Assembly: GCA_937127435.1 (NCBI GenBank)
Contig: CAKZLZ010000186.1
Coordinates: 1-64,000, forward strand
Length of the DNA: 64,000 bases
Direction of reading: 5' to 3'
DNA from: an uncultured Verrucomicrobiota bacterium
Lineage (GTDB): Bacteria; Verrucomicrobiota; Kiritimatiellia; SS1-B-03-39; UBA6053
How positions within the stretch are numbered: the stretch's first letter is position 1; each line of letters starts with the position of its first letter. A program made the translations under genes and the position numbers. Below the pieces are notes generated by a model that searched no databases, was not told the DNA's origin, and saw only the letters and a list, made by a program, of their open reading frames with translations. Below are positions 1 through 64,000 of this stretch, piece after piece.

Positions 1-1020
1 AAAAGCAAAAATGCTGAGGTGGACAATAAGATTAAAAACCTGAACAATCGTCAGGCCAGCCTCATGGCGAAAAAGCCTTATCCTTCCGAACAGAACTTTG
101 AAATTCTGAAAACCGAACAGGAAAAAGTCATTGAGCAACGGGATGTCCTCAAAGACTTGATTCGAAAAGGTCAGTTGGAGACCATTACGGTGAGTCGTCG
201 TCGGTTTGGTGATTTTGTAAAATCCGAATATGTGCCGGGACTCCGGAAGGCCGCAAAAGCCTCCACCAAAGGCGGAGAGCAGGGGGTGATTTTACAGGAT
301 CCTGACTTTGGCTTAACGGAATATCTGGGAGGCGCCCTGCCGGAAAATTCAGCAATCCCTGCATTGCTGTTGGACTTACAGAACATGGAGCATTTGAGCT
401 TGTTGCTGTTTGATGGCGGTATCAGCGAATTGGTTGTGATCAAAAAAGCTGTAGATGAAAAACCCACCTCGCGGCGGGGAAACCAGCCTGCGATGAATGA
501 TTTTTCAGGGTTTCATAATGATCCGACCATGCCCCCCGGTAATGCCGTGGTTGAAGAGGATACCCGCAGCAAACTTTTACAGGAAAAAGACCGTTTGTTT
601 GACTGGTATGACTACCGGTTGGAATTCAGGGTCTACGAAGATTATTTTTGGAATGTGCTTAATTTGATCATGGGGGATTCAAATCAGTATGTGATTACGG
701 ACTTGTCTGTGACCAATTCAAATGAAGATTTGTGGCCCAAATATCTTGAATCAAGCTTGGGAAATTCGAGAATGGAAAGAGCTCCCAGAGCGAACCGACG
801 TCCTCCCAGAGAGATGAATGAACTGGAGCGTCTCTTACAGGGAGGCGCGGATCCGGTGGGCCCGGAACTGGAAGAAAATTCGGTGGTGGAAATTGCCGGA
901 TTGAAAGAGCGTCGTCAAAACAAAGTGGGTAGCGACTTACTCAACGTGGTGATGGTGGTGCGGGTATACCGTCTCACCGAAGAAATACAAGAAACGCAAG
1001 ACAACGGGGAGGGGCTCTAA
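1..1020 (+). CDS. Amuc_1100-like pilus/secretin-locus protein (5' partial)
   Basis: The frame is open back to base 1, and the first in-frame start codon (GTG at 19) lies inside a coiled coil, so the true start and probably an N-terminal membrane anchor lie outside the window. Visible are a Lys/Glu-rich coiled coil (about residues 1-60), an alpha/beta middle part, and an Arg/Pro-rich linker near residues 260-275 before a final beta-rich part. Gene order with the next two genes matches Akkermansia Amuc_1100-1099-1098, where these proteins accompany a type IV pilus/type II secretion-like secretin. Stop is 2 bp before the next start, so co-transcription is likely. The assignment rests on architecture and gene order; sequence identity could not be measured. 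Confidence 0.72.
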   Translation, partial: KSKNAEVDNKIKNLNNRQASLMAKKPYPSEQNFEILKTEQEKVIEQRDVLKDLIRKGQLETITVSRRRFGDFVKSEYVPGLRKAAKASTKGGEQGVILQDPDFGLTEYLGGALPENSAIPALLLDLQNMEHLSLLLFDGGISELVVIKKAVDEKPTSRRGNQPAMNDFSGFHNDPTMPPGNAVVEEDTRSKLLQEKDRLFDWYDYRLEFRVYEDYFWNVLNLIMGDSNQYVITDLSVTNSNEDLWPKYLESSLGNSRMERAPRANRRPPREMNELERLLQGGADPVGPELEENSVVEIAGLKERRQNKVGSDLLNVVMVVRVYRLTEEIQETQDNGEGL

Positions 1021-1022
1021 TC

Positions 1023-2126
1023 ATGGATTTTCTAAAGAAACATGGCGAAAAAATTCTGTTTGTACTGCTGGTAACCGGATTGGTGGTATCGGTGCTGCTG
1101 GCGATAAACGCAAAAAGTAATCTGCAGCGGAGCGTAAACAGCTCTCCGAAAGCAGGTGAAATCGAAATGACAATGGATGTGGAAACCCTCCAGGGGTATA
1201 TTGCCCATCTTTCGGGTGAGGCCACCCGGATGGATATTATCACCAATGCTTTTACCCCGTCCGTGCGGGTCATTTGTATGAACCCCGATGACGATACACT
1301 GATTTCCCCGGATGCAATCATTTGCCCTTATTGTGGCTTTAAGCAGGAAGACCGTACCGATGAACTTGATACCGATGAAGATGGAATACCGGATTACAAG
1401 GAACTCGAATGGGGAATGAATCCCAATGATCCCAATGATGTATTGTTGGATCAGGACAGCGATGGCATCCCCACGATTGTGGAATTTAAAGCCGGATTCA
1501 GTCCGGTGGACGCATCCAGTCATCCTCCGCTGATCGATTATCTGCGTCTCGGCGAAGTGGTGGAATCCAGCATTGAGTTTGAACTTCGTGGTATTGCCAA
1601 ACTCGGTGAAAAACACACCATGCAGCTTCACTGGAAATATCCGGATGAACAACGCGGTCATACCGAGTATATTAAAGAAGGGGCGAGCTTCGGACGGAAC
1701 AAAGAATTCACCTTTGAATCTTATACCCCGAAACGTACACTCAAAGATGGTAAATATGTGGATGAATCCAAAGGGGTCATCCGGGTAGGAAGCCGTAAAC
1801 TTGAGATCTACCGGGAAGGCCCGGGCAACAAAGGGAAAATCACCGAAAGTACAGCCACTCTCTTTTTGGTTCAAGGACCGGAATGGGAAGAAGAAGTCCG
1901 GGTGAATGAAACCTTAGAATTGGATAAGAAATCGTATATCATCGTTGACATCAACCGCCAGACTGTCGTATTAAAGTCAGATGTTGCCGACTCGAATTCC
2001 CCTGAAAGTATTAAAATTCAGAAGCCCACTCCCGAGGAGTTGGATGCACTGAAACCTGCGGAACCCGAAATGAATCCCAATTTCATTGAAGAAGGCATGC
2101 CTTTGGATATGCAAGGAATGTTCTAA
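1023..2126 (+). CDS. Amuc_1099-like membrane-anchored protein with Cys motif and Ca-binding-like repeats
   Basis: A 367-residue protein with one N-terminal membrane segment (about residues 11-30) and a large part presumably in the periplasm. Residues C85, C101 and C104 (the last two in CPYCG) resemble a partial zinc ribbon. They are followed at about 114-160 by two thrombospondin-type-3-like acidic repeats (DTDEDGIPDYKE and DQDSDGIPTIVE), which suggest calcium binding. The rest is beta-rich without a recognised domain. It starts 2 bp after the previous stop and sits just before the secretin, so it is probably an inner-membrane partner of that machine. The function is inferred from position only. 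Confidence 0.7.
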   Translation: MDFLKKHGEKILFVLLVTGLVVSVLLAINAKSNLQRSVNSSPKAGEIEMTMDVETLQGYIAHLSGEATRMDIITNAFTPSVRVICMNPDDDTLISPDAIICPYCGFKQEDRTDELDTDEDGIPDYKELEWGMNPNDPNDVLLDQDSDGIPTIVEFKAGFSPVDASSHPPLIDYLRLGEVVESSIEFELRGIAKLGEKHTMQLHWKYPDEQRGHTEYIKEGASFGRNKEFTFESYTPKRTLKDGKYVDESKGVIRVGSRKLEIYREGPGNKGKITESTATLFLVQGPEWEEEVRVNETLELDKKSYIIVDINRQTVVLKSDVADSNSPESIKIQKPTPEELDALKPAEPEMNPNFIEEGMPLDMQGMF

Positions 2127-2224
2127 ATAGGTCACGAATTGTCTTTATTATTTAACCTTTGATCCTAACTATTTTAATGCAACAAACCCACACTCACTTG
2201 AATTGTTTGAAGGAGACCGTCCAT

Positions 2225-4852
2225 ATGAATCGTATGTCTAAGATTTTAGCTATCGGCTGCAGCCTCTGGAGCTTAATGTACCTGTCTGCAGTGGCACAGG
2301 ATAATATGGACTTGGAAGCGGCCCCTGCCACTGTTGAAGACCTCGACATTGCGGTGGATGCGGAAGTGTCCACGGTTGAACTTATTGACTCAGATGTCAG
2401 CAATGACCAACGTGTTGCGGACGCGGCGGATCTTGCCGAACAAGAGCGTGTTCGTTTGCAGTCCGAAGCCCGCGAAGGTCGTTTGGCCCTCTCCGAAGCT
2501 TTAAATGCCATGCAAAATGGTCAGTGGACCCGCGCAGTGGACCTCTTTGGTCAAGCCCAGTCCAAAATGAAAGACGTGGACATGTTCAAAGACGAATTGG
2601 CCATGGCCCGCGATCAGAAATCTGAAGCCTATTTTCAAATGGCCCGCGGTCTGTACGACCGTCGTCGCCAAGGTGGCGATCTTAAGCAGGCTGAGAAGTA
2701 TTTGAAGCTGGCCGCCGAAACCAATCCCGGTAACGGCAAAGTTGAGATGTTGGAAGAAGACATCAAAGATTACTACCTTCGCCAGGAAACGGGACGCGAA
2801 GAAATTCCCATTGCCAAAGAAGAAAAGTACAAGCAGGCCAAAAAAGAAATCGACCGTTTGTTGCTGCGGGGACGCAAAGAGCTTGAAATCGGTGATTACG
2901 ATGAAGCGGAAGAAACTTTCGAAAAAGTGTTGGCCATCGACCGTTACAACCGTTCCGCTTTGCGTTTTATTGAAAAACTGACCGAAGAACGCTGGGAAGT
3001 GTATCGGGAAGAGCGCAATTCTTCTGCGAAGAAGATGATGAGCATGGTTGAGAAAAGCTGGTTGGTACCTTTGAAAGTGGATCAGCGCGGACCCAAAGAA
3101 CCTTTTGAAGCCACCACCGGTGGTTTGGAAATCATTGAATCCGATCTCGAAAACAAACTGAATAACATTGTGATCGATGAGATTGATTACCGCCAAGCGC
3201 AAATTGGCGAAGTGATTGCGAGTTTGGTAGACTTCTCCCAACAGTTGGATCCCGATGGAATTGGGGTCAATATTATTTTCTTAGACCCGTCTTTGAGTGG
3301 AGCAGGAGGAGGCGCAGCCCCGGCCGCCGCTCCGGTTGCGGATCCCTTTGGTTTCGGTGGCCCAGCAGGTGGCGCCGCTCCGGCGGCCGCAACCAGCAGC
3401 ATTCAACCCATTACATTGCGGTTGCGCAATGTCACCTTGTTGGACGCTTTGAGAACTGTAACTGAAATCTCCGGTCTTTATTACCGGGTTGACCGGAACA
3501 TGGTGATCATTGAACGTGAAGGACGCGGTCGTCTGATCACCCGTTTTTATCCCGTGGATCCCACCCGTTGGATTCAGGTGCAAAACTTGGCCAACACCGG
3601 TCTCGGTGGCGGTGGAGGCGGAGGCGGCGGTGACCCCTTCGGCGGTGACCCCTTTGGTGGTAACGGCGGTGGCGGTGGTGCTGCAGCCGGTTCTCCTGAC
3701 CTCACCGGATTGTTCACCCGTTACGGTGTGGTGATTCCTGAAGGCGGAGACATTGCCTACGAAAACCTGATTTCACAATTGGTGGTTACGTTGACTCCGG
3801 ACCAATTCCCTCAGTTTGAGGAAGTTCTCCGTAAGATTAACGTTGCGCCCCGTCAGGTTGAAATTGAAGCACGTTTTGTTGAAGTTCTGCAAAGCGATTT
3901 GGAAGAACTCGGATTCGAGTGGATCCTGACGGATGATGCCGAAATTCTGGTACAGGATGGACCCGGTGCGATTTCAACCCGCCCCCGGATTCAAGCTGAC
4001 CAAAATCTGAACGGTTTGACCGGTGGATTACGTTTCTTCGACTTCAACTCCACCTCGAACTCAACCACTCCGACGACTCGAAGCGGAACCGACAATAGCT
4101 TTATCGGTGACATTCTTTCTTTCTCCGGCATTTTGACCAACCCTGAATTACAGATGGTCATTCAGGCCGTGGACCAAAACGGGAACACCGATTTGCTTTC
4201 CGCTCCCCGCGTAACCACCGTTCACGGTGTGAATGCGATTATCGAAGTGGTTGAAGAAATCATCTATCCTACCGAATTCGATATCACTGAAAATGATGTG
4301 GATATTGACGGCGGTGGTGATGGCGACAACTTCGTCTTCATTCCTCCCACAGTTGAGCCTGGTGGATTTGAAACCCGGAACATTGGTGTGATCTTAAATG
4401 TAACCCCGACTGTAAATGCCGATAACTACACCATTAACTTGGTAATGCTGCCGGAAATTGCGGAATTGGTTGACTGGTTGCAGTACGGATCCAGCATCCC
4501 CCTGGGTGACGGAACGGAATATATTGTAAACATTCCCCAACCGGTGTTCGCCTCACGTAACCTGACCACTTCCATGATTGTATGGGATGGACACACGGTG
4601 GTGATGGGTGGTTTGATTCGTGAAGAACTCACAACTTTCGAAGACAAAGTTCCCCTTCTGGGCGACATTCCAATTCTCGGACGTCTCTTCCGCAGTGAAG
4701 GCCGCCGTTCCGAAAAACGGAACCTGTTGATCTTCGTAACTGCCCGCTTGGTGGACCCTGCCGGTAACTCTGTGAATGCTCAAGACCGTCAGGACTTGGT
4801 CACAGGTGCAAGCAGCATGAGCTCACGTGGCGCAGCAACCCCGATGAACTAA
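2225..4852 (+). CDS. Type II secretion / type IV pilus family secretin (GspD/PilQ-like)
   Basis: Forms the outer-membrane ring channel of a secretion or pilus machine. The ATG at 2225 is chosen because AAGGAG lies 9-14 bp upstream and it opens a signal peptide (about residues 1-25, ending SAVAQ). After the signal come a Glu/Lys-rich TPR-like helical region (about 75-270), N-domain modules, two Gly/Ala-rich linkers (about 360-395 and 460-490), and the C-terminal secretin domain from about 560. The domain carries VPLLGDIPILGRLFR near residue 808 and ends in a beta strand with LLIFVTARLV. At 875 residues with an N-terminal TPR part, it resembles Akkermansia Amuc_1098. A strong hairpin terminator follows. 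Confidence 0.9.
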   Translation: MNRMSKILAIGCSLWSLMYLSAVAQDNMDLEAAPATVEDLDIAVDAEVSTVELIDSDVSNDQRVADAADLAEQERVRLQSEAREGRLALSEALNAMQNGQWTRAVDLFGQAQSKMKDVDMFKDELAMARDQKSEAYFQMARGLYDRRRQGGDLKQAEKYLKLAAETNPGNGKVEMLEEDIKDYYLRQETGREEIPIAKEEKYKQAKKEIDRLLLRGRKELEIGDYDEAEETFEKVLAIDRYNRSALRFIEKLTEERWEVYREERNSSAKKMMSMVEKSWLVPLKVDQRGPKEPFEATTGGLEIIESDLENKLNNIVIDEIDYRQAQIGEVIASLVDFSQQLDPDGIGVNIIFLDPSLSGAGGGAAPAAAPVADPFGFGGPAGGAAPAAATSSIQPITLRLRNVTLLDALRTVTEISGLYYRVDRNMVIIEREGRGRLITRFYPVDPTRWIQVQNLANTGLGGGGGGGGGDPFGGDPFGGNGGGGGAAAGSPDLTGLFTRYGVVIPEGGDIAYENLISQLVVTLTPDQFPQFEEVLRKINVAPRQVEIEARFVEVLQSDLEELGFEWILTDDAEILVQDGPGAISTRPRIQADQNLNGLTGGLRFFDFNSTSNSTTPTTRSGTDNSFIGDILSFSGILTNPELQMVIQAVDQNGNTDLLSAPRVTTVHGVNAIIEVVEEIIYPTEFDITENDVDIDGGGDGDNFVFIPPTVEPGGFETRNIGVILNVTPTVNADNYTINLVMLPEIAELVDWLQYGSSIPLGDGTEYIVNIPQPVFASRNLTTSMIVWDGHTVVMGGLIREELTTFEDKVPLLGDIPILGRLFRSEGRRSEKRNLLIFVTARLVDPAGNSVNAQDRQDLVTGASSMSSRGAATPMN

Positions 4853-4868
4853 AAATCGGTTCTATCCG

Positions 4869-4915
4869 AATAAAGCAGCTCAGCGAGAAATTGCTGCAGC
4901 TGCTTTATTTTATTC
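4869..4915 (+). terminator. Rho-independent terminator after the secretin gene
   Basis: A perfect 12-bp stem (AATAAAGCAGCT at 4869-4880 pairing with AGCTGCTTTATT at 4898-4909) is followed by a T-rich stretch. It ends the secretin transcript just before the ATG of the next gene at 4922. Confidence 0.85.
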
Positions 4916-4921
4916 TATCCC

Positions 4922-7000
4922 ATGAAATCAATTAATTACCGGTGTTTGGTATGGTTCGTTCTTCTGTGCTCTTTATGGGCAGGGGGCATGGCGATACGCC
5001 AGGCTGTTTTTAAGCAGCAAACCCGCAGCTTGAAAGGGGAAGAAGCGCCTTTCCTGATGGAATCCGCGCTGCAGTTTCGCATGACCCGTATGGTGGCTGA
5101 GACCGGAACCCTGCCGGAAATCGACGAGAAGGTGCAGGTGCCGGACGGGGTGAACATGCGGAAGACCTACAGTGTAGGCGCGGAATGGGTTTATACGGGT
5201 CTGGCAAAACTGTTGCCGGAGGAATGGACGTTCACCCATCGGATCCGTTGGGCTTCTACCGCGCTGTTTTGCCTTTCGATTCCTTTGGCCGCACTGTGGG
5301 TGGGCTGCAAATATCATTCGTTTCTGGGCGCACTGGCCACCGGCGGCATTCTGGCGATCAGCCCCGCCTTTGCGGTTCGTTCAAGCGGGTTGGAGCTTTC
5401 CCGGGAAAATCTGGCCATTCCCTTGTTTGTTCTCTTTTTGCTCGCAGAATCCTTGTATGGCACTGCGAAGGGGAAGTGGACGAGAGGTTTATGGGCCCTC
5501 ACCGCTGCGGTCTCCATTGCGGCCGCCCAATGTGTTTGGGATCTTAGCCAATATGTGATCGGACTATGGGTGGTCTGGAGCTTGTTCCAACGCATCAAAG
5601 ATCAAAAAGAACCTCCGCACAGTCAGGGATTGATGACTGCCGTGACCGTCAGTGTGGTTTTGGCGGCTTGTATAAATCCTTATTTACGGGCCCACGCATT
5701 CTTTTTCTCTCCGATTGTGGCCCTGTTGGTGGCCCGCTGTCTCATGACCTGGATGCCTTCCCGGATGCAGGGGCGTAAATGGTTGTTGGGGATTCCGGTG
5801 GTGACGTGGTTGCTTTGGACCTTGCTCGGGCAATTTTTTGTTGAGAACTATTCCCATTTCGGGGATTTGCTGTTTGCCAAAATCCGCTATCTCAATCACA
5901 AGCCTGAAGACCCCGGGCTCCTGAATTATGCACAGCGGATCATGTGGACGCCGGCTCTGAATTCTTCTACATGGCTGTTGACAAAATTGTATTTCCCCTT
6001 AGTACTGTGGATATTCGGCATAGCAATGCTCATGTTGATTTGGGGAGTGAAACAAGGGAGGCAGCGGTTCCAAGCAGAGTTTTTCTACGCAGGATTTACC
6101 TTAGCCGTCTACGTTTTTTTCTTTCGCTTCCATGTTTTTCTCATCCTGTTTGTCGCAGTTTGCATCGGGGCAATGTTTGCTTCTTTTCAATTTCGCAAAG
6201 GGTGTTGGGGGAAATGGATTTTTCCCGGCTTGGGACTCCTACTTTTATTGAGGACGGAATATTTCTTCCTCTTGTTCTTTGAACCTAAACCGGCCAACGC
6301 ACAGTTGACGGAACAACAGCAAGCTCTTCAAATCATCCGTGCCATGGGTGGAAACGAAGACCTGATGCCCAAAGGTAACCGTTGGGGGCGCCCCGGCGCC
6401 GTTTACGGTTATGTGGATGAATTGGTTGAGCAACTGTCCCGAATTTCCGAAATGGAAAGGGGGCCCGTGCTGGCTAACTTTGGTATCAGTGCCACCATAT
6501 TGGCTGAAACCGAATTCCCGATTGTGTTGCATCCAAAATTCGAAACCCCCGGCATCCGGGAGCGTGTCCGCGAGTTTTACGAATATTTATTTTTAAACTC
6601 GGAGAAAGAGCTCAGGGATTGGGCCGTTGGATTTGGTGCAACCTACTATGTGCATAGCATGGGGAACTTTTCAGATAAAGATCCGCGGAGTTCCCCCCGT
6701 TATATGGTAGATGCTTTGGAACCTCCCGCCGGAAGTGCCATTTATAACCTGGAGAATGAACCGCAGAATGCGGTGTGGTTTCGACCGATTTACAGCAATG
6801 CCCGTTTCAGAATCTATCGTATCGTGACTCCCGAAGATGAAGAAATGGCCTTGGATTATACCCGGCTGGCGGCCATTGCATATGAAAGTGGGGACTATGA
6901 GAAGGCGAAGAAATGGGCCATGAGAGCCCTTTCTTTCCACTGGAAGTTTCCGCAGGCACAAAATGTATTACAAGCGGCACTGAGCCAACCCCGTCCTTAA
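4922..7000 (+). CDS. Polytopic GT-C / STT3-like membrane glycosyltransferase candidate
   Basis: A 692-residue protein with about ten hydrophobic segments in the first 440 residues and a soluble C-terminal part ending in TPR-like helices (about 645-692). The layout resembles STT3/PglB-type GT-C enzymes: an acidic/Arg first loop (about 40-85), then ISPAFAVRSSGLELSREN followed by a hydrophobic helix, which mimics the second conserved STT3 loop. A late soluble motif (GPVLANFGISATI) sits where STT3 proteins usually have WWDYG, but no WWDYG is present. It could therefore be a divergent sugar transferase or a GT-C protein with a changed acceptor site. It follows a terminator and precedes coaE by 77 bp. 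Confidence 0.55.
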   Translation: MKSINYRCLVWFVLLCSLWAGGMAIRQAVFKQQTRSLKGEEAPFLMESALQFRMTRMVAETGTLPEIDEKVQVPDGVNMRKTYSVGAEWVYTGLAKLLPEEWTFTHRIRWASTALFCLSIPLAALWVGCKYHSFLGALATGGILAISPAFAVRSSGLELSRENLAIPLFVLFLLAESLYGTAKGKWTRGLWALTAAVSIAAAQCVWDLSQYVIGLWVVWSLFQRIKDQKEPPHSQGLMTAVTVSVVLAACINPYLRAHAFFFSPIVALLVARCLMTWMPSRMQGRKWLLGIPVVTWLLWTLLGQFFVENYSHFGDLLFAKIRYLNHKPEDPGLLNYAQRIMWTPALNSSTWLLTKLYFPLVLWIFGIAMLMLIWGVKQGRQRFQAEFFYAGFTLAVYVFFFRFHVFLILFVAVCIGAMFASFQFRKGCWGKWIFPGLGLLLLLRTEYFFLLFFEPKPANAQLTEQQQALQIIRAMGGNEDLMPKGNRWGRPGAVYGYVDELVEQLSRISEMERGPVLANFGISATILAETEFPIVLHPKFETPGIRERVREFYEYLFLNSEKELRDWAVGFGATYYVHSMGNFSDKDPRSSPRYMVDALEPPAGSAIYNLENEPQNAVWFRPIYSNARFRIYRIVTPEDEEMALDYTRLAAIAYESGDYEKAKKWAMRALSFHWKFPQAQNVLQAALSQPRP

Positions 7001-7077
7001 GGGAAGACTTTCGGGGTTTGCAGTGAAAACGGGGACGCGCTTCCTTGAGGTGCTGTGGCTGCACTCTTGACCAATTT

Positions 7078-7674
7078 ATGACGAAAAGAATAGGACTTAC
7101 CGGAGGCATCGCCTGCGGAAAAAGTGTAGTAACAGACCGGTTGAAAACACATGGCATCCCCGTGTTGGATACCGATCAGGTTGCACACGAACTTTTGAAG
7201 CCGGATAATCCGGTGTTTGATTCGATTGTGAAACGGTTTGGTGCTGAAATGGTGGATGCCCAAACCGGTGAAATCAATCGGAGCTTGTTAGGTCACAAAG
7301 TCTTTGAAGATGTTTCGGAACGCAGAGCATTAAATGCGCTGATGCATCCGGAAATCGGAAAACGGTGGCGGAACTGGTTACGAGCGCAAACATCCGGGCT
7401 GGCCGTGGTGGCGATCCCTTTGTTGTTTGAAGTGGGCGTGGAAAAGGATTTTGACGGCATCCTTTGTGTGTGGTCACCGGAACCGGTCATGATTGAACGA
7501 TTGAAAAAACGAAATTTAACTCAAAATGAAGCTGCTTTAAGAATACAGGCCCAAATGCCGGTTGCTCTGAAAGTGGAAAAATCAACTTGGACTTTAAAAA
7601 ATAATTCGACCCTCGAAAACCTGTATACCCAGGTGGACGAATGGGTCAAAAAATGTACCCCTCAGGAGAACTGA
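7078..7674 (+). CDS. coaE: Dephospho-CoA kinase
   Basis: Catalyses the last step of coenzyme A synthesis, phosphorylating the ribose 3'-hydroxyl of dephospho-CoA with ATP. The 198-residue length is normal for the family. The P-loop is GGIACGKS (residues 9-16), followed by D31-T-D33 in the acidic position typical of CoaE, and the lid/core motif [12 protein letters not shown] appears later. The ATG at 7078 is chosen because it places the P-loop at the usual distance from the N-terminus. The stop lies 2 bp before the rho ATG, so the two genes are probably co-transcribed. Confidence 0.95.
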
Positions 7675-7676
7675 AT

Positions 7677-9509
7677 ATGTCAGACGAAACCACAACTTCC
7701 AAAAAGGACGCTGAAGAAAAAGCGCCCCCCAAACGCCGCACCCGTAAAGCTGCTCCCAAAGCGGAAAGCTCCGGGGAACCGGCACCGGCTCCTATTCCTG
7801 AAGCTGCGACCAAACCGGCCCGCCGTAAAGCCCCGGCTGCGGATGGTGATGCAGGCGAAAAGAATGCCGGTGACAACGAAAAGAGTGGCCGTACCCGTCA
7901 GCCCCGGGCGGCAAAAGACGATGACGGCGGGAACGCCAATGACAATGACGGTGGGAACAACCGTCAACGCCGTTCACGTGGTGGAAATGACGATGAGGGT
8001 GGAAACGGCAATGACAATGACGGCGGAAACCGTCAGCGCCGTTCCCGTGGCGGAAATAATGATGATGACGGGGGAGGACATTCCAACCAGGGAAACCGTC
8101 ATTCCAACCAAAACAACAATCGCCGTCGCCGCCGCCGTGGAAATTCGAACGCGCCGAACAATCAGCAACAGCGCCCTCAAAAGAATAACCGCAGGAACCG
8201 CCATGGCATGGATGACTCCCTTCCCGAACCGGAAGAGAAAAACGGTCCGCCTTTGAACCTGTTTGATTTGCAGAAACTGACTGTTCCGGTGCTGGTTGGC
8301 AAAGCAGAGGAAATGGAGGTGGAAGATCCCGCCGGTTTGCGCAAAAGTGATTTGATCACAGAAATCGTGCTGGCGAATATGCAGCAGGATGGCCCGGTAT
8401 TTGTGCAGGGGATTTTGGAAATCATGCAGGATGGATTCGGTTTTCTCCGTTCACCTTTGTATAATTATCTGTCGACCACCGAAGATATTTTCGTTTCGCC
8501 TGCCCAAATCCGCAAATACGGCATGCGCTTCGGCGACTTTGTGGAAGGTGACTTGCGCACCGCCAAACCCAAAGACCGCTTTTTCGGATTGGGGGTTCCC
8601 ACCAAAATTAATGGTGAAGTTCCCCAAAAAGGAAAGAAAGGGGTAATCCCTTTCGAGCATTTAACCCCGCTTTTCCCTGATGAGCGTTTGATGATGGAGC
8701 GGAGCGAAAATCCTTCCTTGTCGATGCGGGTGATTGATTTGGTTGCGCCGATCGGGAAAGGACAGCGCGGACTGATCGTGGCGCCGCCCCGTACCGGTAA
8801 AACGGTTTTGCTCCAGGATATTGCCAACTCGGTCAGTGCCAATCATCCGGAAGTGGATTTGTATATTCTGTTGATTGATGAACGTCCTGAGGAAGTGACG
8901 GACATGCAACGGAACACCAAAGCACAGGTCATCAGCTCAACTTTTGATGAGCCCCCGGACCGGCATGTGCAGGTTGCGGAAATCGTCATTGAAATGGCGC
9001 GCCGCAAAGTGGAGCATGGCAAAGACGTGGTCATCCTGCTGGATAGTATCACCCGTTTGGCCCGTGCCTACAATACCGTGCAACCTCACAGTGGAAAGAT
9101 CCTTTCCGGGGGTGTGGATGCCAATGCCTTACAGAAACCCAAACGTTTCTTCGGAGCCGCCCGGAATATTGAAGGAGGCGGAAGCCTGACCATTATTTCC
9201 ACGGCCTTGGTGGATACCGGTTCCAAGATGGACGAAGTCATCTTCGAAGAATTCAAAGGGACTGGTAATATGGAACTGGCTCTCGACCGTTCTTTGGTGG
9301 AAAAACGGGTGTATCCCGCCATCAACGTGGCAAAATCCGGTACCCGTAAAGAAGATCTGCTGATGCATCCGGATGAGTTACAACGGGTATGGGTGTTGCG
9401 TAAAGCCCTCAATGGTGTTCCGGCAGTGGAAGCCATGGAAGTTCTGTTGAGCCGACTCAAGAAAACCAAAACCAATCCTGAGTTTTTATTGGCTCTTCAA
9501 AACGCCTAG
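7677..9509 (+). CDS. rho: Transcription termination factor Rho with long disordered N-terminal region
   Basis: A hexameric RNA helicase that ends transcription. The ATG at 7677 follows AGGAG at a good distance and gives 610 residues, well above the roughly 420 of E. coli Rho. Residues 10-185 are a low-complexity Lys/Arg/Asn/Asp/Gly stretch containing near-repeats of [17 protein letters not shown] and RQRRSRGG. A Rho N-terminal helix domain, a cold-shock RNA-binding domain (about 240-330, DGFGFLRSP) and a RecA-type ATPase with P-loop APPRTGKT (369-376) follow. Disordered insertions in Rho are known in Bacteroidota, Actinobacteria and others. The stop codon lies inside one arm of an 18-bp inverted repeat. 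Confidence 0.97.
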
Positions 9510-9609
9510 TACCCTGTAAACCTTAAATCTTCGCATAGGACCGTGAGATTCCGAGTGGATTTGTGCTCCAATAAGGATAAAACGATGCATCGTTTACAGG
9601 GTACTAGGC
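9504..9609. repeat. 18-bp perfect inverted repeat spanning the rho stop codon, with internal palindrome
   Basis: GCCTAGTACCCTGTAAAC at 9504-9521 contains the rho TAG stop and recurs exactly inverted at 9592-9609, enclosing 70 bp. A 16-bp perfect palindrome AAACGATGCATCGTTT (9580-9595) overlaps the first four bases of the right arm, so the palindrome and the long stem cannot form together. This could be a small inserted foldback element, or a termination or attenuation structure between rho and the next gene. No T-run follows. Confidence 0.85.
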
Positions 9610-9644
9610 TTGCCAAACGTCACTGAATTCGGTTGAATGTACCT

Positions 9645-11405
9645 ATGGCCCTGTCTTTGGTGAACTCCCGAAAACCCGCAACATTGCTGTGGGTTTCCAC
9701 CTTCGTGCTTTCCGTTGGATTGCACGTAGGTTTGGTGCGCCTGAATCCCAATTTGTTCCTGGGTTCGGGTGATCTTGCTTCGAGCAGCCAAAGACCCGCC
9801 CACAGCAAAATGGAAGTGCAACCTGCACGTCCGGAGTTGATGCGGAAAGAATTGCCCCGTTTATTGGAACAATTTGATCCGGTGGCATCTGCGGAACGGA
9901 GTGAAAATCCCATTGATCTTCCGGATCCCGCTGCCGGATTGTTTGATCAGGGCGCTCCCGAATTACCCGTGCCCGAAGCCAAACATCAACCGGCGGAACT
10001 CACCGGGGAAACTCCGGAGATGAGTGAATCTGTGACCGACTGGCAGCCGCGTCAGGAAGTGATGGCCGTCACGGATCAACAGGTCACAGAGACTTTGGAT
10101 ATTCTGCCCCGCACATTACGGGATATTCAATCCGACCAACCGGGTGCTCCTGACATTTCTTTGCCGGGAGGATCCCCGGATCTGCCCGGATTGGAAGTGG
10201 CGCCGGTGAAATTTCAGGCCCTGCAAACCCAGGGGAACGGTCAGGGAGCCACCTTGTTTGGATTGCCTCCCATTGCGGAATCAGGTTCAGGTTCGGGTGG
10301 CGCGTCCGGTATGCGTCCCGTTCCCGACTTGCCGGAAATGGCACTCCCGGAAATGGAAACCCGGGAAGAAATTACCCAGTTGGATGCGGTGGAATCTTTA
10401 TTGCGATTGGAGACGCGCGTTTTTGATGACCCCGCGGATCCTGATTCGCGCTATTTTAAAGTACAACTTTTGCCTGCCGGTCTGGATCAGCTGCCGGTGA
10501 TACCCCGGGATGTGGTCTATTTGTTGGACTGCTCGGCCAGTATGACCGAACGAAAACTCCGCTTGGCTGTGGAGGGCATCAATGAATCCCTTAAATCTCT
10601 TACGGAAGCGGACCGCGTCAATGTGATTGCTTTCCGGGATGAGGTGGAGCTCTTCGGAACAGAGGGCGTTGAAGCGAGTGTTTTTGGCAAAGCCAAGGTC
10701 CGGACCTTTCTTTCTTCGATGCATGCCCGGGGACAAACGGATGTTTATGCTTCCCTCAACGCCTTGCAGGCGATGCCGGGAACCTCCGGTCGCCCGATGT
10801 TGGCGATGCTGGTGACCGATGGGGTTCCCACCCAGGGGGTGACGGACAGCAGTGAGATTATTGAAGCCTTTACCCGATTGAATCAGGGAAAGATATCTGT
10901 GTTCGGCCTCGGCGGGGGCGGCAGGGTGAATCGTTTGTTGTTGGATTTTCTCAGCTTCCGGAACCGGGGATCTTCTTTGGTTGCCCCCGGGGCGGAAGGG
11001 CTGCCCGGGGCCATTGTGCAGTCCGCCACTGAAATCAAACGTCCGGTTTTGGTGAACCTGAGTTATCAATTCAGCGGACGAGTTGAGCCTGAAATCTATC
11101 CTGAAAATTTGAGCCACCTCTACTTGGACCGTCCCTTGATCTTAATTGGGCGCACCCGGAAGGATCAACCCAAACTGGCCTTTCAAATTGTGGGGCAGTC
11201 CGCCAAGGGGAATCATGATATTTTGTTCAGTATCAATCTGGATGAAGCCCCGAAAGCCTCTCAGGCCCTGCGTCAGGAATGGGCCTGGCAGGCTTTGCTG
11301 CAGGAACTTTCTTCATCTATTGGCAACCCGGACCCCAGCTCCCAACATGCCGTTCAGGACCTGATCGACACCTACAATCTGGTGATCCCGGATGCGTATC
11401 GGTAG
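9645..11405 (+). CDS. Membrane-anchored von Willebrand factor A domain protein
   Basis: A 586-residue protein with an N-terminal membrane segment (about residues 14-33), a long Pro/Glu-rich linker region (about 45-245), and a VWA domain from about 285 to 470. The metal-binding MIDAS is intact: D295-C-S297-A-S299, later Thr in GQTDVYASL and Asp in LVTDGVPTQG. Such proteins bind protein partners or substrates through a divalent cation at the cell envelope. The ATG at 9645 is preferred over the TTG four codons earlier. It lies downstream of rho but is separated from it by the inverted-repeat element. Its partner is unknown. Confidence 0.8.
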   Translation: MALSLVNSRKPATLLWVSTFVLSVGLHVGLVRLNPNLFLGSGDLASSSQRPAHSKMEVQPARPELMRKELPRLLEQFDPVASAERSENPIDLPDPAAGLFDQGAPELPVPEAKHQPAELTGETPEMSESVTDWQPRQEVMAVTDQQVTETLDILPRTLRDIQSDQPGAPDISLPGGSPDLPGLEVAPVKFQALQTQGNGQGATLFGLPPIAESGSGSGGASGMRPVPDLPEMALPEMETREEITQLDAVESLLRLETRVFDDPADPDSRYFKVQLLPAGLDQLPVIPRDVVYLLDCSASMTERKLRLAVEGINESLKSLTEADRVNVIAFRDEVELFGTEGVEASVFGKAKVRTFLSSMHARGQTDVYASLNALQAMPGTSGRPMLAMLVTDGVPTQGVTDSSEIIEAFTRLNQGKISVFGLGGGGRVNRLLLDFLSFRNRGSSLVAPGAEGLPGAIVQSATEIKRPVLVNLSYQFSGRVEPEIYPENLSHLYLDRPLILIGRTRKDQPKLAFQIVGQSAKGNHDILFSINLDEAPKASQALRQEWAWQALLQELSSSIGNPDPSSQHAVQDLIDTYNLVIPDAYR

Positions 11406-11421
11406 AGGGTGAGGGGGGGCG

Positions 11422-11729
11422 TGGGTTGCTGGACCGCGGGACGCGGGCCCTCCTGTTAGGACCGACTGTGTCTCCCTGGCCGTCGCGAGCGACAGCTCGG
11501 GCAGGCGCAGTCGTGAGGGTGGGTTGCTGGACCGCGGGACGCGGGCCCTCCGTAAGGACCGACTGCGTCCCCCTGGCCGTCGCGAGCGACAGCTCGGGCA
11601 GGCGCAGTCGTGAGGGTGGGTTGTTGGACCGCGGGACGCGGGCCCTCCGTAAGGACCGACTGCGTCCCCCTGGCCGTCGCGAGCGACAGCTCGGGCAGGC
11701 ACAGTCGTGAGGGTGGGTTGTTGGAGTCC
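11422..11729. repeat. 97-98 bp tandem direct repeat, three copies plus a fragment
   Basis: Three near-identical units begin at 11422, 11520 and 11617, with a truncated fourth from 11714. Each contains the small palindromes CCGCGGGACGCGG and CGTCGCGAGCGACAG. The first unit has one extra base near its GGACC motif. The array fills the space between the convergent VWA and lacZ genes (11406-11734), and no gene is seen in it. Confidence 0.92.
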
Positions 11730-11734
11730 GGGGC

Positions 11735-14776
<3,042 letters not shown>

Positions 14777-14863
14777 TTACCTAATCAAAATTGTACGCGG
14801 TGCAATCCACAACGTAGACGTTTTTGCATTGATTCGAAGGCGGGCTTGGTTAAGCACGTTCAC

Positions 14864-15499
14864 ATGTACCCTACACTTCATTTGCTCAAACATTCTTTGG
14901 CAGAAAATGCCATTCGGGTCCTTCGGGACAAAGATTCAAGTCCGGAACAGTTCCGCGGTGCGATTCTCAGGCTGACCACGCTTTTAACCCTGGACGCCAC
15001 CCGAGAACTGCCTTTGAAGCAAGTGGAAGTGCAGACCCCCATTCAGGCAACCTTCTGCGGGCAGTTGAATTGTCGGGTGGGTATCGTTCCCATTTTGAGG
15101 GCCGGACTCAGTATGGTGGATCCGTTGTTGACCATGTTGCCCGAAGCCGAAGTTTGGCATCTGGGATATTACCGGGATGAAGAAACCCTGAAGCCGGTGA
15201 CCTACTACGACAAACTTCCGCCCAACGCGCCCGTGGATGTGGCCTATGTCCTGGATCCAATGTTGGCCACTGGTGGTTCCGCCTGTGCGGCCCTGGAAAA
15301 TTTAAAGAAATGGGGGGTGCCTGAAGTGCATTTCCTCGGCATCCTCGCCGCGCCCGAAGGGATAGAGAAAGTGGCCACTGCCTTTCCGGATGTCCCCATG
15401 CATATTTGTGCCATGGATGAAAAACTGAACGATCAGGGATATATTGTTCCCGGACTCGGCGATGCCGGAGACCGGGCCTTTAATGCGGCAGCGGTTTAA
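14864..15499 (+). CDS. upp: Uracil phosphoribosyltransferase
   Basis: Converts uracil and PRPP to UMP in pyrimidine salvage. The ATG at 14864 gives 211 residues, the usual size, and begins MYPTLHLLKHSLAEN. The PRPP loop is DPMLATGGSA, and IVPILRAGLSMVDP is the conserved active-site strand. The C-terminal uracil-binding segment YIVPGLGDAGDRAFN is intact. An in-frame ATG at 14771 exists but would add an atypical Cys/Arg-rich leader that overlaps the divergent promoter region. The gene is monocistronic by spacing. Confidence 0.95.
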   Translation: MYPTLHLLKHSLAENAIRVLRDKDSSPEQFRGAILRLTTLLTLDATRELPLKQVEVQTPIQATFCGQLNCRVGIVPILRAGLSMVDPLLTMLPEAEVWHLGYYRDEETLKPVTYYDKLPPNAPVDVAYVLDPMLATGGSACAALENLKKWGVPEVHFLGILAAPEGIEKVATAFPDVPMHICAMDEKLNDQGYIVPGLGDAGDRAFNAAAV

Positions 15500-15528
15500 A
15501 ATGGGGTGTCTGCCATTGTCCGACACAT

Positions 15529-15550
15529 CAGACCTGTCCGACAAGGTCTG
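15529..15550 (+). terminator. Hairpin downstream of upp (possible terminator)
   Basis: CAGACCT (15529-15535) pairs with AGGTCTG (15544-15550) around an 8-nt loop. No clear T-run follows, so it may be factor-dependent or simply structural. Confidence 0.35.
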
Positions 15551-15635
15551 ACCGCTAGGCCTTAAGCTCTATACTCTCCATTCTGAACTCTTCTTTTTAT
15601 TTGCTATAAACCTGCAAATCATATATGATTTAGAA

Positions 15636-16730
15636 ATGGCTAATAAAATCTATACTTTTGGTGAAATCATGGGTCGTTTCCAACCTGAGGGCTTTGCCCG
15701 GTTGAGACAGACCCTGCCCGGTCCCCTGAACTTAACTTTCGGAGGGGCTGAGGCCAATGTTGCGGCTTCAATTTCGATGATGGGTAAAGATACCTGCTTC
15801 ATTACTGCGCTTCCGCAAAACGATTTGGGCGATGCCTGCGTGGCTTCGCTTAAAGGCTTGGATGTGGACACCTCCGCGATTGTGCGAACCAAAGGGGGGC
15901 GGCTCGGACTTTACTTCGTGGAAGCGGGTGCGAATCAGCGCCCTTCAAAAGTGGTGTATGACCGCGCCAACTCTTCGATCAGCGAAACCCCCGGATCAGC
16001 TTATGGCTTTTCTGAATTGCTCAAAGATGCGGCTTGGTTGCATTTGAGTGGCATTACTCCCGCACTTTCCGAAGCGGCCGCGAATGCAGTGATTGAGGCG
16101 GCCAAGGCGGCCAAAGCCAACGGCGTAACCGTTTCCTGCGACTTGAATTTCCGTAAAAAACTGTGGGACTGGAAACCCGGCACGGATGCCAAAACCCTGG
16201 CCCGCGAAACCATGAGTCAGGTGATCCCGTTTGTGGACGTGGTCATTGCCAACGAAGAGGATTGTTCGGATGTGTTAAACATTCAGATCGAAGAACAGGA
16301 TATTCATTCCGGCAGCTTGCAGATTGATAAATATCCGCAAGTCGCCCGCGAAGTGGTTAAAATGTTTCCGAATGTCAGCAAGGTGGCGATCACTTTACGG
16401 GAAAGCCTCTCCGCCAGTCACAACAACTGGGGAGCCATGTTCTTTGATGTGGCGGCGGATAAACCGTACTTTGCTCCTTTGCAGGACGGGGAATATCAAC
16501 CTTATGAAATCAAAAACATTGTGGACCGGGTAGGGGGAGGAGACTCTTTCGCCGCCGGTCTGATTTACGCTTTGAACGATGATGCGCTCTCGGCACCTGA
16601 ATCCGCGATTGCCTATGCGGTTTCCGCCTCCTGTCTGGCGCACTCGATTCTGGGGGATGTGAATTACAGTACCCGGGACGAAGTGATTAACCTTATGGGC
16701 GGCAACGCTTCAGGGCGGGTGCAACGATGA
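15636..16730 (+). CDS. kdgK: PfkB-family sugar kinase, probable 2-keto-3-deoxygluconate kinase
   Basis: A 364-residue ribokinase-fold kinase. It has the N-terminal GGAEANVAASISMMG motif and the C-terminal anion-hole motif RVGGGDSFAAG, with the catalytic base D303. The substrate assignment to 2-keto-3-deoxygluconate is inferred from overlap with the KDPG aldolase gene: the ATG of eda lies inside the end of this gene (4-bp overlap). The product would be 2-keto-3-deoxy-6-phosphogluconate. It is somewhat longer than the E. coli KdgK (about 310). A different sugar-acid kinase cannot be excluded. Confidence 0.82.
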   Translation: MANKIYTFGEIMGRFQPEGFARLRQTLPGPLNLTFGGAEANVAASISMMGKDTCFITALPQNDLGDACVASLKGLDVDTSAIVRTKGGRLGLYFVEAGANQRPSKVVYDRANSSISETPGSAYGFSELLKDAAWLHLSGITPALSEAAANAVIEAAKAAKANGVTVSCDLNFRKKLWDWKPGTDAKTLARETMSQVIPFVDVVIANEEDCSDVLNIQIEEQDIHSGSLQIDKYPQVAREVVKMFPNVSKVAITLRESLSASHNNWGAMFFDVAADKPYFAPLQDGEYQPYEIKNIVDRVGGGDSFAAGLIYALNDDALSAPESAIAYAVSASCLAHSILGDVNYSTRDEVINLMGGNASGRVQR

Positions 16731-17356
16731 TTGATTTTGATCTCTACCCTGTTGTGCCGGTAATTGTCCTCGACAACGCCGACGACGCGATTCCGCTTTC
16801 CGAAGCTTTATTGGCCGGTGGCATTGGCATTATTGAAATTACTTTCCGTACCGCCGCGGCGGCGGAATCCATTTCCCGGATCGCAAAAAGTCTTCCTGAA
16901 ATGAAAGTCGGTGCGGGCACGGTGGTCACCCCTGATTCCGCCCAACGGGCTTTTGACAGCGGGTCCCAATTTGCCCTGGCTCCCGGATGTGATGCGGAAA
17001 CCGTGTCCTTCTGGAACGAAAAAAACATTCCCTTTATTCCCGGAGTGATGACACCCACAGATTTGCAGGCGGCCTACAAGCTCGGGTGCAAATTTATGAA
17101 GTTCTTCCCGGCCGAAGCGGCGGGCGGGGTCAACATGTTGAAAAACCTGAGCGCGCCCTACCAACATTTGGGAATTAAATTTTGTCCGACCGGCGGGATC
17201 AATCTCAACAACATGGGAGACTACCTCTCCTTGAGTCAGGTTTTCGCGATTGGCGGATCCTGGATCGCGACCCGTCAGCAGATTGTTGACAAAGATTGGA
17301 CTGCGGTCACCGCCCAGGCGGCGGAAGCGATGGCGCAAGCCAAGGCGGTTCGCTAA
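16727..17356 (+). CDS. eda: KDPG aldolase (2-keto-3-deoxy-6-phosphogluconate aldolase)
   Basis: Cleaves KDPG into pyruvate and glyceraldehyde 3-phosphate, the last Entner-Doudoroff step. It has 209 residues, the usual size. The catalytic Glu is E37 in GIIEITFRT and the Schiff-base Lys is K125 in FMKFFPAE. The phosphate-binding segments PTGGIN and IGGSWIA are present. The start overlaps the kinase stop by 4 bp, and the stop lies 2 bp before avtA, so all three should be translated from one message. Confidence 0.94.
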   Translation: MIDFDLYPVVPVIVLDNADDAIPLSEALLAGGIGIIEITFRTAAAAESISRIAKSLPEMKVGAGTVVTPDSAQRAFDSGSQFALAPGCDAETVSFWNEKNIPFIPGVMTPTDLQAAYKLGCKFMKFFPAEAAGGVNMLKNLSAPYQHLGIKFCPTGGINLNNMGDYLSLSQVFAIGGSWIATRQQIVDKDWTAVTAQAAEAMAQAKAVR

Positions 17357-17358
17357 CC

Positions 17359-18612
17359 ATGGACTGGAAATGGTCTGCTCACGGCAGCCGCTTTGCGCAG
17401 GCCTCCGGCATCCTGGAATTGATGAATGACCTCGGGGAAGCCATGGCCTCCGGGGACGAAAATCTTTGCATGCTGGGGGGAGGGAATCCTTCGCCGGTAC
17501 CGGAGATGCAGGCCTGCTTCCGCGATCAATGGAACGCCTTGGGCGAGCGTCCGGAAGAACTGAATGCGGTGCTGGGAAAGTACGATACTTCGCAGGGCTC
17601 CCCGGCATTCATCCGCGCCCTGGTCGACTTTCTGAATGAACGGTATGACTGGGGAATTGCCCCCGAAAATGTCGGCATTTGCAATGGCAGTCAGACCGCG
17701 TTTTATTATCTGTTTAATTTGTTGGCCGGAGAAGGGAAAAAGATCCTGCTGCCTCTCTCTCCCGAATATATTGGCTATGCGGAGCAGGGGATTGATCCCG
17801 GACTGTTCCAGTCGGTACACGGAAAACTGGTGGAGACCGGCGAGCATCTGTTTAAATATCATATCGATTTTGACGCCCTGGAAATCGCAGACGATGTGGC
17901 GGCCATGGCGGTGTCCCGTCCCACCAATCCCACCGGCAATGTGCTGACAGATGAAGAAGTGGCCAGGCTTTCCGAAATGGCCAAAGCGAAAGGGATTCCG
18001 TTGATGATCGACAATGCCTACGGAGCGCCGTTCCCGGGGATTTTGTTCCGGGAAGTGAAACCCATTTGGGAACCGCACATTATTTTATCCATGAGTCTCT
18101 CCAAGTTGGGCCTGCCCGGCACCCGCACCGGAATTGTGGTGGCGGATGCGCCGGTGATCCAATTGCTGTCTTCCGTGAATGCGGTGGTGGGTTTGGCCAA
18201 TGGCAATGTGGGCCAGGCTTTGATTCGTCCCTTGTTGGCATCAGGTGAACTGGAAGGTCTCTGCGAAAAATATATCCGCCCCTTTTACGAAAGCCACAGC
18301 CGGGATGCGGCCGCATGGTGGACGGAGGCTCTGGGGGATTCGGTTCCCTGGATGCGTCACGAAGCCGAAGGATCGATGTTTCACTGGGTCCGCTTTCCCG
18401 GCCTGCCCGGTGGCTCCCGCGAACTGTATCAACGCCTGAAGGCCCGCGGGGTGCTGGTGATTCCCGGAGACGCCTTTTTCTATGGACTGGAATTCCCGGC
18501 CGCGGAACAAAGTGAATGTATCCGTGTGCATACCGCCATGGATCCGGAAAAAGTGAAACGGGGGATTGGTATTATTGCCGAAGTTGTGCAAGAGATGTTC
18601 GCAGAATCATGA
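17359..18612 (+). CDS. avtA: Valine--pyruvate aminotransferase (PLP, class I/II)
   Basis: A fold-type I aminotransferase of 417 residues. The N-terminal MLGGGNPSPVPEM, the PTNPTGN loop, and the PLP-binding K249 in SLSKLGLPGTRTG fit the AvtA family, which exchanges amino groups between valine/2-ketoisovalerate and alanine/pyruvate. The ATG at 17359 immediately follows the aldolase stop; an upstream in-frame start would overlap eda by about 60 bp. Its place in a pyruvate-forming operon suggests it handles the pyruvate to alanine step, but this is inference. Confidence 0.85.
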   Translation: MDWKWSAHGSRFAQASGILELMNDLGEAMASGDENLCMLGGGNPSPVPEMQACFRDQWNALGERPEELNAVLGKYDTSQGSPAFIRALVDFLNERYDWGIAPENVGICNGSQTAFYYLFNLLAGEGKKILLPLSPEYIGYAEQGIDPGLFQSVHGKLVETGEHLFKYHIDFDALEIADDVAAMAVSRPTNPTGNVLTDEEVARLSEMAKAKGIPLMIDNAYGAPFPGILFREVKPIWEPHIILSMSLSKLGLPGTRTGIVVADAPVIQLLSSVNAVVGLANGNVGQALIRPLLASGELEGLCEKYIRPFYESHSRDAAAWWTEALGDSVPWMRHEAEGSMFHWVRFPGLPGGSRELYQRLKARGVLVIPGDAFFYGLEFPAAEQSECIRVHTAMDPEKVKRGIGIIAEVVQEMFAES

Positions 18613-19496
18613 TCAGCATTATTACCAGTTTTTATAATCAATACGGAATGAATAAACTCTTCCTGGAGTTTTTAGAAAAATATACCACCGTTCCCTATCA
18701 GCTCATCGCAGTGGATAATATGTCCGACGACGGGAGCGGCGACCTTTTCCGGGCGCATGGCGCATTGGTCATCCGCAACGAAGCCAATTTTAATTATCCC
18801 CACTGTCAAAACCAGGGGGCGGCGGTTGCAGAGTACGACTACCTCTTTTTCCTCAACAACGATTTGCTGGTTTGTCCCGACTGGGATACCCGCGCGATTG
18901 CATTGATGGAAGAAAACGGGCTGGATTTTGCTTCGGCCATCGGCACCAATAAAATGATGACCAAAAAACGGACCCGGGTGCATGTGAAAAGCTGGTTTGC
19001 GATTCGTTATCCTTTTTTGAAAATCAGCAATTCCTATCGTTCCTTAAAGTGGATGCATCAGGTGTTTTTCCTCGGGAACTACGAGGGATTCTGCAAACGT
19101 CTCCGGAAAAAATACGCCGGAAAAACCGCAGAAGGGATTGCGGGCTTTAATGTGCTCATGACCCGGCGCGGGATGGATTTGATCGGGGAGTGGGATGAAC
19201 GTATTCAGGCGGCCGATTATGATGTGTTTCTCCGGGCCAAAGACCGGGCGGTCAAACATGGGGATGTGAAACCGTTCCATGTGTTGTGGGAACTTTATTT
19301 TCACCACTACATGCGCCTGACCTTTAAAATGAAATATCCGCCATTTGTGGGGCAGGAAAATATTATTATGCCTTCGATCAAATGGACCGAATCGGTGATC
19401 AAGGAATATATGGCCACCGCCGACCGGATTTTCTTTCAGTCCGAGCGGAGCAGCGCCCGGGAACCCACCAACGAATATAAGCAGATTGAAGATTAG
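18609..19496 (+). CDS. Family 2 glycosyltransferase
   Basis: A 295-residue GT-A fold enzyme. It begins MISIITSFYN with the nucleotide-binding strand, then VDNMSDDGSGD and FFLNNDLLV as the DXD-like metal site, and GFNVLMTRRGMDLIGEWDER as the acceptor-side loop. No membrane segment is seen. The ATG overlaps the avtA stop (ATGA), so it is coupled to the sugar-acid operon although its role there is unclear. The stop overlaps the convergent pterin dehydratase by 4 bp. Donor and acceptor are unknown. Confidence 0.85.
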   Translation: MISIITSFYNQYGMNKLFLEFLEKYTTVPYQLIAVDNMSDDGSGDLFRAHGALVIRNEANFNYPHCQNQGAAVAEYDYLFFLNNDLLVCPDWDTRAIALMEENGLDFASAIGTNKMMTKKRTRVHVKSWFAIRYPFLKISNSYRSLKWMHQVFFLGNYEGFCKRLRKKYAGKTAEGIAGFNVLMTRRGMDLIGEWDERIQAADYDVFLRAKDRAVKHGDVKPFHVLWELYFHHYMRLTFKMKYPPFVGQENIIMPSIKWTESVIKEYMATADRIFFQSERSSAREPTNEYKQIED

Positions 19497-19795
19497 AGGT
19501 CTTCAATCCGGGATGCGGATTCGATGTCTTTCGCGGTGATGCCGCCGGCAGAATGGGTGCTGTAAGTGACCGTGCAGGTCTTATAACCGACTTCCATATC
19601 CGGGTGATGATCCTTTTGATGCGCAATCCAGGCGACCGCATTCACAAACGCCATGGTTTCATAATAATTTTTAAAAGGATATTCTTTTTGAATCGATTGA
19701 CCGTCGGGAAGGACTTCCCAGTCGGGTAAAGCGGTTAAGCTGTTCTTCAGCTCTTCGGTTGATAGCAATGGGGAATGGGGGTTTTGTGTGCTCAT
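19493..19795 (-). CDS. phhB: Pterin-4a-carbinolamine dehydratase
   Basis: Dehydrates 4a-hydroxytetrahydropterin to recycle the pterin cofactor of aromatic amino acid hydroxylases. The small size (100 residues) and the signature HQKDHHPDMEVGY, with H59, H63, H64 and P65 at the active site, are diagnostic. No phenylalanine hydroxylase gene is in the window, so it may serve another pterin enzyme, such as the molybdopterin-related role suggested for stand-alone members. Confidence 0.92.
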   Translation of the reverse strand: MSTQNPHSPLLSTEELKNSLTALPDWEVLPDGQSIQKEYPFKNYYETMAFVNAVAWIAHQKDHHPDMEVGYKTCTVTYSTHSAGGITAKDIESASRIEDL

Positions 19796-19987
19796 ACGCT
19801 ACTTTCGCCCGGTGTGGAGGATATGCAAATGGATTCTTGGGCGTGGCAGGGGATTCCGGATTTTGCGCAACCCCTCGCGTGAACGCTTTGGGTGAACCAT
19901 CTAAAGATGGAACCCGGAACTTCCCCCCATTCACCCTCAGGTCAAAATCTCTTTGCATTCTTGAGAGTTCAGGCTAGGGGAATACCC

Positions 19988-22900
19988 ATGTTTGACCCCG
20001 TATCCAATAAAATTGATTTCCCCCGCAACGAAGAAGAAATGCTCGCATTCTGGGAAGCCCAGGGCATTTTTCAGAAAAGTCTGGATCAACGTGCGGATAA
20101 TGAAGAGTTTGTGTTCTATGACGGACCGCCCTTTGCGACCGGTTTGCCACACTATGGACATTTATTAGCGGGCACCATTAAAGACATTGTGCCCCGCTAC
20201 CAAACCATGCGCGGCAAATATGTCGAACGCCGCTTTGGCTGGGATTGTCATGGACTGCCCATCGAAGCCCTGGCGCAGGATGACCTGGGCTTGGCCGGCA
20301 CCACCGCGATTGTGGAAGCCGGGGTGGACGTGTTTAATGAAAAATGCCGTTCCATGGTTCAAACTTACGTCAACGAATGGCGTAAAACCGTGACCCGCAT
20401 GGGCCGCTGGGTTGATTTTGATAACGATTACAAAACCATGGATACCGACTTTATGGAATCCATCTGGTGGGTATTTCAACAGCTTTGGGATAAAGGGCGC
20501 ATCTACAAAGCCCACCGTATTATGCCCTACAGCTGGAAGCTGACCACCCCGCTTTCCAATTTTGAGGCCAACCGGAATTATAAAGATGTGCAGGATCCCG
20601 CAATTACCTGCCGCTTTAAATTGAAAGACGAAACTCTCTTCGGCGCCCAGGCCCATTTCCTCGCCTGGACCACCACCCCCTGGACCTTGCCTGCCAATCT
20701 CGCATTGTGCGTAGGACCCGAAATCGACTATGTGGCGGTACAGGATCTTTCCGATGACACGATTTATGTGATGGCTGAAGCCCGTTTAGCTTCATACTTC
20801 CCCAAAGCGGATGCGTACAAGTTGCTGAAAACCGTGAAAGGGGCGGAATTGGAAGGGCAGGGCTACGAGCCTTTGTTTAACTACTTTACAGACCATGAAA
20901 ACAGCTTCCGCGTGTTGACGGATGATTTTGTCAGTACTGGCGACGGCACCGGAATTGTGCATATGGCCCCGGCCTATGGTGAAGACGATTACCGCATCTG
21001 CCGGGATGCCGGCATTGAATTGGTGGACCCGCTGGATGCCGAAGCCTGTTTTACTTCCAAAGTGCCCGACTTTGCCGGTCAACTTTGTAAAGATGCGGAC
21101 AAAGGCATTATCCGCGCCCTTAAAGACGCGGGCAAACTGGTGCATCAATCGACCATTCAGCACAGTTATCCCTTCTGCGAACGCACCGACACCCCCTTGA
21201 TCTACCGCGCGATTGAAGCCTGGTATGTGAAAGTGGATGATTTGCGCGACAAAATGCAGACCTTGAATAACCAGGTCCACTGGACCCCCGAGTATGTGGG
21301 CAGCAAACGTTTTGGCAATTGGCTGGCGGATGCGAATGACTGGAACATCAGCCGCAACCGTTTCTGGGGATCCTGTATTCCGGTCTGGGTTTCCGAAGAC
21401 GGCGAGGACAGCATCTGCATGGGCTCCATCGAAGAACTGGAAAAATATTCCGGGGTCAAAGTCGATGACTTACACAAACACGTTTTGGATAAAGTGGTGT
21501 TTGAAAAAGACGGTAAAACCTACCGCCGGACGCCCGAAGTACTGGACTGCTGGTTTGAATCCGGGGCCATGCCTTATGCCCAGCAACATTTTCCCTTCGA
21601 AAATGCCGAAGGATTTGAGAACCGCTATCCTGCCGACTTTATTGCCGAAGGACTCGATCAGACCCGCGGATGGTTTTATACCCTGATGGTGCTGGGCACC
21701 ATCCTGTTCGAAAAACCGGCCTTTAAAAATGTGGTGGTCAACGGACTGGTGCTGGCCGAAGACGGACAGAAGATGTCCAAGCGCCTCAAGAACTACCCGG
21801 ATCCCATGAAGGTGATCGATCAATACGGCGCGGATGCGATCCGGCTTTATATGATCTATTCTCCGGTGGTGCGTGCCGAAAACCTCGCCTTTGCTGAAGA
21901 CGGGGTGAAACAAATCATGCGCGATCTGCTGATCCCCATGTGGAACGCCTACAGTTTCTTTGTGACTTATGCCAATACCGACGGCTGGGAGCCCTCCGCC
22001 AAAGGCGACAAGAGCGAAAACCTTCTCGACCGCTGGATTCTTTCCTCGCTGGAAAAATTGTCTGAGGATGTGACCGCGGCCATGGACGATTACGATCTGC
22101 AATCCGCAGTGCGTCCTTTCGTGCACTTCATTGAAGATCTCACCAACTGGTATATTCGCCGGAGCCGTCGACGTTTCTGGAAAAGTGAAGACGATGACGA
22201 CAAACATCAGGCTTACCAGACTCTTTATTCGGTGTTGTTGACCCTGAGTAAAATCGGTGCGCCCTTTGTGCCCTTTATTACCGAATCGATTTACCGGAAC
22301 CTGCGTACGGAAGAGATGCCGGAATCGGTTCATCTCTGTGACTTCCCGCACTTTGCCGGCAAGCATCGCGATCCGGATTTGGATAAACAAATGGCCGTGG
22401 TGCAAACCGTGGTTCAGTTGGGACGCAGTTTGCGCAGCGAGTACGATTTGAAAGTCCGCATGCCCCTCAAAGGCATCCATGTGGCCACCCGGGATATGAG
22501 TCTCAAACAGAATATTGATGAACTCAAACATTTGGTGATGGAAGAACTTAATGTGAAAGAAGTGTGGTTCGGTGAAGATGAAACCGCACTGGCCACCTAC
22601 AGCGCCAAACCCAACTTCAAAACCCTCGGACCCAAACTCGGGAAAAAGATCAAGCTTTGTGCTGCCTCCGTGGCCAAACTGGACACTGAAGAAATTACCG
22701 CAATTCTGGGTGGAAAAACCCATTCGGTGGATTTGGATGGCGAAGCCTTCGAAATGTCCGCGGATGATTTATTGATCAGCCGCAATCCCCGTGAAGGCCT
22801 GGCGGTCGCATCCGAAGGTCAAATCGTGGTGGCTCTCGAAACCGGCCTCACGCCCGAACTGGAACAGGAAGGCTTGGCCCGCGAACTGGTGAGCCGCCTT

Positions 22901-23113
22901 CAGAATCTCCGGAAAAGTGAAGGGCTGGAAGTTTCCGACCGCATTCAAGTACGCTTCCGGGGATCGGAAGTGGTGCAGGCCGCCGTTTCCGAACATCGGG
23001 AATTCATCATGGCCGAAATTCTGGCGTTGGTCTTCGATTTCGATGCCGACCTCGAAGCGGAAGTGCTGGAACTCAACGGCGAAGAAGCGGCTTTTGTGAT
23101 TGTGAAGAATTAA
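19988..23113 (+). CDS. ileS: Isoleucyl-tRNA synthetase, eukaryote-like type
   Basis: Charges tRNA-Ile. The ATG at 19988 gives 1041 residues. The HIGH motif appears as PHYGHL (54-59) and the KMSKS motif as KMSKR (595-599). FYDGPPFATGLPHYGH and RFGWDCHGLPIE are typical of the eukaryote-like IleRS branch, which is found in scattered bacteria and is generally associated with mupirocin tolerance. The CP1 editing domain (TTPWTLPAN, GTGIVHMAPAYGEDDY) is present. The C-terminal anticodon-binding region has no evident zinc-binding cysteine set. The 190-bp leader has a hairpin near 19891-19918 but no convincing T-box. Confidence 0.96.
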   Translation: MFDPVSNKIDFPRNEEEMLAFWEAQGIFQKSLDQRADNEEFVFYDGPPFATGLPHYGHLLAGTIKDIVPRYQTMRGKYVERRFGWDCHGLPIEALAQDDLGLAGTTAIVEAGVDVFNEKCRSMVQTYVNEWRKTVTRMGRWVDFDNDYKTMDTDFMESIWWVFQQLWDKGRIYKAHRIMPYSWKLTTPLSNFEANRNYKDVQDPAITCRFKLKDETLFGAQAHFLAWTTTPWTLPANLALCVGPEIDYVAVQDLSDDTIYVMAEARLASYFPKADAYKLLKTVKGAELEGQGYEPLFNYFTDHENSFRVLTDDFVSTGDGTGIVHMAPAYGEDDYRICRDAGIELVDPLDAEACFTSKVPDFAGQLCKDADKGIIRALKDAGKLVHQSTIQHSYPFCERTDTPLIYRAIEAWYVKVDDLRDKMQTLNNQVHWTPEYVGSKRFGNWLADANDWNISRNRFWGSCIPVWVSEDGEDSICMGSIEELEKYSGVKVDDLHKHVLDKVVFEKDGKTYRRTPEVLDCWFESGAMPYAQQHFPFENAEGFENRYPADFIAEGLDQTRGWFYTLMVLGTILFEKPAFKNVVVNGLVLAEDGQKMSKRLKNYPDPMKVIDQYGADAIRLYMIYSPVVRAENLAFAEDGVKQIMRDLLIPMWNAYSFFVTYANTDGWEPSAKGDKSENLLDRWILSSLEKLSEDVTAAMDDYDLQSAVRPFVHFIEDLTNWYIRRSRRRFWKSEDDDDKHQAYQTLYSVLLTLSKIGAPFVPFITESIYRNLRTEEMPESVHLCDFPHFAGKHRDPDLDKQMAVVQTVVQLGRSLRSEYDLKVRMPLKGIHVATRDMSLKQNIDELKHLVMEELNVKEVWFGEDETALATYSAKPNFKTLGPKLGKKIKLCAASVAKLDTEEITAILGGKTHSVDLDGEAFEMSADDLLISRNPREGLAVASEGQIVVALETGLTPELEQEGLARELVSRLQNLRKSEGLEVSDRIQVRFRGSEVVQAAVSEHREFIMAEILALVFDFDADLEAEVLELNGEEAAFVIVKN

Positions 23114-23118
23114 ACGGA

Positions 23119-23450
23119 TCTAATACGCCGGAATTCCGGGTTTATATTCCGTCGGAGTCCCGAGTTTAAATTAAGCCGGAGTCCCGGGTTTGAATTAAGC
23201 CGGAGTTCCGCGTTTATATTACGCCGGAGTCCCGCGTTTACGCGGAAGTGACAAGGGGCGTTTACGACCCGGTTTCAGAACCCGTGCGCATCGCAACCCC
23301 GGCACCCAAGTCCTAAAGGCCTCGGGCTGACTTCCGCATAAATGCGGGACTCCGGCGTATTTACCCAAGTCCTAAAGGCCTCGGGCTGACTTCCGCGTAA
23401 ACGCGGGACTCCGGCGTAATTTAAACCCGGGACTCCGGCGTCGTGTAAAT
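23119..23450. repeat. RAYT-associated repeat cluster, left of the transposase
   Basis: Four tandem 24-bp units (consensus begins ACGCCGGAGTCCCGCGTTTA) at about 23123-23218 run into a hairpin cassette. The cassette opens with GCCGGAGTCCCGCGTTTACG, continues through a core with GGGGCGTTTACGACCCGG, and closes with the inverse of its first 29 bases. A partial second closing arm follows near 23365-23425. The same sequences lie on the far side of the transposase and at 26.1 and 31.1 kb. No gene is seen in 23114-23472. Confidence 0.93.
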
Positions 23451-23472
23451 ATTCCTATCTTTTTTCTCTTGC

Positions 23473-24105
23473 ATGGATTGTATACACATGAATACTTTAT
23501 ATATGTATGAATGGAGAAAGATTGAGCCCGAAGAGCGCAAGGCTTTATTAGAGGAGCGGCAGCGCTTAAACTGTTCCTGGCACCGACCTTCCCGCCAACA
23601 GCTGGGGGATTGGTGGCATATCACCGCGGCTTGTTATGAACACAAGCCGCTCATAGGCCTCACGCCTGAGCGAATGAATTCTTTTTCCCACGACCTGCTC
23701 GATTGTGTTTCGGCGGATAGTTTGGAAATAAGTGCGTGGTGTCTGCTGCCGAATCATTATCATCTATTGGTTCGGGTCATTGATGAAAAAATTCTTTCAA
23801 AATCATTGGGGAAACTTCATGGACGAACTTCACATGCCTGGAATGTTGAAGAGGGCCTGACCGGTCGAAAATGCTTTCATGGTTTATTACCCAAGCCGAT
23901 CAAAAGTCTGGAACATCGCTGGGCCACCCTGAATTATATTCATCATAACCCGGTGAAGCATGGGTACGTTGAAAAATGGCAGGATTGGCCCTATACCAGT
24001 GCACATGCCTATTTAAAAGAAATGGGAAAAGCGCAAGCGGCAAAGTTTTGGCGGGAGTATCCGGTTTTGGATATGGGCAAAGGCTGGGATGAGGAGAGGG
24101 GGTAA
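23473..24105 (+). CDS. REP-associated tyrosine transposase (RAYT, Y1 HUH family)
   Basis: A single-strand DNA transposase related to IS200/IS605 TnpA, usually present as one domesticated copy that acts on REP sequences. It has 210 residues. The HUH motif is H95-Y-H97 in LLPNHYHLLV, and the likely catalytic tyrosine is Y155 in LNYIHHNPVKHGYV. WWHITAACY in the N-terminal strand is also typical. The gene sits between two arrays of the same hairpin repeats, the arrangement known as a REPtron. No accessory tnpB is present and no terminal IS boundaries are seen. It separates ileS from hemE, so it is probably an insertion between housekeeping genes. Confidence 0.93.
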   Translation: MDCIHMNTLYMYEWRKIEPEERKALLEERQRLNCSWHRPSRQQLGDWWHITAACYEHKPLIGLTPERMNSFSHDLLDCVSADSLEISAWCLLPNHYHLLVRVIDEKILSKSLGKLHGRTSHAWNVEEGLTGRKCFHGLLPKPIKSLEHRWATLNYIHHNPVKHGYVEKWQDWPYTSAHAYLKEMGKAQAAKFWREYPVLDMGKGWDEERG

Positions 24106-24120
24106 ATGTCGGAGTTCAGA

Positions 24121-24400
24121 GTTTAAACTAAGCCGGAGTCCCGCGTTTATATTCCGCCGGAGTCCTAGGTTTATATTACGCCGGAGTCCCGGGTTTATAT
24201 TCCGCCGGAGTCCCGCGTTTACGCGGAAGTAACAAGGGGCGTTTACGACCCGGTTTCAGAACCCGTGCGCATCGCAACCCCGGCACCCAAGTCCTAAAGG
24301 CCTCGGGCTGACTTCCGCGTAAACGCGGGACTCCGGCGCAGTTTAAACCCGGGACTCCGGCCTGTTTCAACTCCGGCGCAGTTGAAACCCGTTGCGCCGT
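24121..24400. repeat. RAYT-associated repeat cluster, right of the transposase
   Basis: Four 24-bp units (about 24129-24224) lead into a complete hairpin cassette with the same orientation and core as on the left side, followed by degraded units up to about 24400. The last units are less conserved, consistent with decay towards hemE. No gene is seen in 24106-24448. Confidence 0.92.
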
Positions 24401-24448
24401 CTATTTCTTTCCCGGTAAAAGTTTGCCAGTTTGGGTGCGGGCACGTAA

Positions 24449-25489
24449 ATGAAGGCCATGACCCAATCCGACCCCATCAATGACTGTTTTTTGAAAGCCT
24501 GCCGAGGCGAAGCTGTATCCCGCACCCCTGTTTGGCTGATGCGTCAGGCCGGACGCTATATGGCTGAATACCGTAAGATGCGGGAGACCTATCCGATTCT
24601 GGAGATGATGAAAAGTCCGGAACGGGCGGCGGAAGTGACCATGCAGCCGGTGCGGGCTTTCGATATCGATGCGGCCATCATTTTTGCGGATATCCTCACC
24701 TTGCTCGAACCCATGGGCCTGAATCTGGAGTTTATTCCCGGGCGCGGACCGGTTTTTCATAATCCGGTAAGGGACAAAGCGGATGTCCTCGCTCTGAAAA
24801 CGGTGGATCCCCACAAGCAAATTGATTTTACCCTCGATGCCATCCGCCTCTCCCGTGAACTTCTGCAAAACAAAATTCCCCTGATCGGATTTTCAGGCGC
24901 GCCCTTTACGCTGGCCTGTTATGCGGTGCAGGGGGGAGGCAGCAAAGATTTTGATGAGGTCCGTGCTTGGATGTATAGCGATCCCGCCCGCTGGTCTGAT
25001 TTAATGGACCGGTTGACCGATGCGGTGACCGAATACCTGCTCGCCCAAATTGATGCCGGCGCCCAGGCCCTGCAGTTGTTCGATAGTTGGGCCGGTTGCC
25101 TGTCGGTAGCAGATTACGAACGCTTCGCCGGACCCTGGACCCGCAAAATCTTTTCCGCATTGGCAGGGAAGGTTCCCACCATTCACTTCTCCGCCAACGG
25201 TGGACATTTACTTGAACAAATTGCGGACATGCCGGTTTCCGTGATTGGACTCGATTGGCGGGTGAGCCCGGCCCAGGTGATGTCCCGCATCGGCACGGAC
25301 CGGGTGTATCAAGGGAATCTGGATCCCGCCCGCCTGCTGGCATCCGACGAAGCAGCGCTCTCCGGTGCTGCCGAAGTTTTAAAAGCCCTCAAACCTGCAA
25401 AGGGTCACATTTTCAATTTAGGACATGGGGTTATCAAAACCACGCCGCCTGAACGGGTGAAACTTTTGGTGGATGCGGTGCACGCCTAA
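24449..25489 (+). CDS. hemE: Uroporphyrinogen decarboxylase
   Basis: Removes four carboxyl groups from uroporphyrinogen III to give coproporphyrinogen III in haem synthesis. Length 346 from the ATG at 24449; a second in-frame ATG lies three codons on. The active-site loop LMRQAGRYMAEYR carries R32 and R36, the catalytic Asp is D81 in IIFADIL, and GAPFTLACY and GHGVIKTTPPE are the other conserved stretches. Other haem genes are not adjacent. It ends 32 bp before rlmH on the same strand. Confidence 0.97.
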   Translation: MKAMTQSDPINDCFLKACRGEAVSRTPVWLMRQAGRYMAEYRKMRETYPILEMMKSPERAAEVTMQPVRAFDIDAAIIFADILTLLEPMGLNLEFIPGRGPVFHNPVRDKADVLALKTVDPHKQIDFTLDAIRLSRELLQNKIPLIGFSGAPFTLACYAVQGGGSKDFDEVRAWMYSDPARWSDLMDRLTDAVTEYLLAQIDAGAQALQLFDSWAGCLSVADYERFAGPWTRKIFSALAGKVPTIHFSANGGHLLEQIADMPVSVIGLDWRVSPAQVMSRIGTDRVYQGNLDPARLLASDEAALSGAAEVLKALKPAKGHIFNLGHGVIKTTPPERVKLLVDAVHA

Positions 25490-25521
25490 AAAATTCTTTT
25501 GGAATCGAAAAGCTCACACCC

Positions 25522-25950
25522 ATGAAATGGAAAATCATCTCTGTCGGTAAACCATCATTCTCCTGGGCCCGGGAGGGCATCGACACCTATTTGAAACGTC
25601 TGCAACCTTTTGCACCGGTGGAAATGATTCAGTTGAAGAAATCTGAAACCGCATTGTTTATGAAGGCCAGTGGATCGGCTCTGCGCTTGGCTTTGGATGA
25701 AAGGGGCAGGGGATTTACCACTTCGGCCATGGCCAAACAGGTGACCGGATGGGAAATGGACGCGGTCAAAGAGGTTGCGGTTTTTATCGGCGGCTCCGAC
25801 GGTCTACCGGCTGACCTCCGCAAAGGGGCGGATGTTTGTTTTCATCTCGGTCCGCAAACCATGATGCATGAGTTGGCGCTGCTGGTATGGATGGAACAGT
25901 TGTACCGGGTTTATACGTTGAAGGCGGATCATCCTTACCATCGCGGGTAA
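25522..25950 (+). CDS. rlmH: 23S rRNA pseudouridine-1915 N3-methyltransferase
   Basis: A small SPOUT methyltransferase that modifies helix 69 of 23S rRNA using S-adenosylmethionine. It is 142 residues long, slightly shorter than the usual 155. The SAM-binding knot has FIGGSDGLP (about 93-101), and the C-terminus ends in the invariant YHRG. The stop codon is the first part of a 27-bp inverted-repeat arm, so the repeat abuts the gene exactly. Confidence 0.94.
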   Translation: MKWKIISVGKPSFSWAREGIDTYLKRLQPFAPVEMIQLKKSETALFMKASGSALRLALDERGRGFTTSAMAKQVTGWEMDAVKEVAVFIGGSDGLPADLRKGADVCFHLGPQTMMHELALLVWMEQLYRVYTLKADHPYHRG

Positions 25951-26075
25951 CACAGACATTCCTGTCTGTGATCGAGAGCGGTTCAACCGCGCTCGCAAAA
26001 AGGATTGAAAGGAGAGGTTGGGGGTTGCTGTCGCGGCTTGCCGCGACAGATCACAGACAGGAATGTCTGTGTTAC
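25947..26075. repeat. Foldback repeat with 27-bp perfect arms after rlmH
   Basis: The arm at 25947-25973 recurs inverted at 26049-26075. Each arm is itself a hairpin around ACAGACATTCCTGTCTGT. Between them lie two further hairpins: GAGAGCGGTT pairing with AACCGCGCTC (one mismatch) around 25974-25995, and CTGTCGCGG pairing with CCGCGACAG near 26027-26048. The rlmH stop is inside the left arm. The same core recurs in the tandem array at 48994. Confidence 0.92.
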
Positions 26076-26115
26076 GTCTTTTTCTTCTTCCCGAAGCGGT
26101 GTCCTTCGCCTTTTA

Positions 26116-26354
26116 ACTACGCCGGAGTCCCGCGTTTGAATTACGCCGGAGTCCCGCGTTTACGCGGAAGTCAGCCCGACGCCCTTCAGGGCTCGGGTGC
26201 TACAAACCAAATCAAACACAGGCAAAGCGAATACGCTCAGGTTCTGAAACCGGGTCGTGAACGCCCCTTGTCACTTCCGCGTAAACGCGGGACTCCGGCG
26301 TAATTTAAACCCGGCGCTCCGGCGTAATTCAAACCCGACTCGCCGGTTTAAATC
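26116..26354. repeat. RAYT-family hairpin cassette with inverted core
   Basis: One and a half 24-bp units lead into the usual 29-bp arm (from about 26140), and a matching closing arm ends near 26301, followed by two variant units. The core between the arms reads in the opposite direction from the cassettes at 23.2, 24.2 and 31.2 kb, with the GACAAGGGGCGTT side now next to the right arm. It lies between the convergent rlmH and plsY genes; no gene is seen in 25951-26358. Confidence 0.9.
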
Positions 26355-26358
26355 TGGC

Positions 26359-26991
26359 TTACAAATCCCCGTTCGCTTTCTTCTTCCCGAAGCGGTGTTC
26401 TTCACCCTTTAATAATCGCTGGATATTTGTGCGGTGCCGATAGACGGCGACCAGCCCCAGGGCTGTGAGGATGCCATCAATCACGAGGCTTTGCGGGGGA
26501 AGAAACCAAGTCGAGACGGCTATCGCAACGGCAGCCAAAATGGAACTCAGGGAAACGATGCGGCTGAGGACCATAGACAATCCCCAAGTGACGGCTGCCA
26601 CCAGGATGCACCAGGGAGCGACAGCCACGATCACGCCGGCGGAAGTGGCGATGCCTTTTCCGCCTTTGAATTTTAACCACACCGGGAAATTGTGTCCGAT
26701 GATCGCAAAGGCGCCGGCCAACAAGGGGAGGTTGGGGTGGGCCTGTAAATCGGCCGCAGTCAAAAACAGCAGGGGAAAAATCCAAGAGCTGACCAGGCCT
26801 TTCAGGAAATCAAAAAAGAAACAGAGCAGGCCCCATTTTTTTTCCACCATGCGGAAAACGTTGGTGGCCCCGATGTTGCCACTTCCCTGGGTGCGGATGT
26901 CCACTCCCTGAGTGCGACTGATAAGTAATCCAAAGGGAATAGAGCCTAAGAGATAGGAGATAACTAATAAAAGTAGAATGGGGATTTGCAT
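26359..26991 (-). CDS. plsY: Glycerol-3-phosphate acyltransferase (acyl-phosphate dependent)
   Basis: Transfers an acyl group from acyl-phosphate to glycerol 3-phosphate, the first step of phospholipid synthesis. It is a 210-residue integral membrane protein with about five helices. The three PlsY motifs are visible: GSIPFGLLIS, GSGNIGATNVFR and GHNFPVWLKFKGGKGIATSAG. The C-terminus is basic. It is a single gene facing away from the AT-rich island and convergent with the rlmH side. Confidence 0.96.
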   Translation of the reverse strand: MQIPILLLLVISYLLGSIPFGLLISRTQGVDIRTQGSGNIGATNVFRMVEKKWGLLCFFFDFLKGLVSSWIFPLLFLTAADLQAHPNLPLLAGAFAIIGHNFPVWLKFKGGKGIATSAGVIVAVAPWCILVAAVTWGLSMVLSRIVSLSSILAAVAIAVSTWFLPPQSLVIDGILTALGLVAVYRHRTNIQRLLKGEEHRFGKKKANGDL

Positions 26992-27200
26992 ATAAACCTT
27001 GGGTTTTTCCTCTTCTATAGCAGAAAACCCTGCTTTTCAGGCCCTAAAAGAATTCTAAAATGAGGTTTTTTTGTGCTTGCGTTACCAATAATACCAATGT
27101 ACATTTTTGAACAGCACTGAATCTATCAACTTTTTTTACACTTTTATGCATCATCTTACTTGAAGTCTGTGTATAATCGTTCAAAACGGAGTCCTACATT

Positions 27201-27995
27201 ATGAAAAAGCTCATTATTACCTTAGCACTGGCCCTCTCTGCCAGCATTGTCGCCCAAGCCCAGGCAGTCTATTCCAACACGGTTGGGATGGTGAAGCTTT
27301 CTATTGAAAAAACTTCTTTGGTATTTGTGTCATACCCATTTGAAAGTGATGAGACTAATTTAGATACCATTGTTGGAGATCAACTTACTGGTGCAGGAAA
27401 TTCAGGATCCTCAGATAGAATTATCGTATGGAGTTCTGATTCAAAAACCTATGAAACCTTTTGGAAAGTTGATGGTACGGGAACTGCGTATGATGGGAAG
27501 TGGTATAAGGATGATGGACAGTTTCCACCCGTAGCCGCTGATGTAACTATTTCGACGGGTAGTGGGTTTTGGGTTCAGAGCAGATCTTCTGAAGACCAAG
27601 AGCTGGTTATTAATGGAAATGTTCCTGCAGAACCCGTTTTGGTAAGTATTCCAGAAGGATTAGCTCAGGTTGGAATACCCTATCCCGTAGAGATGAATGT
27701 AAACTCAACAGAGTTTGATATTAATGCCATTGCTAAAGGTGCTGGTAATAGTGGTTCATCTGATCGGCTGATTTTTTGGGACAAAGATACTCAAAGTTAT
27801 ATCTTTCTCTGGTTAGTTGAAGGTACCGGTCAAGCTCAATATGATGGCTTCTGGCATTATGATGATGGAGCATTTCCTCCAACCAAAGCAGATATTGCTA
27901 TTAAACCTGGTACGGGTTTTTGGTTTGAAAGACGGGAAAATTCTGATACTTCATGGACACCGGAATTACCATATGATTTAAATGCTGAGGAATAA
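27201..27995 (+). CDS. AT-rich secreted protein with two homologous domains
   Basis: A 264-residue exported protein of unknown function. A clear signal peptide (about residues 1-21, ending AQAQA) is followed by two domains that repeat the same motif: GAGNSGSSDRIIVW then ...GKWYKDDGQFPP, and GAGNSGSSDRLIFWDK then ...GFWHYDDGAFPP. Each ends in GSGFWVQ or GTGFWFERR. The mature protein is acidic, with few Lys/Arg. Base composition is much more AT-rich than its neighbours, and the same holds for the next gene 19 bp downstream. Similar GSGFW-type exported proteins occur in Verrucomicrobiota; the role is unknown. Confidence 0.7.
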   Translation: MKKLIITLALALSASIVAQAQAVYSNTVGMVKLSIEKTSLVFVSYPFESDETNLDTIVGDQLTGAGNSGSSDRIIVWSSDSKTYETFWKVDGTGTAYDGKWYKDDGQFPPVAADVTISTGSGFWVQSRSSEDQELVINGNVPAEPVLVSIPEGLAQVGIPYPVEMNVNSTEFDINAIAKGAGNSGSSDRLIFWDKDTQSYIFLWLVEGTGQAQYDGFWHYDDGAFPPTKADIAIKPGTGFWFERRENSDTSWTPELPYDLNAEE

Positions 27996-28014
27996 GAGCA
28001 CTCTAAGGATTATT

Positions 28015-28635
28015 ATGAAATTACACTACGTTACTAAATTTACTTGTTTGTTACTGGGACTTTCTTTTGCATCTGTAACTTACTCTGCAATCGATATTTC
28101 TTGGAACAACAATACGCAGGGTAATTTAACTGATTCTGACGGATCAACATTATTATTCGGAACCTCTAGCGATGGTTCAACTGCAGATTTTGCACAACTT
28201 ATCTTTGCAGGAGCAAATGGGATAATAGACGCATTAGACCTGAGCTCATCTGATGGGGTGAGTGGTGATGATGTAGTTATTGGTGTAGCGCACATTGGAT
28301 TTAATATGGGTTTCAGCCCTACAGCCGGGAATATTAATGCCGTAACTTCCTATTCTCTTAATGTAGATGATGTGATTTACGCCCGATTTTTTAATGCTCC
28401 CTCACCTAACTATCCTTCAGAATTGGTACCAACAGCTATTAATGTTGGTACGGCAACTCATTATGGAAACTCATCATCCTATACAATTACCCAAGGGAAT
28501 TTTGATAGCAGTATTGCGACTTATGTCATTGATGCAACCTCAACAAATATTGCGATCCCCGAACCCACCACCATTGCAATTTTGCTGATGGGGATTGCGG
28601 GAATCTTCGGATTCCGTAAGCACTTGCGCAAATAA
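28015..28635 (+). CDS. PEP-CTERM sorted exported protein
   Basis: A 206-residue protein with a signal peptide (about 1-24) and a C-terminal PEP-CTERM tail: IPEPTT, a hydrophobic helix, then FRKHLRK. Such tails are recognised by an EpsH-type exosortase, which moves the protein to or through the cell surface in exopolysaccharide-producing bacteria. The middle is Ser/Asp/Gly/Asn-rich beta structure. The ATG at 28015 follows TAAGGA at a suitable distance and is 19 bp after the previous stop. AT-rich like its neighbour. No exosortase gene is in the window. Confidence 0.82.
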   Translation: MKLHYVTKFTCLLLGLSFASVTYSAIDISWNNNTQGNLTDSDGSTLLFGTSSDGSTADFAQLIFAGANGIIDALDLSSSDGVSGDDVVIGVAHIGFNMGFSPTAGNINAVTSYSLNVDDVIYARFFNAPSPNYPSELVPTAINVGTATHYGNSSSYTITQGNFDSSIATYVIDATSTNIAIPEPTTIAILLMGIAGIFGFRKHLRK

Positions 28636-28662
28636 GCGTTTTTGTTTTGAATTCAAAAGAAA

Positions 28663-28687
28663 GCCTCGCGGATGCGGGGCTTTTTTT
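28663..28687 (+). terminator. Rho-independent terminator after the PEP-CTERM gene
   Basis: GCCTCGC (28663-28669) pairs with GCGGGGC (28674-28680), with one G-T pair, around a GGAT loop and is followed by seven T. It closes the two-gene AT-rich operon. Confidence 0.88.
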
Positions 28688-28870
28688 GTGCGCACGTACT
28701 TGGAGTGTTGAACCCCGCTTTCAGCGTGGCACGGGCGCAGCCTTGGGGGTGGAAAGATTGTTTCCCTAGGGAAAGGTTTTCAGGGGGAAGGATTTAGGGA
28801 TCGTCGGGGTCCGCTTCAGCAAGCTGAAGCTTTTAGAAAGCGGAACTGAAGTTCGCGCACTCCATACGAA

Positions 28871-30934
28871 TCACTTCCAAAATTGTTGGATCAACCAAGC
28901 GAGGGCGACGGCCCAGAGGGCGCGCCACAGCCACCATTCACGGTCCCGATACAGTTTGCTGCCTTCGGGAAATTCGGGCTTGGTGGTGAAACTGCGGCAT
29001 TGGGTGGCATTCAGCCGCATCCGGGAATTGATGGCCCAGCCGGCGCCTTCAAGCAGGACGGATAGATCCCGTTTGCTTAAACGCAGCCAGGCGACGATGC
29101 TGCTGGGGATGAGTACCGCCAATACGGCGGCGGCCAATCCTTTGAGCACGCCTACGGGTTGCAGTTCGGCAAAGATCTTGGTGATAAAAGCAAAGGAGGA
29201 ACCCAAGGCGGCAATGGCAATGCCTCCTCCTGCCAACATATTACCGGAAGGGGCGGGCGCCGGGGCTGCGGAAGGTGCGGCGGGGGCGGTTTGAATTTGG
29301 GTCACCGCTTCGCCTCCACTCAGCTCGAGTTTCTTTTCGGCCGACTGGGTGATGGATTCCACTTTTTGGGTGACGGCTTTGCCCAGTCGTTTAAAAGGTT
29401 CCAGCATGGCTTCACCAATACTGATGGGGTTGTCCGCGATATGCACCACGGTGGCGAACCACTGGCTGCCGTCCACATGTTGAAATACTCCGTGTTTGCC
29501 CACTTTCAAATTTCCCTGCTGACCCGAAGTGGCCGGCACCGCGATATCAAATTTTTCTTTGCGCTGGGTGTGGGTCAGCTCCACGATCATAATGAACATG
29601 GTACCCCCCTCAATGCCTTTCAGGTAAGCGGCCCGATCGGGAACTTGCACCGAGAGGTTGAAGCGTCGGCCATCCATAATCAGGGAACCCATTTCAAATC
29701 CGGCACGTCTTTTGGGATTATAGAGATGCGGAAAAGCGATGAAATTGTTGGCAAATTCGAGGAGGAGACCCTGATACAAGGCCAATTTTTCGGCCCGCCG
29801 GATTTCTTTTAAATCGATCGCTGATTCTTTTTGGTGGTCGATAAGTTCCAGCACCTGGTTGCGCAATTCTGTCTGGTTCATTTCCAGAAGACGCTCTTTG
29901 GAGAGGGGGGCGAGTTCTTTACCCGGCTCTTCGGCCTGCCATTTTCCGTAGCCATCCATTTTTCCGCAGATGTCAGACCAAATTTGCGGGTTCATAACTT
30001 CATCGGTTTTATCCAGCAAGGGAATGATCACTTTTTGGCGGAAGTCATGCAGATCCCGGGCCCAGGCGGGATTGAGTTCTTTGTTGAATTTTAAGATTCG
30101 TTCCTGGTTGGGAGCGGCCAGAGGGGAATTGCGTAAGGCTTGGTCTACGGCTTCCGCATTTTCCCAGTTCAAGTCTGCAGGCAGCCCCGGCCAGCTGCGG
30201 TTTTTGGATTCAGGATCCAGATCCACCGCATCGCAGAGTCTGAAATAGTGCTCAATGGCCGGTTTTACATTTTGATACACCGCATAGGCCTCGGCGGTAT
30301 CTGCACCCAGAGGTTGAATGAGGGAGCGCCCAAGGTCGTCCGATTCATCCAAACGGCCCAGCCAATCCAGTCGTGAGGAGGATAAGGCCTGAAAGCGGTC
30401 CAGCACTTCCCGGGTGGCGCCTTTTTTCCCGGAGGGATGATTTGCACCTTCAAGCACGCTTAATACATCGCTGAGGAAAAGTTTTAACGTGTCCGATTTG
30501 GCTGCATCGGGAAGCACCACGCCGTTTTCGCTGACGGGTTTGTCTTCCAGACGTTTTCGCCACTGCCGGATTTCCTGGAGGGTGACTTCCTTCTTTTCGG
30601 GAGAAATTTGTTTCAGCAGATCCAGAAGACTTTTGGCTTCGGGATGGCCGGGATTTAGGTGGTCCTGATTCAAGCTGGTGGAGGCGGCATTGACGCCGGA
30701 TGGATCCTGCAGAAGATCAAACATCCAAAGCACCGCGTCTTCCAGTTCACCGCATTTAACTCTGAGATCGAGATCGCTGTCCAAATATTTCAGAAAATCG
30801 TTGTCCATGCGGAAAGCGTGAATGGGTGCGCTGGTGGCGACCCAGAGGCTTTCGTCCAAAGCAAGCGAGGCTTTGAGATCTTCAGCGTTCCGGAGAACGG
30901 GATGATAGGAAGTGCCGTAACGTTTAAAGTTCAT
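28871..30934 (-). CDS. Unknown large protein with EF-hand-like loop and two C-terminal membrane segments
   Basis: A 687-residue protein from the ATG at 30934; a second in-frame ATG ten codons upstream is possible. Near residues 42-66, FLKYLDSDLDLRVKCGELED looks like a degenerate EF-hand loop with Asp at positions 1, 3 and 5 and Glu at 12. A long, mainly helical, charged region follows to about 530, with a beta-rich segment near 430-500 (FNLSVQVPDR, GTMFIMIVELTHTQ). An Ala/Pro-rich linker (about 560-580) leads to two hydrophobic segments (about 585-630) and a last one at the C-terminus (WALWAVALAWLIQQF). It is isolated, with REP repeats upstream. No function is recognised. Confidence 0.7.
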   Translation of the reverse strand: MNFKRYGTSYHPVLRNAEDLKASLALDESLWVATSAPIHAFRMDNDFLKYLDSDLDLRVKCGELEDAVLWMFDLLQDPSGVNAASTSLNQDHLNPGHPEAKSLLDLLKQISPEKKEVTLQEIRQWRKRLEDKPVSENGVVLPDAAKSDTLKLFLSDVLSVLEGANHPSGKKGATREVLDRFQALSSSRLDWLGRLDESDDLGRSLIQPLGADTAEAYAVYQNVKPAIEHYFRLCDAVDLDPESKNRSWPGLPADLNWENAEAVDQALRNSPLAAPNQERILKFNKELNPAWARDLHDFRQKVIIPLLDKTDEVMNPQIWSDICGKMDGYGKWQAEEPGKELAPLSKERLLEMNQTELRNQVLELIDHQKESAIDLKEIRRAEKLALYQGLLLEFANNFIAFPHLYNPKRRAGFEMGSLIMDGRRFNLSVQVPDRAAYLKGIEGGTMFIMIVELTHTQRKEKFDIAVPATSGQQGNLKVGKHGVFQHVDGSQWFATVVHIADNPISIGEAMLEPFKRLGKAVTQKVESITQSAEKKLELSGGEAVTQIQTAPAAPSAAPAPAPSGNMLAGGGIAIAALGSSFAFITKIFAELQPVGVLKGLAAAVLAVLIPSSIVAWLRLSKRDLSVLLEGAGWAINSRMRLNATQCRSFTTKPEFPEGSKLYRDREWWLWRALWAVALAWLIQQFWK

Positions 30935-31080
30935 GGTATGAAGGTAGAGGTCAGGAGGAGGCATTCAGGAAATCAGGTAGGATCCTTGTTTACAGTGGTT
31001 TAAGGAGATAAGAAGGTCAATCCCTTAGATACAGGATTCTGTATGGCGGAGGGGAAGTTACAAATTTGCGGGATTTATAA

Positions 31081-31345
31081 TGGGCCGGAGTTCAGGGTTT
31101 AAACTACGCTGGAGTTCCGCGTTTAAATTACGCCGGAGTTCCGGGTTTAAATTACGCCGGAGTTCCGCGTTTACGCGGAAGTATAAAGGGGCGTTTACGA
31201 CCCGGTTTCAGAACCCCTGCGCATCGCAACCCCGGCACCCAAGTCCTAAAGGCCTCGGGCTGGCTTCCGCGTAAACGCGGGACTCTGGCGTAATCTAAAC
31301 GCGGGACTCCGGCGTAATTTATCCGGCGTAATTTAAACTTAGGAC
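31081..31345. repeat. RAYT-family hairpin cassette and 24-bp units
   Basis: Three to four 24-bp units (from about 31083) are followed by a hairpin cassette with the same core and orientation as those flanking the transposase, then two partial units. It occupies most of the 413 bp between the unknown protein gene and the end of punA. No gene is seen in 30935-31347. Confidence 0.9.
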
Positions 31346-31347
31346 CC

Positions 31348-32181
31348 TTATGAAAGGGGGGCTTCAATCCAGGCCCGCAATAACGCTTGCATTTTGGGCA
31401 TGGTTTTGGCGGTGGTCTCGGTGACCTCTTCGTGGGAGAGGGGGTGGGGGCTGATGCCGGCCGCGAAATTGGTCATGCAGGAAATGCCGGAGACGCGGAT
31501 CCCGGCGGCATGGGCGAGGATGGCTTCGGGTACAGTGGACATACCTACAGCGTCCGCACCCAGGCTTTTCCATGCCTGCACTTCGGCAGGCGTTTCGTAA
31601 ACCGGTCCGCGGGTGGCAAAGTAGACGCCCTGTTGAAGTTTTACATCCGCTTTTTGGGCGGCGGTACGGATTTTTTCCTGTCCGGCCTCTCCGTAGGTGT
31701 GACTCAAATCCGGGAAGCGGGGCCCCCAGATTTCCTGGTGTGCGCCCACCAGCGGATTGTCTCCCATGGCGTTAAAGTGATCGGTGATGATCATGAGATC
31801 TCCCACGTCAAACCCGGGGTTTACCGCCCCGGCCGAATTGGTGAGTAACAATTCTTTTATGCCGTTTTTTGCACAAAGATAAACGGGGATGGCGATGGGG
31901 GTCCATCCTTCCCCTTCGTAAAAATGGCGGCGGCCTTTAAAAATCCAGACCTTTTCGCCTGCCAGTTCGCAGAGCGCCAGTTCGCCCCGGTGTCCCACCA
32001 CGCCCGGGGATCCCAGTCCGGGAATGTCTGAAAAACAGAGCGTTTTGAGTACCTGAAGTTGATCGGTGACGCCACTCCATCCTGATCCGCAGATGATGGC
32101 TTTTTCGGCCTGTAGGCCTGCAAAAGTCTTTTGAAAATGAAGATGGGCTTGTTCGAGGATTTCAGGCTGGGGTGGAGTCAT
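31348..32181 (-). CDS. punA: Purine nucleoside phosphorylase (family 2, trimeric type)
   Basis: Phosphorolyses purine nucleosides to free base and (deoxy)ribose 1-phosphate. It has 277 residues, normal for the trimeric type. Recognisable segments are CGSGWSGV (phosphate loop), GRRHFYEGEGW, LLLTNSAGAVNPGFDVGDLM, and GADAVGMSTVPEAI at the base/ribose site. The start overlaps the stop of the thymidine phosphorylase gene by 4 bp (ATGA), so purine and pyrimidine nucleoside salvage are translated together. Confidence 0.95.
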   Translation of the reverse strand: MTPPQPEILEQAHLHFQKTFAGLQAEKAIICGSGWSGVTDQLQVLKTLCFSDIPGLGSPGVVGHRGELALCELAGEKVWIFKGRRHFYEGEGWTPIAIPVYLCAKNGIKELLLTNSAGAVNPGFDVGDLMIITDHFNAMGDNPLVGAHQEIWGPRFPDLSHTYGEAGQEKIRTAAQKADVKLQQGVYFATRGPVYETPAEVQAWKSLGADAVGMSTVPEAILAHAAGIRVSGISCMTNFAAGISPHPLSHEEVTETTAKTMPKMQALLRAWIEAPLS

Positions 32182-33494
32182 GAGGGAAGGATCCTTTCTA
32201 ATATTACAGATTCGATTTTCGGGGCATCCGGCCCCAGCGTGATGGCGTTTTTGAGCAGGTCCAATGCTTTTTCTGTTCGTTCCGCATGATTGCTGTGCAG
32301 AAGGTAGAGGGGCTGATCTTTGCTGATTTTTTCGCCGGGTTGCACCAGTGCGGAGATCCCGACGGCCGGATCAATTTTATCTTCAGAGCGGGTGCGGCCT
32401 CCGCCCAGTACCAATACCGCGCGGCCAAAGGCTTCGGCATCCACATCCAACACATAGCCTGCTTCGGAAGCCGGCACTTCCTGAACCGTGGAGGCTTTGG
32501 CGAGAACGGCTTCGGGATCGTCGCAGACGGCAGGATCGCCTGCCTGGGCGACGACCATCTTCCTGAAAATCTCCAGACCCAATCCACTGTGCAGGGCTTC
32601 ATCCACTTGCGCCAGGGCCTGGGCGTGTGAGGTTTCCGGATAGCTGAGGGTAATCATGGTGGCGGTGAGTTCACGGGTAACTTCCCAAAGGTTACCTTCA
32701 ACTTTCCCCTGCAGAAATTCAACCGACTCTTTTACTTCCAGAGCATTGCCGATACAGCGTCCCAGAGGGTGGTCCATGCGGGAGATCAGGGCGGCGACCG
32801 GGGTGTTCATTTGCGCGCCCACCCGGACCATATTTTTGGCCAATTCGCGGGCTTGATCGGGATCTTTCATAAAAGCGCCGCGACCGGCTTTGACGTCGAG
32901 GACCAGAGACCCCAGACCTTCGGACATTTTTTTGCACATGATACTGGCGGTGATCAGCGGAATGGAAGGGACGGTGGCGGTAACATCCCGCAGGCCGTAC
33001 AATTTTTTGTCTGCGGGCGCGAGGCGCTCGGTTTGACCGACAATGCAACAGCCGACTTTTTCCACGACTTTGACCATTTCTGCTTCGGAAAGATCGCAGC
33101 GGTATCCGGGGATGGATTCCAGTTTATCGAGAGTGCCGCCGGTGATGCCCAGTCCACGTCCGGAGATCATGGGAACCGCCACACCACAGGCGGCCGCGAG
33201 GGGACCGAGAATTAACGAAACTTTATCTCCGATTCCCCCGGTACTGTGTTTGTCACACACGGGGAGTTTGAGTGAAGAGGTATCGAGGTTCTGGCCGGTA
33301 GACATCATGGCTTCGGTGAGAAACGCGGTTTCTTCAAAACTCATGCCGTTGAGGTAAATGGCCATGGCCAAAGCGGCCATTTGGTAATCGGGAATGGTTT
33401 CCTGATGATAGCCGTGAATGAACGAAGTGATCTCGTCCCGGGAGAGGGGCTGTTTATCCCGTTTTTTCTCAATAATCCATTGGGGTATAATCAT
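32178..33494 (-). CDS. deoA: Thymidine / pyrimidine-nucleoside phosphorylase
   Basis: Phosphorolyses thymidine or other pyrimidine nucleosides. It is 438 residues long from the ATG at 33494, the usual size. The family signature SGRGLGITGGTLDKLESIPG is present, as is the phosphate-binding KHSTGGIGDKVSL. An upstream in-frame start would add 13 atypical residues. Whether it prefers thymidine (deoA) or is a broad pyrimidine enzyme (pdp) cannot be decided from sequence. It is first in a two-gene operon with punA. Confidence 0.93.
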   Translation of the reverse strand: MIIPQWIIEKKRDKQPLSRDEITSFIHGYHQETIPDYQMAALAMAIYLNGMSFEETAFLTEAMMSTGQNLDTSSLKLPVCDKHSTGGIGDKVSLILGPLAAACGVAVPMISGRGLGITGGTLDKLESIPGYRCDLSEAEMVKVVEKVGCCIVGQTERLAPADKKLYGLRDVTATVPSIPLITASIMCKKMSEGLGSLVLDVKAGRGAFMKDPDQARELAKNMVRVGAQMNTPVAALISRMDHPLGRCIGNALEVKESVEFLQGKVEGNLWEVTRELTATMITLSYPETSHAQALAQVDEALHSGLGLEIFRKMVVAQAGDPAVCDDPEAVLAKASTVQEVPASEAGYVLDVDAEAFGRAVLVLGGGRTRSEDKIDPAVGISALVQPGEKISKDQPLYLLHSNHAERTEKALDLLKNAITLGPDAPKIESVILERILPS

Positions 33495-33589
33495 AGTCAA
33501 AACATTGTGTATGGGGAGGGATGCGTCGAGCAAAAAAGGATGAGGGATGAAGGATGGATAAAGTTAGAGTGGGGGGGCGATGTGTATTT

Positions 33590-33835
33590 CCCGCACCCCG
33601 TCCGGGGCGCAATTGGTTTTGGGTTTGTGATCCTGGGGGCATGGCCCCCAGGTTAAGTGCGATACCCCCGCTGGGGGTGCAGGGGTTTTGCGATGTAAGT
33701 GCCCGTGTGAGGTGCAGGGTTTTGGGAACGATGTGGGTGGTATTTATCCCTCCGGAGGAGGGAAGGCGTTTAGCTCGGGGGCCATGCCCCCGAGAGGGGA
33801 TCGATTACCTTCATGCGCCCCGGATGGGGTGCGGG
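33590..33835. repeat. 246-bp foldback element with 21-bp terminal inverted repeats
   Basis: The ends at 33590-33610 and 33815-33835 are inverted copies with one mismatch, and each is itself a hairpin (GCACCCCGTCCGGGGCGC). Inside are perfect hairpins: CCTGGGGGC/GCCCCCAGG (33632-33652), TCCCTCC/GGAGGGA (near 33747-33763) and CTCGGGGGC/GCCCCCGAG (33774-33794). It lies between the FMN reductase end and the deoA start; no gene is seen in 33495-33900. Confidence 0.88.
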
Positions 33836-33900
33836 CGAAACGGAATTTTGTCCCCGGGTTATGGGGGGGCAGCCGTCCTGCGGTACCTCCGGAAGCCGGA

Positions 33901-34464
33901 TTAAACGGTCAGGTGGATGAGGGCCTGGAGGGTGGCTTTCAGGCGGCGGCCATTGTTGGAATCCGCAAAGTGTTCATCAGCTATGGCATCCGGAGTGGCA
34001 CCGCCGACGGCGGCCATTGCGGGAACGACGGTGACGCCGATGTTTTGCAGTTTGGTTCTGAGCATGGTCAAACTGCGCAGTCCCCCCATGGGACCGGGGG
34101 AGGCGGCGATCAAACCGGCACTTTTGCCTTTAAATGCGGTCAGGGGGGCTTCATCGCGGGATTCCGCACGGGAGGCCCAATCAATGGCATTTAAAAGCAT
34201 GGGCGTGGGGAAGGAGTTGTATTCGGGCGATGCGATGAGGAATGCATCGGCTTCCCGCATGGCTTCTTTCAGGGTGCGCGCCCCGTCCGGCAGGCCGTTT
34301 GCTTCTTCGTAATCGCCGTCGTAGAGGGGGAGATCGAGTGCACGGAGGTCAATGATTTCAACTACGGCCCCCATTTCGCGGGCCATTTCAGAAGCTTTTT
34401 GGAGTAGTTGTGCATTCAGGGAGTGAATGCGCGCCGATCCGGAAAAGGCCAAAATGCTTTTCAT
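33901..34464 (-). CDS. NAD(P)H-dependent FMN reductase family flavoprotein
   Basis: A 187-residue flavodoxin-fold enzyme of the ChrR/YieF/ArsH-related family. GSARIHSLNAQLL is the FMN phosphate loop, and SPEYNSFPTPMLLNAIDW is the family signature next to the isoalloxazine ring. Such enzymes reduce quinones, chromate or azo dyes. The start is 2 bp after the stop of the HTH-receiver gene, so the two are probably one operon, which may point to a redox response. Confidence 0.9.
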   Translation of the reverse strand: MKSILAFSGSARIHSLNAQLLQKASEMAREMGAVVEIIDLRALDLPLYDGDYEEANGLPDGARTLKEAMREADAFLIASPEYNSFPTPMLLNAIDWASRAESRDEAPLTAFKGKSAGLIAASPGPMGGLRSLTMLRTKLQNIGVTVVPAMAAVGGATPDAIADEHFADSNNGRRLKATLQALIHLTV

Positions 34465-34466
34465 GC

Positions 34467-35120
34467 TTAAAATCCCAGATCTGCGAGGAAAGTGGAGGCC
34501 GAACTTCTCAGGTGGTTGGCATCAAAGGGTTTGGTGATAATTAAGTCGGGTTTGACTTCATCAAAGTGACTTTCCGCCTCTGATAACAATTGTCCGGTAC
34601 AGACGATCACCGGTAATGAAGGAAAGGTCTTACGGATTTCGATAAAGGTTTTGTCTCCGCTTTGACCGGGCATGTTCAGGTCGAGAATCACCAGCGCGAT
34701 CAGCGGATTTTTGGTGAGACGGTGCATGGCGTCATATCCATCTTCGGCTTGAATCAGGGGCAGCCCGAGAGAGCTCAGGGTCCGTTGGGTGAGTTCACGC
34801 ATATCCTTGTCATCATCCACAATCAAAATGGCGGGTTCCTGAGCGGTTTCCCGTTTACGGGCCACGGGGGGAGTGTCATGAGCTTGATTTTCTTCGTCTT
34901 TTGACGCGATTTCAACCAGGGCGGGGGGCACAAACATTTGGTTGTCATCCATGAACTGGATGAGGTCACCGGGGCGGATCAGATATTTACCACCGGCAGT
35001 GCGGTAAGAGGGTAACTTTCCATCCCGGATCCAGCAGCAAATGGTATTGCGGCTGACGCCACAGAGGTTTGCGGCTTTCGGAGCGGAAAGAAATACAGGT
35101 TCCGGAATTTGGCTTTTCAT
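34467..35120 (-). CDS. HTH (MerR/excisionase-type) - receiver domain fusion regulator
   Basis: A 217-residue protein with reversed response-regulator layout. The N-terminal DNA-binding domain (about 9-58) has LSAPKAANLCGVSRNTICCWIRDGKLPSYR, typical of HTH_17/BldC-like winged helices. After a linker, a receiver domain (about 97-217) has the acidic cluster D102-D-D104, phospho-acceptor D147 in VILDLNMPG, T175 and K197, so phosphorylation should be possible. No histidine kinase is near. It precedes the FMN reductase by 2 bp. Confidence 0.87.
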   Translation of the reverse strand: MKSQIPEPVFLSAPKAANLCGVSRNTICCWIRDGKLPSYRTAGGKYLIRPGDLIQFMDDNQMFVPPALVEIASKDEENQAHDTPPVARKRETAQEPAILIVDDDKDMRELTQRTLSSLGLPLIQAEDGYDAMHRLTKNPLIALVILDLNMPGQSGDKTFIEIRKTFPSLPVIVCTGQLLSEAESHFDEVKPDLIITKPFDANHLRSSASTFLADLGF

Positions 35121-35173
35121 GGGGGACTCTTGGATAGATTTGAATTATATATAATGCGGAAAGTACAAGAACA

Positions 35174-36424
35174 TCAATCTTTTTCAACCGCTTCTGCCAA
35201 ACTTCCGAAATTCCGCAGGTTGGGAAAAAGTCCGGCCCAGAGGAACACGACCCCGACAGTTGCGACCCCGCCACTGATCACTGAAATAACCGGGCTGAAC
35301 AGTTTTGCCACCACGCCGGACTCAAATCCGCCGAGTTCATTGCTGGAACCGATAAAGATGGAGTTCACGGCCATGACCCGGCCGCGCATATGATCGGGAG
35401 TGATAATATTGACCAGGGTATGGCGGACCACCACGGAAATATTGTCACAGGCTCCGGCGCCGAAAAGCAAAATCCAGCTGAACCAGAAGTTTCGGCTGAG
35501 TCCGAAACCGATGGTCACCAAACCAAATCCGAGTACGCCGAGCAGCATGGCCCGTCCGGCTTTTTTGAAAGGGGGCAGGTGGGCCACGGCCAGGCCCATG
35601 CACAAGGCGCCGGCTGCGGGCGCGGCGTTGAGCCAGCCTAACATTTGTTCGGGGGAGAGGCCGCCCACGGGAGGGAGAATGTCCCGGGCAAAAACCGGCA
35701 TCAGATAAACCGCACCGCCAAATAGAACCGCAAAAAGATCGAGGGAAACGGTGCCGAGAAGAATGCGTTTGTTCCATACAAAATGGATGCCTTCCATTGC
35801 CTCTTTAAACCAGTTGTCGGATTTGGTTCGTTGGGGCGAGGGGAGTTTCATCCTGAAAATCAGTAATATAAAGGAAACGGAAGTTCCGGCGCAAATGAGG
35901 TAGGTGGCTTGCAGATTCCAGGCCAGAATGAATCCGCCCAAAGCGGGTCCAATCAGCGAGGTGGTTTGAAAGACGATGGAGGACCATTTTACGCCGCTTT
36001 CCAGTAAATTGCGGGGGAGCAGTTGCGGCATGATGGATGCACTTGCCGGACCGGTGAGGCGCATAAATGTGGAATCAATAAACAGCAGGGCATATAAAAT
36101 CCAGACTGCGCCTTGGTGAAAAGAGGTCCACGCGAGTCCCAGCGAAGTAAAGGTGGCGCCGGTCAGACAGATCATCATAATGCGCTGGCGGTTAAAGCGG
36201 TCGGCCATCACCCCTGCGGGGAGGGTAAACAGGATCATGGGAATGCCTTTGAACAGCGCGACCAATCCTAAAGAAAAAGGATCGTCGGTGCGGACGTAGA
36301 TTTCCCATCCCAAGGCCATGGCCTGGGCCTGGGTTCCCATGAGAAAGACCAATCTTCCCAGAAGAAGATTTCTGAAATCGCGAATCCGCCAGGCGGCGTA
36401 GTTGTCGGTTTTAGCTTTTGACAT
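35174..36424 (-). CDS. MFS transporter (MFS_3 / EntS-like exporter)
   Basis: A 416-residue major facilitator protein with about 12 hydrophobic segments. The A-motif-like loop GVMADRFNRQRIM lies between the second and third helices, and RLTGPASASIMPQLLPRN and HTLVNIITPDHMRGRVMAVNSIF are typical of the MFS_3 group, which includes siderophore and drug exporters. The ATG at 36424 opens MSKAKTDNYAAWRIRDFR; an earlier in-frame start would add 50 residues that lie wholly in the neighbouring gene. The start overlaps the end of the DedA-like gene by 14 bp. The substrate is unknown. Confidence 0.88.
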   Translation of the reverse strand: MSKAKTDNYAAWRIRDFRNLLLGRLVFLMGTQAQAMALGWEIYVRTDDPFSLGLVALFKGIPMILFTLPAGVMADRFNRQRIMMICLTGATFTSLGLAWTSFHQGAVWILYALLFIDSTFMRLTGPASASIMPQLLPRNLLESGVKWSSIVFQTTSLIGPALGGFILAWNLQATYLICAGTSVSFILLIFRMKLPSPQRTKSDNWFKEAMEGIHFVWNKRILLGTVSLDLFAVLFGGAVYLMPVFARDILPPVGGLSPEQMLGWLNAAPAAGALCMGLAVAHLPPFKKAGRAMLLGVLGFGLVTIGFGLSRNFWFSWILLFGAGACDNISVVVRHTLVNIITPDHMRGRVMAVNSIFIGSSNELGGFESGVVAKLFSPVISVISGGVATVGVVFLWAGLFPNLRNFGSLAEAVEKD

Positions 36425-37052
36425 GGGATTTTTTGTCGAAGAACCGAAAGATAAACCAAAGCAGGGTGGTGAGCAACACCAAACCCCAAAGGGCCAGGCC
36501 CGGATGTTCCAGGGATTGTTGACCGATCCAGGCGAAGGCGATGGCGGGAGGGATGGAGCCCAGTGTGACGGCAATCAAAAAGTTTTTGAAGCGCATCCCG
36601 TAGAGTCCGGCAAGAACGCTGAGCACTTCGGGCAGAATGGGGAGCATGCGGCTGAGGATCACCGCCAACCCGCCCCAACTGTCAAATAAGTTGCGATAGC
36701 GGATTTGCTCTGCGGGGCTGGCCAACTTGTCCGCCCATTTTTCGCCTCCCCATTGGGCCAGACCATATCCGGTGAGCCCGGCGAGGGAGAGTCCCAGCCA
36801 TCCCCAGAAAGCCGCTTCGGCTACGCCCATGACCGCTCCCATGGCACCGATGATGATGGTGGTGGGAATGGGCAGAAAGAGATCGGAGATCAGCAGTCCC
36901 GCCCCGATAGGTCCGGCCCAGCGGGAAGCTTGGGTGAAAAATTCTTTTCCCTTTTCGCCTGAAAACAAAAAATCGAAATGATCTCCAAACAGGGCGAAGG
37001 TGATGAGGATCAGCGCGGTAAGCGCAAAAAAGATAAGCAGGAGTTTTTTCAT
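36411..37052 (-). CDS. TVP38/TMEM64 (DedA/SNARE-associated) family membrane protein
   Basis: A 213-residue membrane protein with about five to six helices. The family signature is in the first half: LFLPIPTTIIIGAMGAVMGVAEAAFWGWLG, then SRMLPILPEVLSVLAGLYGMRF. Such proteins are linked to lipid flipping and membrane homeostasis. The ATG at 37052 is preferred over a GTG ten codons upstream. It overlaps the MFS gene start by 14 bp and follows short palindromic repeats. Confidence 0.88.
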   Translation of the reverse strand: MKKLLLIFFALTALILITFALFGDHFDFLFSGEKGKEFFTQASRWAGPIGAGLLISDLFLPIPTTIIIGAMGAVMGVAEAAFWGWLGLSLAGLTGYGLAQWGGEKWADKLASPAEQIRYRNLFDSWGGLAVILSRMLPILPEVLSVLAGLYGMRFKNFLIAVTLGSIPPAIAFAWIGQQSLEHPGLALWGLVLLTTLLWFIFRFFDKKSHVKS

Positions 37053-37077
37053 TTCAGAAAGGAGGAGGGCAAGTAGC

Positions 37078-37184
37078 TCCACGGTCCCCGTGGAGAATAA
37101 TCATGGCGGGGTTTTCCACGGGGACCGTGGAACTACGTTAAAGAATAAGAAAAGATGTTTACCACGGGGACCGTGGAACTACGT
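37078..37184. repeat. Three 17-bp palindromes between antiporter and DedA-like genes
   Basis: TCCACGGTCCCCGTGGA (37078-37094), TCCACGGGGACCGTGGA (37115-37131) and ACCACGGGGACCGTGGA (37161-37177). The last two share a longer direct repeat that runs on into AACTACGT, spaced 46 bp apart. They are REP-like and differ from the RAYT family. Confidence 0.85.
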
Positions 37185-37190
37185 CAAAGG

Positions 37191-38378
37191 TTAAAGGTTC
37201 TCCAAATCTAACAATTTGGGTCCGCCGATCCGGATGGCGAACAGGCCCAAAGGTGCGGTGAACAGGACGGCCAGTACAGCCAAGGCGAGGATGGTTTCGC
37301 CACCGGGGATTCCCAGGGCGAGGGGCACGGAGCCCAGGGCCGCCTGCACGGTGGCTTTGGGCAGGTAGGCACAGATACAGAAAATACGTTCTTTTTGGGT
37401 GAGGGGGGAGCCGAAGGTGGAGATCCAGACTCCGAGGGAGCGGGCGAGCAGGCCGGCGCTGATCAGGGCGATGGCGGCGGGTCCGGCCTGCAGGGCCACT
37501 TTCGGATCCACTTTCATGCCGATAAGCACAAACAACATGATTTCGGCAAAGATCCAGATTTTAGAAAGTTTGGCGGAGAGTTCATGTGCGACCGGTTCGG
37601 CTTTTTCCAGGAGGATAAATCCCACGGTCATAATCCCCAGCAAGGCGGCGCTGTGCATCATTTCTCCGGCCTGCACCAGCATCAGGGCCACCATCAGGAG
37701 AATGAGGGTTTTTTCCGTGGCGCGGACCCGTTGATGATTTTTATGAAAGAGGGCTGCCAGCAGGAGGCCGACAGCAATGCCGGGGAGAATCCCGAGAATC
37801 AGGGAACGGGGAAGTTGCCAGAGGCTGGTGAGCCAATGGAATTCCGGTTTGGTTGCTATGCCGACAAAAACAGAGAAGAGGGTGATGGCCAACACATCAT
37901 CGGCCGAGGCACCGGCCAGCACCAGGGTGGGGACCTCATTTTTTTTGCCGTATCCTTTTTCGCTCAGATTCAGCATGGCGGGGACCACCACGGCCGGGGA
38001 AACCGCGGAGAGCATAAAGGCGGTCAGTCCGGCAATGGGCCAGGTAAAGTGAAAGCAGAAGTGGAGCAGGATGGTAAGCAGACTGCCTTCCAATAAACAG
38101 GGAATAATACTCAGCGCCAATGCGGTGCGGCCAATCTGGTTGAGGACTTTGCGTCGAAGTCCTAAACCCGCCCGCAACAGAATCACTACCAGGGCGAAGG
38201 TCTTCAGAAAGGGTTCCAGCTCCCGCATGGAGACGGGCCACACCTGTTCTCCCAAAGTTCCCAGTAAGAGCCCGCAAATCAGCATGCCCAATACGGGCGG
38301 AAGCCGGAGGAGGCTGAAGAGCCGGCTGGAAAACCAACCGCATAAAAGAATGAGGGGAAGGAGGAATGTGAGGGACAT
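37191..38378 (-). CDS. Cation:proton antiporter (CPA-type, Na+/H+ or K+/H+ exchanger family)
   Basis: A 395-residue membrane protein with about 12 helices. The N-terminal RLPPVLGMLICGLLLG and the central segment LVLAGASADDVLAITLFS, with paired aspartates in the position of the ion-binding site, fit the CPA1/CPA2 families. No C-terminal TrkA domain is present. The ATG at 38378 opens a hydrophobic segment; a GTG at 38411 would overlap the cupin gene. Cation and physiological role are not deducible. Confidence 0.85.
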   Translation of the reverse strand: MSLTFLLPLILLCGWFSSRLFSLLRLPPVLGMLICGLLLGTLGEQVWPVSMRELEPFLKTFALVVILLRAGLGLRRKVLNQIGRTALALSIIPCLLEGSLLTILLHFCFHFTWPIAGLTAFMLSAVSPAVVVPAMLNLSEKGYGKKNEVPTLVLAGASADDVLAITLFSVFVGIATKPEFHWLTSLWQLPRSLILGILPGIAVGLLLAALFHKNHQRVRATEKTLILLMVALMLVQAGEMMHSAALLGIMTVGFILLEKAEPVAHELSAKLSKIWIFAEIMLFVLIGMKVDPKVALQAGPAAIALISAGLLARSLGVWISTFGSPLTQKERIFCICAYLPKATVQAALGSVPLALGIPGGETILALAVLAVLFTAPLGLFAIRIGGPKLLDLENL

Positions 38379-38382
38379 GACT

Positions 38383-38832
38383 TTAAAGGAGGTGTGCCAG
38401 TCCGGCTTCACGGATGGGGGGGCAGAGGGGATGTCCGGCGTGGATCAATTCAAAATCTGAAAAGTCAAACCCTGGTGCGACCGTGCATCCGACCAGGACT
38501 TCCTGACCAATGACTTCAGCGGCCTGCCAATGTCCGGGAGGAATCACCGCACAGAATTGGTTTTCGGATTCGGATAGCTCCAGGGATTGCAGCTCGCCAT
38601 TTTCCGGATTCAGGATCCACAAGCGCAGACCGCCCCGGTACAAATTCCAGACTTCTTCCTGTTCAACCCGGTGAAAACGGCTGACTTCTCCTTTGGCTAA
38701 AGAGAAATAAATATGGGTCAGGGCTGACTTTTGGGTTTTCCGTGCATCCGTAACGGATTCCGCGGATCGATAGACTTCGCGGAAGTGTCCGCCTTCGGGA
38801 TGCGGGCTTAAGTTTTCGGCAACAAATGTCAT
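38383..38832 (-). CDS. Cupin domain protein (DUF985 / cupin_5)
   Basis: A 149-residue cupin. The N-terminal LSPHPEGGHFREVYRS, the central SRFHRVEQEEVWNLYRGG and the late PPGHWQAAE give the two cupin motifs with metal-ligand-like His and Glu. DUF985 proteins resemble yeast YML079w; the ligand is unknown. The ATG overlaps the GTPase stop by 4 bp. Confidence 0.9.
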   Translation of the reverse strand: MTFVAENLSPHPEGGHFREVYRSAESVTDARKTQKSALTHIYFSLAKGEVSRFHRVEQEEVWNLYRGGLRLWILNPENGELQSLELSESENQFCAVIPPGHWQAAEVIGQEVLVGCTVAPGFDFSDFELIHAGHPLCPPIREAGLAHLL

Positions 38833-40244
38833 GAATGGTTTTCCTGAGACTGGGTGGAGAGCCAGGCGCTGAGCTCGGTTCGGAATTTACGGGAAAGGGG
38901 GGCGGCATCACTGTTACCGGGTTTGCTGTGTGCTCTCATCCATTGCAGATACAATTTCCGCAAATCATCGGGCCAGGCTCTGACCAGTCCCGCTTCGTCA
39001 CTTAAGCCGGTGAGAAAGGTTTCGTGGTCCCTGCGGGCGTGGGCCCAATTCATGAGCCGGAGGAGATACAGCAGGGAGCGGTCGAGGAGAATATACATCA
39101 ACTGGGGATCTTTGGTGGGGCCGACGACCACTTTTTCGCTGGCCCACTTCCGACGTCCGGGAAAAGGAATTTTTTTATTTCCGAGTTTCGGGGCGCCGAC
39201 CCATGCACCCAAGCCTCCTAATATGGCTCCGCCCGCAGTGAACACACCGAAGGAAATCCCCCCGGTAGCCAAATCGGCACCCACCCCGGCCGCGGCACCG
39301 GTGAGCATGCCTGTTACCATCAACTGACTTCGGGAGAGACCCAAGAGTTTCCAGACCTTTTCGGCAAACAGTTCTTCACTGACCAAATCGATTTCCCCGT
39401 CATCTCCCGGCAGGGTGTCATGATGATAGAGGCGACGTAACTGTTTGCGGGTTTTGGCTTCAAAGCGTTTTAAATCTTCCTGATACTTTTCAATGGCCGC
39501 TGCTTGTTGGGCGGGAAGAGGTTCTGCTTCCTGATAGGATACTTTTACCTGATGGCGTAAGCAGCGAAGGAGCATGGCTTCGATGTCGCTGACCGCTTCC
39601 TGCCGGCGCAGTTGCCAGTTTTCTTGCATTTGATTCTGGATGTTTTTCAGCGCAGAGGCCTGGTCGGGCACCAGATGTTGCAGGGCATCGAAAAGTTCCA
39701 TCCGCTGATCGAAGGTTGCCTGGTGGGCGTTGAATTCACGAATGAGGTTAAAGCGGCGCTTGAGGGCCTCCTCCCATTCCGAAAGGAAATCACGGTTGTC
39801 ACGTTTGAAGTTTAAGAGGGCAAGTCGTGGAAGGCCGATCAGCCGTAAAATTTCCATTTCCTGCCGGTCGCCTTCACGGAGGGGACGGGAGGCGTCGGCG
39901 ACATAGAGGATGCCGGCGCGGTCCTTCAGAGGAATCATTAATTCCAGGTCATGATGGAAAGAGGGGTCATTGCGGTGCGCGTTAATATATGCATCCACCA
40001 TCTCCGTTTCGTCTCCTTGCCATTGTTCAAACCAGGCCAGGGTGGCGCTGGGGTTCTGAAAGCCGGGGGTGTCAATAATTTCCAGGGTTGAGCCGTCTTC
40101 CACTTCAATGGTAAACGTGTTGCAGCGCACGGTTTCTCCCGGCGTGGGGCTGATGCGGATGCGTTCATTTTCGGTGAGGGTGGAGACCACCGAGGATTTT
40201 CCTTCGTTGGGATGTCCCAGAACTGCAAATTTAAGAGCTGACAT
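38829..40244 (-). CDS. Dynamin-like / Era-like GTPase with DUF3482 domain
   Basis: A 471-residue GTPase. The G domain has the P-loop GHPNEGKSS (10-18), a switch region with SPTPGETVRCN, and G3 DTPGFQNP; the G4 position reads NFKRD rather than NKxD. A long helical region follows (about 170-320) and then a Gly/Ala-rich hydrophobic hairpin (about 318-345, LTGAAAGVGADLATGGISFG), which may insert in the membrane as in dynamin-like proteins. It overlaps the cupin gene by 4 bp, and its start is directly adjacent to the end of the DUF2868 gene (0 bp gap). The DUF3482-DUF2868 pair also occurs in Proteobacteria; function is not established. Confidence 0.85.
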   Translation of the reverse strand: MSALKFAVLGHPNEGKSSVVSTLTENERIRISPTPGETVRCNTFTIEVEDGSTLEIIDTPGFQNPSATLAWFEQWQGDETEMVDAYINAHRNDPSFHHDLELMIPLKDRAGILYVADASRPLREGDRQEMEILRLIGLPRLALLNFKRDNRDFLSEWEEALKRRFNLIREFNAHQATFDQRMELFDALQHLVPDQASALKNIQNQMQENWQLRRQEAVSDIEAMLLRCLRHQVKVSYQEAEPLPAQQAAAIEKYQEDLKRFEAKTRKQLRRLYHHDTLPGDDGEIDLVSEELFAEKVWKLLGLSRSQLMVTGMLTGAAAGVGADLATGGISFGVFTAGGAILGGLGAWVGAPKLGNKKIPFPGRRKWASEKVVVGPTKDPQLMYILLDRSLLYLLRLMNWAHARRDHETFLTGLSDEAGLVRAWPDDLRKLYLQWMRAHSKPGNSDAAPLSRKFRTELSAWLSTQSQENHS

Positions 40245-41564
40245 TTATGCGGTCCTCCAGGCAAGCAAACCTAAACGGGGATCTTTCAGTTCCCCCAGGC
40301 GTTTGTTCCAAATTTCCAGATCCGCTTTTTCGGGGGGAAGGAAGGGGATTTCGTTTTGCGCAGCGGGCAGGCCGACCCCTAACAACAGAATATCGGCGCC
40401 GGCTGGGATTTGTGTCCTTAAATTGCGGAGTTCCTTTAAGGTTTCTTCCAGGGGCGGTTGCCAAAGTTCCACCACTTTTAAGATGCCCTCTGCATCGGGA
40501 TTCAACTCAATGTCAAATGCGGACTGGAGTTGTTGCGTGAAAGCCTGCTGACGGGCCGGGGGAATCATCTGCGCATCGTCCATGAGCTTCAGCGGTTTTT
40601 CCGGCTTGAATGCGGTGGCCAACTTTGCGTTTTTCCCGGGGCTGGCGGGTTCGGACGGACTGCCTGAAAATGCAAAAGATTTACGGGTGAGCTCCAAATA
40701 GAGGCGTTCACTTTCGGGCGAATCCAGCTGCGGATTTTTCAGTTGGCGGTTTAATTGCACGGCGCCCCAGATCGATAAGAGAAACCGTGGGAGCAGTCCG
40801 TAAAAAAGCACACACATCATGAGGAAGGGCCACCAGGCGGCCGTGGCGCCGGCATTGTTTAAGCCCACGGGATCTCCGATGTAAATGCGGCTGAAAATGA
40901 TCTGGTCCAAAGTGGGGGTGAAGGCGCCGCCCCAGGGAAGGGAGAGGGTTTCCACGATTCGGTGAACACTTTCTCCGGTTGTCTGCAGGGTTGTGGCCCA
41001 GCCGAATGCCAGGTCATGGGTAATCCCTTTGCCCAGCGTGATCATGAGCACTCCCACATTAAAGGCGATACCGGAAAGTTGAAGGGAAAAGAAGATGCGC
41101 CAAGACCAGGCCCGCAACGAGAGGGGGGAAGGCAGGTTTTTGATTTGTTTGGGAAGCAGAAGTTTTTGCAGACCGGAGAGGCGTTTCCTGAACAGGAGGG
41201 CACTGAGGAACAGCAGGGCAAGCAGGAACAATTGCAATCCCACCAGCACGCCCAGATAATTGCTGGCATTCATCAGCCGGTTGTCCGCATTCCGTAACAA
41301 TGCCGCGGCGGCACTGCATCCGGCCACAAAGGAAAAAGCGCCCAAACTGAAACTCAACCAAGATATGGAAAGGCTGACCGTTCCCGCCAGGCGGGAGGCT
41401 TCCGGATCGCTCTGCCGCTGTCGGTTAAGCCACTGCTTTAGAACCGCTGGTTTGCCCGCTTCCGGTTGTGAAATTTCCTCTTGATCCTGAAGGTCCGACG
41501 CCATGCTTCGCTGCATGCGTAAATCAAGTTCAGTAAGTTCTTCAAGGGTCCATCGGGTTGACAT
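40245..41564 (-). CDS. DUF2868 membrane protein, partner of the GTPase
   Basis: A 439-residue protein from the ATG at 41564. The N-terminus is charged (TLEELTELDLRMQR). Hydrophobic segments at about 65-92, 100-125, 165-185 and 245-275 enclose a large loop with SLPWGGAFTPTLDQ, a spot conserved in DUF2868. The C-terminal third (about 340-439) is soluble and alpha/beta, with ADILLLGVGLPAAQNE. Adjacent to the GTPase with no gap, so the two probably act together at the membrane. Confidence 0.82.
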   Translation of the reverse strand: MSTRWTLEELTELDLRMQRSMASDLQDQEEISQPEAGKPAVLKQWLNRQRQSDPEASRLAGTVSLSISWLSFSLGAFSFVAGCSAAAALLRNADNRLMNASNYLGVLVGLQLFLLALLFLSALLFRKRLSGLQKLLLPKQIKNLPSPLSLRAWSWRIFFSLQLSGIAFNVGVLMITLGKGITHDLAFGWATTLQTTGESVHRIVETLSLPWGGAFTPTLDQIIFSRIYIGDPVGLNNAGATAAWWPFLMMCVLFYGLLPRFLLSIWGAVQLNRQLKNPQLDSPESERLYLELTRKSFAFSGSPSEPASPGKNAKLATAFKPEKPLKLMDDAQMIPPARQQAFTQQLQSAFDIELNPDAEGILKVVELWQPPLEETLKELRNLRTQIPAGADILLLGVGLPAAQNEIPFLPPEKADLEIWNKRLGELKDPRLGLLAWRTA

Positions 41565-41606
41565 GGAGACTCTATACTTCAAAAAGAGGGGATGGACAAG
41601 TTTCGA

Positions 41607-41628
41607 GCCCTCCTGATCACAGGAGGGC
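41607..41628. terminator. Strong hairpin between csgG-like and DUF2868 genes
   Basis: GCCCTCCTG (41607-41615) pairs perfectly with CAGGAGGGC (41620-41628) around ATCA. No T-run follows on either strand, so it may be a factor-dependent terminator or a processing hairpin after the CsgG-like gene. Confidence 0.45.
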
Positions 41629-41739
41629 CCGGGAGGGGGTTGAACGCAGAACCACGCCTATGTCGCGACCTTCGGCATTGAATTCAATACGTTCTACATT
41701 AGATGTTGGACCTTGGAAGTCCGATGTTCGCATACGTTC

Positions 41740-42720
41740 TTATTTCATAATCACGGTGGCGCCACGGTCGGGCAAGTCACCGTCAACCAAAGAGCAGTAG
41801 GCCACTTTCTCTTTCACGCTGTCCACTTTCAAGGTGCAGATGGTTTCGCCTTCCATGCGGTCTAAAACCTCACCGGTGTCGGGATCGGTTAATACTTCCC
41901 CTTTGGTTTGCACCACAAACAGTTCACCGGAGGAAATTCCGTATTGTTCGCCACGGTTGATGATGATTTTGCTGCCGGAAACGGCAACCACCGACCCATC
42001 GAGCTTTTCATCTTTCATGCTTTCAACCAGCAGATCCACCGCTTTGGAGATCACGTCCTGGGCGGCTTCCCCGATGGGTTCTTTGGCAAAACCGCCGAGG
42101 TCGGTGTTGATCCCGTTTCCGGAATAACCCACGTTCAGTTTGCGGGAACCGGATTCTCCGGTGACGCGTTCTTTGGCGACGATTTCTCCGGTGGTGGTAT
42201 CAATCAAGGTGATAATCGCGGTGATGGTGGATTTGCTGCCGCCGCCGCCGATACGGATGCCTTTAAAACCAATTCCGCCCGAACTGCCTTTGCTGCCGGC
42301 ATCCACGGTGGTGATCGATCCGGTGGCAATATAGCGGGCGGAGCGCAATTTCCCGGTTTGTGCAACATTGGATTTGGTGGTGCGGCCGCTGGCGGCCAAA
42401 TCCTGCTCCTGAATGACGGTATCAATCTTGTCCCGGCTGACCACCACAAATTTTCCACTGTCAAACAGTGCGCTTTCCAGCATGACGCCCAGGTTTTCAC
42501 CCAGATTCCAGCTTCCGGACCAGCCGGCATCGTTCCCGAAGTCGCGAACGCCAATGGCATGTTTGACGCCTTTGTGTTCTACATTGGATTTGTTGTTGGC
42601 TTCTTTGGTTTCCGTTCCGCCGGAACCAATCAATTTGTCCAGAATCGCATGGGACGGGGTGCTGGCAAGCAACACGGTACCCACAAAAAGGGCACGGGAT
42701 AAGTTATTAACTTTTATCAT
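41740..42720 (-). CDS. CsgG/curli assembly-like exported protein
   Basis: A 326-residue exported protein. The signal peptide (about 1-25) ends STPSHA with no lipobox Cys. The CsgG-like core has HAIGVRDFGND, LGVMLESALFDSGKFVVVSRDKIDTVIQEQDLAASG, ARYIATGSIT and ITLIDTTTGEIVAKERVTGESG. A C-terminal beta domain (about 240-326, VVAVSGSKIIINRGEQYGISSG) resembles FlgT/LptD-like extensions. The start has GAGGAG upstream on its own strand. No other curli genes are near, so it is probably an outer-membrane protein with a different partner. Confidence 0.87.
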   Translation of the reverse strand: MIKVNNLSRALFVGTVLLASTPSHAILDKLIGSGGTETKEANNKSNVEHKGVKHAIGVRDFGNDAGWSGSWNLGENLGVMLESALFDSGKFVVVSRDKIDTVIQEQDLAASGRTTKSNVAQTGKLRSARYIATGSITTVDAGSKGSSGGIGFKGIRIGGGGSKSTITAIITLIDTTTGEIVAKERVTGESGSRKLNVGYSGNGINTDLGGFAKEPIGEAAQDVISKAVDLLVESMKDEKLDGSVVAVSGSKIIINRGEQYGISSGELFVVQTKGEVLTDPDTGEVLDRMEGETICTLKVDSVKEKVAYCSLVDGDLPDRGATVIMK

Positions 42721-42794
42721 ATCAAACTCCTCAGTCTATAATGTTCAAAGAAAGTTATAGTAAAAACCACTTAAACAGGATGCAAGAGGTTTTT

Positions 42795-43169
42795 CTATTT
42801 ACAATCGGGACAGCGACCGGTCAGGGTGATGTCGTGGTCTTCCACTTTAAAGCCTTCCGGGAGCTGAATGTCGCTTTTGAGGAAGCATCCATCCATATCG
42901 TAAACCCGGTCGCAAACAGTGCAGTGAAAGTGGTGATGATGATGGAGGCCTGACTTTTCGTACCGGGGACTTTGACCGGGTAGATCGACCGGGCGGAGGG
43001 ATCCTTCTTCGACCATTTCATTGAGTGCGCGGTATACGGTGGCCATTCCCAGATTCGGAACGCTTTTGCGGGCGAGATCTGAAACTTCCGACGGGCTCAA
43101 GGGGCGGTGCACCTTATCAAAGGCCATTTCAATTGCGGCTCGCTGACGGGTATTTCTTTTCGGAGGCAT
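42795..43169 (-). CDS. Fur-family metal-dependent repressor (Fur/PerR/Zur type)
   Basis: A 124-residue regulator. The winged-helix part has RNTRQRAAIEMAF and GMATVYRALNEMVEEG. The metal/dimer part has HHHHHFHCTVCDRVYD and a C-terminal CPDC, so both CxxC zinc pairs are present. Five successive histidines are unusual but match the common HHHHH/F variant. Subtype cannot be set by eye. It precedes the CsgG-like gene by 74 bp and lies 3 bp after the stop of the VC0807-like gene. Confidence 0.92.
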   Translation of the reverse strand: MPPKRNTRQRAAIEMAFDKVHRPLSPSEVSDLARKSVPNLGMATVYRALNEMVEEGSLRPVDLPGQSPRYEKSGLHHHHHFHCTVCDRVYDMDGCFLKSDIQLPEGFKVEDHDITLTGRCPDCK

Positions 43170-43172
43170 GTT

Positions 43173-43937
43173 TTATTTTTCCTCAGCGGCCTTATCCGCT
43201 TTTTTCTTTTCCAGGGCCGCGTCTTTGGCGGCCATTTTTTCCCGCATTTCCGGATGCAGAACATCATCAAGATGTCTTCCGGTTGCGGTTTCGATTCCCT
43301 TCATGAGTTTCACGAGGGCCACCATCATCACCCCCGTGGTGGGCAGTTCGATGACCGGCCAGCTGAGGGCGGTCATTTTTCCAATTTCGGCATTAAATTC
43401 CGGGGTGCCGGAAGGGCTTTTCACCAGCCAGACGGCCAGGAAGTAATTCAATACGGCGCTTAAGAGAAAAGATCCCACCACCCAGATGGTGCAGGAAGAA
43501 ATCACGCGTTCAAAATCTTTGCGGGTTCCTTTTTCGTCCAGAGAGCTTTCAATCAATTTCACGTCGAACAATTCCGGGGAAAAGAGCAGGCTGCGGATAA
43601 GCGGCTTTTTGGTGAAAGAGGAAAAGAAAATGGCGAAGCCGAAAAGCAATGGGACCGCGGCCTCTTTGATGGCAATCCATTTGGTGGGGATATTCTCGAA
43701 CAAACCCACGGCACCGGTGATCAGGACAGAGACAAAACCGATGATGGAAAACATGTTCACCTTTTTACGGGTGATAAAATCATAAATACCGTAAATCAGG
43801 GGAAAAGAAAGGGCGATAATCAATATGGGCGCCGGATCCAAATGCAGCCATTTGCCTCCTTTGGTGAGAAGGATGGAAGGCAGGACGACGTTGAGGATCA
43901 GATTGACCCAGATATTTTCTCTTTTGTGTGTGGACAT
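43173..43937 (-). CDS. VC0807-family integral membrane protein
   Basis: A 254-residue protein with five to six hydrophobic segments and a Lys/Ala/Glu-rich C-terminal tail (from about 230). FPLIYGIYDFITRKKVN and IGFVSVLITGAVGLFENIPTKWIAIKEAAVPL match the pattern of VC0807-like proteins, related to intracellular septation protein A. Function is unknown. Spaced 3 bp before the Fur gene, so co-expression is likely. Confidence 0.72.
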   Translation of the reverse strand: MSTHKRENIWVNLILNVVLPSILLTKGGKWLHLDPAPILIIALSFPLIYGIYDFITRKKVNMFSIIGFVSVLITGAVGLFENIPTKWIAIKEAAVPLLFGFAIFFSSFTKKPLIRSLLFSPELFDVKLIESSLDEKGTRKDFERVISSCTIWVVGSFLLSAVLNYFLAVWLVKSPSGTPEFNAEIGKMTALSWPVIELPTTGVMMVALVKLMKGIETATGRHLDDVLHPEMREKMAAKDAALEKKKADKAAEEK

Positions 43938-43976
43938 GGGCGTTTGCTAAAGGGCGGGAGGGGGACTGTCGATCTT

Positions 43977-45350
43977 TTATTGCTCCGGAACCAAACGGAC
44001 CAGGCGGCTGCCATTGTTTTCAAGGATCACGTAAATGAAGCCGTCGGGGCCGGTTTTGATGTCCCGTACCCGTCCTTGGCTTTTCAGAATGACCTCTCTT
44101 TCTTCAACCCCGTCGGGGCCGATGCGGAGTCGTTCGATGATTTGGGCTTTGAGACCACCGGCTAAAATATCCCCCTTCCACCCCGGATAGGTTTCTGCAT
44201 TTGCAAAGGCCATCCCGCAGGTGGCAATGGAGGGGGTCCAATGCCAAACCGGATCTTCGATTCCGGGGAGGGAGGTATGTTCGGTGATGGGGGTGCCATT
44301 GTAGTTCATGCCGAAAGTAACGGTGGGCCAACCGTAATTGCGTCCGGGAAGAATGCGGTTGAGTTCATCGCCGCCGCGCGGACCGTGCTCGGTGGACCAA
44401 AGTTCATCGGTACCCGGGCGGAAGGCCAGGGCCTGGGGGTTTCGGTGTCCGCGGCTCCAAATGGCCGGGATAGATGACTCTTTGACAAAAGGATTATCGG
44501 CGGGGATTCGGCCGTCATCATGAAGGCGGAAGATTTTGCCGTTGGGGTAGTCAATGTCCTGGGCGTATTGTTGTCTTCCCCGGTCTCCAATGGAAAAGAA
44601 GACGTAGCCGTCTTTAAACACAATCCGGCTGCCAAAATGAACGCCTGCACCCCCGCGGAATTTTTCATCCGCCCGGAAAATAACTTCTTCCTCCTGCCAT
44701 TGATTGTTGCGGACTTTTCCCCGTACCACGGTGGTGATACACTTGTCTTTGCTGCCTTCCGAATAGGCCAGATAGATCCATCCGTTCTTTGCATCGTCGG
44801 GGTGAACGGCTACATCCAACATCCCGCCCTGACCCTTGCGGGCAATTTCAGGAACGCCTTCGATCGGGGGATTGAGGGTGCCGTCGACTTCCATAATTTT
44901 CACCGGGCCGTCAATTTCGGTAATGATCTTCCGTCCGTCCGGCAGAAAAGAAAGGCCCCACATTTTCTGGTCATTCGTCAGGATCTCATCGATGCTGAAT
45001 ATTTGGTGTTGGGTGGTGAATATGCCTTGTGACTGGGGAGGCGCCTGCGGAGGATCCGCCCGTTGTGCCAGCTCTTGAATATAGATGACCAGAGATCTGA
45101 TTTCTTTGTCTGACAATACACTTCCGAATCCCGCCATGCCCATGTCGGGAAGTCCATCGGTGATGACCTTTACGTGGTCGGCATCCGTATCCCCATGCGT
45201 CCACTGTCCATCCACCAGGGACGAACCCAGTCCGCCCTGACCTTTGTTACCATGGCAAACCTGGCAGTGTTGGAGGTAGAGTTCTTTTACGTCCGCATGC
45301 AGCAGGGATTGCAGGAATAAGAATCCTGCAATCCCGAAGAAAATTTTCAT
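43977..45350 (-). CDS. PQQ-dependent sugar dehydrogenase with N-terminal cytochrome c domain
   Basis: A 457-residue periplasmic enzyme. Signal peptide (about 1-19), then a class I cytochrome c domain with C29-Q-V-C32-H33 (haem) and an axial Met candidate in [10 protein letters not shown], then a six-bladed soluble aldose dehydrogenase (Asd/GdhB-like) domain from about 105. The latter shows [44 protein letters not shown] and [13 protein letters not shown]. The fused cytochrome would carry electrons directly from PQQ. It overlaps msrB by 4 bp. The start has GGAG upstream on its strand. Confidence 0.9.
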
Positions 45351-45760
45351 GCGTTCTCCAGTTCAATGCAGACCGAGTTGATGCAATACCGCAGACCGGT
45401 GGGGCGGGGGCCATCGTTAAAAACGTGTCCCAGGTGAGACCCGCAATTTTGACAGCGGACTTCGGTGCGGATCCGTCCGAGGGATGGGTCTTCGAGTTCC
45501 TGCATGGCCTCGGCGGTCACCGGTTCAAAATAACTGGGCCATCCACATCCGGAATCGAATTTGGCATCGGAACGGAAGAGAGGGGTTTTGCAGCAGACAC
45601 AATGATAGAGACCTTCGTTTTTTTCGTCGGTGTATTTGCCGGACCAGGGGCGTTCGGTGCCGCGCTCCACGCATACCCGGAATTGTTCGGGGGTAAGTTT
45701 CTCTTGCCAATAGGCACGGCTTGCAGGGGCGTCGGGATCGATTTTTGGAAATGGTTTCAT
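45347..45760 (-). CDS. msrB: Peptide-methionine (R)-S-oxide reductase
   Basis: Reduces methionine-R-sulfoxide in proteins. It has 137 residues from the ATG at 45760. Zinc ligands are C54/C57 and C103/C106, and the catalytic Cys is C126 in [16 protein letters not shown] and GHVFNDGP are the usual active-site strands. No signal peptide, so it is cytoplasmic, in contrast to the exported MsrA at 49.4 kb. It overlaps the sugar dehydrogenase by 4 bp. Confidence 0.96.
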
Positions 45761-45853
45761 GGAGGTATTGTGCACCAAAATCTTTAGGATGCAAGCGGAG
45801 AGCGGGTGGGGGAGATGGGTTTTCGATTTCGATATTGATTTTTAAAACAGTGA

Positions 45854-46106
45854 GAGAGCCGCCCCGAGAGGGCTCGGTTGGTTTTGGGGTGGGAGAGGAA
45901 CCGGGGTTGGCACCCCGGCCTTTGGAGAGCCGCCCCGTTGGGGCTGGGGGCCAGGGATATTCGGTGAAAATTGCCGCATGGTCTTGAGTCCCGTCGGGAC
46001 GGCTTTCCAAAGGGCGGGGCGTGAGCCCCGGCATTTGGTTGAGACTACGCCCCGAGTCCTGAAAGGACGGCTCTCACAAGTGCATGAGAGCCGCCCCGTT
46101 GGGGCA
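45854..46106. repeat. Cluster of GAGAGCCGCCCC palindromic repeats
   Basis: The motif GAGAGCCGCCCCG begins at 45854, 45925 and 46086, the last two followed by TTGGGGC to make a hairpin, and CGGCTCTC occurs inverted at 46068-46075. Between them are ACCCCGGCC/GGGGTTGG and CCCGTCGGGACGG hairpins. It lies between msrB and the SRPBCC gene; no gene is seen in 45761-46177. Confidence 0.82.
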
Positions 46107-46177
46107 TTACGATTTTGTTATCTATTTCGATATCTTAAAAGAAATTAAGAGCTAACCCCGTTGGTTGTTTTTGCGTT

Positions 46178-46705
46178 TTATCCCTCAGGGCTCTCAGGAT
46201 GCGATGTCCCGGATTTATCTGTGAAAAAGTTGCAGATCACCTTTTGTCGGTATGAGAAGATTCGGGTCAGATCTTTTTGCACAATGAGTTTTTCGACCAG
46301 GCGGCCACCGGGAACGCGGAAGGTGATATGGTCTTCTATCCGGGTGCCTTCGCCGTCACGGAAAAAACGATGGCTATGAATCCAGGTTCTATAGGGGCCT
46401 TTCAGTTGTTCATCCGTAAAGCTGTTGGGGGGATCATAGCTGGAGATGAGAGAGCGCCAGTGAATCGGCATCCCGTGAACTTTGAGTTTATAATCGATCA
46501 GGGCTCCCTCTTTCATTTCGATAGGAGAGGGGGTGAGGATTTTGAACTGCAGTGAATCCGGGGTGAGGCGCTGCAGGTTTTCCGGACGGCTGAAGAAATG
46601 GAAAATCTCCTCAATAGGACCGGGTAGCCACTGTGAAGTTTTTAAAACCGTGGGTTTACTTTTGTTTCGTTCAAAATGCGGCGCAATGGTTGATGTTGTG
46701 TTCAT
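46178..46705 (-). CDS. SRPBCC/START-like ligand-binding protein
   Basis: A 175-residue protein from the ATG at 46705. The Bet v1/START-type pattern is clear: QWLPGPIEEIFHFFSRPENLQRLTP at the N-terminus, SLQFKILTP, GALIDYKLKVHGMPIHWRS and a late ITFRVPGGRLVEKLI helix. Such proteins bind lipids or other hydrophobic ligands. It is divergent from the DUF1295/cfa genes with 70 bp between starts. The same trio, often with photolyase and ChrR, occurs in other phyla and has been linked to membrane lipid change under oxidative light stress. Confidence 0.82.
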   Translation of the reverse strand: MNTTSTIAPHFERNKSKPTVLKTSQWLPGPIEEIFHFFSRPENLQRLTPDSLQFKILTPSPIEMKEGALIDYKLKVHGMPIHWRSLISSYDPPNSFTDEQLKGPYRTWIHSHRFFRDGEGTRIEDHITFRVPGGRLVEKLIVQKDLTRIFSYRQKVICNFFTDKSGTSHPESPEG

Positions 46706-46775
46706 GCATATTGATCGGGGTGAGATTTCTTTCCTTACATTTGTAAGGGATTGAATTCCCCTTCGATCTGTTTGT

Positions 46776-47555
46776 ATGCTGATACCCATTTACATTTCAA
46801 TCGCCCTGGCCGGCACCCTGCAAATACTGCTGTGGATGCATTCTGTGAAAACCCGGAATGCGGGCTGGGTGGACTTTGGGTGGTCTGCGGGCATGTGGAT
46901 GTCCAGTTGGGTGATTCTTTTTACTTCCGATTTTCATCCCCGGGCCTGGTTGGCGTTTGGAGTTCTCTTTTTTTGGTCCGGTCGTCTGGCCTGGCATATT
47001 CTTCATGACCGCTTGTGGAAGAAGAAAGCAGAGGATCAGCGCTATCAAAATCTTAGAAGCCATTGGGGGGAGGCGGCGAATCGCAATTTCTTCTGGTTCT
47101 TTTTGTCCCAGGCTTTGTTGGTGGGGTTGTTTATGACGCCCGCTTTGGTGGTTTCGAGGAGAGGGGAGGCTTTTCCGGATCTGTTTGACCTTTGGGGAGT
47201 GGTCATCGCGCTGTTTGCCATTGCCGGTGAAAGTATTGCGGATCATCAGCTCGCGGGTTTCCGAAAAGATCCGGCCACCAAAGGCAAGGTCTGCCAACGC
47301 GGGTTGTGGGGCTACAGCCGACATCCCAACTATTTTTTCGAGTGGTTGCATTGGTGGGGCTATGTGTTGATGGCTTTGGGGAGTACCCTCTGGCTGTATA
47401 CATTATTAGGCCCGCTTTTTATGTACCTTTTTCTTCGATACCTTACGGGTGTCCCGCATGCGGAGAGACAATCTCTGCAGTCCCGTGGCGACGCCTATCG
47501 TGAATATCAACAATCCACCCCGGTGTTTTTTCCATGGACTCCACGCAAATCATAA
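46776..47555 (+). CDS. DUF1295 (steroid 5-alpha reductase-like) membrane protein
   Basis: A 259-residue integral membrane protein with about six to seven helices. The C-terminal part carries the family signature CQRGLWGYSRHPNYFFEWLHWWGY, followed by LTGVPHAERQSLQSRGDAYREYQ, as in steroid 5-alpha reductase and isoprenylcysteine methyltransferase folds that bind NADPH or SAM. It overlaps the start of cfa by 22 bp, so it may act on the same fatty acids. Confidence 0.9.
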   Translation: MLIPIYISIALAGTLQILLWMHSVKTRNAGWVDFGWSAGMWMSSWVILFTSDFHPRAWLAFGVLFFWSGRLAWHILHDRLWKKKAEDQRYQNLRSHWGEAANRNFFWFFLSQALLVGLFMTPALVVSRRGEAFPDLFDLWGVVIALFAIAGESIADHQLAGFRKDPATKGKVCQRGLWGYSRHPNYFFEWLHWWGYVLMALGSTLWLYTLLGPLFMYLFLRYLTGVPHAERQSLQSRGDAYREYQQSTPVFFPWTPRKS

Positions 47556-48757
47556 GTCACAATTTTACCGACATGCCTACCCTTTCTTATTGGGATCGTA
47601 TTTTTATTCACGCACTTCAACGTTTGCAGGAGGGGCAGATCAAACTGACCTTTGTTGACGGACCCAGTTTGTTGCTGGGGCAGGAGGGGGATCAAATTGC
47701 TGATTTGACTTTCTTGGACCGAGGACTCTCCAAGCGGGTATTGCTGGGTGGAAGTATGGCCCTGGCGGAAGCGTACATGGAAGGGAAATGGACGACGACA
47801 AATTTAAGTGCGCTGTTGGGTGTGTTGGCCCGCAGCCAAAAGGAGATGGGGCGGGTGGCCCGGGGAACTTCGCAGGTGTTGCGGAAGATGGATGATCTGA
47901 TGCATCATTTGCGCAGAAACACCAAAGAAAATGCGGTCAAAAATATTCAGGAACATTACGACCTGAGCAATGAACTTTATGAGACATTTCTGGATCCGAC
48001 GCTCACGTATTCCGCCGCGATTTTTGATCAGGCCGGGGAAGATTTGAAGCAGGCACAGTATCGGAAAATTGATCGCCTGATTGATCAGCTCCAGCCAACG
48101 TCCGCTGACCATGTGCTGGAAATTGGCAGTGGCTGGGGGGCTTGCGCCATTCGCATGGCCCGGCAGACAGGATGCAGGGTAACCAGTTTGACCCTTTCAG
48201 AACGACAGGCCGAAGAAGGGCGCCGCCGGGTGAGTGCGGCCGGACTGGAGGATTTGGTTGAAATCCGTATTCAGGATTACCGGGATGTCGAGGGTATGTT
48301 TGACCATGTGGTCAGCATCGAAATGGTGGAAGCGGTCGGTCATGAATTTCTGCCGGAATATTTTGAGGTCGTGCAGCAGCGGTTAAAACCCGGCGGACGT
48401 TTTGCGCTGCAGGCAATTACGATACCGGATGAGCGCTATGCGGAATACAACAACTCCGTGGACTTTATCCGCAAACATATTTTTCCCGGAGGACATCTTC
48501 CCAGTCCCAAGCTGTTAGAAGATTTGAGTCACAGCGTGGGATTACAGCAAGTGGACGCCTTCGAGTTTGGCAAAGATTATGCAGAGACTTTGCGCCGGTG
48601 GAATGAAATGTTTTTGGAGAATGCAAAAAGGGTGAAAGCATTGGGATTTGATGAATCGTTTATCCGTAAGTGGCAATACTATTTCTGTTACTGTGAAGCG
48701 GGTTTTGATTCCGACCTGATTCACGTTCGCCAGCTTTGTTATCAGAAGGATTCATGA
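47534..48757 (+). CDS. cfa: Cyclopropane-fatty-acyl-phospholipid synthase family methyltransferase
   Basis: Methylates unsaturated acyl chains of phospholipids using SAM. It has 407 residues. The N-terminal lipid-binding part has LGGSMALAEAYMEGKWTT. The catalytic domain has NIQEHYDLSNELYETFLDPTLTYSAAIF, then the SAM motif VLEIGSGWGACAIRMA and SIEMVEAVGHEFLPEYF, with FIRKHIFPGGHLPS near the end. Overlap with the DUF1295 gene argues for a two-gene operon; the product might be a modified (methylated or furan) acyl chain rather than plain cyclopropane. Confidence 0.94.
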   Translation: MDSTQIISHNFTDMPTLSYWDRIFIHALQRLQEGQIKLTFVDGPSLLLGQEGDQIADLTFLDRGLSKRVLLGGSMALAEAYMEGKWTTTNLSALLGVLARSQKEMGRVARGTSQVLRKMDDLMHHLRRNTKENAVKNIQEHYDLSNELYETFLDPTLTYSAAIFDQAGEDLKQAQYRKIDRLIDQLQPTSADHVLEIGSGWGACAIRMARQTGCRVTSLTLSERQAEEGRRRVSAAGLEDLVEIRIQDYRDVEGMFDHVVSIEMVEAVGHEFLPEYFEVVQQRLKPGGRFALQAITIPDERYAEYNNSVDFIRKHIFPGGHLPSPKLLEDLSHSVGLQQVDAFEFGKDYAETLRRWNEMFLENAKRVKALGFDESFIRKWQYYFCYCEAGFDSDLIHVRQLCYQKDS

Positions 48758-48993
48758 CTGAAGCGTATTCCCTCCGCCGAACAATCCCTTAGGAACCAAG
48801 TCTAAATCTCTTTCATAAGGGAGGAAAGTCAGCGGAGTGCTGAGGCTGTGATAGATTCAGGTATAGATCCCCGCCGACTTTCATATGCCATCGTGCTTCC
48901 TGATATCGATTTTACGATCATTGAAGAAACCAGAAAGCCATATCGTTCAAAGTCCAATAATTCAATGAAGTGAAGCTGGTAAACCCGGCGGGG

Positions 48994-49380
48994 GTCACAG
49001 ACAAGAATGTCTGTGTCACGTTAATTTTTGGAAGCGGGTGGGGTTGAAATGGGATGCTCCGCACACCCCGCAAGCGAGGTGCTTGGTGAAGACGGTTGGC
49101 CGCCACGCAAGTGAGGTGGTTTTGGACGTCACAGACAGGAATGTCTGTGTCACGTTAATTTTTGGAAGCAGGTGGGGGCGAGATGGGATACTCCTCACAC
49201 CCCGCAATCTAGGTGCTTGGTGAAGACGGTTGGCCGGCACGCAAGTGAGGTGGTTTTGGACGTCACAGACAGGAATGTCTGTGTCACGTTATTTTGGGGA
49301 AGCGGGTGGGGGCGAGATGGGATACCCCGCAAGCGAGGTGCTTGGTGAAGACGATTGGCCGGCACGCAAGCCTGGTTTTT
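48994..49380. repeat. 134-bp tandem repeat, three copies, with ACAGACAGGAATGTCTGT cores
   Basis: Units start at 48994, 49128 and 49262, exactly 134 bp apart; the third is shortened. Each starts with the palindromic core GTCACAGACAGGAATGTCTG (first copy has one change) and continues through GAAGCAGGTGGGGGCGAGATGGG-type and GCTTGGTGAAGACGGTTGGC segments. The core matches the foldback arms at 25947 and 26049. Nothing else is seen in 48758-49407: the 236 bp after cfa hold no gene. Confidence 0.93.
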
Positions 49381-49407
49381 TGGTCTGAGACTTCTTTCTT
49401 TTGACCG

Positions 49408-50004
49408 CTATTTCAGCAGGTCTTCACGCAACTGAATTTTTTTCAGTTTGGGGGCGATGACTACGCGGCAGTAGGGGGCTGAACTGTTTTTTGCGTAGTA
49501 ATCCTGATGATAACTTTCGGCCACATAAAAATTTCCGGCGGATTCTACTTGGGTCACCACCGGGGTTTTGAAGACTTTTTCGTCATTCAGTTTTTTGATG
49601 GCGGCTTCAGCGAGGTTCTTTTGTTCATCACTGTAGTAGAGGATGGTGGAACGGTATTGGGTGCCGACGTCATTGCCTTGGCGATTGAGGGTGGTGGGGT
49701 CGTGAATATCAAAAAAGACTTCCAGGAGGTCTGTGTAGTGGATGACTTCAGGATTGTAGACAACCTGCACCACTTCCGCATGGCCGGTTTTTCCGGTAGT
49801 GACTTCTTTATAAGTGGGGTTTTCAACCTTTCCGCCCTGATAGCCTGATTTGACGGATTCGACCCCTTTGAGTTTTTCGAAGAAAGGTTCGAGGCACCAA
49901 AAACATCCGCCACCAAAAGAGGCTTTTTCCAATTTTACATTGTCATCACTCATGGCCAGGCTTCCGGTTAGGGTTAAAAAGATACTGAGTAGGATTGTTT
50001 TCAT
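49408..50004 (-). CDS. msrA: Peptide-methionine (S)-S-oxide reductase, exported
   Basis: Reduces methionine-S-sulfoxide. It has 198 residues. A signal peptide (about 1-17) sends it to the periplasm, unlike MsrB. The catalytic Cys is C34 in GGGCFWC, and GYQGGKVENPTYKEV, FFDIHDPTT and YHQDYYAK are the other conserved segments. The ATG at 50004 has AGGAG upstream on its strand. It starts 8 bp after the stop of the preceding secreted protein. Confidence 0.96.
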   Translation of the reverse strand: MKTILLSIFLTLTGSLAMSDDNVKLEKASFGGGCFWCLEPFFEKLKGVESVKSGYQGGKVENPTYKEVTTGKTGHAEVVQVVYNPEVIHYTDLLEVFFDIHDPTTLNRQGNDVGTQYRSTILYYSDEQKNLAEAAIKKLNDEKVFKTPVVTQVESAGNFYVAESYHQDYYAKNSSAPYCRVVIAPKLKKIQLREDLLK

Positions 50005-50012
50005 AATGGACT

Positions 50013-50720
50013 TTACTCCTGTTCGGGTATTTTGCCAAGGGGGTTCTTTCCTTTGACGCGCAGGGCGAACCAAACCTTACCGGGAGATTGCGGAAAAAAG
50101 AAAAACTCACGGGTGTCGAGTTCCAGTCCGGAGAGCTCCGCGGCTTCTTTTACGGTTATAAAAGCCTGTAGGACGGGCGGATGATCCTTTTGCAGGATTT
50201 GTATGTCGGCTAGCACCGCGGCGTAGATGGATTGAGGGAGTGGGCTTAGATCCAATCCTGCCGGAAGCTGTTGGGTGGGTTGTTTTTCGAGTCCTACCGC
50301 AATGCTGAAATTGCCATCCCGGTGCAGCACCACTTTCACCGGAGGCTGAAGCACCCATTTTTCATGTTTCGCGGCGGTGGCAATGTTTTCGTATGCGCGA
50401 TCAATCCGGGCGGGATTCGGGGATACAAGATAGGTGCCGGCGGGAAGTTGAATGAGGTGCAGAGGCGGCGTTTGTCCTTCGCTCTGAATCATATCTTTTG
50501 GGATGGGGGGCAGATCCATCTTTTCAAAACCGATAAAGAGATGATTTGCCGGGTTTTCTGCAGGGGGGCTCTCTTCCGCTTCGGGGCTGTCCAGGATGGT
50601 AAGATCCAACTCTTCGCTGAACGCATCCAGATCAGGGAGCTGAGCAAAGCTGAGGGTCCCGACAAGCAAGGTCAGGAGCAAAAGCATGCAGGTGGAGAGA
50701 TGTAAGGAAGGTTTAGGCAT
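50013..50720 (-). CDS. Secreted protein of unknown function
   Basis: A 235-residue exported protein. Signal peptide (about 1-26) ends TLSFAQ. Then comes an acidic stretch rich in Glu/Ser/Pro (about 33-58) and a mixed alpha/beta region with LPAGTYLVSPNPARIDRAYE and VKVVLHRDGNFSIAVGL. No family is recognised. It overlaps the L,D-transpeptidase end by 8 bp and is followed at 8 bp by msrA, so a cell-envelope role is plausible. Start ATG 50720 (MPKPSLHLS); four codons upstream a second ATG exists. Confidence 0.7.
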   Translation of the reverse strand: MPKPSLHLSTCMLLLLTLLVGTLSFAQLPDLDAFSEELDLTILDSPEAEESPPAENPANHLFIGFEKMDLPPIPKDMIQSEGQTPPLHLIQLPAGTYLVSPNPARIDRAYENIATAAKHEKWVLQPPVKVVLHRDGNFSIAVGLEKQPTQQLPAGLDLSPLPQSIYAAVLADIQILQKDHPPVLQAFITVKEAAELSGLELDTREFFFFPQSPGKVWFALRVKGKNPLGKIPEQE

Positions 50721-51252
50721 GGTGAGCGTCAATTGTGCCGATCCAAACCAGGGGCAGGGTATCCTGCAAAGAATCGGTCCAGTCGGCGAGTATCTGATTT
50801 CCCATGCGGATGCAACCTTGGGAAGCGGCTTGCCCCAGTTTTTCCTCCTGATGGGTGCCGTGAATATAAATATATCGGGATTTGCTGTTGCAGTTGAGTT
50901 CGGGGATGATGCCGTCCAACCAGAGGATGCGGGTGAGGATGGCGTCTCCCTGGCCGCCGGTAAAAGTTTTCAGTACTTCTCCCTCCGGAACGCGGCTTTT
51001 AAAAGGTTGACCGACTTCTTCATTTTTTCCGATGATTTCGCAGACCCGGTGGGCCCCCAGCGGGGTTTTTAAGGATCCTACGGCATTTCCAAGTCCAAAG
51101 CGGCTGGAAGAGATCGGGGTGGTGAGCAGGGCATGGCCGGGGTGGATACGGTGAAGGCATTGATGCGCCACATCCACAGCCCAGATTTCCTGTTCATTTG
51201 GAAAGGATTTTTTCAGGGCGGAGATATTTTCAAATCGGGTAGAGGATTGCAT
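50713..51252 (-). CDS. L,D-transpeptidase (YkuD domain)
   Basis: A 179-residue protein consisting almost only of a YkuD domain. The active-site motif HGTHQEEKLGQAASQGCIRM contains the His and the catalytic C147, and GSLKTPLGAHRV is the usual substrate-groove strand. These enzymes make 3-3 cross-links or attach proteins to peptidoglycan. No signal peptide is seen at the ATG at 51252, so export is unexplained; perhaps it acts in the cytoplasm or the start is misplaced. Confidence 0.87.
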   Translation of the reverse strand: MQSSTRFENISALKKSFPNEQEIWAVDVAHQCLHRIHPGHALLTTPISSSRFGLGNAVGSLKTPLGAHRVCEIIGKNEEVGQPFKSRVPEGEVLKTFTGGQGDAILTRILWLDGIIPELNCNSKSRYIYIHGTHQEEKLGQAASQGCIRMGNQILADWTDSLQDTLPLVWIGTIDAHHA

Positions 51253-51335
51253 ACAGCAAACAACTTATAAGAGCCTGCACCGTAAATCAAGTGCAGGCAA
51301 GGGGATGGGGGGATTCAAATTGCCCCCCAATACGT

Positions 51336-52376
51336 TTAAAGTGATCGGGTGGTGCTTCCTTCTGTCCATTTGCCATCTACCCGGAAAATGGTCCGGATTT
51401 CAGGAATGCCGGTTTCATTGTTGAGAATAAGCTGATGCAGTGTCTGCAGGGCCAATTTCCCTTGATACTCGAGGTGGGATGTCACCCCGGAAACTTGATT
51501 GATGTCGTCATCCTGAGAACGGTTCAGCCGGGTGAATCCTATGTTTTCCGGATATGAGAGCAGACCTGAGCGTCCCCAGGCATGCCATGGAAAGCCAATC
51601 GACATCAGCAGGTCGGGTTGAAAGTCGTTGATCCAGGATTGCAGTTCTTCGGGAGGGAGGGACCATTTTTCCACTTTTGGAAAACTTTTGAGATGTAAAC
51701 CGGGTAATTCAGGCTGCCGGTTACAAAGAGCGGCCCACACCCGGTCCTGGACATGTTCATCGGTGCGGGATTTTAAATATCCAATACGGCGATACCCCCG
51801 TTGATAAAGTGCGTCTACCGCACATAATCCCATTTGAAAATAATCGTTACGGACCGCATGGAAAGGATAGCGGTGAGCGCCTGAACCCATCATGACGATG
51901 GAAAAGGGGGCCCAGTGTTCGTGTGAAAGACCGGAAAGTTCTAAAGATGCAGATAAAAGAATTCCCCGGATCCCCCGGTGATAAAAGGTGCGTAAGCGCT
52001 GATCCAGACGCGGATCCCCGGGCGGGATCCACTCGAGTTTAATATGATATCCCAAATGCTTTGCCCGGTCGCTTACGCCCCGCATCCATTCGCTAAAAAA
52101 CCCTTGGTTATGTTCATAGATTGATTTTAACCGCAGGGGAGCAAGGAAAGGAATGATTTCCCCGGAGGAGGAAAGCGAGGTTCTTCCAGATTGACGATGC
52201 CGGACCAGGGCGGTTAATGCGGGATCCGGGCGATAGCCCAATGCTTCCGCTTTTTTCAAAATCTTTTGCTGCAGATCCGGTTTCACGCCTTTTTTACCAT
52301 TCAGGGCGCGTGATACCGTCATCACGCTCACTTGACAGTCCCTGGCAATATCTTTCATGGTGACGCGTTTGCTCAT
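51336..52376 (-). CDS. LacI-family transcriptional regulator
   Basis: A 346-residue repressor. N-terminal HTH: MKDIARDCQVSVMTVSRALNGKKGV, with hinge helix region PDPALTALVRH, followed by a periplasmic binding protein-like domain. The effector pocket cannot be read. It is divergent from the PEP-CTERM/sulfatase pair with 108 bp between starts, so it probably regulates that pair and itself in response to a sugar. Confidence 0.93.
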   Translation of the reverse strand: MSKRVTMKDIARDCQVSVMTVSRALNGKKGVKPDLQQKILKKAEALGYRPDPALTALVRHRQSGRTSLSSSGEIIPFLAPLRLKSIYEHNQGFFSEWMRGVSDRAKHLGYHIKLEWIPPGDPRLDQRLRTFYHRGIRGILLSASLELSGLSHEHWAPFSIVMMGSGAHRYPFHAVRNDYFQMGLCAVDALYQRGYRRIGYLKSRTDEHVQDRVWAALCNRQPELPGLHLKSFPKVEKWSLPPEELQSWINDFQPDLLMSIGFPWHAWGRSGLLSYPENIGFTRLNRSQDDDINQVSGVTSHLEYQGKLALQTLHQLILNNETGIPEIRTIFRVDGKWTEGSTTRSL

Positions 52377-52484
52377 TATGTTATAGTTAACATTTTGTCA
52401 CGGTTGTCAATGAAACTTAATTCAGGTTTACTGAATAGCGTTATATATTAAAACCCCGGTTGTTTATTCAATTTTAGGAAGGAC
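52377..52484. promoter_or_regulatory. Shared divergent promoter region between LacI regulator and PEP-CTERM gene
   Basis: A 108-bp AT-rich region. TTGTCA occurs twice, 9 bp apart (52395-52400, 52404-52409), and could be an operator half-site pair or -35 boxes. TATATT (52444-52449) could be a -10 element for the rightward gene. An AGGAAGGA ribosome-binding site precedes the ATG at 52485. Confidence 0.4.
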
Positions 52485-53360
52485 ATGATGAAAAATACAA
52501 TTCCCTCAAAATTATCTGCATACATTTTCACCTTATTGACGCCCTTATTGGTTTCCCATGGTGCCATCAGCATGGAGAGTGCCTGGTTCTTTAATGAAGG
52601 CAGCGGGAATATGTTCAGCCAAGCGACTTTGTCGGGCGGACAGACCTGGAATCAAGTGGACAATCCCAATGAAGTGCTGGCGGGAACCAGTAGTGTCGAT
52701 GTATCTTCACGCAGTAGTTGGAGTGCCTCCACTGCGGCACCGGGGTCGACGGGTTCATTGACGCTGAATGGTTCGGCCACGGCTCCCGCACAAATGGACA
52801 CGAATGTGGCAGGGGCGGATCTGACCGGACCCGGGGCGAAAACTTTTGTGGCTTGGATCAATCCCACGGCCGCGAGTGGTACGATTTTAAATTACAGTCC
52901 GGGAGGGGGAAGTAGTACCGGAGGGGATTTACGTTTAATGATCGATGCTAGTGGATATCTCCGGGGCGAAGTTTCCAACGGAGCGTTTGTATACAATGGC
53001 ACCTCATTGGTTGGCGATGGCTGGAACATGGTGGCGGCCATTTATAAATCGGGCAATTATCAATTTTATCTTGGGGGGAGCGGGATATTAACCCCCAGCA
53101 GTACGACCGGTACAAATGTAAATACTCTCGCGTATGTCTCAGGCGGGTCCGCATATCCCAATTTTGTGATCGGAACGAATCAGAATGGGGTGAATTCCTT
53201 TACCGGCGGTATCGATATGGTGGCTGCGTATACCGGCGCCGCGACTGTGAGCGAATTGAATGATATTTATGCCAACGGGATTGCGATTCCCGAAGCGAAT
53301 ACTCTGATTTTGATGGGAGTCGCTTTTGCCAGCTTGTGGGCCTTTAAGTCCCGTCGTTAA
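52485..53360 (+). CDS. PEP-CTERM exported LamG-like protein
   Basis: A 291-residue protein: signal peptide (about 1-27), a LamG/concanavalin-like domain (about 28-262; SAWFFNEGSGNMF, KTFVAWINPTAASGTILNY, DGWNMVAAIYKSGNYQFYL), and a C-terminal PEP-CTERM variant starting IPEANTL, then a hydrophobic helix and FKSRR. The stop overlaps the next ATG by 1 bp (TAATG), so translation is coupled with the sulfatase. A sugar-binding surface protein is likely. Confidence 0.8.
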   Translation: MMKNTIPSKLSAYIFTLLTPLLVSHGAISMESAWFFNEGSGNMFSQATLSGGQTWNQVDNPNEVLAGTSSVDVSSRSSWSASTAAPGSTGSLTLNGSATAPAQMDTNVAGADLTGPGAKTFVAWINPTAASGTILNYSPGGGSSTGGDLRLMIDASGYLRGEVSNGAFVYNGTSLVGDGWNMVAAIYKSGNYQFYLGGSGILTPSSTTGTNVNTLAYVSGGSAYPNFVIGTNQNGVNSFTGGIDMVAAYTGAATVSELNDIYANGIAIPEANTLILMGVAFASLWAFKSRR

Positions 53361-56300
53361 TGAGAGTTTTTTTACGGACCTGGGGCTTGCTCGCTTTGCT
53401 GGCAGGCTCCTTTTCTTTTGCGGAAAACGATCCGCCCAATATCCTGTTTATCATCACCGATGATCTCGGCTATGGAGATTTGGGCGTCACTTATCAGGAC
53501 AGCCGGAATTTTGCCGGGAACCGGGATCAGCCCGCTTTTGATACCCCGGTGCTGGATACCTTGGCTTCGGAGGGCATCCGCTTTACCCGTCATTACAGCG
53601 GCTCTCCGGTCTGTGCGCCGGCGCGTGCTTCCCTGCTAACCGGACGTCATCAGGGACATGCGACGGTGCGGGACAATCAGTTTGATGAAGCGCTGGAGGA
53701 TACCGAGACGGTGGCCACAGTTCTACAGTCAGCAGGATACGCCACGGCCGCTATTGGCAAATGGGGTTTGGGCGGCAGTCCGGCCGCATCTTATCCCGCC
53801 CATCCGCTGGCGCGGGGCTTTGATTTCTTTTTCGGGATCATGGCGCATCGGGATGCACATTCTCATTACTTCACGGAATTCAATATTTCCCTGCATGACG
53901 GTTACGATTTGGTGCAGGCGGGTTATGACAAATGTTATTCAACCGATTTATTTACCGCCCGGGCGAAAAAATGGATTTCTGATCATCATACGAGTTTTCC
54001 GAATCAACCGTTTATGATGTACCTGGCCTACACCGCGCCGCACGCCCGTTTGCAGGTACCGACGCAGGCATATCCCTCCGGAGGGGGCGAGGCGGGCGGA
54101 ATGCAGTGGCTGGGAACGTCCGGAGAAATGATCTCCACGGCTTCCGGAACAATCGATTCGTGGATTCATCCGGATTTTGCCAGTGCGACTTGGGATGATG
54201 ATGGTAACGTTGGGACTGCAGAAGTTTCCTGGCCTGATTATGCTAAAAGGCACGCCACCATGGTCCGCCGACTGGACAGTGCGGTGGGAGATCTTCAGCA
54301 GTTGCTTGACGATTTGGGTATTCTCGAAAATACGGTGATCATTTTTACCTCTGACAACGGCCCTCATCACGAAGCCGGCTACAACGGCACTTACACGCAG
54401 GATCCCCGGTTTTTTGACAGCTTTGGTCCTCTGGACGGTACCAAGCGGGATTTGTGGGAAGGGGGATGGCGGGTGCCGACTCTGCTTTCCTGGCCGGCGG
54501 GAATTTCCGCACCGTCGGTGATTACCCGTCCCTCCCAGTTTCATGATTGGTTACCCACCTTTGCCAAACTGGCAGGGGTGGAGCCTCCCGCCAAATCGGA
54601 CGGGGTTTCTTTGTTGCCGGAAATTACCGGGCAGGGGACGCAGGCCCCGGGAATTCAATATGCGGAATACACGACTTCGAGCGGATTAAACAGTACCAAA
54701 AGTTATAGTGAATTTGATCCTTCGCATCGCGGGGTTACCCGCGGACATATGCAGGCGCTGTACCTGGAGGGATTCAAGGGGGTCCGTTATAATGTTTCGG
54801 GTGTGGACGATCGTTTTCGGGTGTATGAAACCGATGCGAACGCCAAAGAAACGGTAAATTTGTCCGGAGACCTGTCGGTGCCCGGACAACAGGAGTATGT
54901 CAATGCGACCTTGTGGGTGCGCCGTCCGCATGCAACGATTCCGCGGGCGTATGACACGGTTGAAATTCCGGCGACGGATGCCGATTATATTGCACCGTCG
55001 GTGCAGGTGTTTCCCGGAACCTATGCCTGGGTGCCCCGGGTGAGTGCGGCACCGGCCCGGACAGTGGCTTCGATGCCGGGCACCGCGGTTCTGCAAGCCG
55101 ATGAATCGGCGGCGCTTCAGTTTGAAGGGCTGTTGAATGTTCCGGTTTCAGGGACCTATACGTTTTATCTCCGCACAGACCGGGGCGCGGTGCTGCGGCT
55201 GCATGACATGCTGTTGTTGGATGCGGATAAAGGATATACTGCGGGCGATGAAGTGACTTCAGGTACCATAGATTTGCAGGCCGGCCGGCATCCCTTGCGG
55301 GTCTATTCCCATCATCGCGGCGCCTCGCCTTACCTGGAATTGGAATGGGAGGGCCCCGGATTATCCCGGCAGGCGATTCCGGCTTCCGCCTTTTCCGAAG
55401 CCGATTTAAACCGGGCTCCGGAGCTGGAAATTTCATCGCCCCTCGGGCCGGTCCGCATTGCCCCGGATTTAGGACTGAAAATCGAAGGGGCAATTTTGGA
55501 TGACGGTTTGCCGGAAGGCGAAGTTCTCAGTGTGGCGTGGTCGGTGTTGCAAACGCCGGTTGGCGGAACGGCGGTTTTGGATCCGGTGGATCAAATTGAT
55601 ACCACGGTGATGTTCGATATCCCCGGGCTTTATCAGCTGCAGTGCCAGGTGTCGGACGGAGAATTGTTTACGACCCGGGTCGTGGAAATCCGATACGGGG
55701 ATGCCGTAGGACAGGTCCCTCAAAATGCGAGCTTATGGTATCCGCTGTCCACCGATCTGGATGATCACGCCGGTGACAATGACGGGGTGGGGACCGGAGA
55801 ATATACCTATGCCGGGGGCGCGCGGGAAGGGGGGATTCATTTTGCGGATGCGGTTGCGTATGTGGACAGCAGCGCCAGTGTGGCCCTGCCGGCGTCGGGG
55901 TCGTGGAGTGCCAGCGTCTGGTTTCGCTTGGAGACACTTTCCGCGGTGAATGGTATGTTGTTACAGCAACTGGATGGAAGTGGCACGGGAAGATCCTGGC
56001 TGTATGTGCTCCAAGACAACGGCACCCTGCGTTTGGCAACTTTTCTCGGGGGAAGCAGCACGCAGGGCGGAGAGGTGGAACTGGACCGTTGGCACCATGC
56101 TGCGGTGGTCGTTTCGGGGGGGAGTTTGCGGTTATATTTGGACGGAGAGGAGGTGGCCCAAAGTACAAGAACCTTGGAAGCCAATACGGGGAAATTTCGG
56201 TTGGGGAATTATAAAACCGCAACTGCGGACCGGCAGTGGATGGGCTCCATGGAAGATCTGGCGGTATACGCAAGAGCCTTGTCCGAAAGTGAAATTGCCC

Positions 56301-57043
56301 AGTTGGCGCTGGCTTCGGTAAACAGGGCTCCGGATATTCTGCTAAACCTTCCGGAGGAAGTGGTGGGATTCCAGTCTTTTGAATTGTCGGCGTCGGCTAC
56401 GGATGACCATACGTCGGTTTCCTTGCTGACCTATGCCTGGTCCGCCCTGCCCGTGGGGAAGGTTTCTTTTGCGGATTCGGCTCTGGAATCCTCTTCGGTG
56501 GAAGTGGCGGGATCGGGGAACTTTCGGGTGCGGATGGCGGTAGGGGATGGGAGTGCAATCAGTTTTGCCGAGGGAGATTTGTCGGTGGTCACCCCGGGGG
56601 ATGTCTGGCGGCGTCAATATTTTGGTGACGATGCGAATGCCGGCGAGGCGGCGGACGGGGCGGATCCCAATGCCAACGGCATACCGAACTTGTTTGAACG
56701 TGCATTCGGGGGACATCCGACAGATTCGGGTACGGTGATGTCCCCGGCCTACATCACCGTGGAGGAAACCGGGGTTGCGTATGTGGGCATGGAATTTCTC
56801 CGTCTCCCGGGAGGGGTGTGGTTAAATGAAAGTGAATACCAGTACCAGGATCTGATTTACCGGATTCGCGGGGGCAGCAATGTTTGGGAGCATGCAAGCT
56901 GGCCGGTACTTCCCCTCCGTGAAATTTCGGCGGGCCCGGCCGGAAATACGCCTGTAACTGAAGAAATACGGCTGCGGACCACCCGGGCCCTGGGTCCGCT
57001 GGATCATTTTTTTCTCCGCCTGGAAGTTGTGCCATTGGATTGA
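53360..57043 (+). CDS. Type I sulfatase with PA14, Ig-like and LamG-like modules
   Basis: A 1227-residue exported enzyme. Signal peptide (about 1-21), then a formylglycine-dependent sulfatase domain with metal ligands D34-D35 and the modification motif C85-A-P-A-R89 (CxPxR, type I). GKWGLGG and DNGPHHEAG are further sulfatase motifs. A PA14-like domain (about 560-665) follows, then Ig/PKD-like segments, a LamG-like domain (about 790-980), a second Ig-like unit and a C-terminal domain beginning FGDDANAGEAADGADPNANG, a pattern common in Verrucomicrobiota. It probably desulfates a polysaccharide. No sulfatase-maturing enzyme is in the window. Confidence 0.93.
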   Translation: MRVFLRTWGLLALLAGSFSFAENDPPNILFIITDDLGYGDLGVTYQDSRNFAGNRDQPAFDTPVLDTLASEGIRFTRHYSGSPVCAPARASLLTGRHQGHATVRDNQFDEALEDTETVATVLQSAGYATAAIGKWGLGGSPAASYPAHPLARGFDFFFGIMAHRDAHSHYFTEFNISLHDGYDLVQAGYDKCYSTDLFTARAKKWISDHHTSFPNQPFMMYLAYTAPHARLQVPTQAYPSGGGEAGGMQWLGTSGEMISTASGTIDSWIHPDFASATWDDDGNVGTAEVSWPDYAKRHATMVRRLDSAVGDLQQLLDDLGILENTVIIFTSDNGPHHEAGYNGTYTQDPRFFDSFGPLDGTKRDLWEGGWRVPTLLSWPAGISAPSVITRPSQFHDWLPTFAKLAGVEPPAKSDGVSLLPEITGQGTQAPGIQYAEYTTSSGLNSTKSYSEFDPSHRGVTRGHMQALYLEGFKGVRYNVSGVDDRFRVYETDANAKETVNLSGDLSVPGQQEYVNATLWVRRPHATIPRAYDTVEIPATDADYIAPSVQVFPGTYAWVPRVSAAPARTVASMPGTAVLQADESAALQFEGLLNVPVSGTYTFYLRTDRGAVLRLHDMLLLDADKGYTAGDEVTSGTIDLQAGRHPLRVYSHHRGASPYLELEWEGPGLSRQAIPASAFSEADLNRAPELEISSPLGPVRIAPDLGLKIEGAILDDGLPEGEVLSVAWSVLQTPVGGTAVLDPVDQIDTTVMFDIPGLYQLQCQVSDGELFTTRVVEIRYGDAVGQVPQNASLWYPLSTDLDDHAGDNDGVGTGEYTYAGGAREGGIHFADAVAYVDSSASVALPASGSWSASVWFRLETLSAVNGMLLQQLDGSGTGRSWLYVLQDNGTLRLATFLGGSSTQGGEVELDRWHHAAVVVSGGSLRLYLDGEEVAQSTRTLEANTGKFRLGNYKTATADRQWMGSMEDLAVYARALSESEIAQLALASVNRAPDILLNLPEEVVGFQSFELSASATDDHTSVSLLTYAWSALPVGKVSFADSALESSSVEVAGSGNFRVRMAVGDGSAISFAEGDLSVVTPGDVWRRQYFGDDANAGEAADGADPNANGIPNLFERAFGGHPTDSGTVMSPAYITVEETGVAYVGMEFLRLPGGVWLNESEYQYQDLIYRIRGGSNVWEHASWPVLPLREISAGPAGNTPVTEEIRLRTTRALGPLDHFFLRLEVVPLD

Positions 57044-57141
57044 ATAAACGAAGGAGGGAAAAGGAAGGGGATGTTTCGATTTGTGTTCCGAGGTTGCATC
57101 GGCCGAAAATTCCATTATGTAAGGGGGGACATATTACGCAC

Positions 57142-57885
57142 ATGCAAACTCCCGCCACACCCCAAGATTCCCCCAGTCGTCAGGACGTCTGGAAAATGTT
57201 CGACCGTATTGCCGGCCGATATGATTTTTTAAACCGCTCGCTCTCTTTCGGGCGGGATGTCAGTTGGCGCAAGCGTGTCCGCCGTCATTTGCCTGAGGAC
57301 AAGCCGATTAAAATCGTAGATTTGGCCACCGGCACCGGGGATCAGATTTTGTTTTTGCTGGATGGCAAAGCGGAGATTTCCCATGCGGTGGGATATGACC
57401 TTTCCGAAGAAATGCTGGAGGTGGGCCGGGGCAAAATCAAAGAAAAGAAATTAGAGGATCAGGTGTCTCTTGAAACCGGCGATGCGATGGCCTGTCCGGC
57501 AGCAGATGCGTCCGCAGATATTGTCACCATCAGTTTCGGTATTCGCAATGTGTTGGATGTGCCTACGGCCTTGTTGGACATGAAACGGGTATTGGTGCCG
57601 GGAGGCAAGTTGTGCATTTTGGAATGTTCCGTGCCTGAAAACAAAGTGGTGCGTTGGGGGTACCTGAAGTATTTCCGTCATGTATTGCCCAAGTTGGGCG
57701 GATGGGTGAGCGGGGATGCGGCGGCCTATAAATATTTAAACAAGACCGTGGAAACGTTTCCCTGTGGTGAAGCGTTTTGCAGTTTGATGCGGGATGCGGG
57801 ATTTGAACAGGTGAAAGCGGAGCCCATGACCTTTGGCGTGGCGACCCTTTATACCGGCAGCCGTCCCATGGAGGAGCCTGTCTGA
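57142..57885 (+). CDS. menG: Demethylmenaquinone methyltransferase
   Basis: Methylates demethylmenaquinone to menaquinone (UbiE/MenG). It has 247 residues from the ATG at 57142. FDRIAGRYDFLNRSLSFGRDVSWRKR, VDLATGTGDQ (SAM motif), ITISFGIRNVLD and the RVLVPGGKLCILE segment are characteristic. An upstream in-frame ATG would overlap the sulfatase gene. The stop overlaps the menF start by 1 bp (TGATG), so menaquinone genes are coupled. Confidence 0.94.
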   Translation: MQTPATPQDSPSRQDVWKMFDRIAGRYDFLNRSLSFGRDVSWRKRVRRHLPEDKPIKIVDLATGTGDQILFLLDGKAEISHAVGYDLSEEMLEVGRGKIKEKKLEDQVSLETGDAMACPAADASADIVTISFGIRNVLDVPTALLDMKRVLVPGGKLCILECSVPENKVVRWGYLKYFRHVLPKLGGWVSGDAAAYKYLNKTVETFPCGEAFCSLMRDAGFEQVKAEPMTFGVATLYTGSRPMEEPV

Positions 57886-59279
57886 TGATGGTCGGGACAG
57901 ATCCCAGTCTGAGCAAGGCGGTTTCTGAAATGCCCATGCGGATTCGCATGGCCTATAAAGACTGGATGAATGCGCCGGATCATATTCAGGCGCGGGGGGT
58001 GAGGATTGAGGTGTCGATGGACGCGGTTGATCCGCTCCGCTGGTTATTGGCGCAGCGTTTTCATAAACGGGTTTACTGGTCGGCCCGTGACCGGGATGAA
58101 GTGATTGCCGGGGTGGGCAGTTGCCACGAATGTACTTCCGGGTCGATTGAAGAACCCGAGCGGTTGTTTGAACGCGGAAGGGAAGTGCTTTCTCATTTCG
58201 GCACCAAAAAACCGGTTTATCTGGGTGGGTTCTCGTTTACGGAATCTTCCGTGGATGAGTTGCCCTGGCCGGAAATGGGCAAGACCCGTTTTTGGATTCC
58301 TTTTGCGGAAGTATCCCGGACTGAAGGCAAAACGATTATGGCCTGCAACCTTTACTTCCGACGGAATGTGGATGTAAATTTGCAATACCTTTTGCATGAA
58401 TGGCAGTCGGTCCTTTCCAGGATTCAGACCCCGGAGGAGCTGCCCACTTTGCTCTGCCGCCGTGACTTCCCTGAAAAGGACGGATGGGAAGCGAATGTCT
58501 CAGCCGCATTGGATCTGATTGAAAACGGCGTGTTGGATAAAGTCGTGCTGGCGCGTAAAGCCGAATACACTTTTGCCGCCGAGGTGCCGGCTACCTGGAT
58601 CTTGGCGGTTCTGGAGCAGGTGACTTCGAATTGTTATCACTTTTTGATTCAACCTTCCGAGACGGCTGCCTTTATGGGGACTCCTCCGGAATGTCTCTAT
58701 CGGCGGGAAGGGCGCCAGTTAAAATCCGAAGCTTTGGCGGGCACGCGTCCCCGGGTTTCAGATGAGGCCAAAGACCAACAACTCGGTGAAGAATTGATCG
58801 GGTCGGTGAAGGAAAGGCATGAACAGGAATTGGTACGCCGCGATCTGATTCGGGCGCTGCATGTCCTCTCAGTTTCGGTGGAGGCGGAGGAAGAGCCGAA
58901 GCTTTTAAAATTGGAAAGAAAACAGCATTTGTTAAGTCAGCTTTCTGCCACCTTGCTGGAAACAGTTTCGGATGCGGATGTGTTGAAGGCATTGCATCCC
59001 ACCCCGGCGGTAGGGGGATCTCCCCGTATCAATGCGCTCCGGGAGTTAAAACGGCTCGAACCTTTTTCCAGAGGGTGGTACGCGGCTCCGGTGGGTTGCT
59101 TCGGAGAAGATTTTGCTGAATTTGCGGTGGCGATCCGCTCGGGAATGGTTCAGGGCCGACAGGTGAATATTTATTCAGGCGCGGGGATTGTAAAGGGATC
59201 CGACCCGGGGGAAGAGTGGCAGGAAATAGAAAATAAAATCAGTGATTTTGTGAAAGTGACCCGCGGACGTTTGCTTTAA
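57885..59279 (+). CDS. menF: Isochorismate synthase (MenF-like chorismate-binding enzyme)
   Basis: Converts chorismate to isochorismate for menaquinone. It has 464 residues. The chorismate-binding domain (about 195-460) has VLDKVVLARKAEYTF, LSEALAGTRPR-like KSEALAGTRPRVSD, HLTPAVGGSPR-like HPTPAVGGSPR and YAAPVGCFGEDFAEFAVAIRSG. Two adjacent ATG codons (57885, 57888) are possible starts. Other menaquinone genes (menD, menB) are not in the window. Other chorismate enzymes (salicylate or anthranilate types) are less likely given menG. Confidence 0.9.
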   Translation: MMVGTDPSLSKAVSEMPMRIRMAYKDWMNAPDHIQARGVRIEVSMDAVDPLRWLLAQRFHKRVYWSARDRDEVIAGVGSCHECTSGSIEEPERLFERGREVLSHFGTKKPVYLGGFSFTESSVDELPWPEMGKTRFWIPFAEVSRTEGKTIMACNLYFRRNVDVNLQYLLHEWQSVLSRIQTPEELPTLLCRRDFPEKDGWEANVSAALDLIENGVLDKVVLARKAEYTFAAEVPATWILAVLEQVTSNCYHFLIQPSETAAFMGTPPECLYRREGRQLKSEALAGTRPRVSDEAKDQQLGEELIGSVKERHEQELVRRDLIRALHVLSVSVEAEEEPKLLKLERKQHLLSQLSATLLETVSDADVLKALHPTPAVGGSPRINALRELKRLEPFSRGWYAAPVGCFGEDFAEFAVAIRSGMVQGRQVNIYSGAGIVKGSDPGEEWQEIENKISDFVKVTRGRLL

Positions 59280-59387
59280 AGCAATTTCCCTCCCGCCAAT
59301 TTGCTTAAAAAGTCTCAGTTGGTGCACTCCGTAATAATAGTAAGAAATGTCAATTATGTACAATAATCAAAGCATGGATCTAATTTC

Positions 59388-59417
59388 TTGACAGCCGAAA
59401 ATCATAAGGGGTAGGGT
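59388..59417 (+). promoter_or_regulatory. Possible promoter of the beta-helix exoprotein gene
   Basis: TTGACA (59388-59393) is a perfect -35 box. TAGGGT (59412-59417) at 18 bp spacing is a weak -10 box. The following ATG at 59493 has AGGAGA upstream. Confidence 0.45.
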
Positions 59418-59492
59418 ATGGGTAACGTCCTATCACCCAGCTTTTTCCTATGGACGCGTGCACAGGGGAAAGCCATTAACCCAGGAGATGAC

Positions 59493-61973
59493 ATGAAGAT
59501 TGAGACTCACGATACAAGTGACGCATCGAGGATGCCAGGTGCCCTGAAAAAGATCCTGTTTGCCGGCCTGATGCTGGCGGGCTTCGGGATGACCGCGGTT
59601 TCGGCTGCGGATGTGACGGTAACGCTGCAAGCCCACAGCGATGACAATTCAGTGAATGATGTCGGGTCCGGCCAATGGTTCGGCGATTCGACGGTTCGAA
59701 TTGGACGTCGGAACAACAACGGTAAACTCTATGATTATGTCATGCCGTTTGAGTTACCAGATCTCCAGGGAGATGTGGTGAAAAGCGCGAAGTTGCGCGT
59801 AACCTTCACTGGTGGCTCTTACAATGCGGCAGCTTTGCCTGATGTGGATCTTTATGGATCCGTGCTCTACTCCACGGACAGTGCGGTCAACGATCCTGCA
59901 TTTTTTGCAAATGCCCCGAATCCGACGAACCCGGATGCGGTTTTATTGCAGGATGATTTTGTGGATACGCCGACCTTGGTGAATGCCGGGTATGGTGTTC
60001 TGGAAAGCGAAGACCTTGGGGACTTTATTCAGATGCTCTATGACGGCGGTGCTGAACCCGGGGATCATATTTTCCTGATGTTGTCCATGGATGCGGTGCC
60101 TTCCGGAGACTATAAATATCTGGTCGCCAGCACCGGAAACAGTTCTGCCAAACCTGAATTGGAATTGGTGATTGGACCGGAGTCTATTCTGGTGAATGCG
60201 GAAACGTCGGACAATGTACTGAATCCGCTCGGCAATGGGTTCTGGGTTGGACAATCCACCGCCCGGATAGGGCGGGGCAACAGTGATGACTACAACTATG
60301 CGTACGTTATTCCTTTTGAATTGCCGGACTTGCAAGGTGAAATTTTGTCTGAAGCGATCCTGAATCTGACCTTTACCGGGGGGTCATACGGTGCGGCGAA
60401 CTTAGGAAATATTGACTTGTATGGAAGTGCCTTAAGCTCTTCCTCCTCAGCAGTGAATTTTGCTTCCTATTATGAAGACGGATCCAATCCCGCAAATCCT
60501 TATGCTGAACTGCTGCAGGATGATTTCGCGGTCACGGCGGATGTGGTTGCCAATGGATACGGTACGGTTGCCAGTGTCGATGTTTCCACATTTGTGCAGG
60601 CACGGTATAATGCCGGCGCTCAACCCGGCGACTATGTATTTTTGGTAGTGACCATGGATCAGTATCCGGGTTCGGATTACCGTTATATGGAAGTGGCTAC
60701 CGCCAACAACAGTGTGGTGGAAAACCGTCCGACCCTCTCCTTGAAAACCGGCGGCATTGCTCCCGGGTATTATGTGGATCCGGCAAACGGTGACATCAAT
60801 AATCCCGGAACTTTCGAGCAACCCTGGAGCACGATGGAAGAAGTTTTGGCCAACAAGTCCTTTGTGGCAGGAGATGTGATCCATCTGCGTGACGGATATC
60901 ACGGAGTGATAAATATCACCGGCAGATTCACGGGGGATGGTGTGGTGGTGAAAGCCCAGGATGGTCATCAACCTTCCGCAAAAAATGTAAACTTCACCAA
61001 TGCTTCCCACTGGACGGTACAGGGACTGCAGATCAGTCCCACCTTTGCCGGGGCGCAGGACAAAACCATGTTGGTGTATGTGCATCCCACCTGTGATACC
61101 ATTACCATCAAAGACAATACCCTCTTCAGTGTGGCCGATGCGTCCGCCTGGACCGCGCAGGACTGGCTGGATTATGCGCCGAGTGGTATTCGTACCGATG
61201 GTCCGGACTGCGTGGTCGATAACAACCTGCTGAAGAATATTGCCTTCGGGATCGCCTGCCGGGCCAGTTCCCTGCGCACTTCGGTGACCCGCAATACCAT
61301 TGACGGATATTCCGGTGACGGTCTGCGGGGACTGGGAGATTATCAGTCCTTTGAATACAACATGGTGATGAATGCCAAAAAAGTAAACAGCAACCATGAT
61401 GACGGGTTTCAAAGCTGGACCGGAGACGGGAACAGTGATGATACCGTGACCGGCATGGTGCTGCGCGGGAATGTGTTTATTACCTACACAGATCCGAATG
61501 ATCCATTGAACAGTGCCTCACAGGGTATTGGCTGTTTTGACGGATTCTTTGAGGATTGGATTGTGGAGAACAATATCGTGATGACGGATACGTATCATGG
61601 TCTTTCGCTCTACGGTGCCATCAATTGCCGGGTGGTAAACAACACCGTGATCGAAAATCCGCTGGCCCTGTTTAGTCCTTCCCCCTGGCTGGGCATCTTC
61701 ACCCACAAGAACGGAACCCTTTCAACCGGGAACACGGTTGCCAATAATTTGGTAACCCGCTTTGGTGGACAAACCACCACCGCCTCGACGATGTACAACA
61801 ATCTGACCGGGACAACCTACACGGATTGGTTTACGGATTATGCAAACTTTGATTTGCATCTGAAGTCTACCGCCGCCGCGGTGAATGCGGGAAGTACCTT
61901 GTTGGCACCTGCTTATGATTTCGAGGGGCAAGCCCGCGACAGTCAGCCGGACATTGGGGCGGATGAGTTCTAA
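59493..61973 (+). CDS. Secreted protein with two repeated N-terminal domains and a right-handed beta-helix
   Basis: An 826-residue exported protein. An extended signal peptide (about 1-41, ending VSAAD) is followed by two homologous beta domains of about 190 residues each, both starting with DNSVND or DNVLNP, then GSGQWFGDSTVRIGR or GNGFWVGQSTARIGR, then MPFELPDLQGD or IPFELPDLQGE. They look like DNRLRE-type carbohydrate-binding modules. From about 430 a parallel beta-helix begins with YYVDPANGDINNPGT, as in family 6-like polysaccharide lyases, and ends in IGADEF. The ATG at 59493 is chosen for its AGGAGA and signal peptide; an earlier ATG at 59418 is less likely. Probably acts on or binds an extracellular polysaccharide. 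Confidence 0.8.
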   Translation: MKIETHDTSDASRMPGALKKILFAGLMLAGFGMTAVSAADVTVTLQAHSDDNSVNDVGSGQWFGDSTVRIGRRNNNGKLYDYVMPFELPDLQGDVVKSAKLRVTFTGGSYNAAALPDVDLYGSVLYSTDSAVNDPAFFANAPNPTNPDAVLLQDDFVDTPTLVNAGYGVLESEDLGDFIQMLYDGGAEPGDHIFLMLSMDAVPSGDYKYLVASTGNSSAKPELELVIGPESILVNAETSDNVLNPLGNGFWVGQSTARIGRGNSDDYNYAYVIPFELPDLQGEILSEAILNLTFTGGSYGAANLGNIDLYGSALSSSSSAVNFASYYEDGSNPANPYAELLQDDFAVTADVVANGYGTVASVDVSTFVQARYNAGAQPGDYVFLVVTMDQYPGSDYRYMEVATANNSVVENRPTLSLKTGGIAPGYYVDPANGDINNPGTFEQPWSTMEEVLANKSFVAGDVIHLRDGYHGVINITGRFTGDGVVVKAQDGHQPSAKNVNFTNASHWTVQGLQISPTFAGAQDKTMLVYVHPTCDTITIKDNTLFSVADASAWTAQDWLDYAPSGIRTDGPDCVVDNNLLKNIAFGIACRASSLRTSVTRNTIDGYSGDGLRGLGDYQSFEYNMVMNAKKVNSNHDDGFQSWTGDGNSDDTVTGMVLRGNVFITYTDPNDPLNSASQGIGCFDGFFEDWIVENNIVMTDTYHGLSLYGAINCRVVNNTVIENPLALFSPSPWLGIFTHKNGTLSTGNTVANNLVTRFGGQTTTASTMYNNLTGTTYTDWFTDYANFDLHLKSTAAAVNAGSTLLAPAYDFEGQARDSQPDIGADEF

Positions 61974-61997
61974 TCCAACCTGAATCCTGAAATCATG

Positions 61998-62026
61998 ACC
62001 CGTCGGTGTTCTACCGACGGGTTTTT
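61998..62026 (+). terminator. Rho-independent terminator after the beta-helix gene
   Basis: ACCCGTCGGT (61998-62007) pairs perfectly with ACCGACGGGT (62013-62022) around a 5-nt loop and is followed by four more T. Confidence 0.9.
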
Positions 62027-62102
62027 ATCGCTTGTAAACAGAGGGGGAATCGGTGTAGGTTCAGTTGTCTGTTTCGTCGTACGGGACGGACGGGGAGCGT
62101 TT

Positions 62103-63251
62103 ATGAAGAAAAACGAAATTATTGCATTGTTGGCTTTGGTGATTTTGGCCCTGGTGGTCACGTTGTTCACCATGAAAAATCAATCAAAACCGGAGCCGGA
62201 AACCGGACCGGAATTCCGGGCGAGCATGGCTGCCCCGGTTCCGCCTCCAGCGGTGGGGGATCCCCTGCGTTTAAAACAAACCTATCAGCCGGGACAAATT
62301 TATCGGGCGACCACCGATTATCAATTAAAGGTGCCGGGTCAACATACCCGCTGGGGAATACGTAAAGAGATGGTGATTCTGCTGACGGGCCGGTTCAGTT
62401 ACGACATGAAAGTGTTGGAAAATGACGGGGAGGATATCCTGCTGGAGTTGGATATCCGCACCTCCCGTTTTTTGCAAATGGCCTTTGATGCGAATATTGA
62501 ATTGGATTTGGATCAGGCCCTGAAAGATACCATTCAGGTTACCGCGGCCTTTTACAATATTCCGCTCCCTGAAGGTGCGTTGGATGTTTCCCAAAAACAA
62601 ATCAATCAACTGCTCAAACAAACCAATTTGGACAGCAGATTGGTCAAAGAGCTTCTGAAGCCCGAACAACTGGTTCAGGAAGTGGAGAGTCTGGAGGGGA
62701 GTGTGGTTCGCATGCGGTATGTGGACGGGAAAGGGGTTCGGGATTTTGAACTTTTAAAACATCAGAACGGAGAAAAACTCACCTTCGAACAGCTCTCCAA
62801 AGATGAACAGTCCTTTTTGATGAATTTTCATCCTTTCCCCGATCCCTATATTTTTCCCGATGAGGAAGTGGACGTGGGGGAAACCTGGGTCGTAAAAGGG
62901 AGCGCTTTGCCGATTCGATTGCCGATGTTGCTTTCTCCTCAGGTTGAAGGAGAAGTCACACTTTCCCGTCAGGCGACTCAAAAAGAAGTCATTCCTTTAC
63001 AGGTGGAAAAAGGAAAATTATTTTTGCAGGGGAGTACTGTAAAGGGTCGTTCTTTAAATGCGGACTGGACCCCGCGCGGAAGTTTTGATTATCATCCTGC
63101 ATCCCGGGTGGTCTCTAAAGCCCGTTTGCAGGGATCGATGAATTACGCCTCGGGTGGAAAAGATTTTTGGGTATTGCAGGTGAGTCAAAGTGCACGGCCT
63201 GAATACGACTTGGAATACCGTTGTGAAGTTCTGGACCCTGTTGCGCCCTAG
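62103..63251 (+). CDS. Unknown N-terminally anchored protein upstream of an ABC ATPase
   Basis: A 382-residue protein from the ATG at 62103, which has GGGGAG upstream. One N-terminal membrane segment (about 7-22) is followed by a mixed beta-rich region with LKQTYQPGQIYRATTDYQLKV, GEDILLELDIRTSR and HPFPDPYIFPDEEVDVGETWV, and later KGSALPIRLPMLLSP. No family is recognised. It is 15 bp upstream of the ABC ATPase and in the same direction. Confidence 0.7.
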   Translation: MKKNEIIALLALVILALVVTLFTMKNQSKPEPETGPEFRASMAAPVPPPAVGDPLRLKQTYQPGQIYRATTDYQLKVPGQHTRWGIRKEMVILLTGRFSYDMKVLENDGEDILLELDIRTSRFLQMAFDANIELDLDQALKDTIQVTAAFYNIPLPEGALDVSQKQINQLLKQTNLDSRLVKELLKPEQLVQEVESLEGSVVRMRYVDGKGVRDFELLKHQNGEKLTFEQLSKDEQSFLMNFHPFPDPYIFPDEEVDVGETWVVKGSALPIRLPMLLSPQVEGEVTLSRQATQKEVIPLQVEKGKLFLQGSTVKGRSLNADWTPRGSFDYHPASRVVSKARLQGSMNYASGGKDFWVLQVSQSARPEYDLEYRCEVLDPVAP

Positions 63252-63266
63252 GAAGGAACCGGGGGT

Positions 63267-64000
63267 ATGAAACTTCATTTGTGGGAGGATTTGGAAGGAG
63301 CGGCGATTGTCTCCTCTTCCGGATTGATTCGGCCGGGGGAGGCGGGCTCCCCGGAGGACGTACAGGTCCGGGTGGAATGGCTTTTGGAAAAAGAGGCAAC
63401 CTATTCTCTCGAACATCTGGCTTCGCAATCGAAATTAAATCCCAAAGTGGATTTATTGGAGTTCTCCGGCCATAATGAAGTCTCCGGCACCCCTCTGTTG
63501 GATTTGAATGGAAAGTATTGGCGGGTGAGTCCGCAAGGCATATGGGAGGATGTTCCGCCTCCGGTGGGGATTCAGGTGAGCCATCTTTCGTTTGCCCGCG
63601 GAGAGCGGATGATTCTGGACAGTGTTCAGTTGTCGGTGGGACCGGGTCAGTTGGTGGGGATTATGGGGCCGAGCGGCTGCGGAAAATCCACCTTGGCTAA
63701 ATGTTTGTTAGGTGAATTAAAGGCCACGGAGGGTGAGGTGGTTTATGTGGATGAAGCGGGGTATTCTCTCCCAGATCCGGTGATCGGATATGTGCCTCAG
63801 GAAAATCTGCTTTATCCATATCTGAGTGTGCTGGAATCGATGCAGTATCTTCAAAAGTTCCGCGGGACCCAGGATGCGGAGACTCTCCACGGGGACGCAA
63901 GAGAGATCCTTCATCAATTGAAATTAGATGGCGTGATCGATACGCCGGTTTCACAACTTTCCGGCGGGGAGGCCAAGCGCCTGAATGTTGCGGTTGAACT
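63267..64000 (+). CDS. ABC transporter ATPase (ABCG/ABC-2-like), 3' end outside window
   Basis: The frame is open from the ATG at 63267 to the end. The N-terminal 90 residues have FHA/GYF-like short strands with ASQSKLNPKVDL, LLDLNGKYWRVSPQGIWEDV. The ATPase domain starts near residue 98 (IQVSHLSFARGERMILD); the Walker A is GPSGCGKST, the Q-loop lies in GYVPQENLLYPYLSVLE and the signature is LSGGEAKRLNVA. ABCG-type order with an N-terminal extension suggests an ABC-2 half-transporter or an export ATPase. The Walker B lies beyond the window. Confidence 0.9.
   Translation, partial: MKLHLWEDLEGAAIVSSSGLIRPGEAGSPEDVQVRVEWLLEKEATYSLEHLASQSKLNPKVDLLEFSGHNEVSGTPLLDLNGKYWRVSPQGIWEDVPPPVGIQVSHLSFARGERMILDSVQLSVGPGQLVGIMGPSGCGKSTLAKCLLGELKATEGEVVYVDEAGYSLPDPVIGYVPQENLLYPYLSVLESMQYLQKFRGTQDAETLHGDAREILHQLKLDGVIDTPVSQLSGGEAKRLNVAVE

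Follow-up and report, generated by a model that had tools for sequence, protein, structure and literature searches.

The window, a stretch of 64,000 nucleotides, carries a gene for a RAYT (TnpAREP) protein flanked on both sides by REP repeats that also occur dispersed in the genome. The locus is very probably a REPtron, in which a domesticated HUH/Tyr single-strand transposase is kept between its cognate REPs and non-autonomous REPINs are scattered elsewhere. We favour this RAYT/REP reading, which the original prediction had also reached, because protein homology and predicted fold, covariation in the hairpins and the association of RAYT genes across the clade with one hairpin format all agree. 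Coordinates are collected in Table 1.

Table 1. Features of the RAYT locus and related repeats in the window
Feature	Position	Strand	Remarks
RAYT / TnpAREP gene	23473..24105	+	210-aa ORF
HUH motif N-H-Y-H, metal-binding histidines	23752..23763	+	NHYH
Catalytic tyrosine of YIHHNP	23935..23937	+	position set by alignment with 4er8
Four in-phase 24-bp armless-REP units	23126..23221	+	tag, 5' arm, loop, then WATTA-like; no 3' arm
Upstream REPIN, 136 bp	23222..23357	.	REP (+), hairpin GGGGCG-TTTA-CGACCC, hairpin TCC-TAAA-GGC, inverted REP; tags outward
Duplicated right half with third REP (inverted)	23363..23416	-	
Inverted armless-REP unit, RAYT-proximal side	23417..23440	-	
Three in-phase armless-REP units 3' of RAYT	24131..24202	+	
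Downstream REPIN, 136 bp	24203..24338	.	anatomy as upstream REPIN
Inverted armless-REP units	24339..24395	-	
26.1-kb cassette	26120..26324	.	REPIN 26144-26300, opposite orientation; one armless unit each side
31.1-kb cassette	31083..31314	.	REPIN 31155-31290; armless units: three left, one right

The start conserved in the family is Met 23488 or 23503, not the ORF start at 23473; residue numbers here are counted from 23485. In an alignment with 18 relatives, N90, H91, H93 and Y151 are invariant, and Y92 is replaced by Trp in three. The protein matches the NCBIfam model REP_Tyr_transpos (E 7e-21) with 74.7 bits, below the curated cut-off of 80, and its sole Pfam match, Y1_Tnp, scores 20.6 against a cut-off of 23. 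A sequence search of the PDB returned a single match, the E. coli TnpAREP–REP complex (4er8, E 7e-8). An AlphaFold2 model built with the 18 relatives has a mean pLDDT of 82.6; in a fold search with this model, 4er8 ranked top (E 9e-9, 22% identity), followed by the ISDra2 and IS608 transposases. The HUH motif, a single Tyr in a Y---NP motif and the predicted Y1 fold are those of a RAYT/TnpAREP protein.

The RAYT gene is bordered on one side by a gene ending at 23113 and on the other by a gene starting at 24449, which we take, from their protein sequences, to be ileS and hemE, respectively. Among the genomes checked, a RAYT adjoins ileS in only two species, those of the source genome and of Kiritimatiellaeota B1221. 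Codon substitutions relative to the B1221 orthologue show purifying selection on the gene (dN/dS 0.083; 0.060 for ileS). The original prediction described a single-copy Y1/HUH transposase at 23473–24105 between two repeat clusters, and the HYH motif, the tyrosine and the clusters are all borne out. Single copy holds for this gene itself, but the genome also contains a paralogue, the nearest at 57%, with repeats of its own, and other RAYT-like genes. That second RAYT (locus L002, G000 contig C111, 20712–24311) has a two-hairpin repeat, CCTGC-TTCA-GCAGG plus CCGCG-TTCA-CGCGG, copies of which were found, with the pattern used, only beside its gene. Genomes G000–G011 are rich in RAYT-like matches, with up to 21 stretches per genome matching NF047646.

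The REP core reads CGCC-nGAG-TY-CCGCn-TTYA-nGCGG. When up to three mismatches are allowed, the 5.2-Mb genome has 37 sites for this pattern and none for a reversed control pattern. Thirty-five genome copies align into a sharp-edged block, GCCnGAGTYCCGCnTTYAnGCGGMAGY, in which the nGAG tag is followed, two bases on, by the 5' arm of a 5-bp stem, then by the TTYA loop and the return arm. All 35 copies keep the variable position of the stem paired (G-C in 26, T-A in 6, A-T in 3), these having been picked by a pattern that fixed the remaining stem and the loop and left this pair free. In place of the canonical GTAG (or GTGG) tag, the REPs of the source genome carry nGAG; the repeat is a REP whose tag deviates from GTAG. 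Most of the dispersed copies take the form of REPINs, in which two REPs stand head to head with tags outward over about 125–157 bp end to end, and their interior holds two extra hairpins of the types GGGnCG-TTTA-CGnCCC and CCC-TAAA-GGG. Sampled copies appear intergenic and close to gene ends; one of 13 sampled sites lies wholly within ORFs (64 and 81 codons). The repeats are thus tagged palindromes, mainly intergenic and arranged in inverted pairs, as expected of REPs and REPINs.

Covariation identifies the constrained element. In an alignment of 18 REPINs from the source genome and B1221, pairing across the four local hairpins reaches 95.3% and both bases have changed at 9 pairs, a result matched by 0 of 500 shuffles. 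A single long REP-to-REP stem pairs well too, but its variable pair is broken in 5 of the 18, where both local stems are intact. Because the long stem fails at the variable pair where the local stems hold, we take the local REP hairpin as the constrained unit. The original prediction had proposed a cassette of 170–190 bp, made of a 24-bp tandem head and a hairpin with 29-bp arms. The unit found genome-wide is instead the smaller REPIN, 136 bp at the RAYT, and the tandem head is no part of it. The arms do exist, as two facing REPs, but as the constrained unit the long inverted arm fared worse than the local 5-bp hairpin in the covariation test and was rejected.

Another short palindrome, CCTGGCCG-(N)-CGGGCAGG, which measures about 29–35 bp and has a variable core, was seen at 11446–11736 of the window and on G000 contigs C179, C69, C155 and C87 (loci L032, L029, L022 and L017). 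It has 43 matches in the source genome and none in three congeners, and in several REPINs it lies inside the REP 5' arm, at the same spot between GAGTCC and CGCG.

The clusters on either side of the RAYT (23121–23449 and 24110–24395) share 89% identity over 234 nt, and their repeats are found again, as the original prediction had it, at 26.1 and 31.1 kb (26107–26341 and 31070–31345). Their 24-bp units are in phase with the REP and of equal length, with the 3' arm CGCGG changed to WATTA or a near form (CGCCGGAGTCCCGCGTTTA-WATTA); we refer to them as armless REPs. No armless REP can fold by itself, but units on the left pair with the inverted ones on the right. This left–right pairing explains why the two clusters, taken as single strands, fold far more strongly than shuffles (z −11.6 and −10.9). 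A genome-wide count, suggested along with the original prediction, places all 15 matches to the 24-bp unit on the RAYT contig, between 23.1 and 31.3 kb. Eight of the 11 armless REPs of B1221 are likewise on its RAYT contig (C113), two are on C73, and the remaining one is at the start of C106, the contig on which the C113 locus continues across the 26.1-kb cassette. The arrays probably arose by local amplification next to the RAYT; they could have formed locally as a side effect when the RAYT cuts close to its own gene, or be decoys that titrate the enzyme.

B1221 carries a cassette at the place matching the 26.1-kb cassette and has no cluster upstream of its RAYT. In the window, the 26.1-kb cassette is bracketed by a 36-bp direct repeat (92%; 26081–26116 and 26377–26412) that corresponds to the end of the next gene (26359–26991, minus strand). 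We considered this repeat as a target duplication and dropped the idea, B1221 having the cassette there without the duplicate. A lone TCACAGACAGGAATGTCTGTGTCACGTT palindrome lies at 26051–26083, just left of the same cassette, and a 134-bp tandem repeat of about three copies at 48994–49381 is built on TCACAGACAGGAATGTCTGTGTCACGTT.

Relatives of the RAYT are found in Kiritimatiellota, Verrucomicrobiota and Acidobacteriota, and in MAGs labelled as other phyla. Their flanking hairpins share the format nnAGTnC-stem-TTYA, with stems that differ but stay complementary. Even paralogues of a single genome can carry variants of their own, such as CCACG-TTTA-CGTGG at the RAYT on B1221 contig C77 and the two-hairpin repeat on contig C111 of the source genome. 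Within 350 bp of 28 clade RAYTs (18.8 kb) there are 91 sites of this format, whereas 105 kb of more distant flank holds 12, a 43-fold enrichment; 9 of those 12 lie in cassettes of the same repeat family in B1221. At 29 loci of RAYTs that belong to other subclasses, taken from these genomes, the format does not occur. Eight RAYTs of the group form one clade (support 100/99) with mainly nGAG tags, and several relatives outside it have GTAG; relatives with a GTAG tag are L041, L042, L044, L049, L050 and L064.

Cassettes might have been equally common in relatives without a RAYT, a possibility raised with the original prediction; the outcome is mixed, in that REPs track the enzyme but three relatives have REPs and no clade RAYT. 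At least five CCGCn-class REPs are present in 7 of 9 genomes with a clade RAYT versus 4 of 49 without (58 genomes; Fisher p 3e-5, with genomes treated as unrelated). A generalised pattern was used across genomes; the strict pattern misses relatives with different stems. Among the points against the REPtron reading are the nGAG tag in place of GTAG and the three REP-bearing relatives without a clade RAYT. The latter, G005, G009 and G011, contain 22, 17 and 15 CCGCn-class REPs, and a profile search found no clade RAYT in them; these genomes are drafts, so either loss or an assembly gap may be the cause. G002, a single-contig genome, has neither REPs nor a clade RAYT. Downstream of its ileS (L161, 2400–2900) lies a further pair of inverted hairpins whose loop is TTTA (GTAGCTGCCGGCGTTTACGCC).

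Comparison of orthologous sites in congeners shows turnover between filled and empty states. The C179 site measures 302 bp in the source genome versus 66 bp in B1221, and the C76 site 168 bp versus 26 bp in G002; four REP sites are filled in both the source genome and B1221. Exact insertion junctions, and hence the cut position, are unreadable at the empty sites, where the intergenic flanks are too diverged.

In the mechanism we propose, a REP strand that becomes single-stranded, for example on the lagging strand, would form the 5-bp hairpin with its TTYA loop behind the nGAG-TY tag. The RAYT would recognise tag and loop and use Tyr151 to cut next to the hairpin, the metal being held by the HUH histidines, and the ends would then be rejoined. 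Cleavage and rejoining would move or copy the REPIN into intergenic positions elsewhere. Binding and cleavage of the repeats, choice of strand and mobilisation are attributed to the RAYT by inference. A fixed TTYA loop combined with a relaxed tag would, by analogy, resemble the group 3 mode of recognition.

Three other accounts of the locus were weighed. The long inverted pairing between the two clusters would suit a composite or IS-like element, in which the RAYT and its flanking clusters move jointly and the clusters serve as terminal inverted repeats (a TIRtron); TIRYT genes with flanking TIRs have already been published (PMC3733652). We nonetheless consider this very unlikely, given that the RAYT is single-copy with its nearest paralogue at 57%, that it sits at the ileS–hemE locus in both species that have it and is under purifying selection, that B1221 lacks the upstream cluster, and that the repeats are dispersed without the gene and have REP features. 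A relic is an unlikely but less remote explanation: the present repeats would derive from another or a lost RAYT, and the RAYT would be kept for a different role on single-stranded DNA. The three relatives with REPs and no clade RAYT would fit it, as would the many RAYT-like genes in these genomes. Against it, different clade RAYTs have their own flanking stem variants, which fits working pairs, and other RAYT subclasses have no such hairpin format nearby.

It is most improbable that the repeats serve the host as regulatory or structural hairpins, such as terminators or mRNA stabilisers, and lie beside the RAYT by chance. In favour of this account, REPs are known to be co-opted into such roles, and sampled copies are apparently intergenic and near gene ends; against it stand the enrichment at clade RAYTs in several phyla, the absence of the format at other subclasses, and differences between congeners in whether a repeat is present.

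Under the REPtron reading, the clade offers many natural RAYT–REP pairs in which stems vary while the loop and AGT are fixed, a ready panel for specificity. RAYT biochemistry in the literature consulted is limited to proteobacterial enzymes. The half-REP arrays beside the RAYT may be a trace left by the reaction, and filled and empty sites between congeners represent a turnover that could be timed.

The suggestion that this is an undescribed Verrucomicrobiota type was too strong. Published REPs and RAYTs exist from Opitutus terrae, itself a verrucomicrobium, and from Rhodopirellula baltica, and tags that are degenerate in some REP families, as well as dimers with outside tags, are described types (PMC3733652). 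An HYH-type, REP-flanked TnpAREP subclass, 2.8, has kin outside Cyanobacteria in other phyla (Quentin et al. 2018, PMC6006769). Our literature search found no paper on REPs in Kiritimatiellota, and the nGAG tag, the REPIN with four hairpins and the arrays of armless REPs next to the RAYT were not found in the literature consulted; what is new thus appears to be a variant with these three features. It is conceivable, though rather doubtful, that the RAYTs of Kiritimatiellota, Verrucomicrobiota, Acidobacteriota and the MAGs labelled as other phyla form a distinct REP–RAYT lineage that reads (n)nAGTnC-stem-TTYA and in which in-phase armless-REP arrays accumulate beside the RAYT.

Among known systems, the RAYT appears closest to TnpAREP subclass 2.8, with which it shares HYH, a YIH-NP tyrosine motif, a proline-containing N-terminal stretch, a length of about 199 aa and REP flanks (PMC6006769). 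In a motif comparison, HYH and length were found in the RAYT, and the proline motif in most relatives. The subclass differs in its W motif, W[YH], where the RAYT has CFHG and most distant relatives have WH, in its Y motif (YIHYNP rather than YIHHNP), and in its long, GT[AG]G-tagged REPs, whereas those of the source genome have a 5-bp stem two bases from nGAG. The E. coli REPtron (subclass 2.2, group 2; 4er8) likewise has an HUH/Tyr core, a tagged hairpin, REP plus inverted-REP pairs and a single gene, but differs in DHLH and YIHYNP (subclass consensus), 165 aa, a strict GTAG and a long, bulged stem; its enzyme cuts single-stranded REP at CT and requires GTAG, whereas enzymes of group 3 accept altered tags and recognise bases in the loop (PMC8266576).

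The REPINs of Pseudomonas and Stenotrophomonas (group 3, subclass 2.5) are also inverted pairs of short, perfect-stem REPs, and share with the source genome that loop bases matter and that the tag is, in some, 1–2 nt from the stem; they have a GTAG tag and other loops, whereas source-genome pairs hold two more hairpins. The Opitutus terrae GTAG repeats are verrucomicrobial tagged palindromes with dimers and degenerate tags (GTGG), but belong to other sequence families and lie in many cases within genes (PMC3733652). Unlike an IS200/IS605 element, whose transposase exists in several near-identical copies that move with their ends, the RAYT has its nearest copy at 57% and occupies the same ileS–hemE locus in two species. 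TIRYTs (TIRtrons, mostly subclass 2.1) similarly place a RAYT-like gene between inverted repeats, in Acidobacteria too (PMC3733652), but their TIRs do not have the REP format of tag and hairpin, and a C-terminal HTH-like domain is present in proteins of subclass 2.1, whereas the RAYT described here has flanks with REP structure and Y1_Tnp as the only domain found by Pfam.
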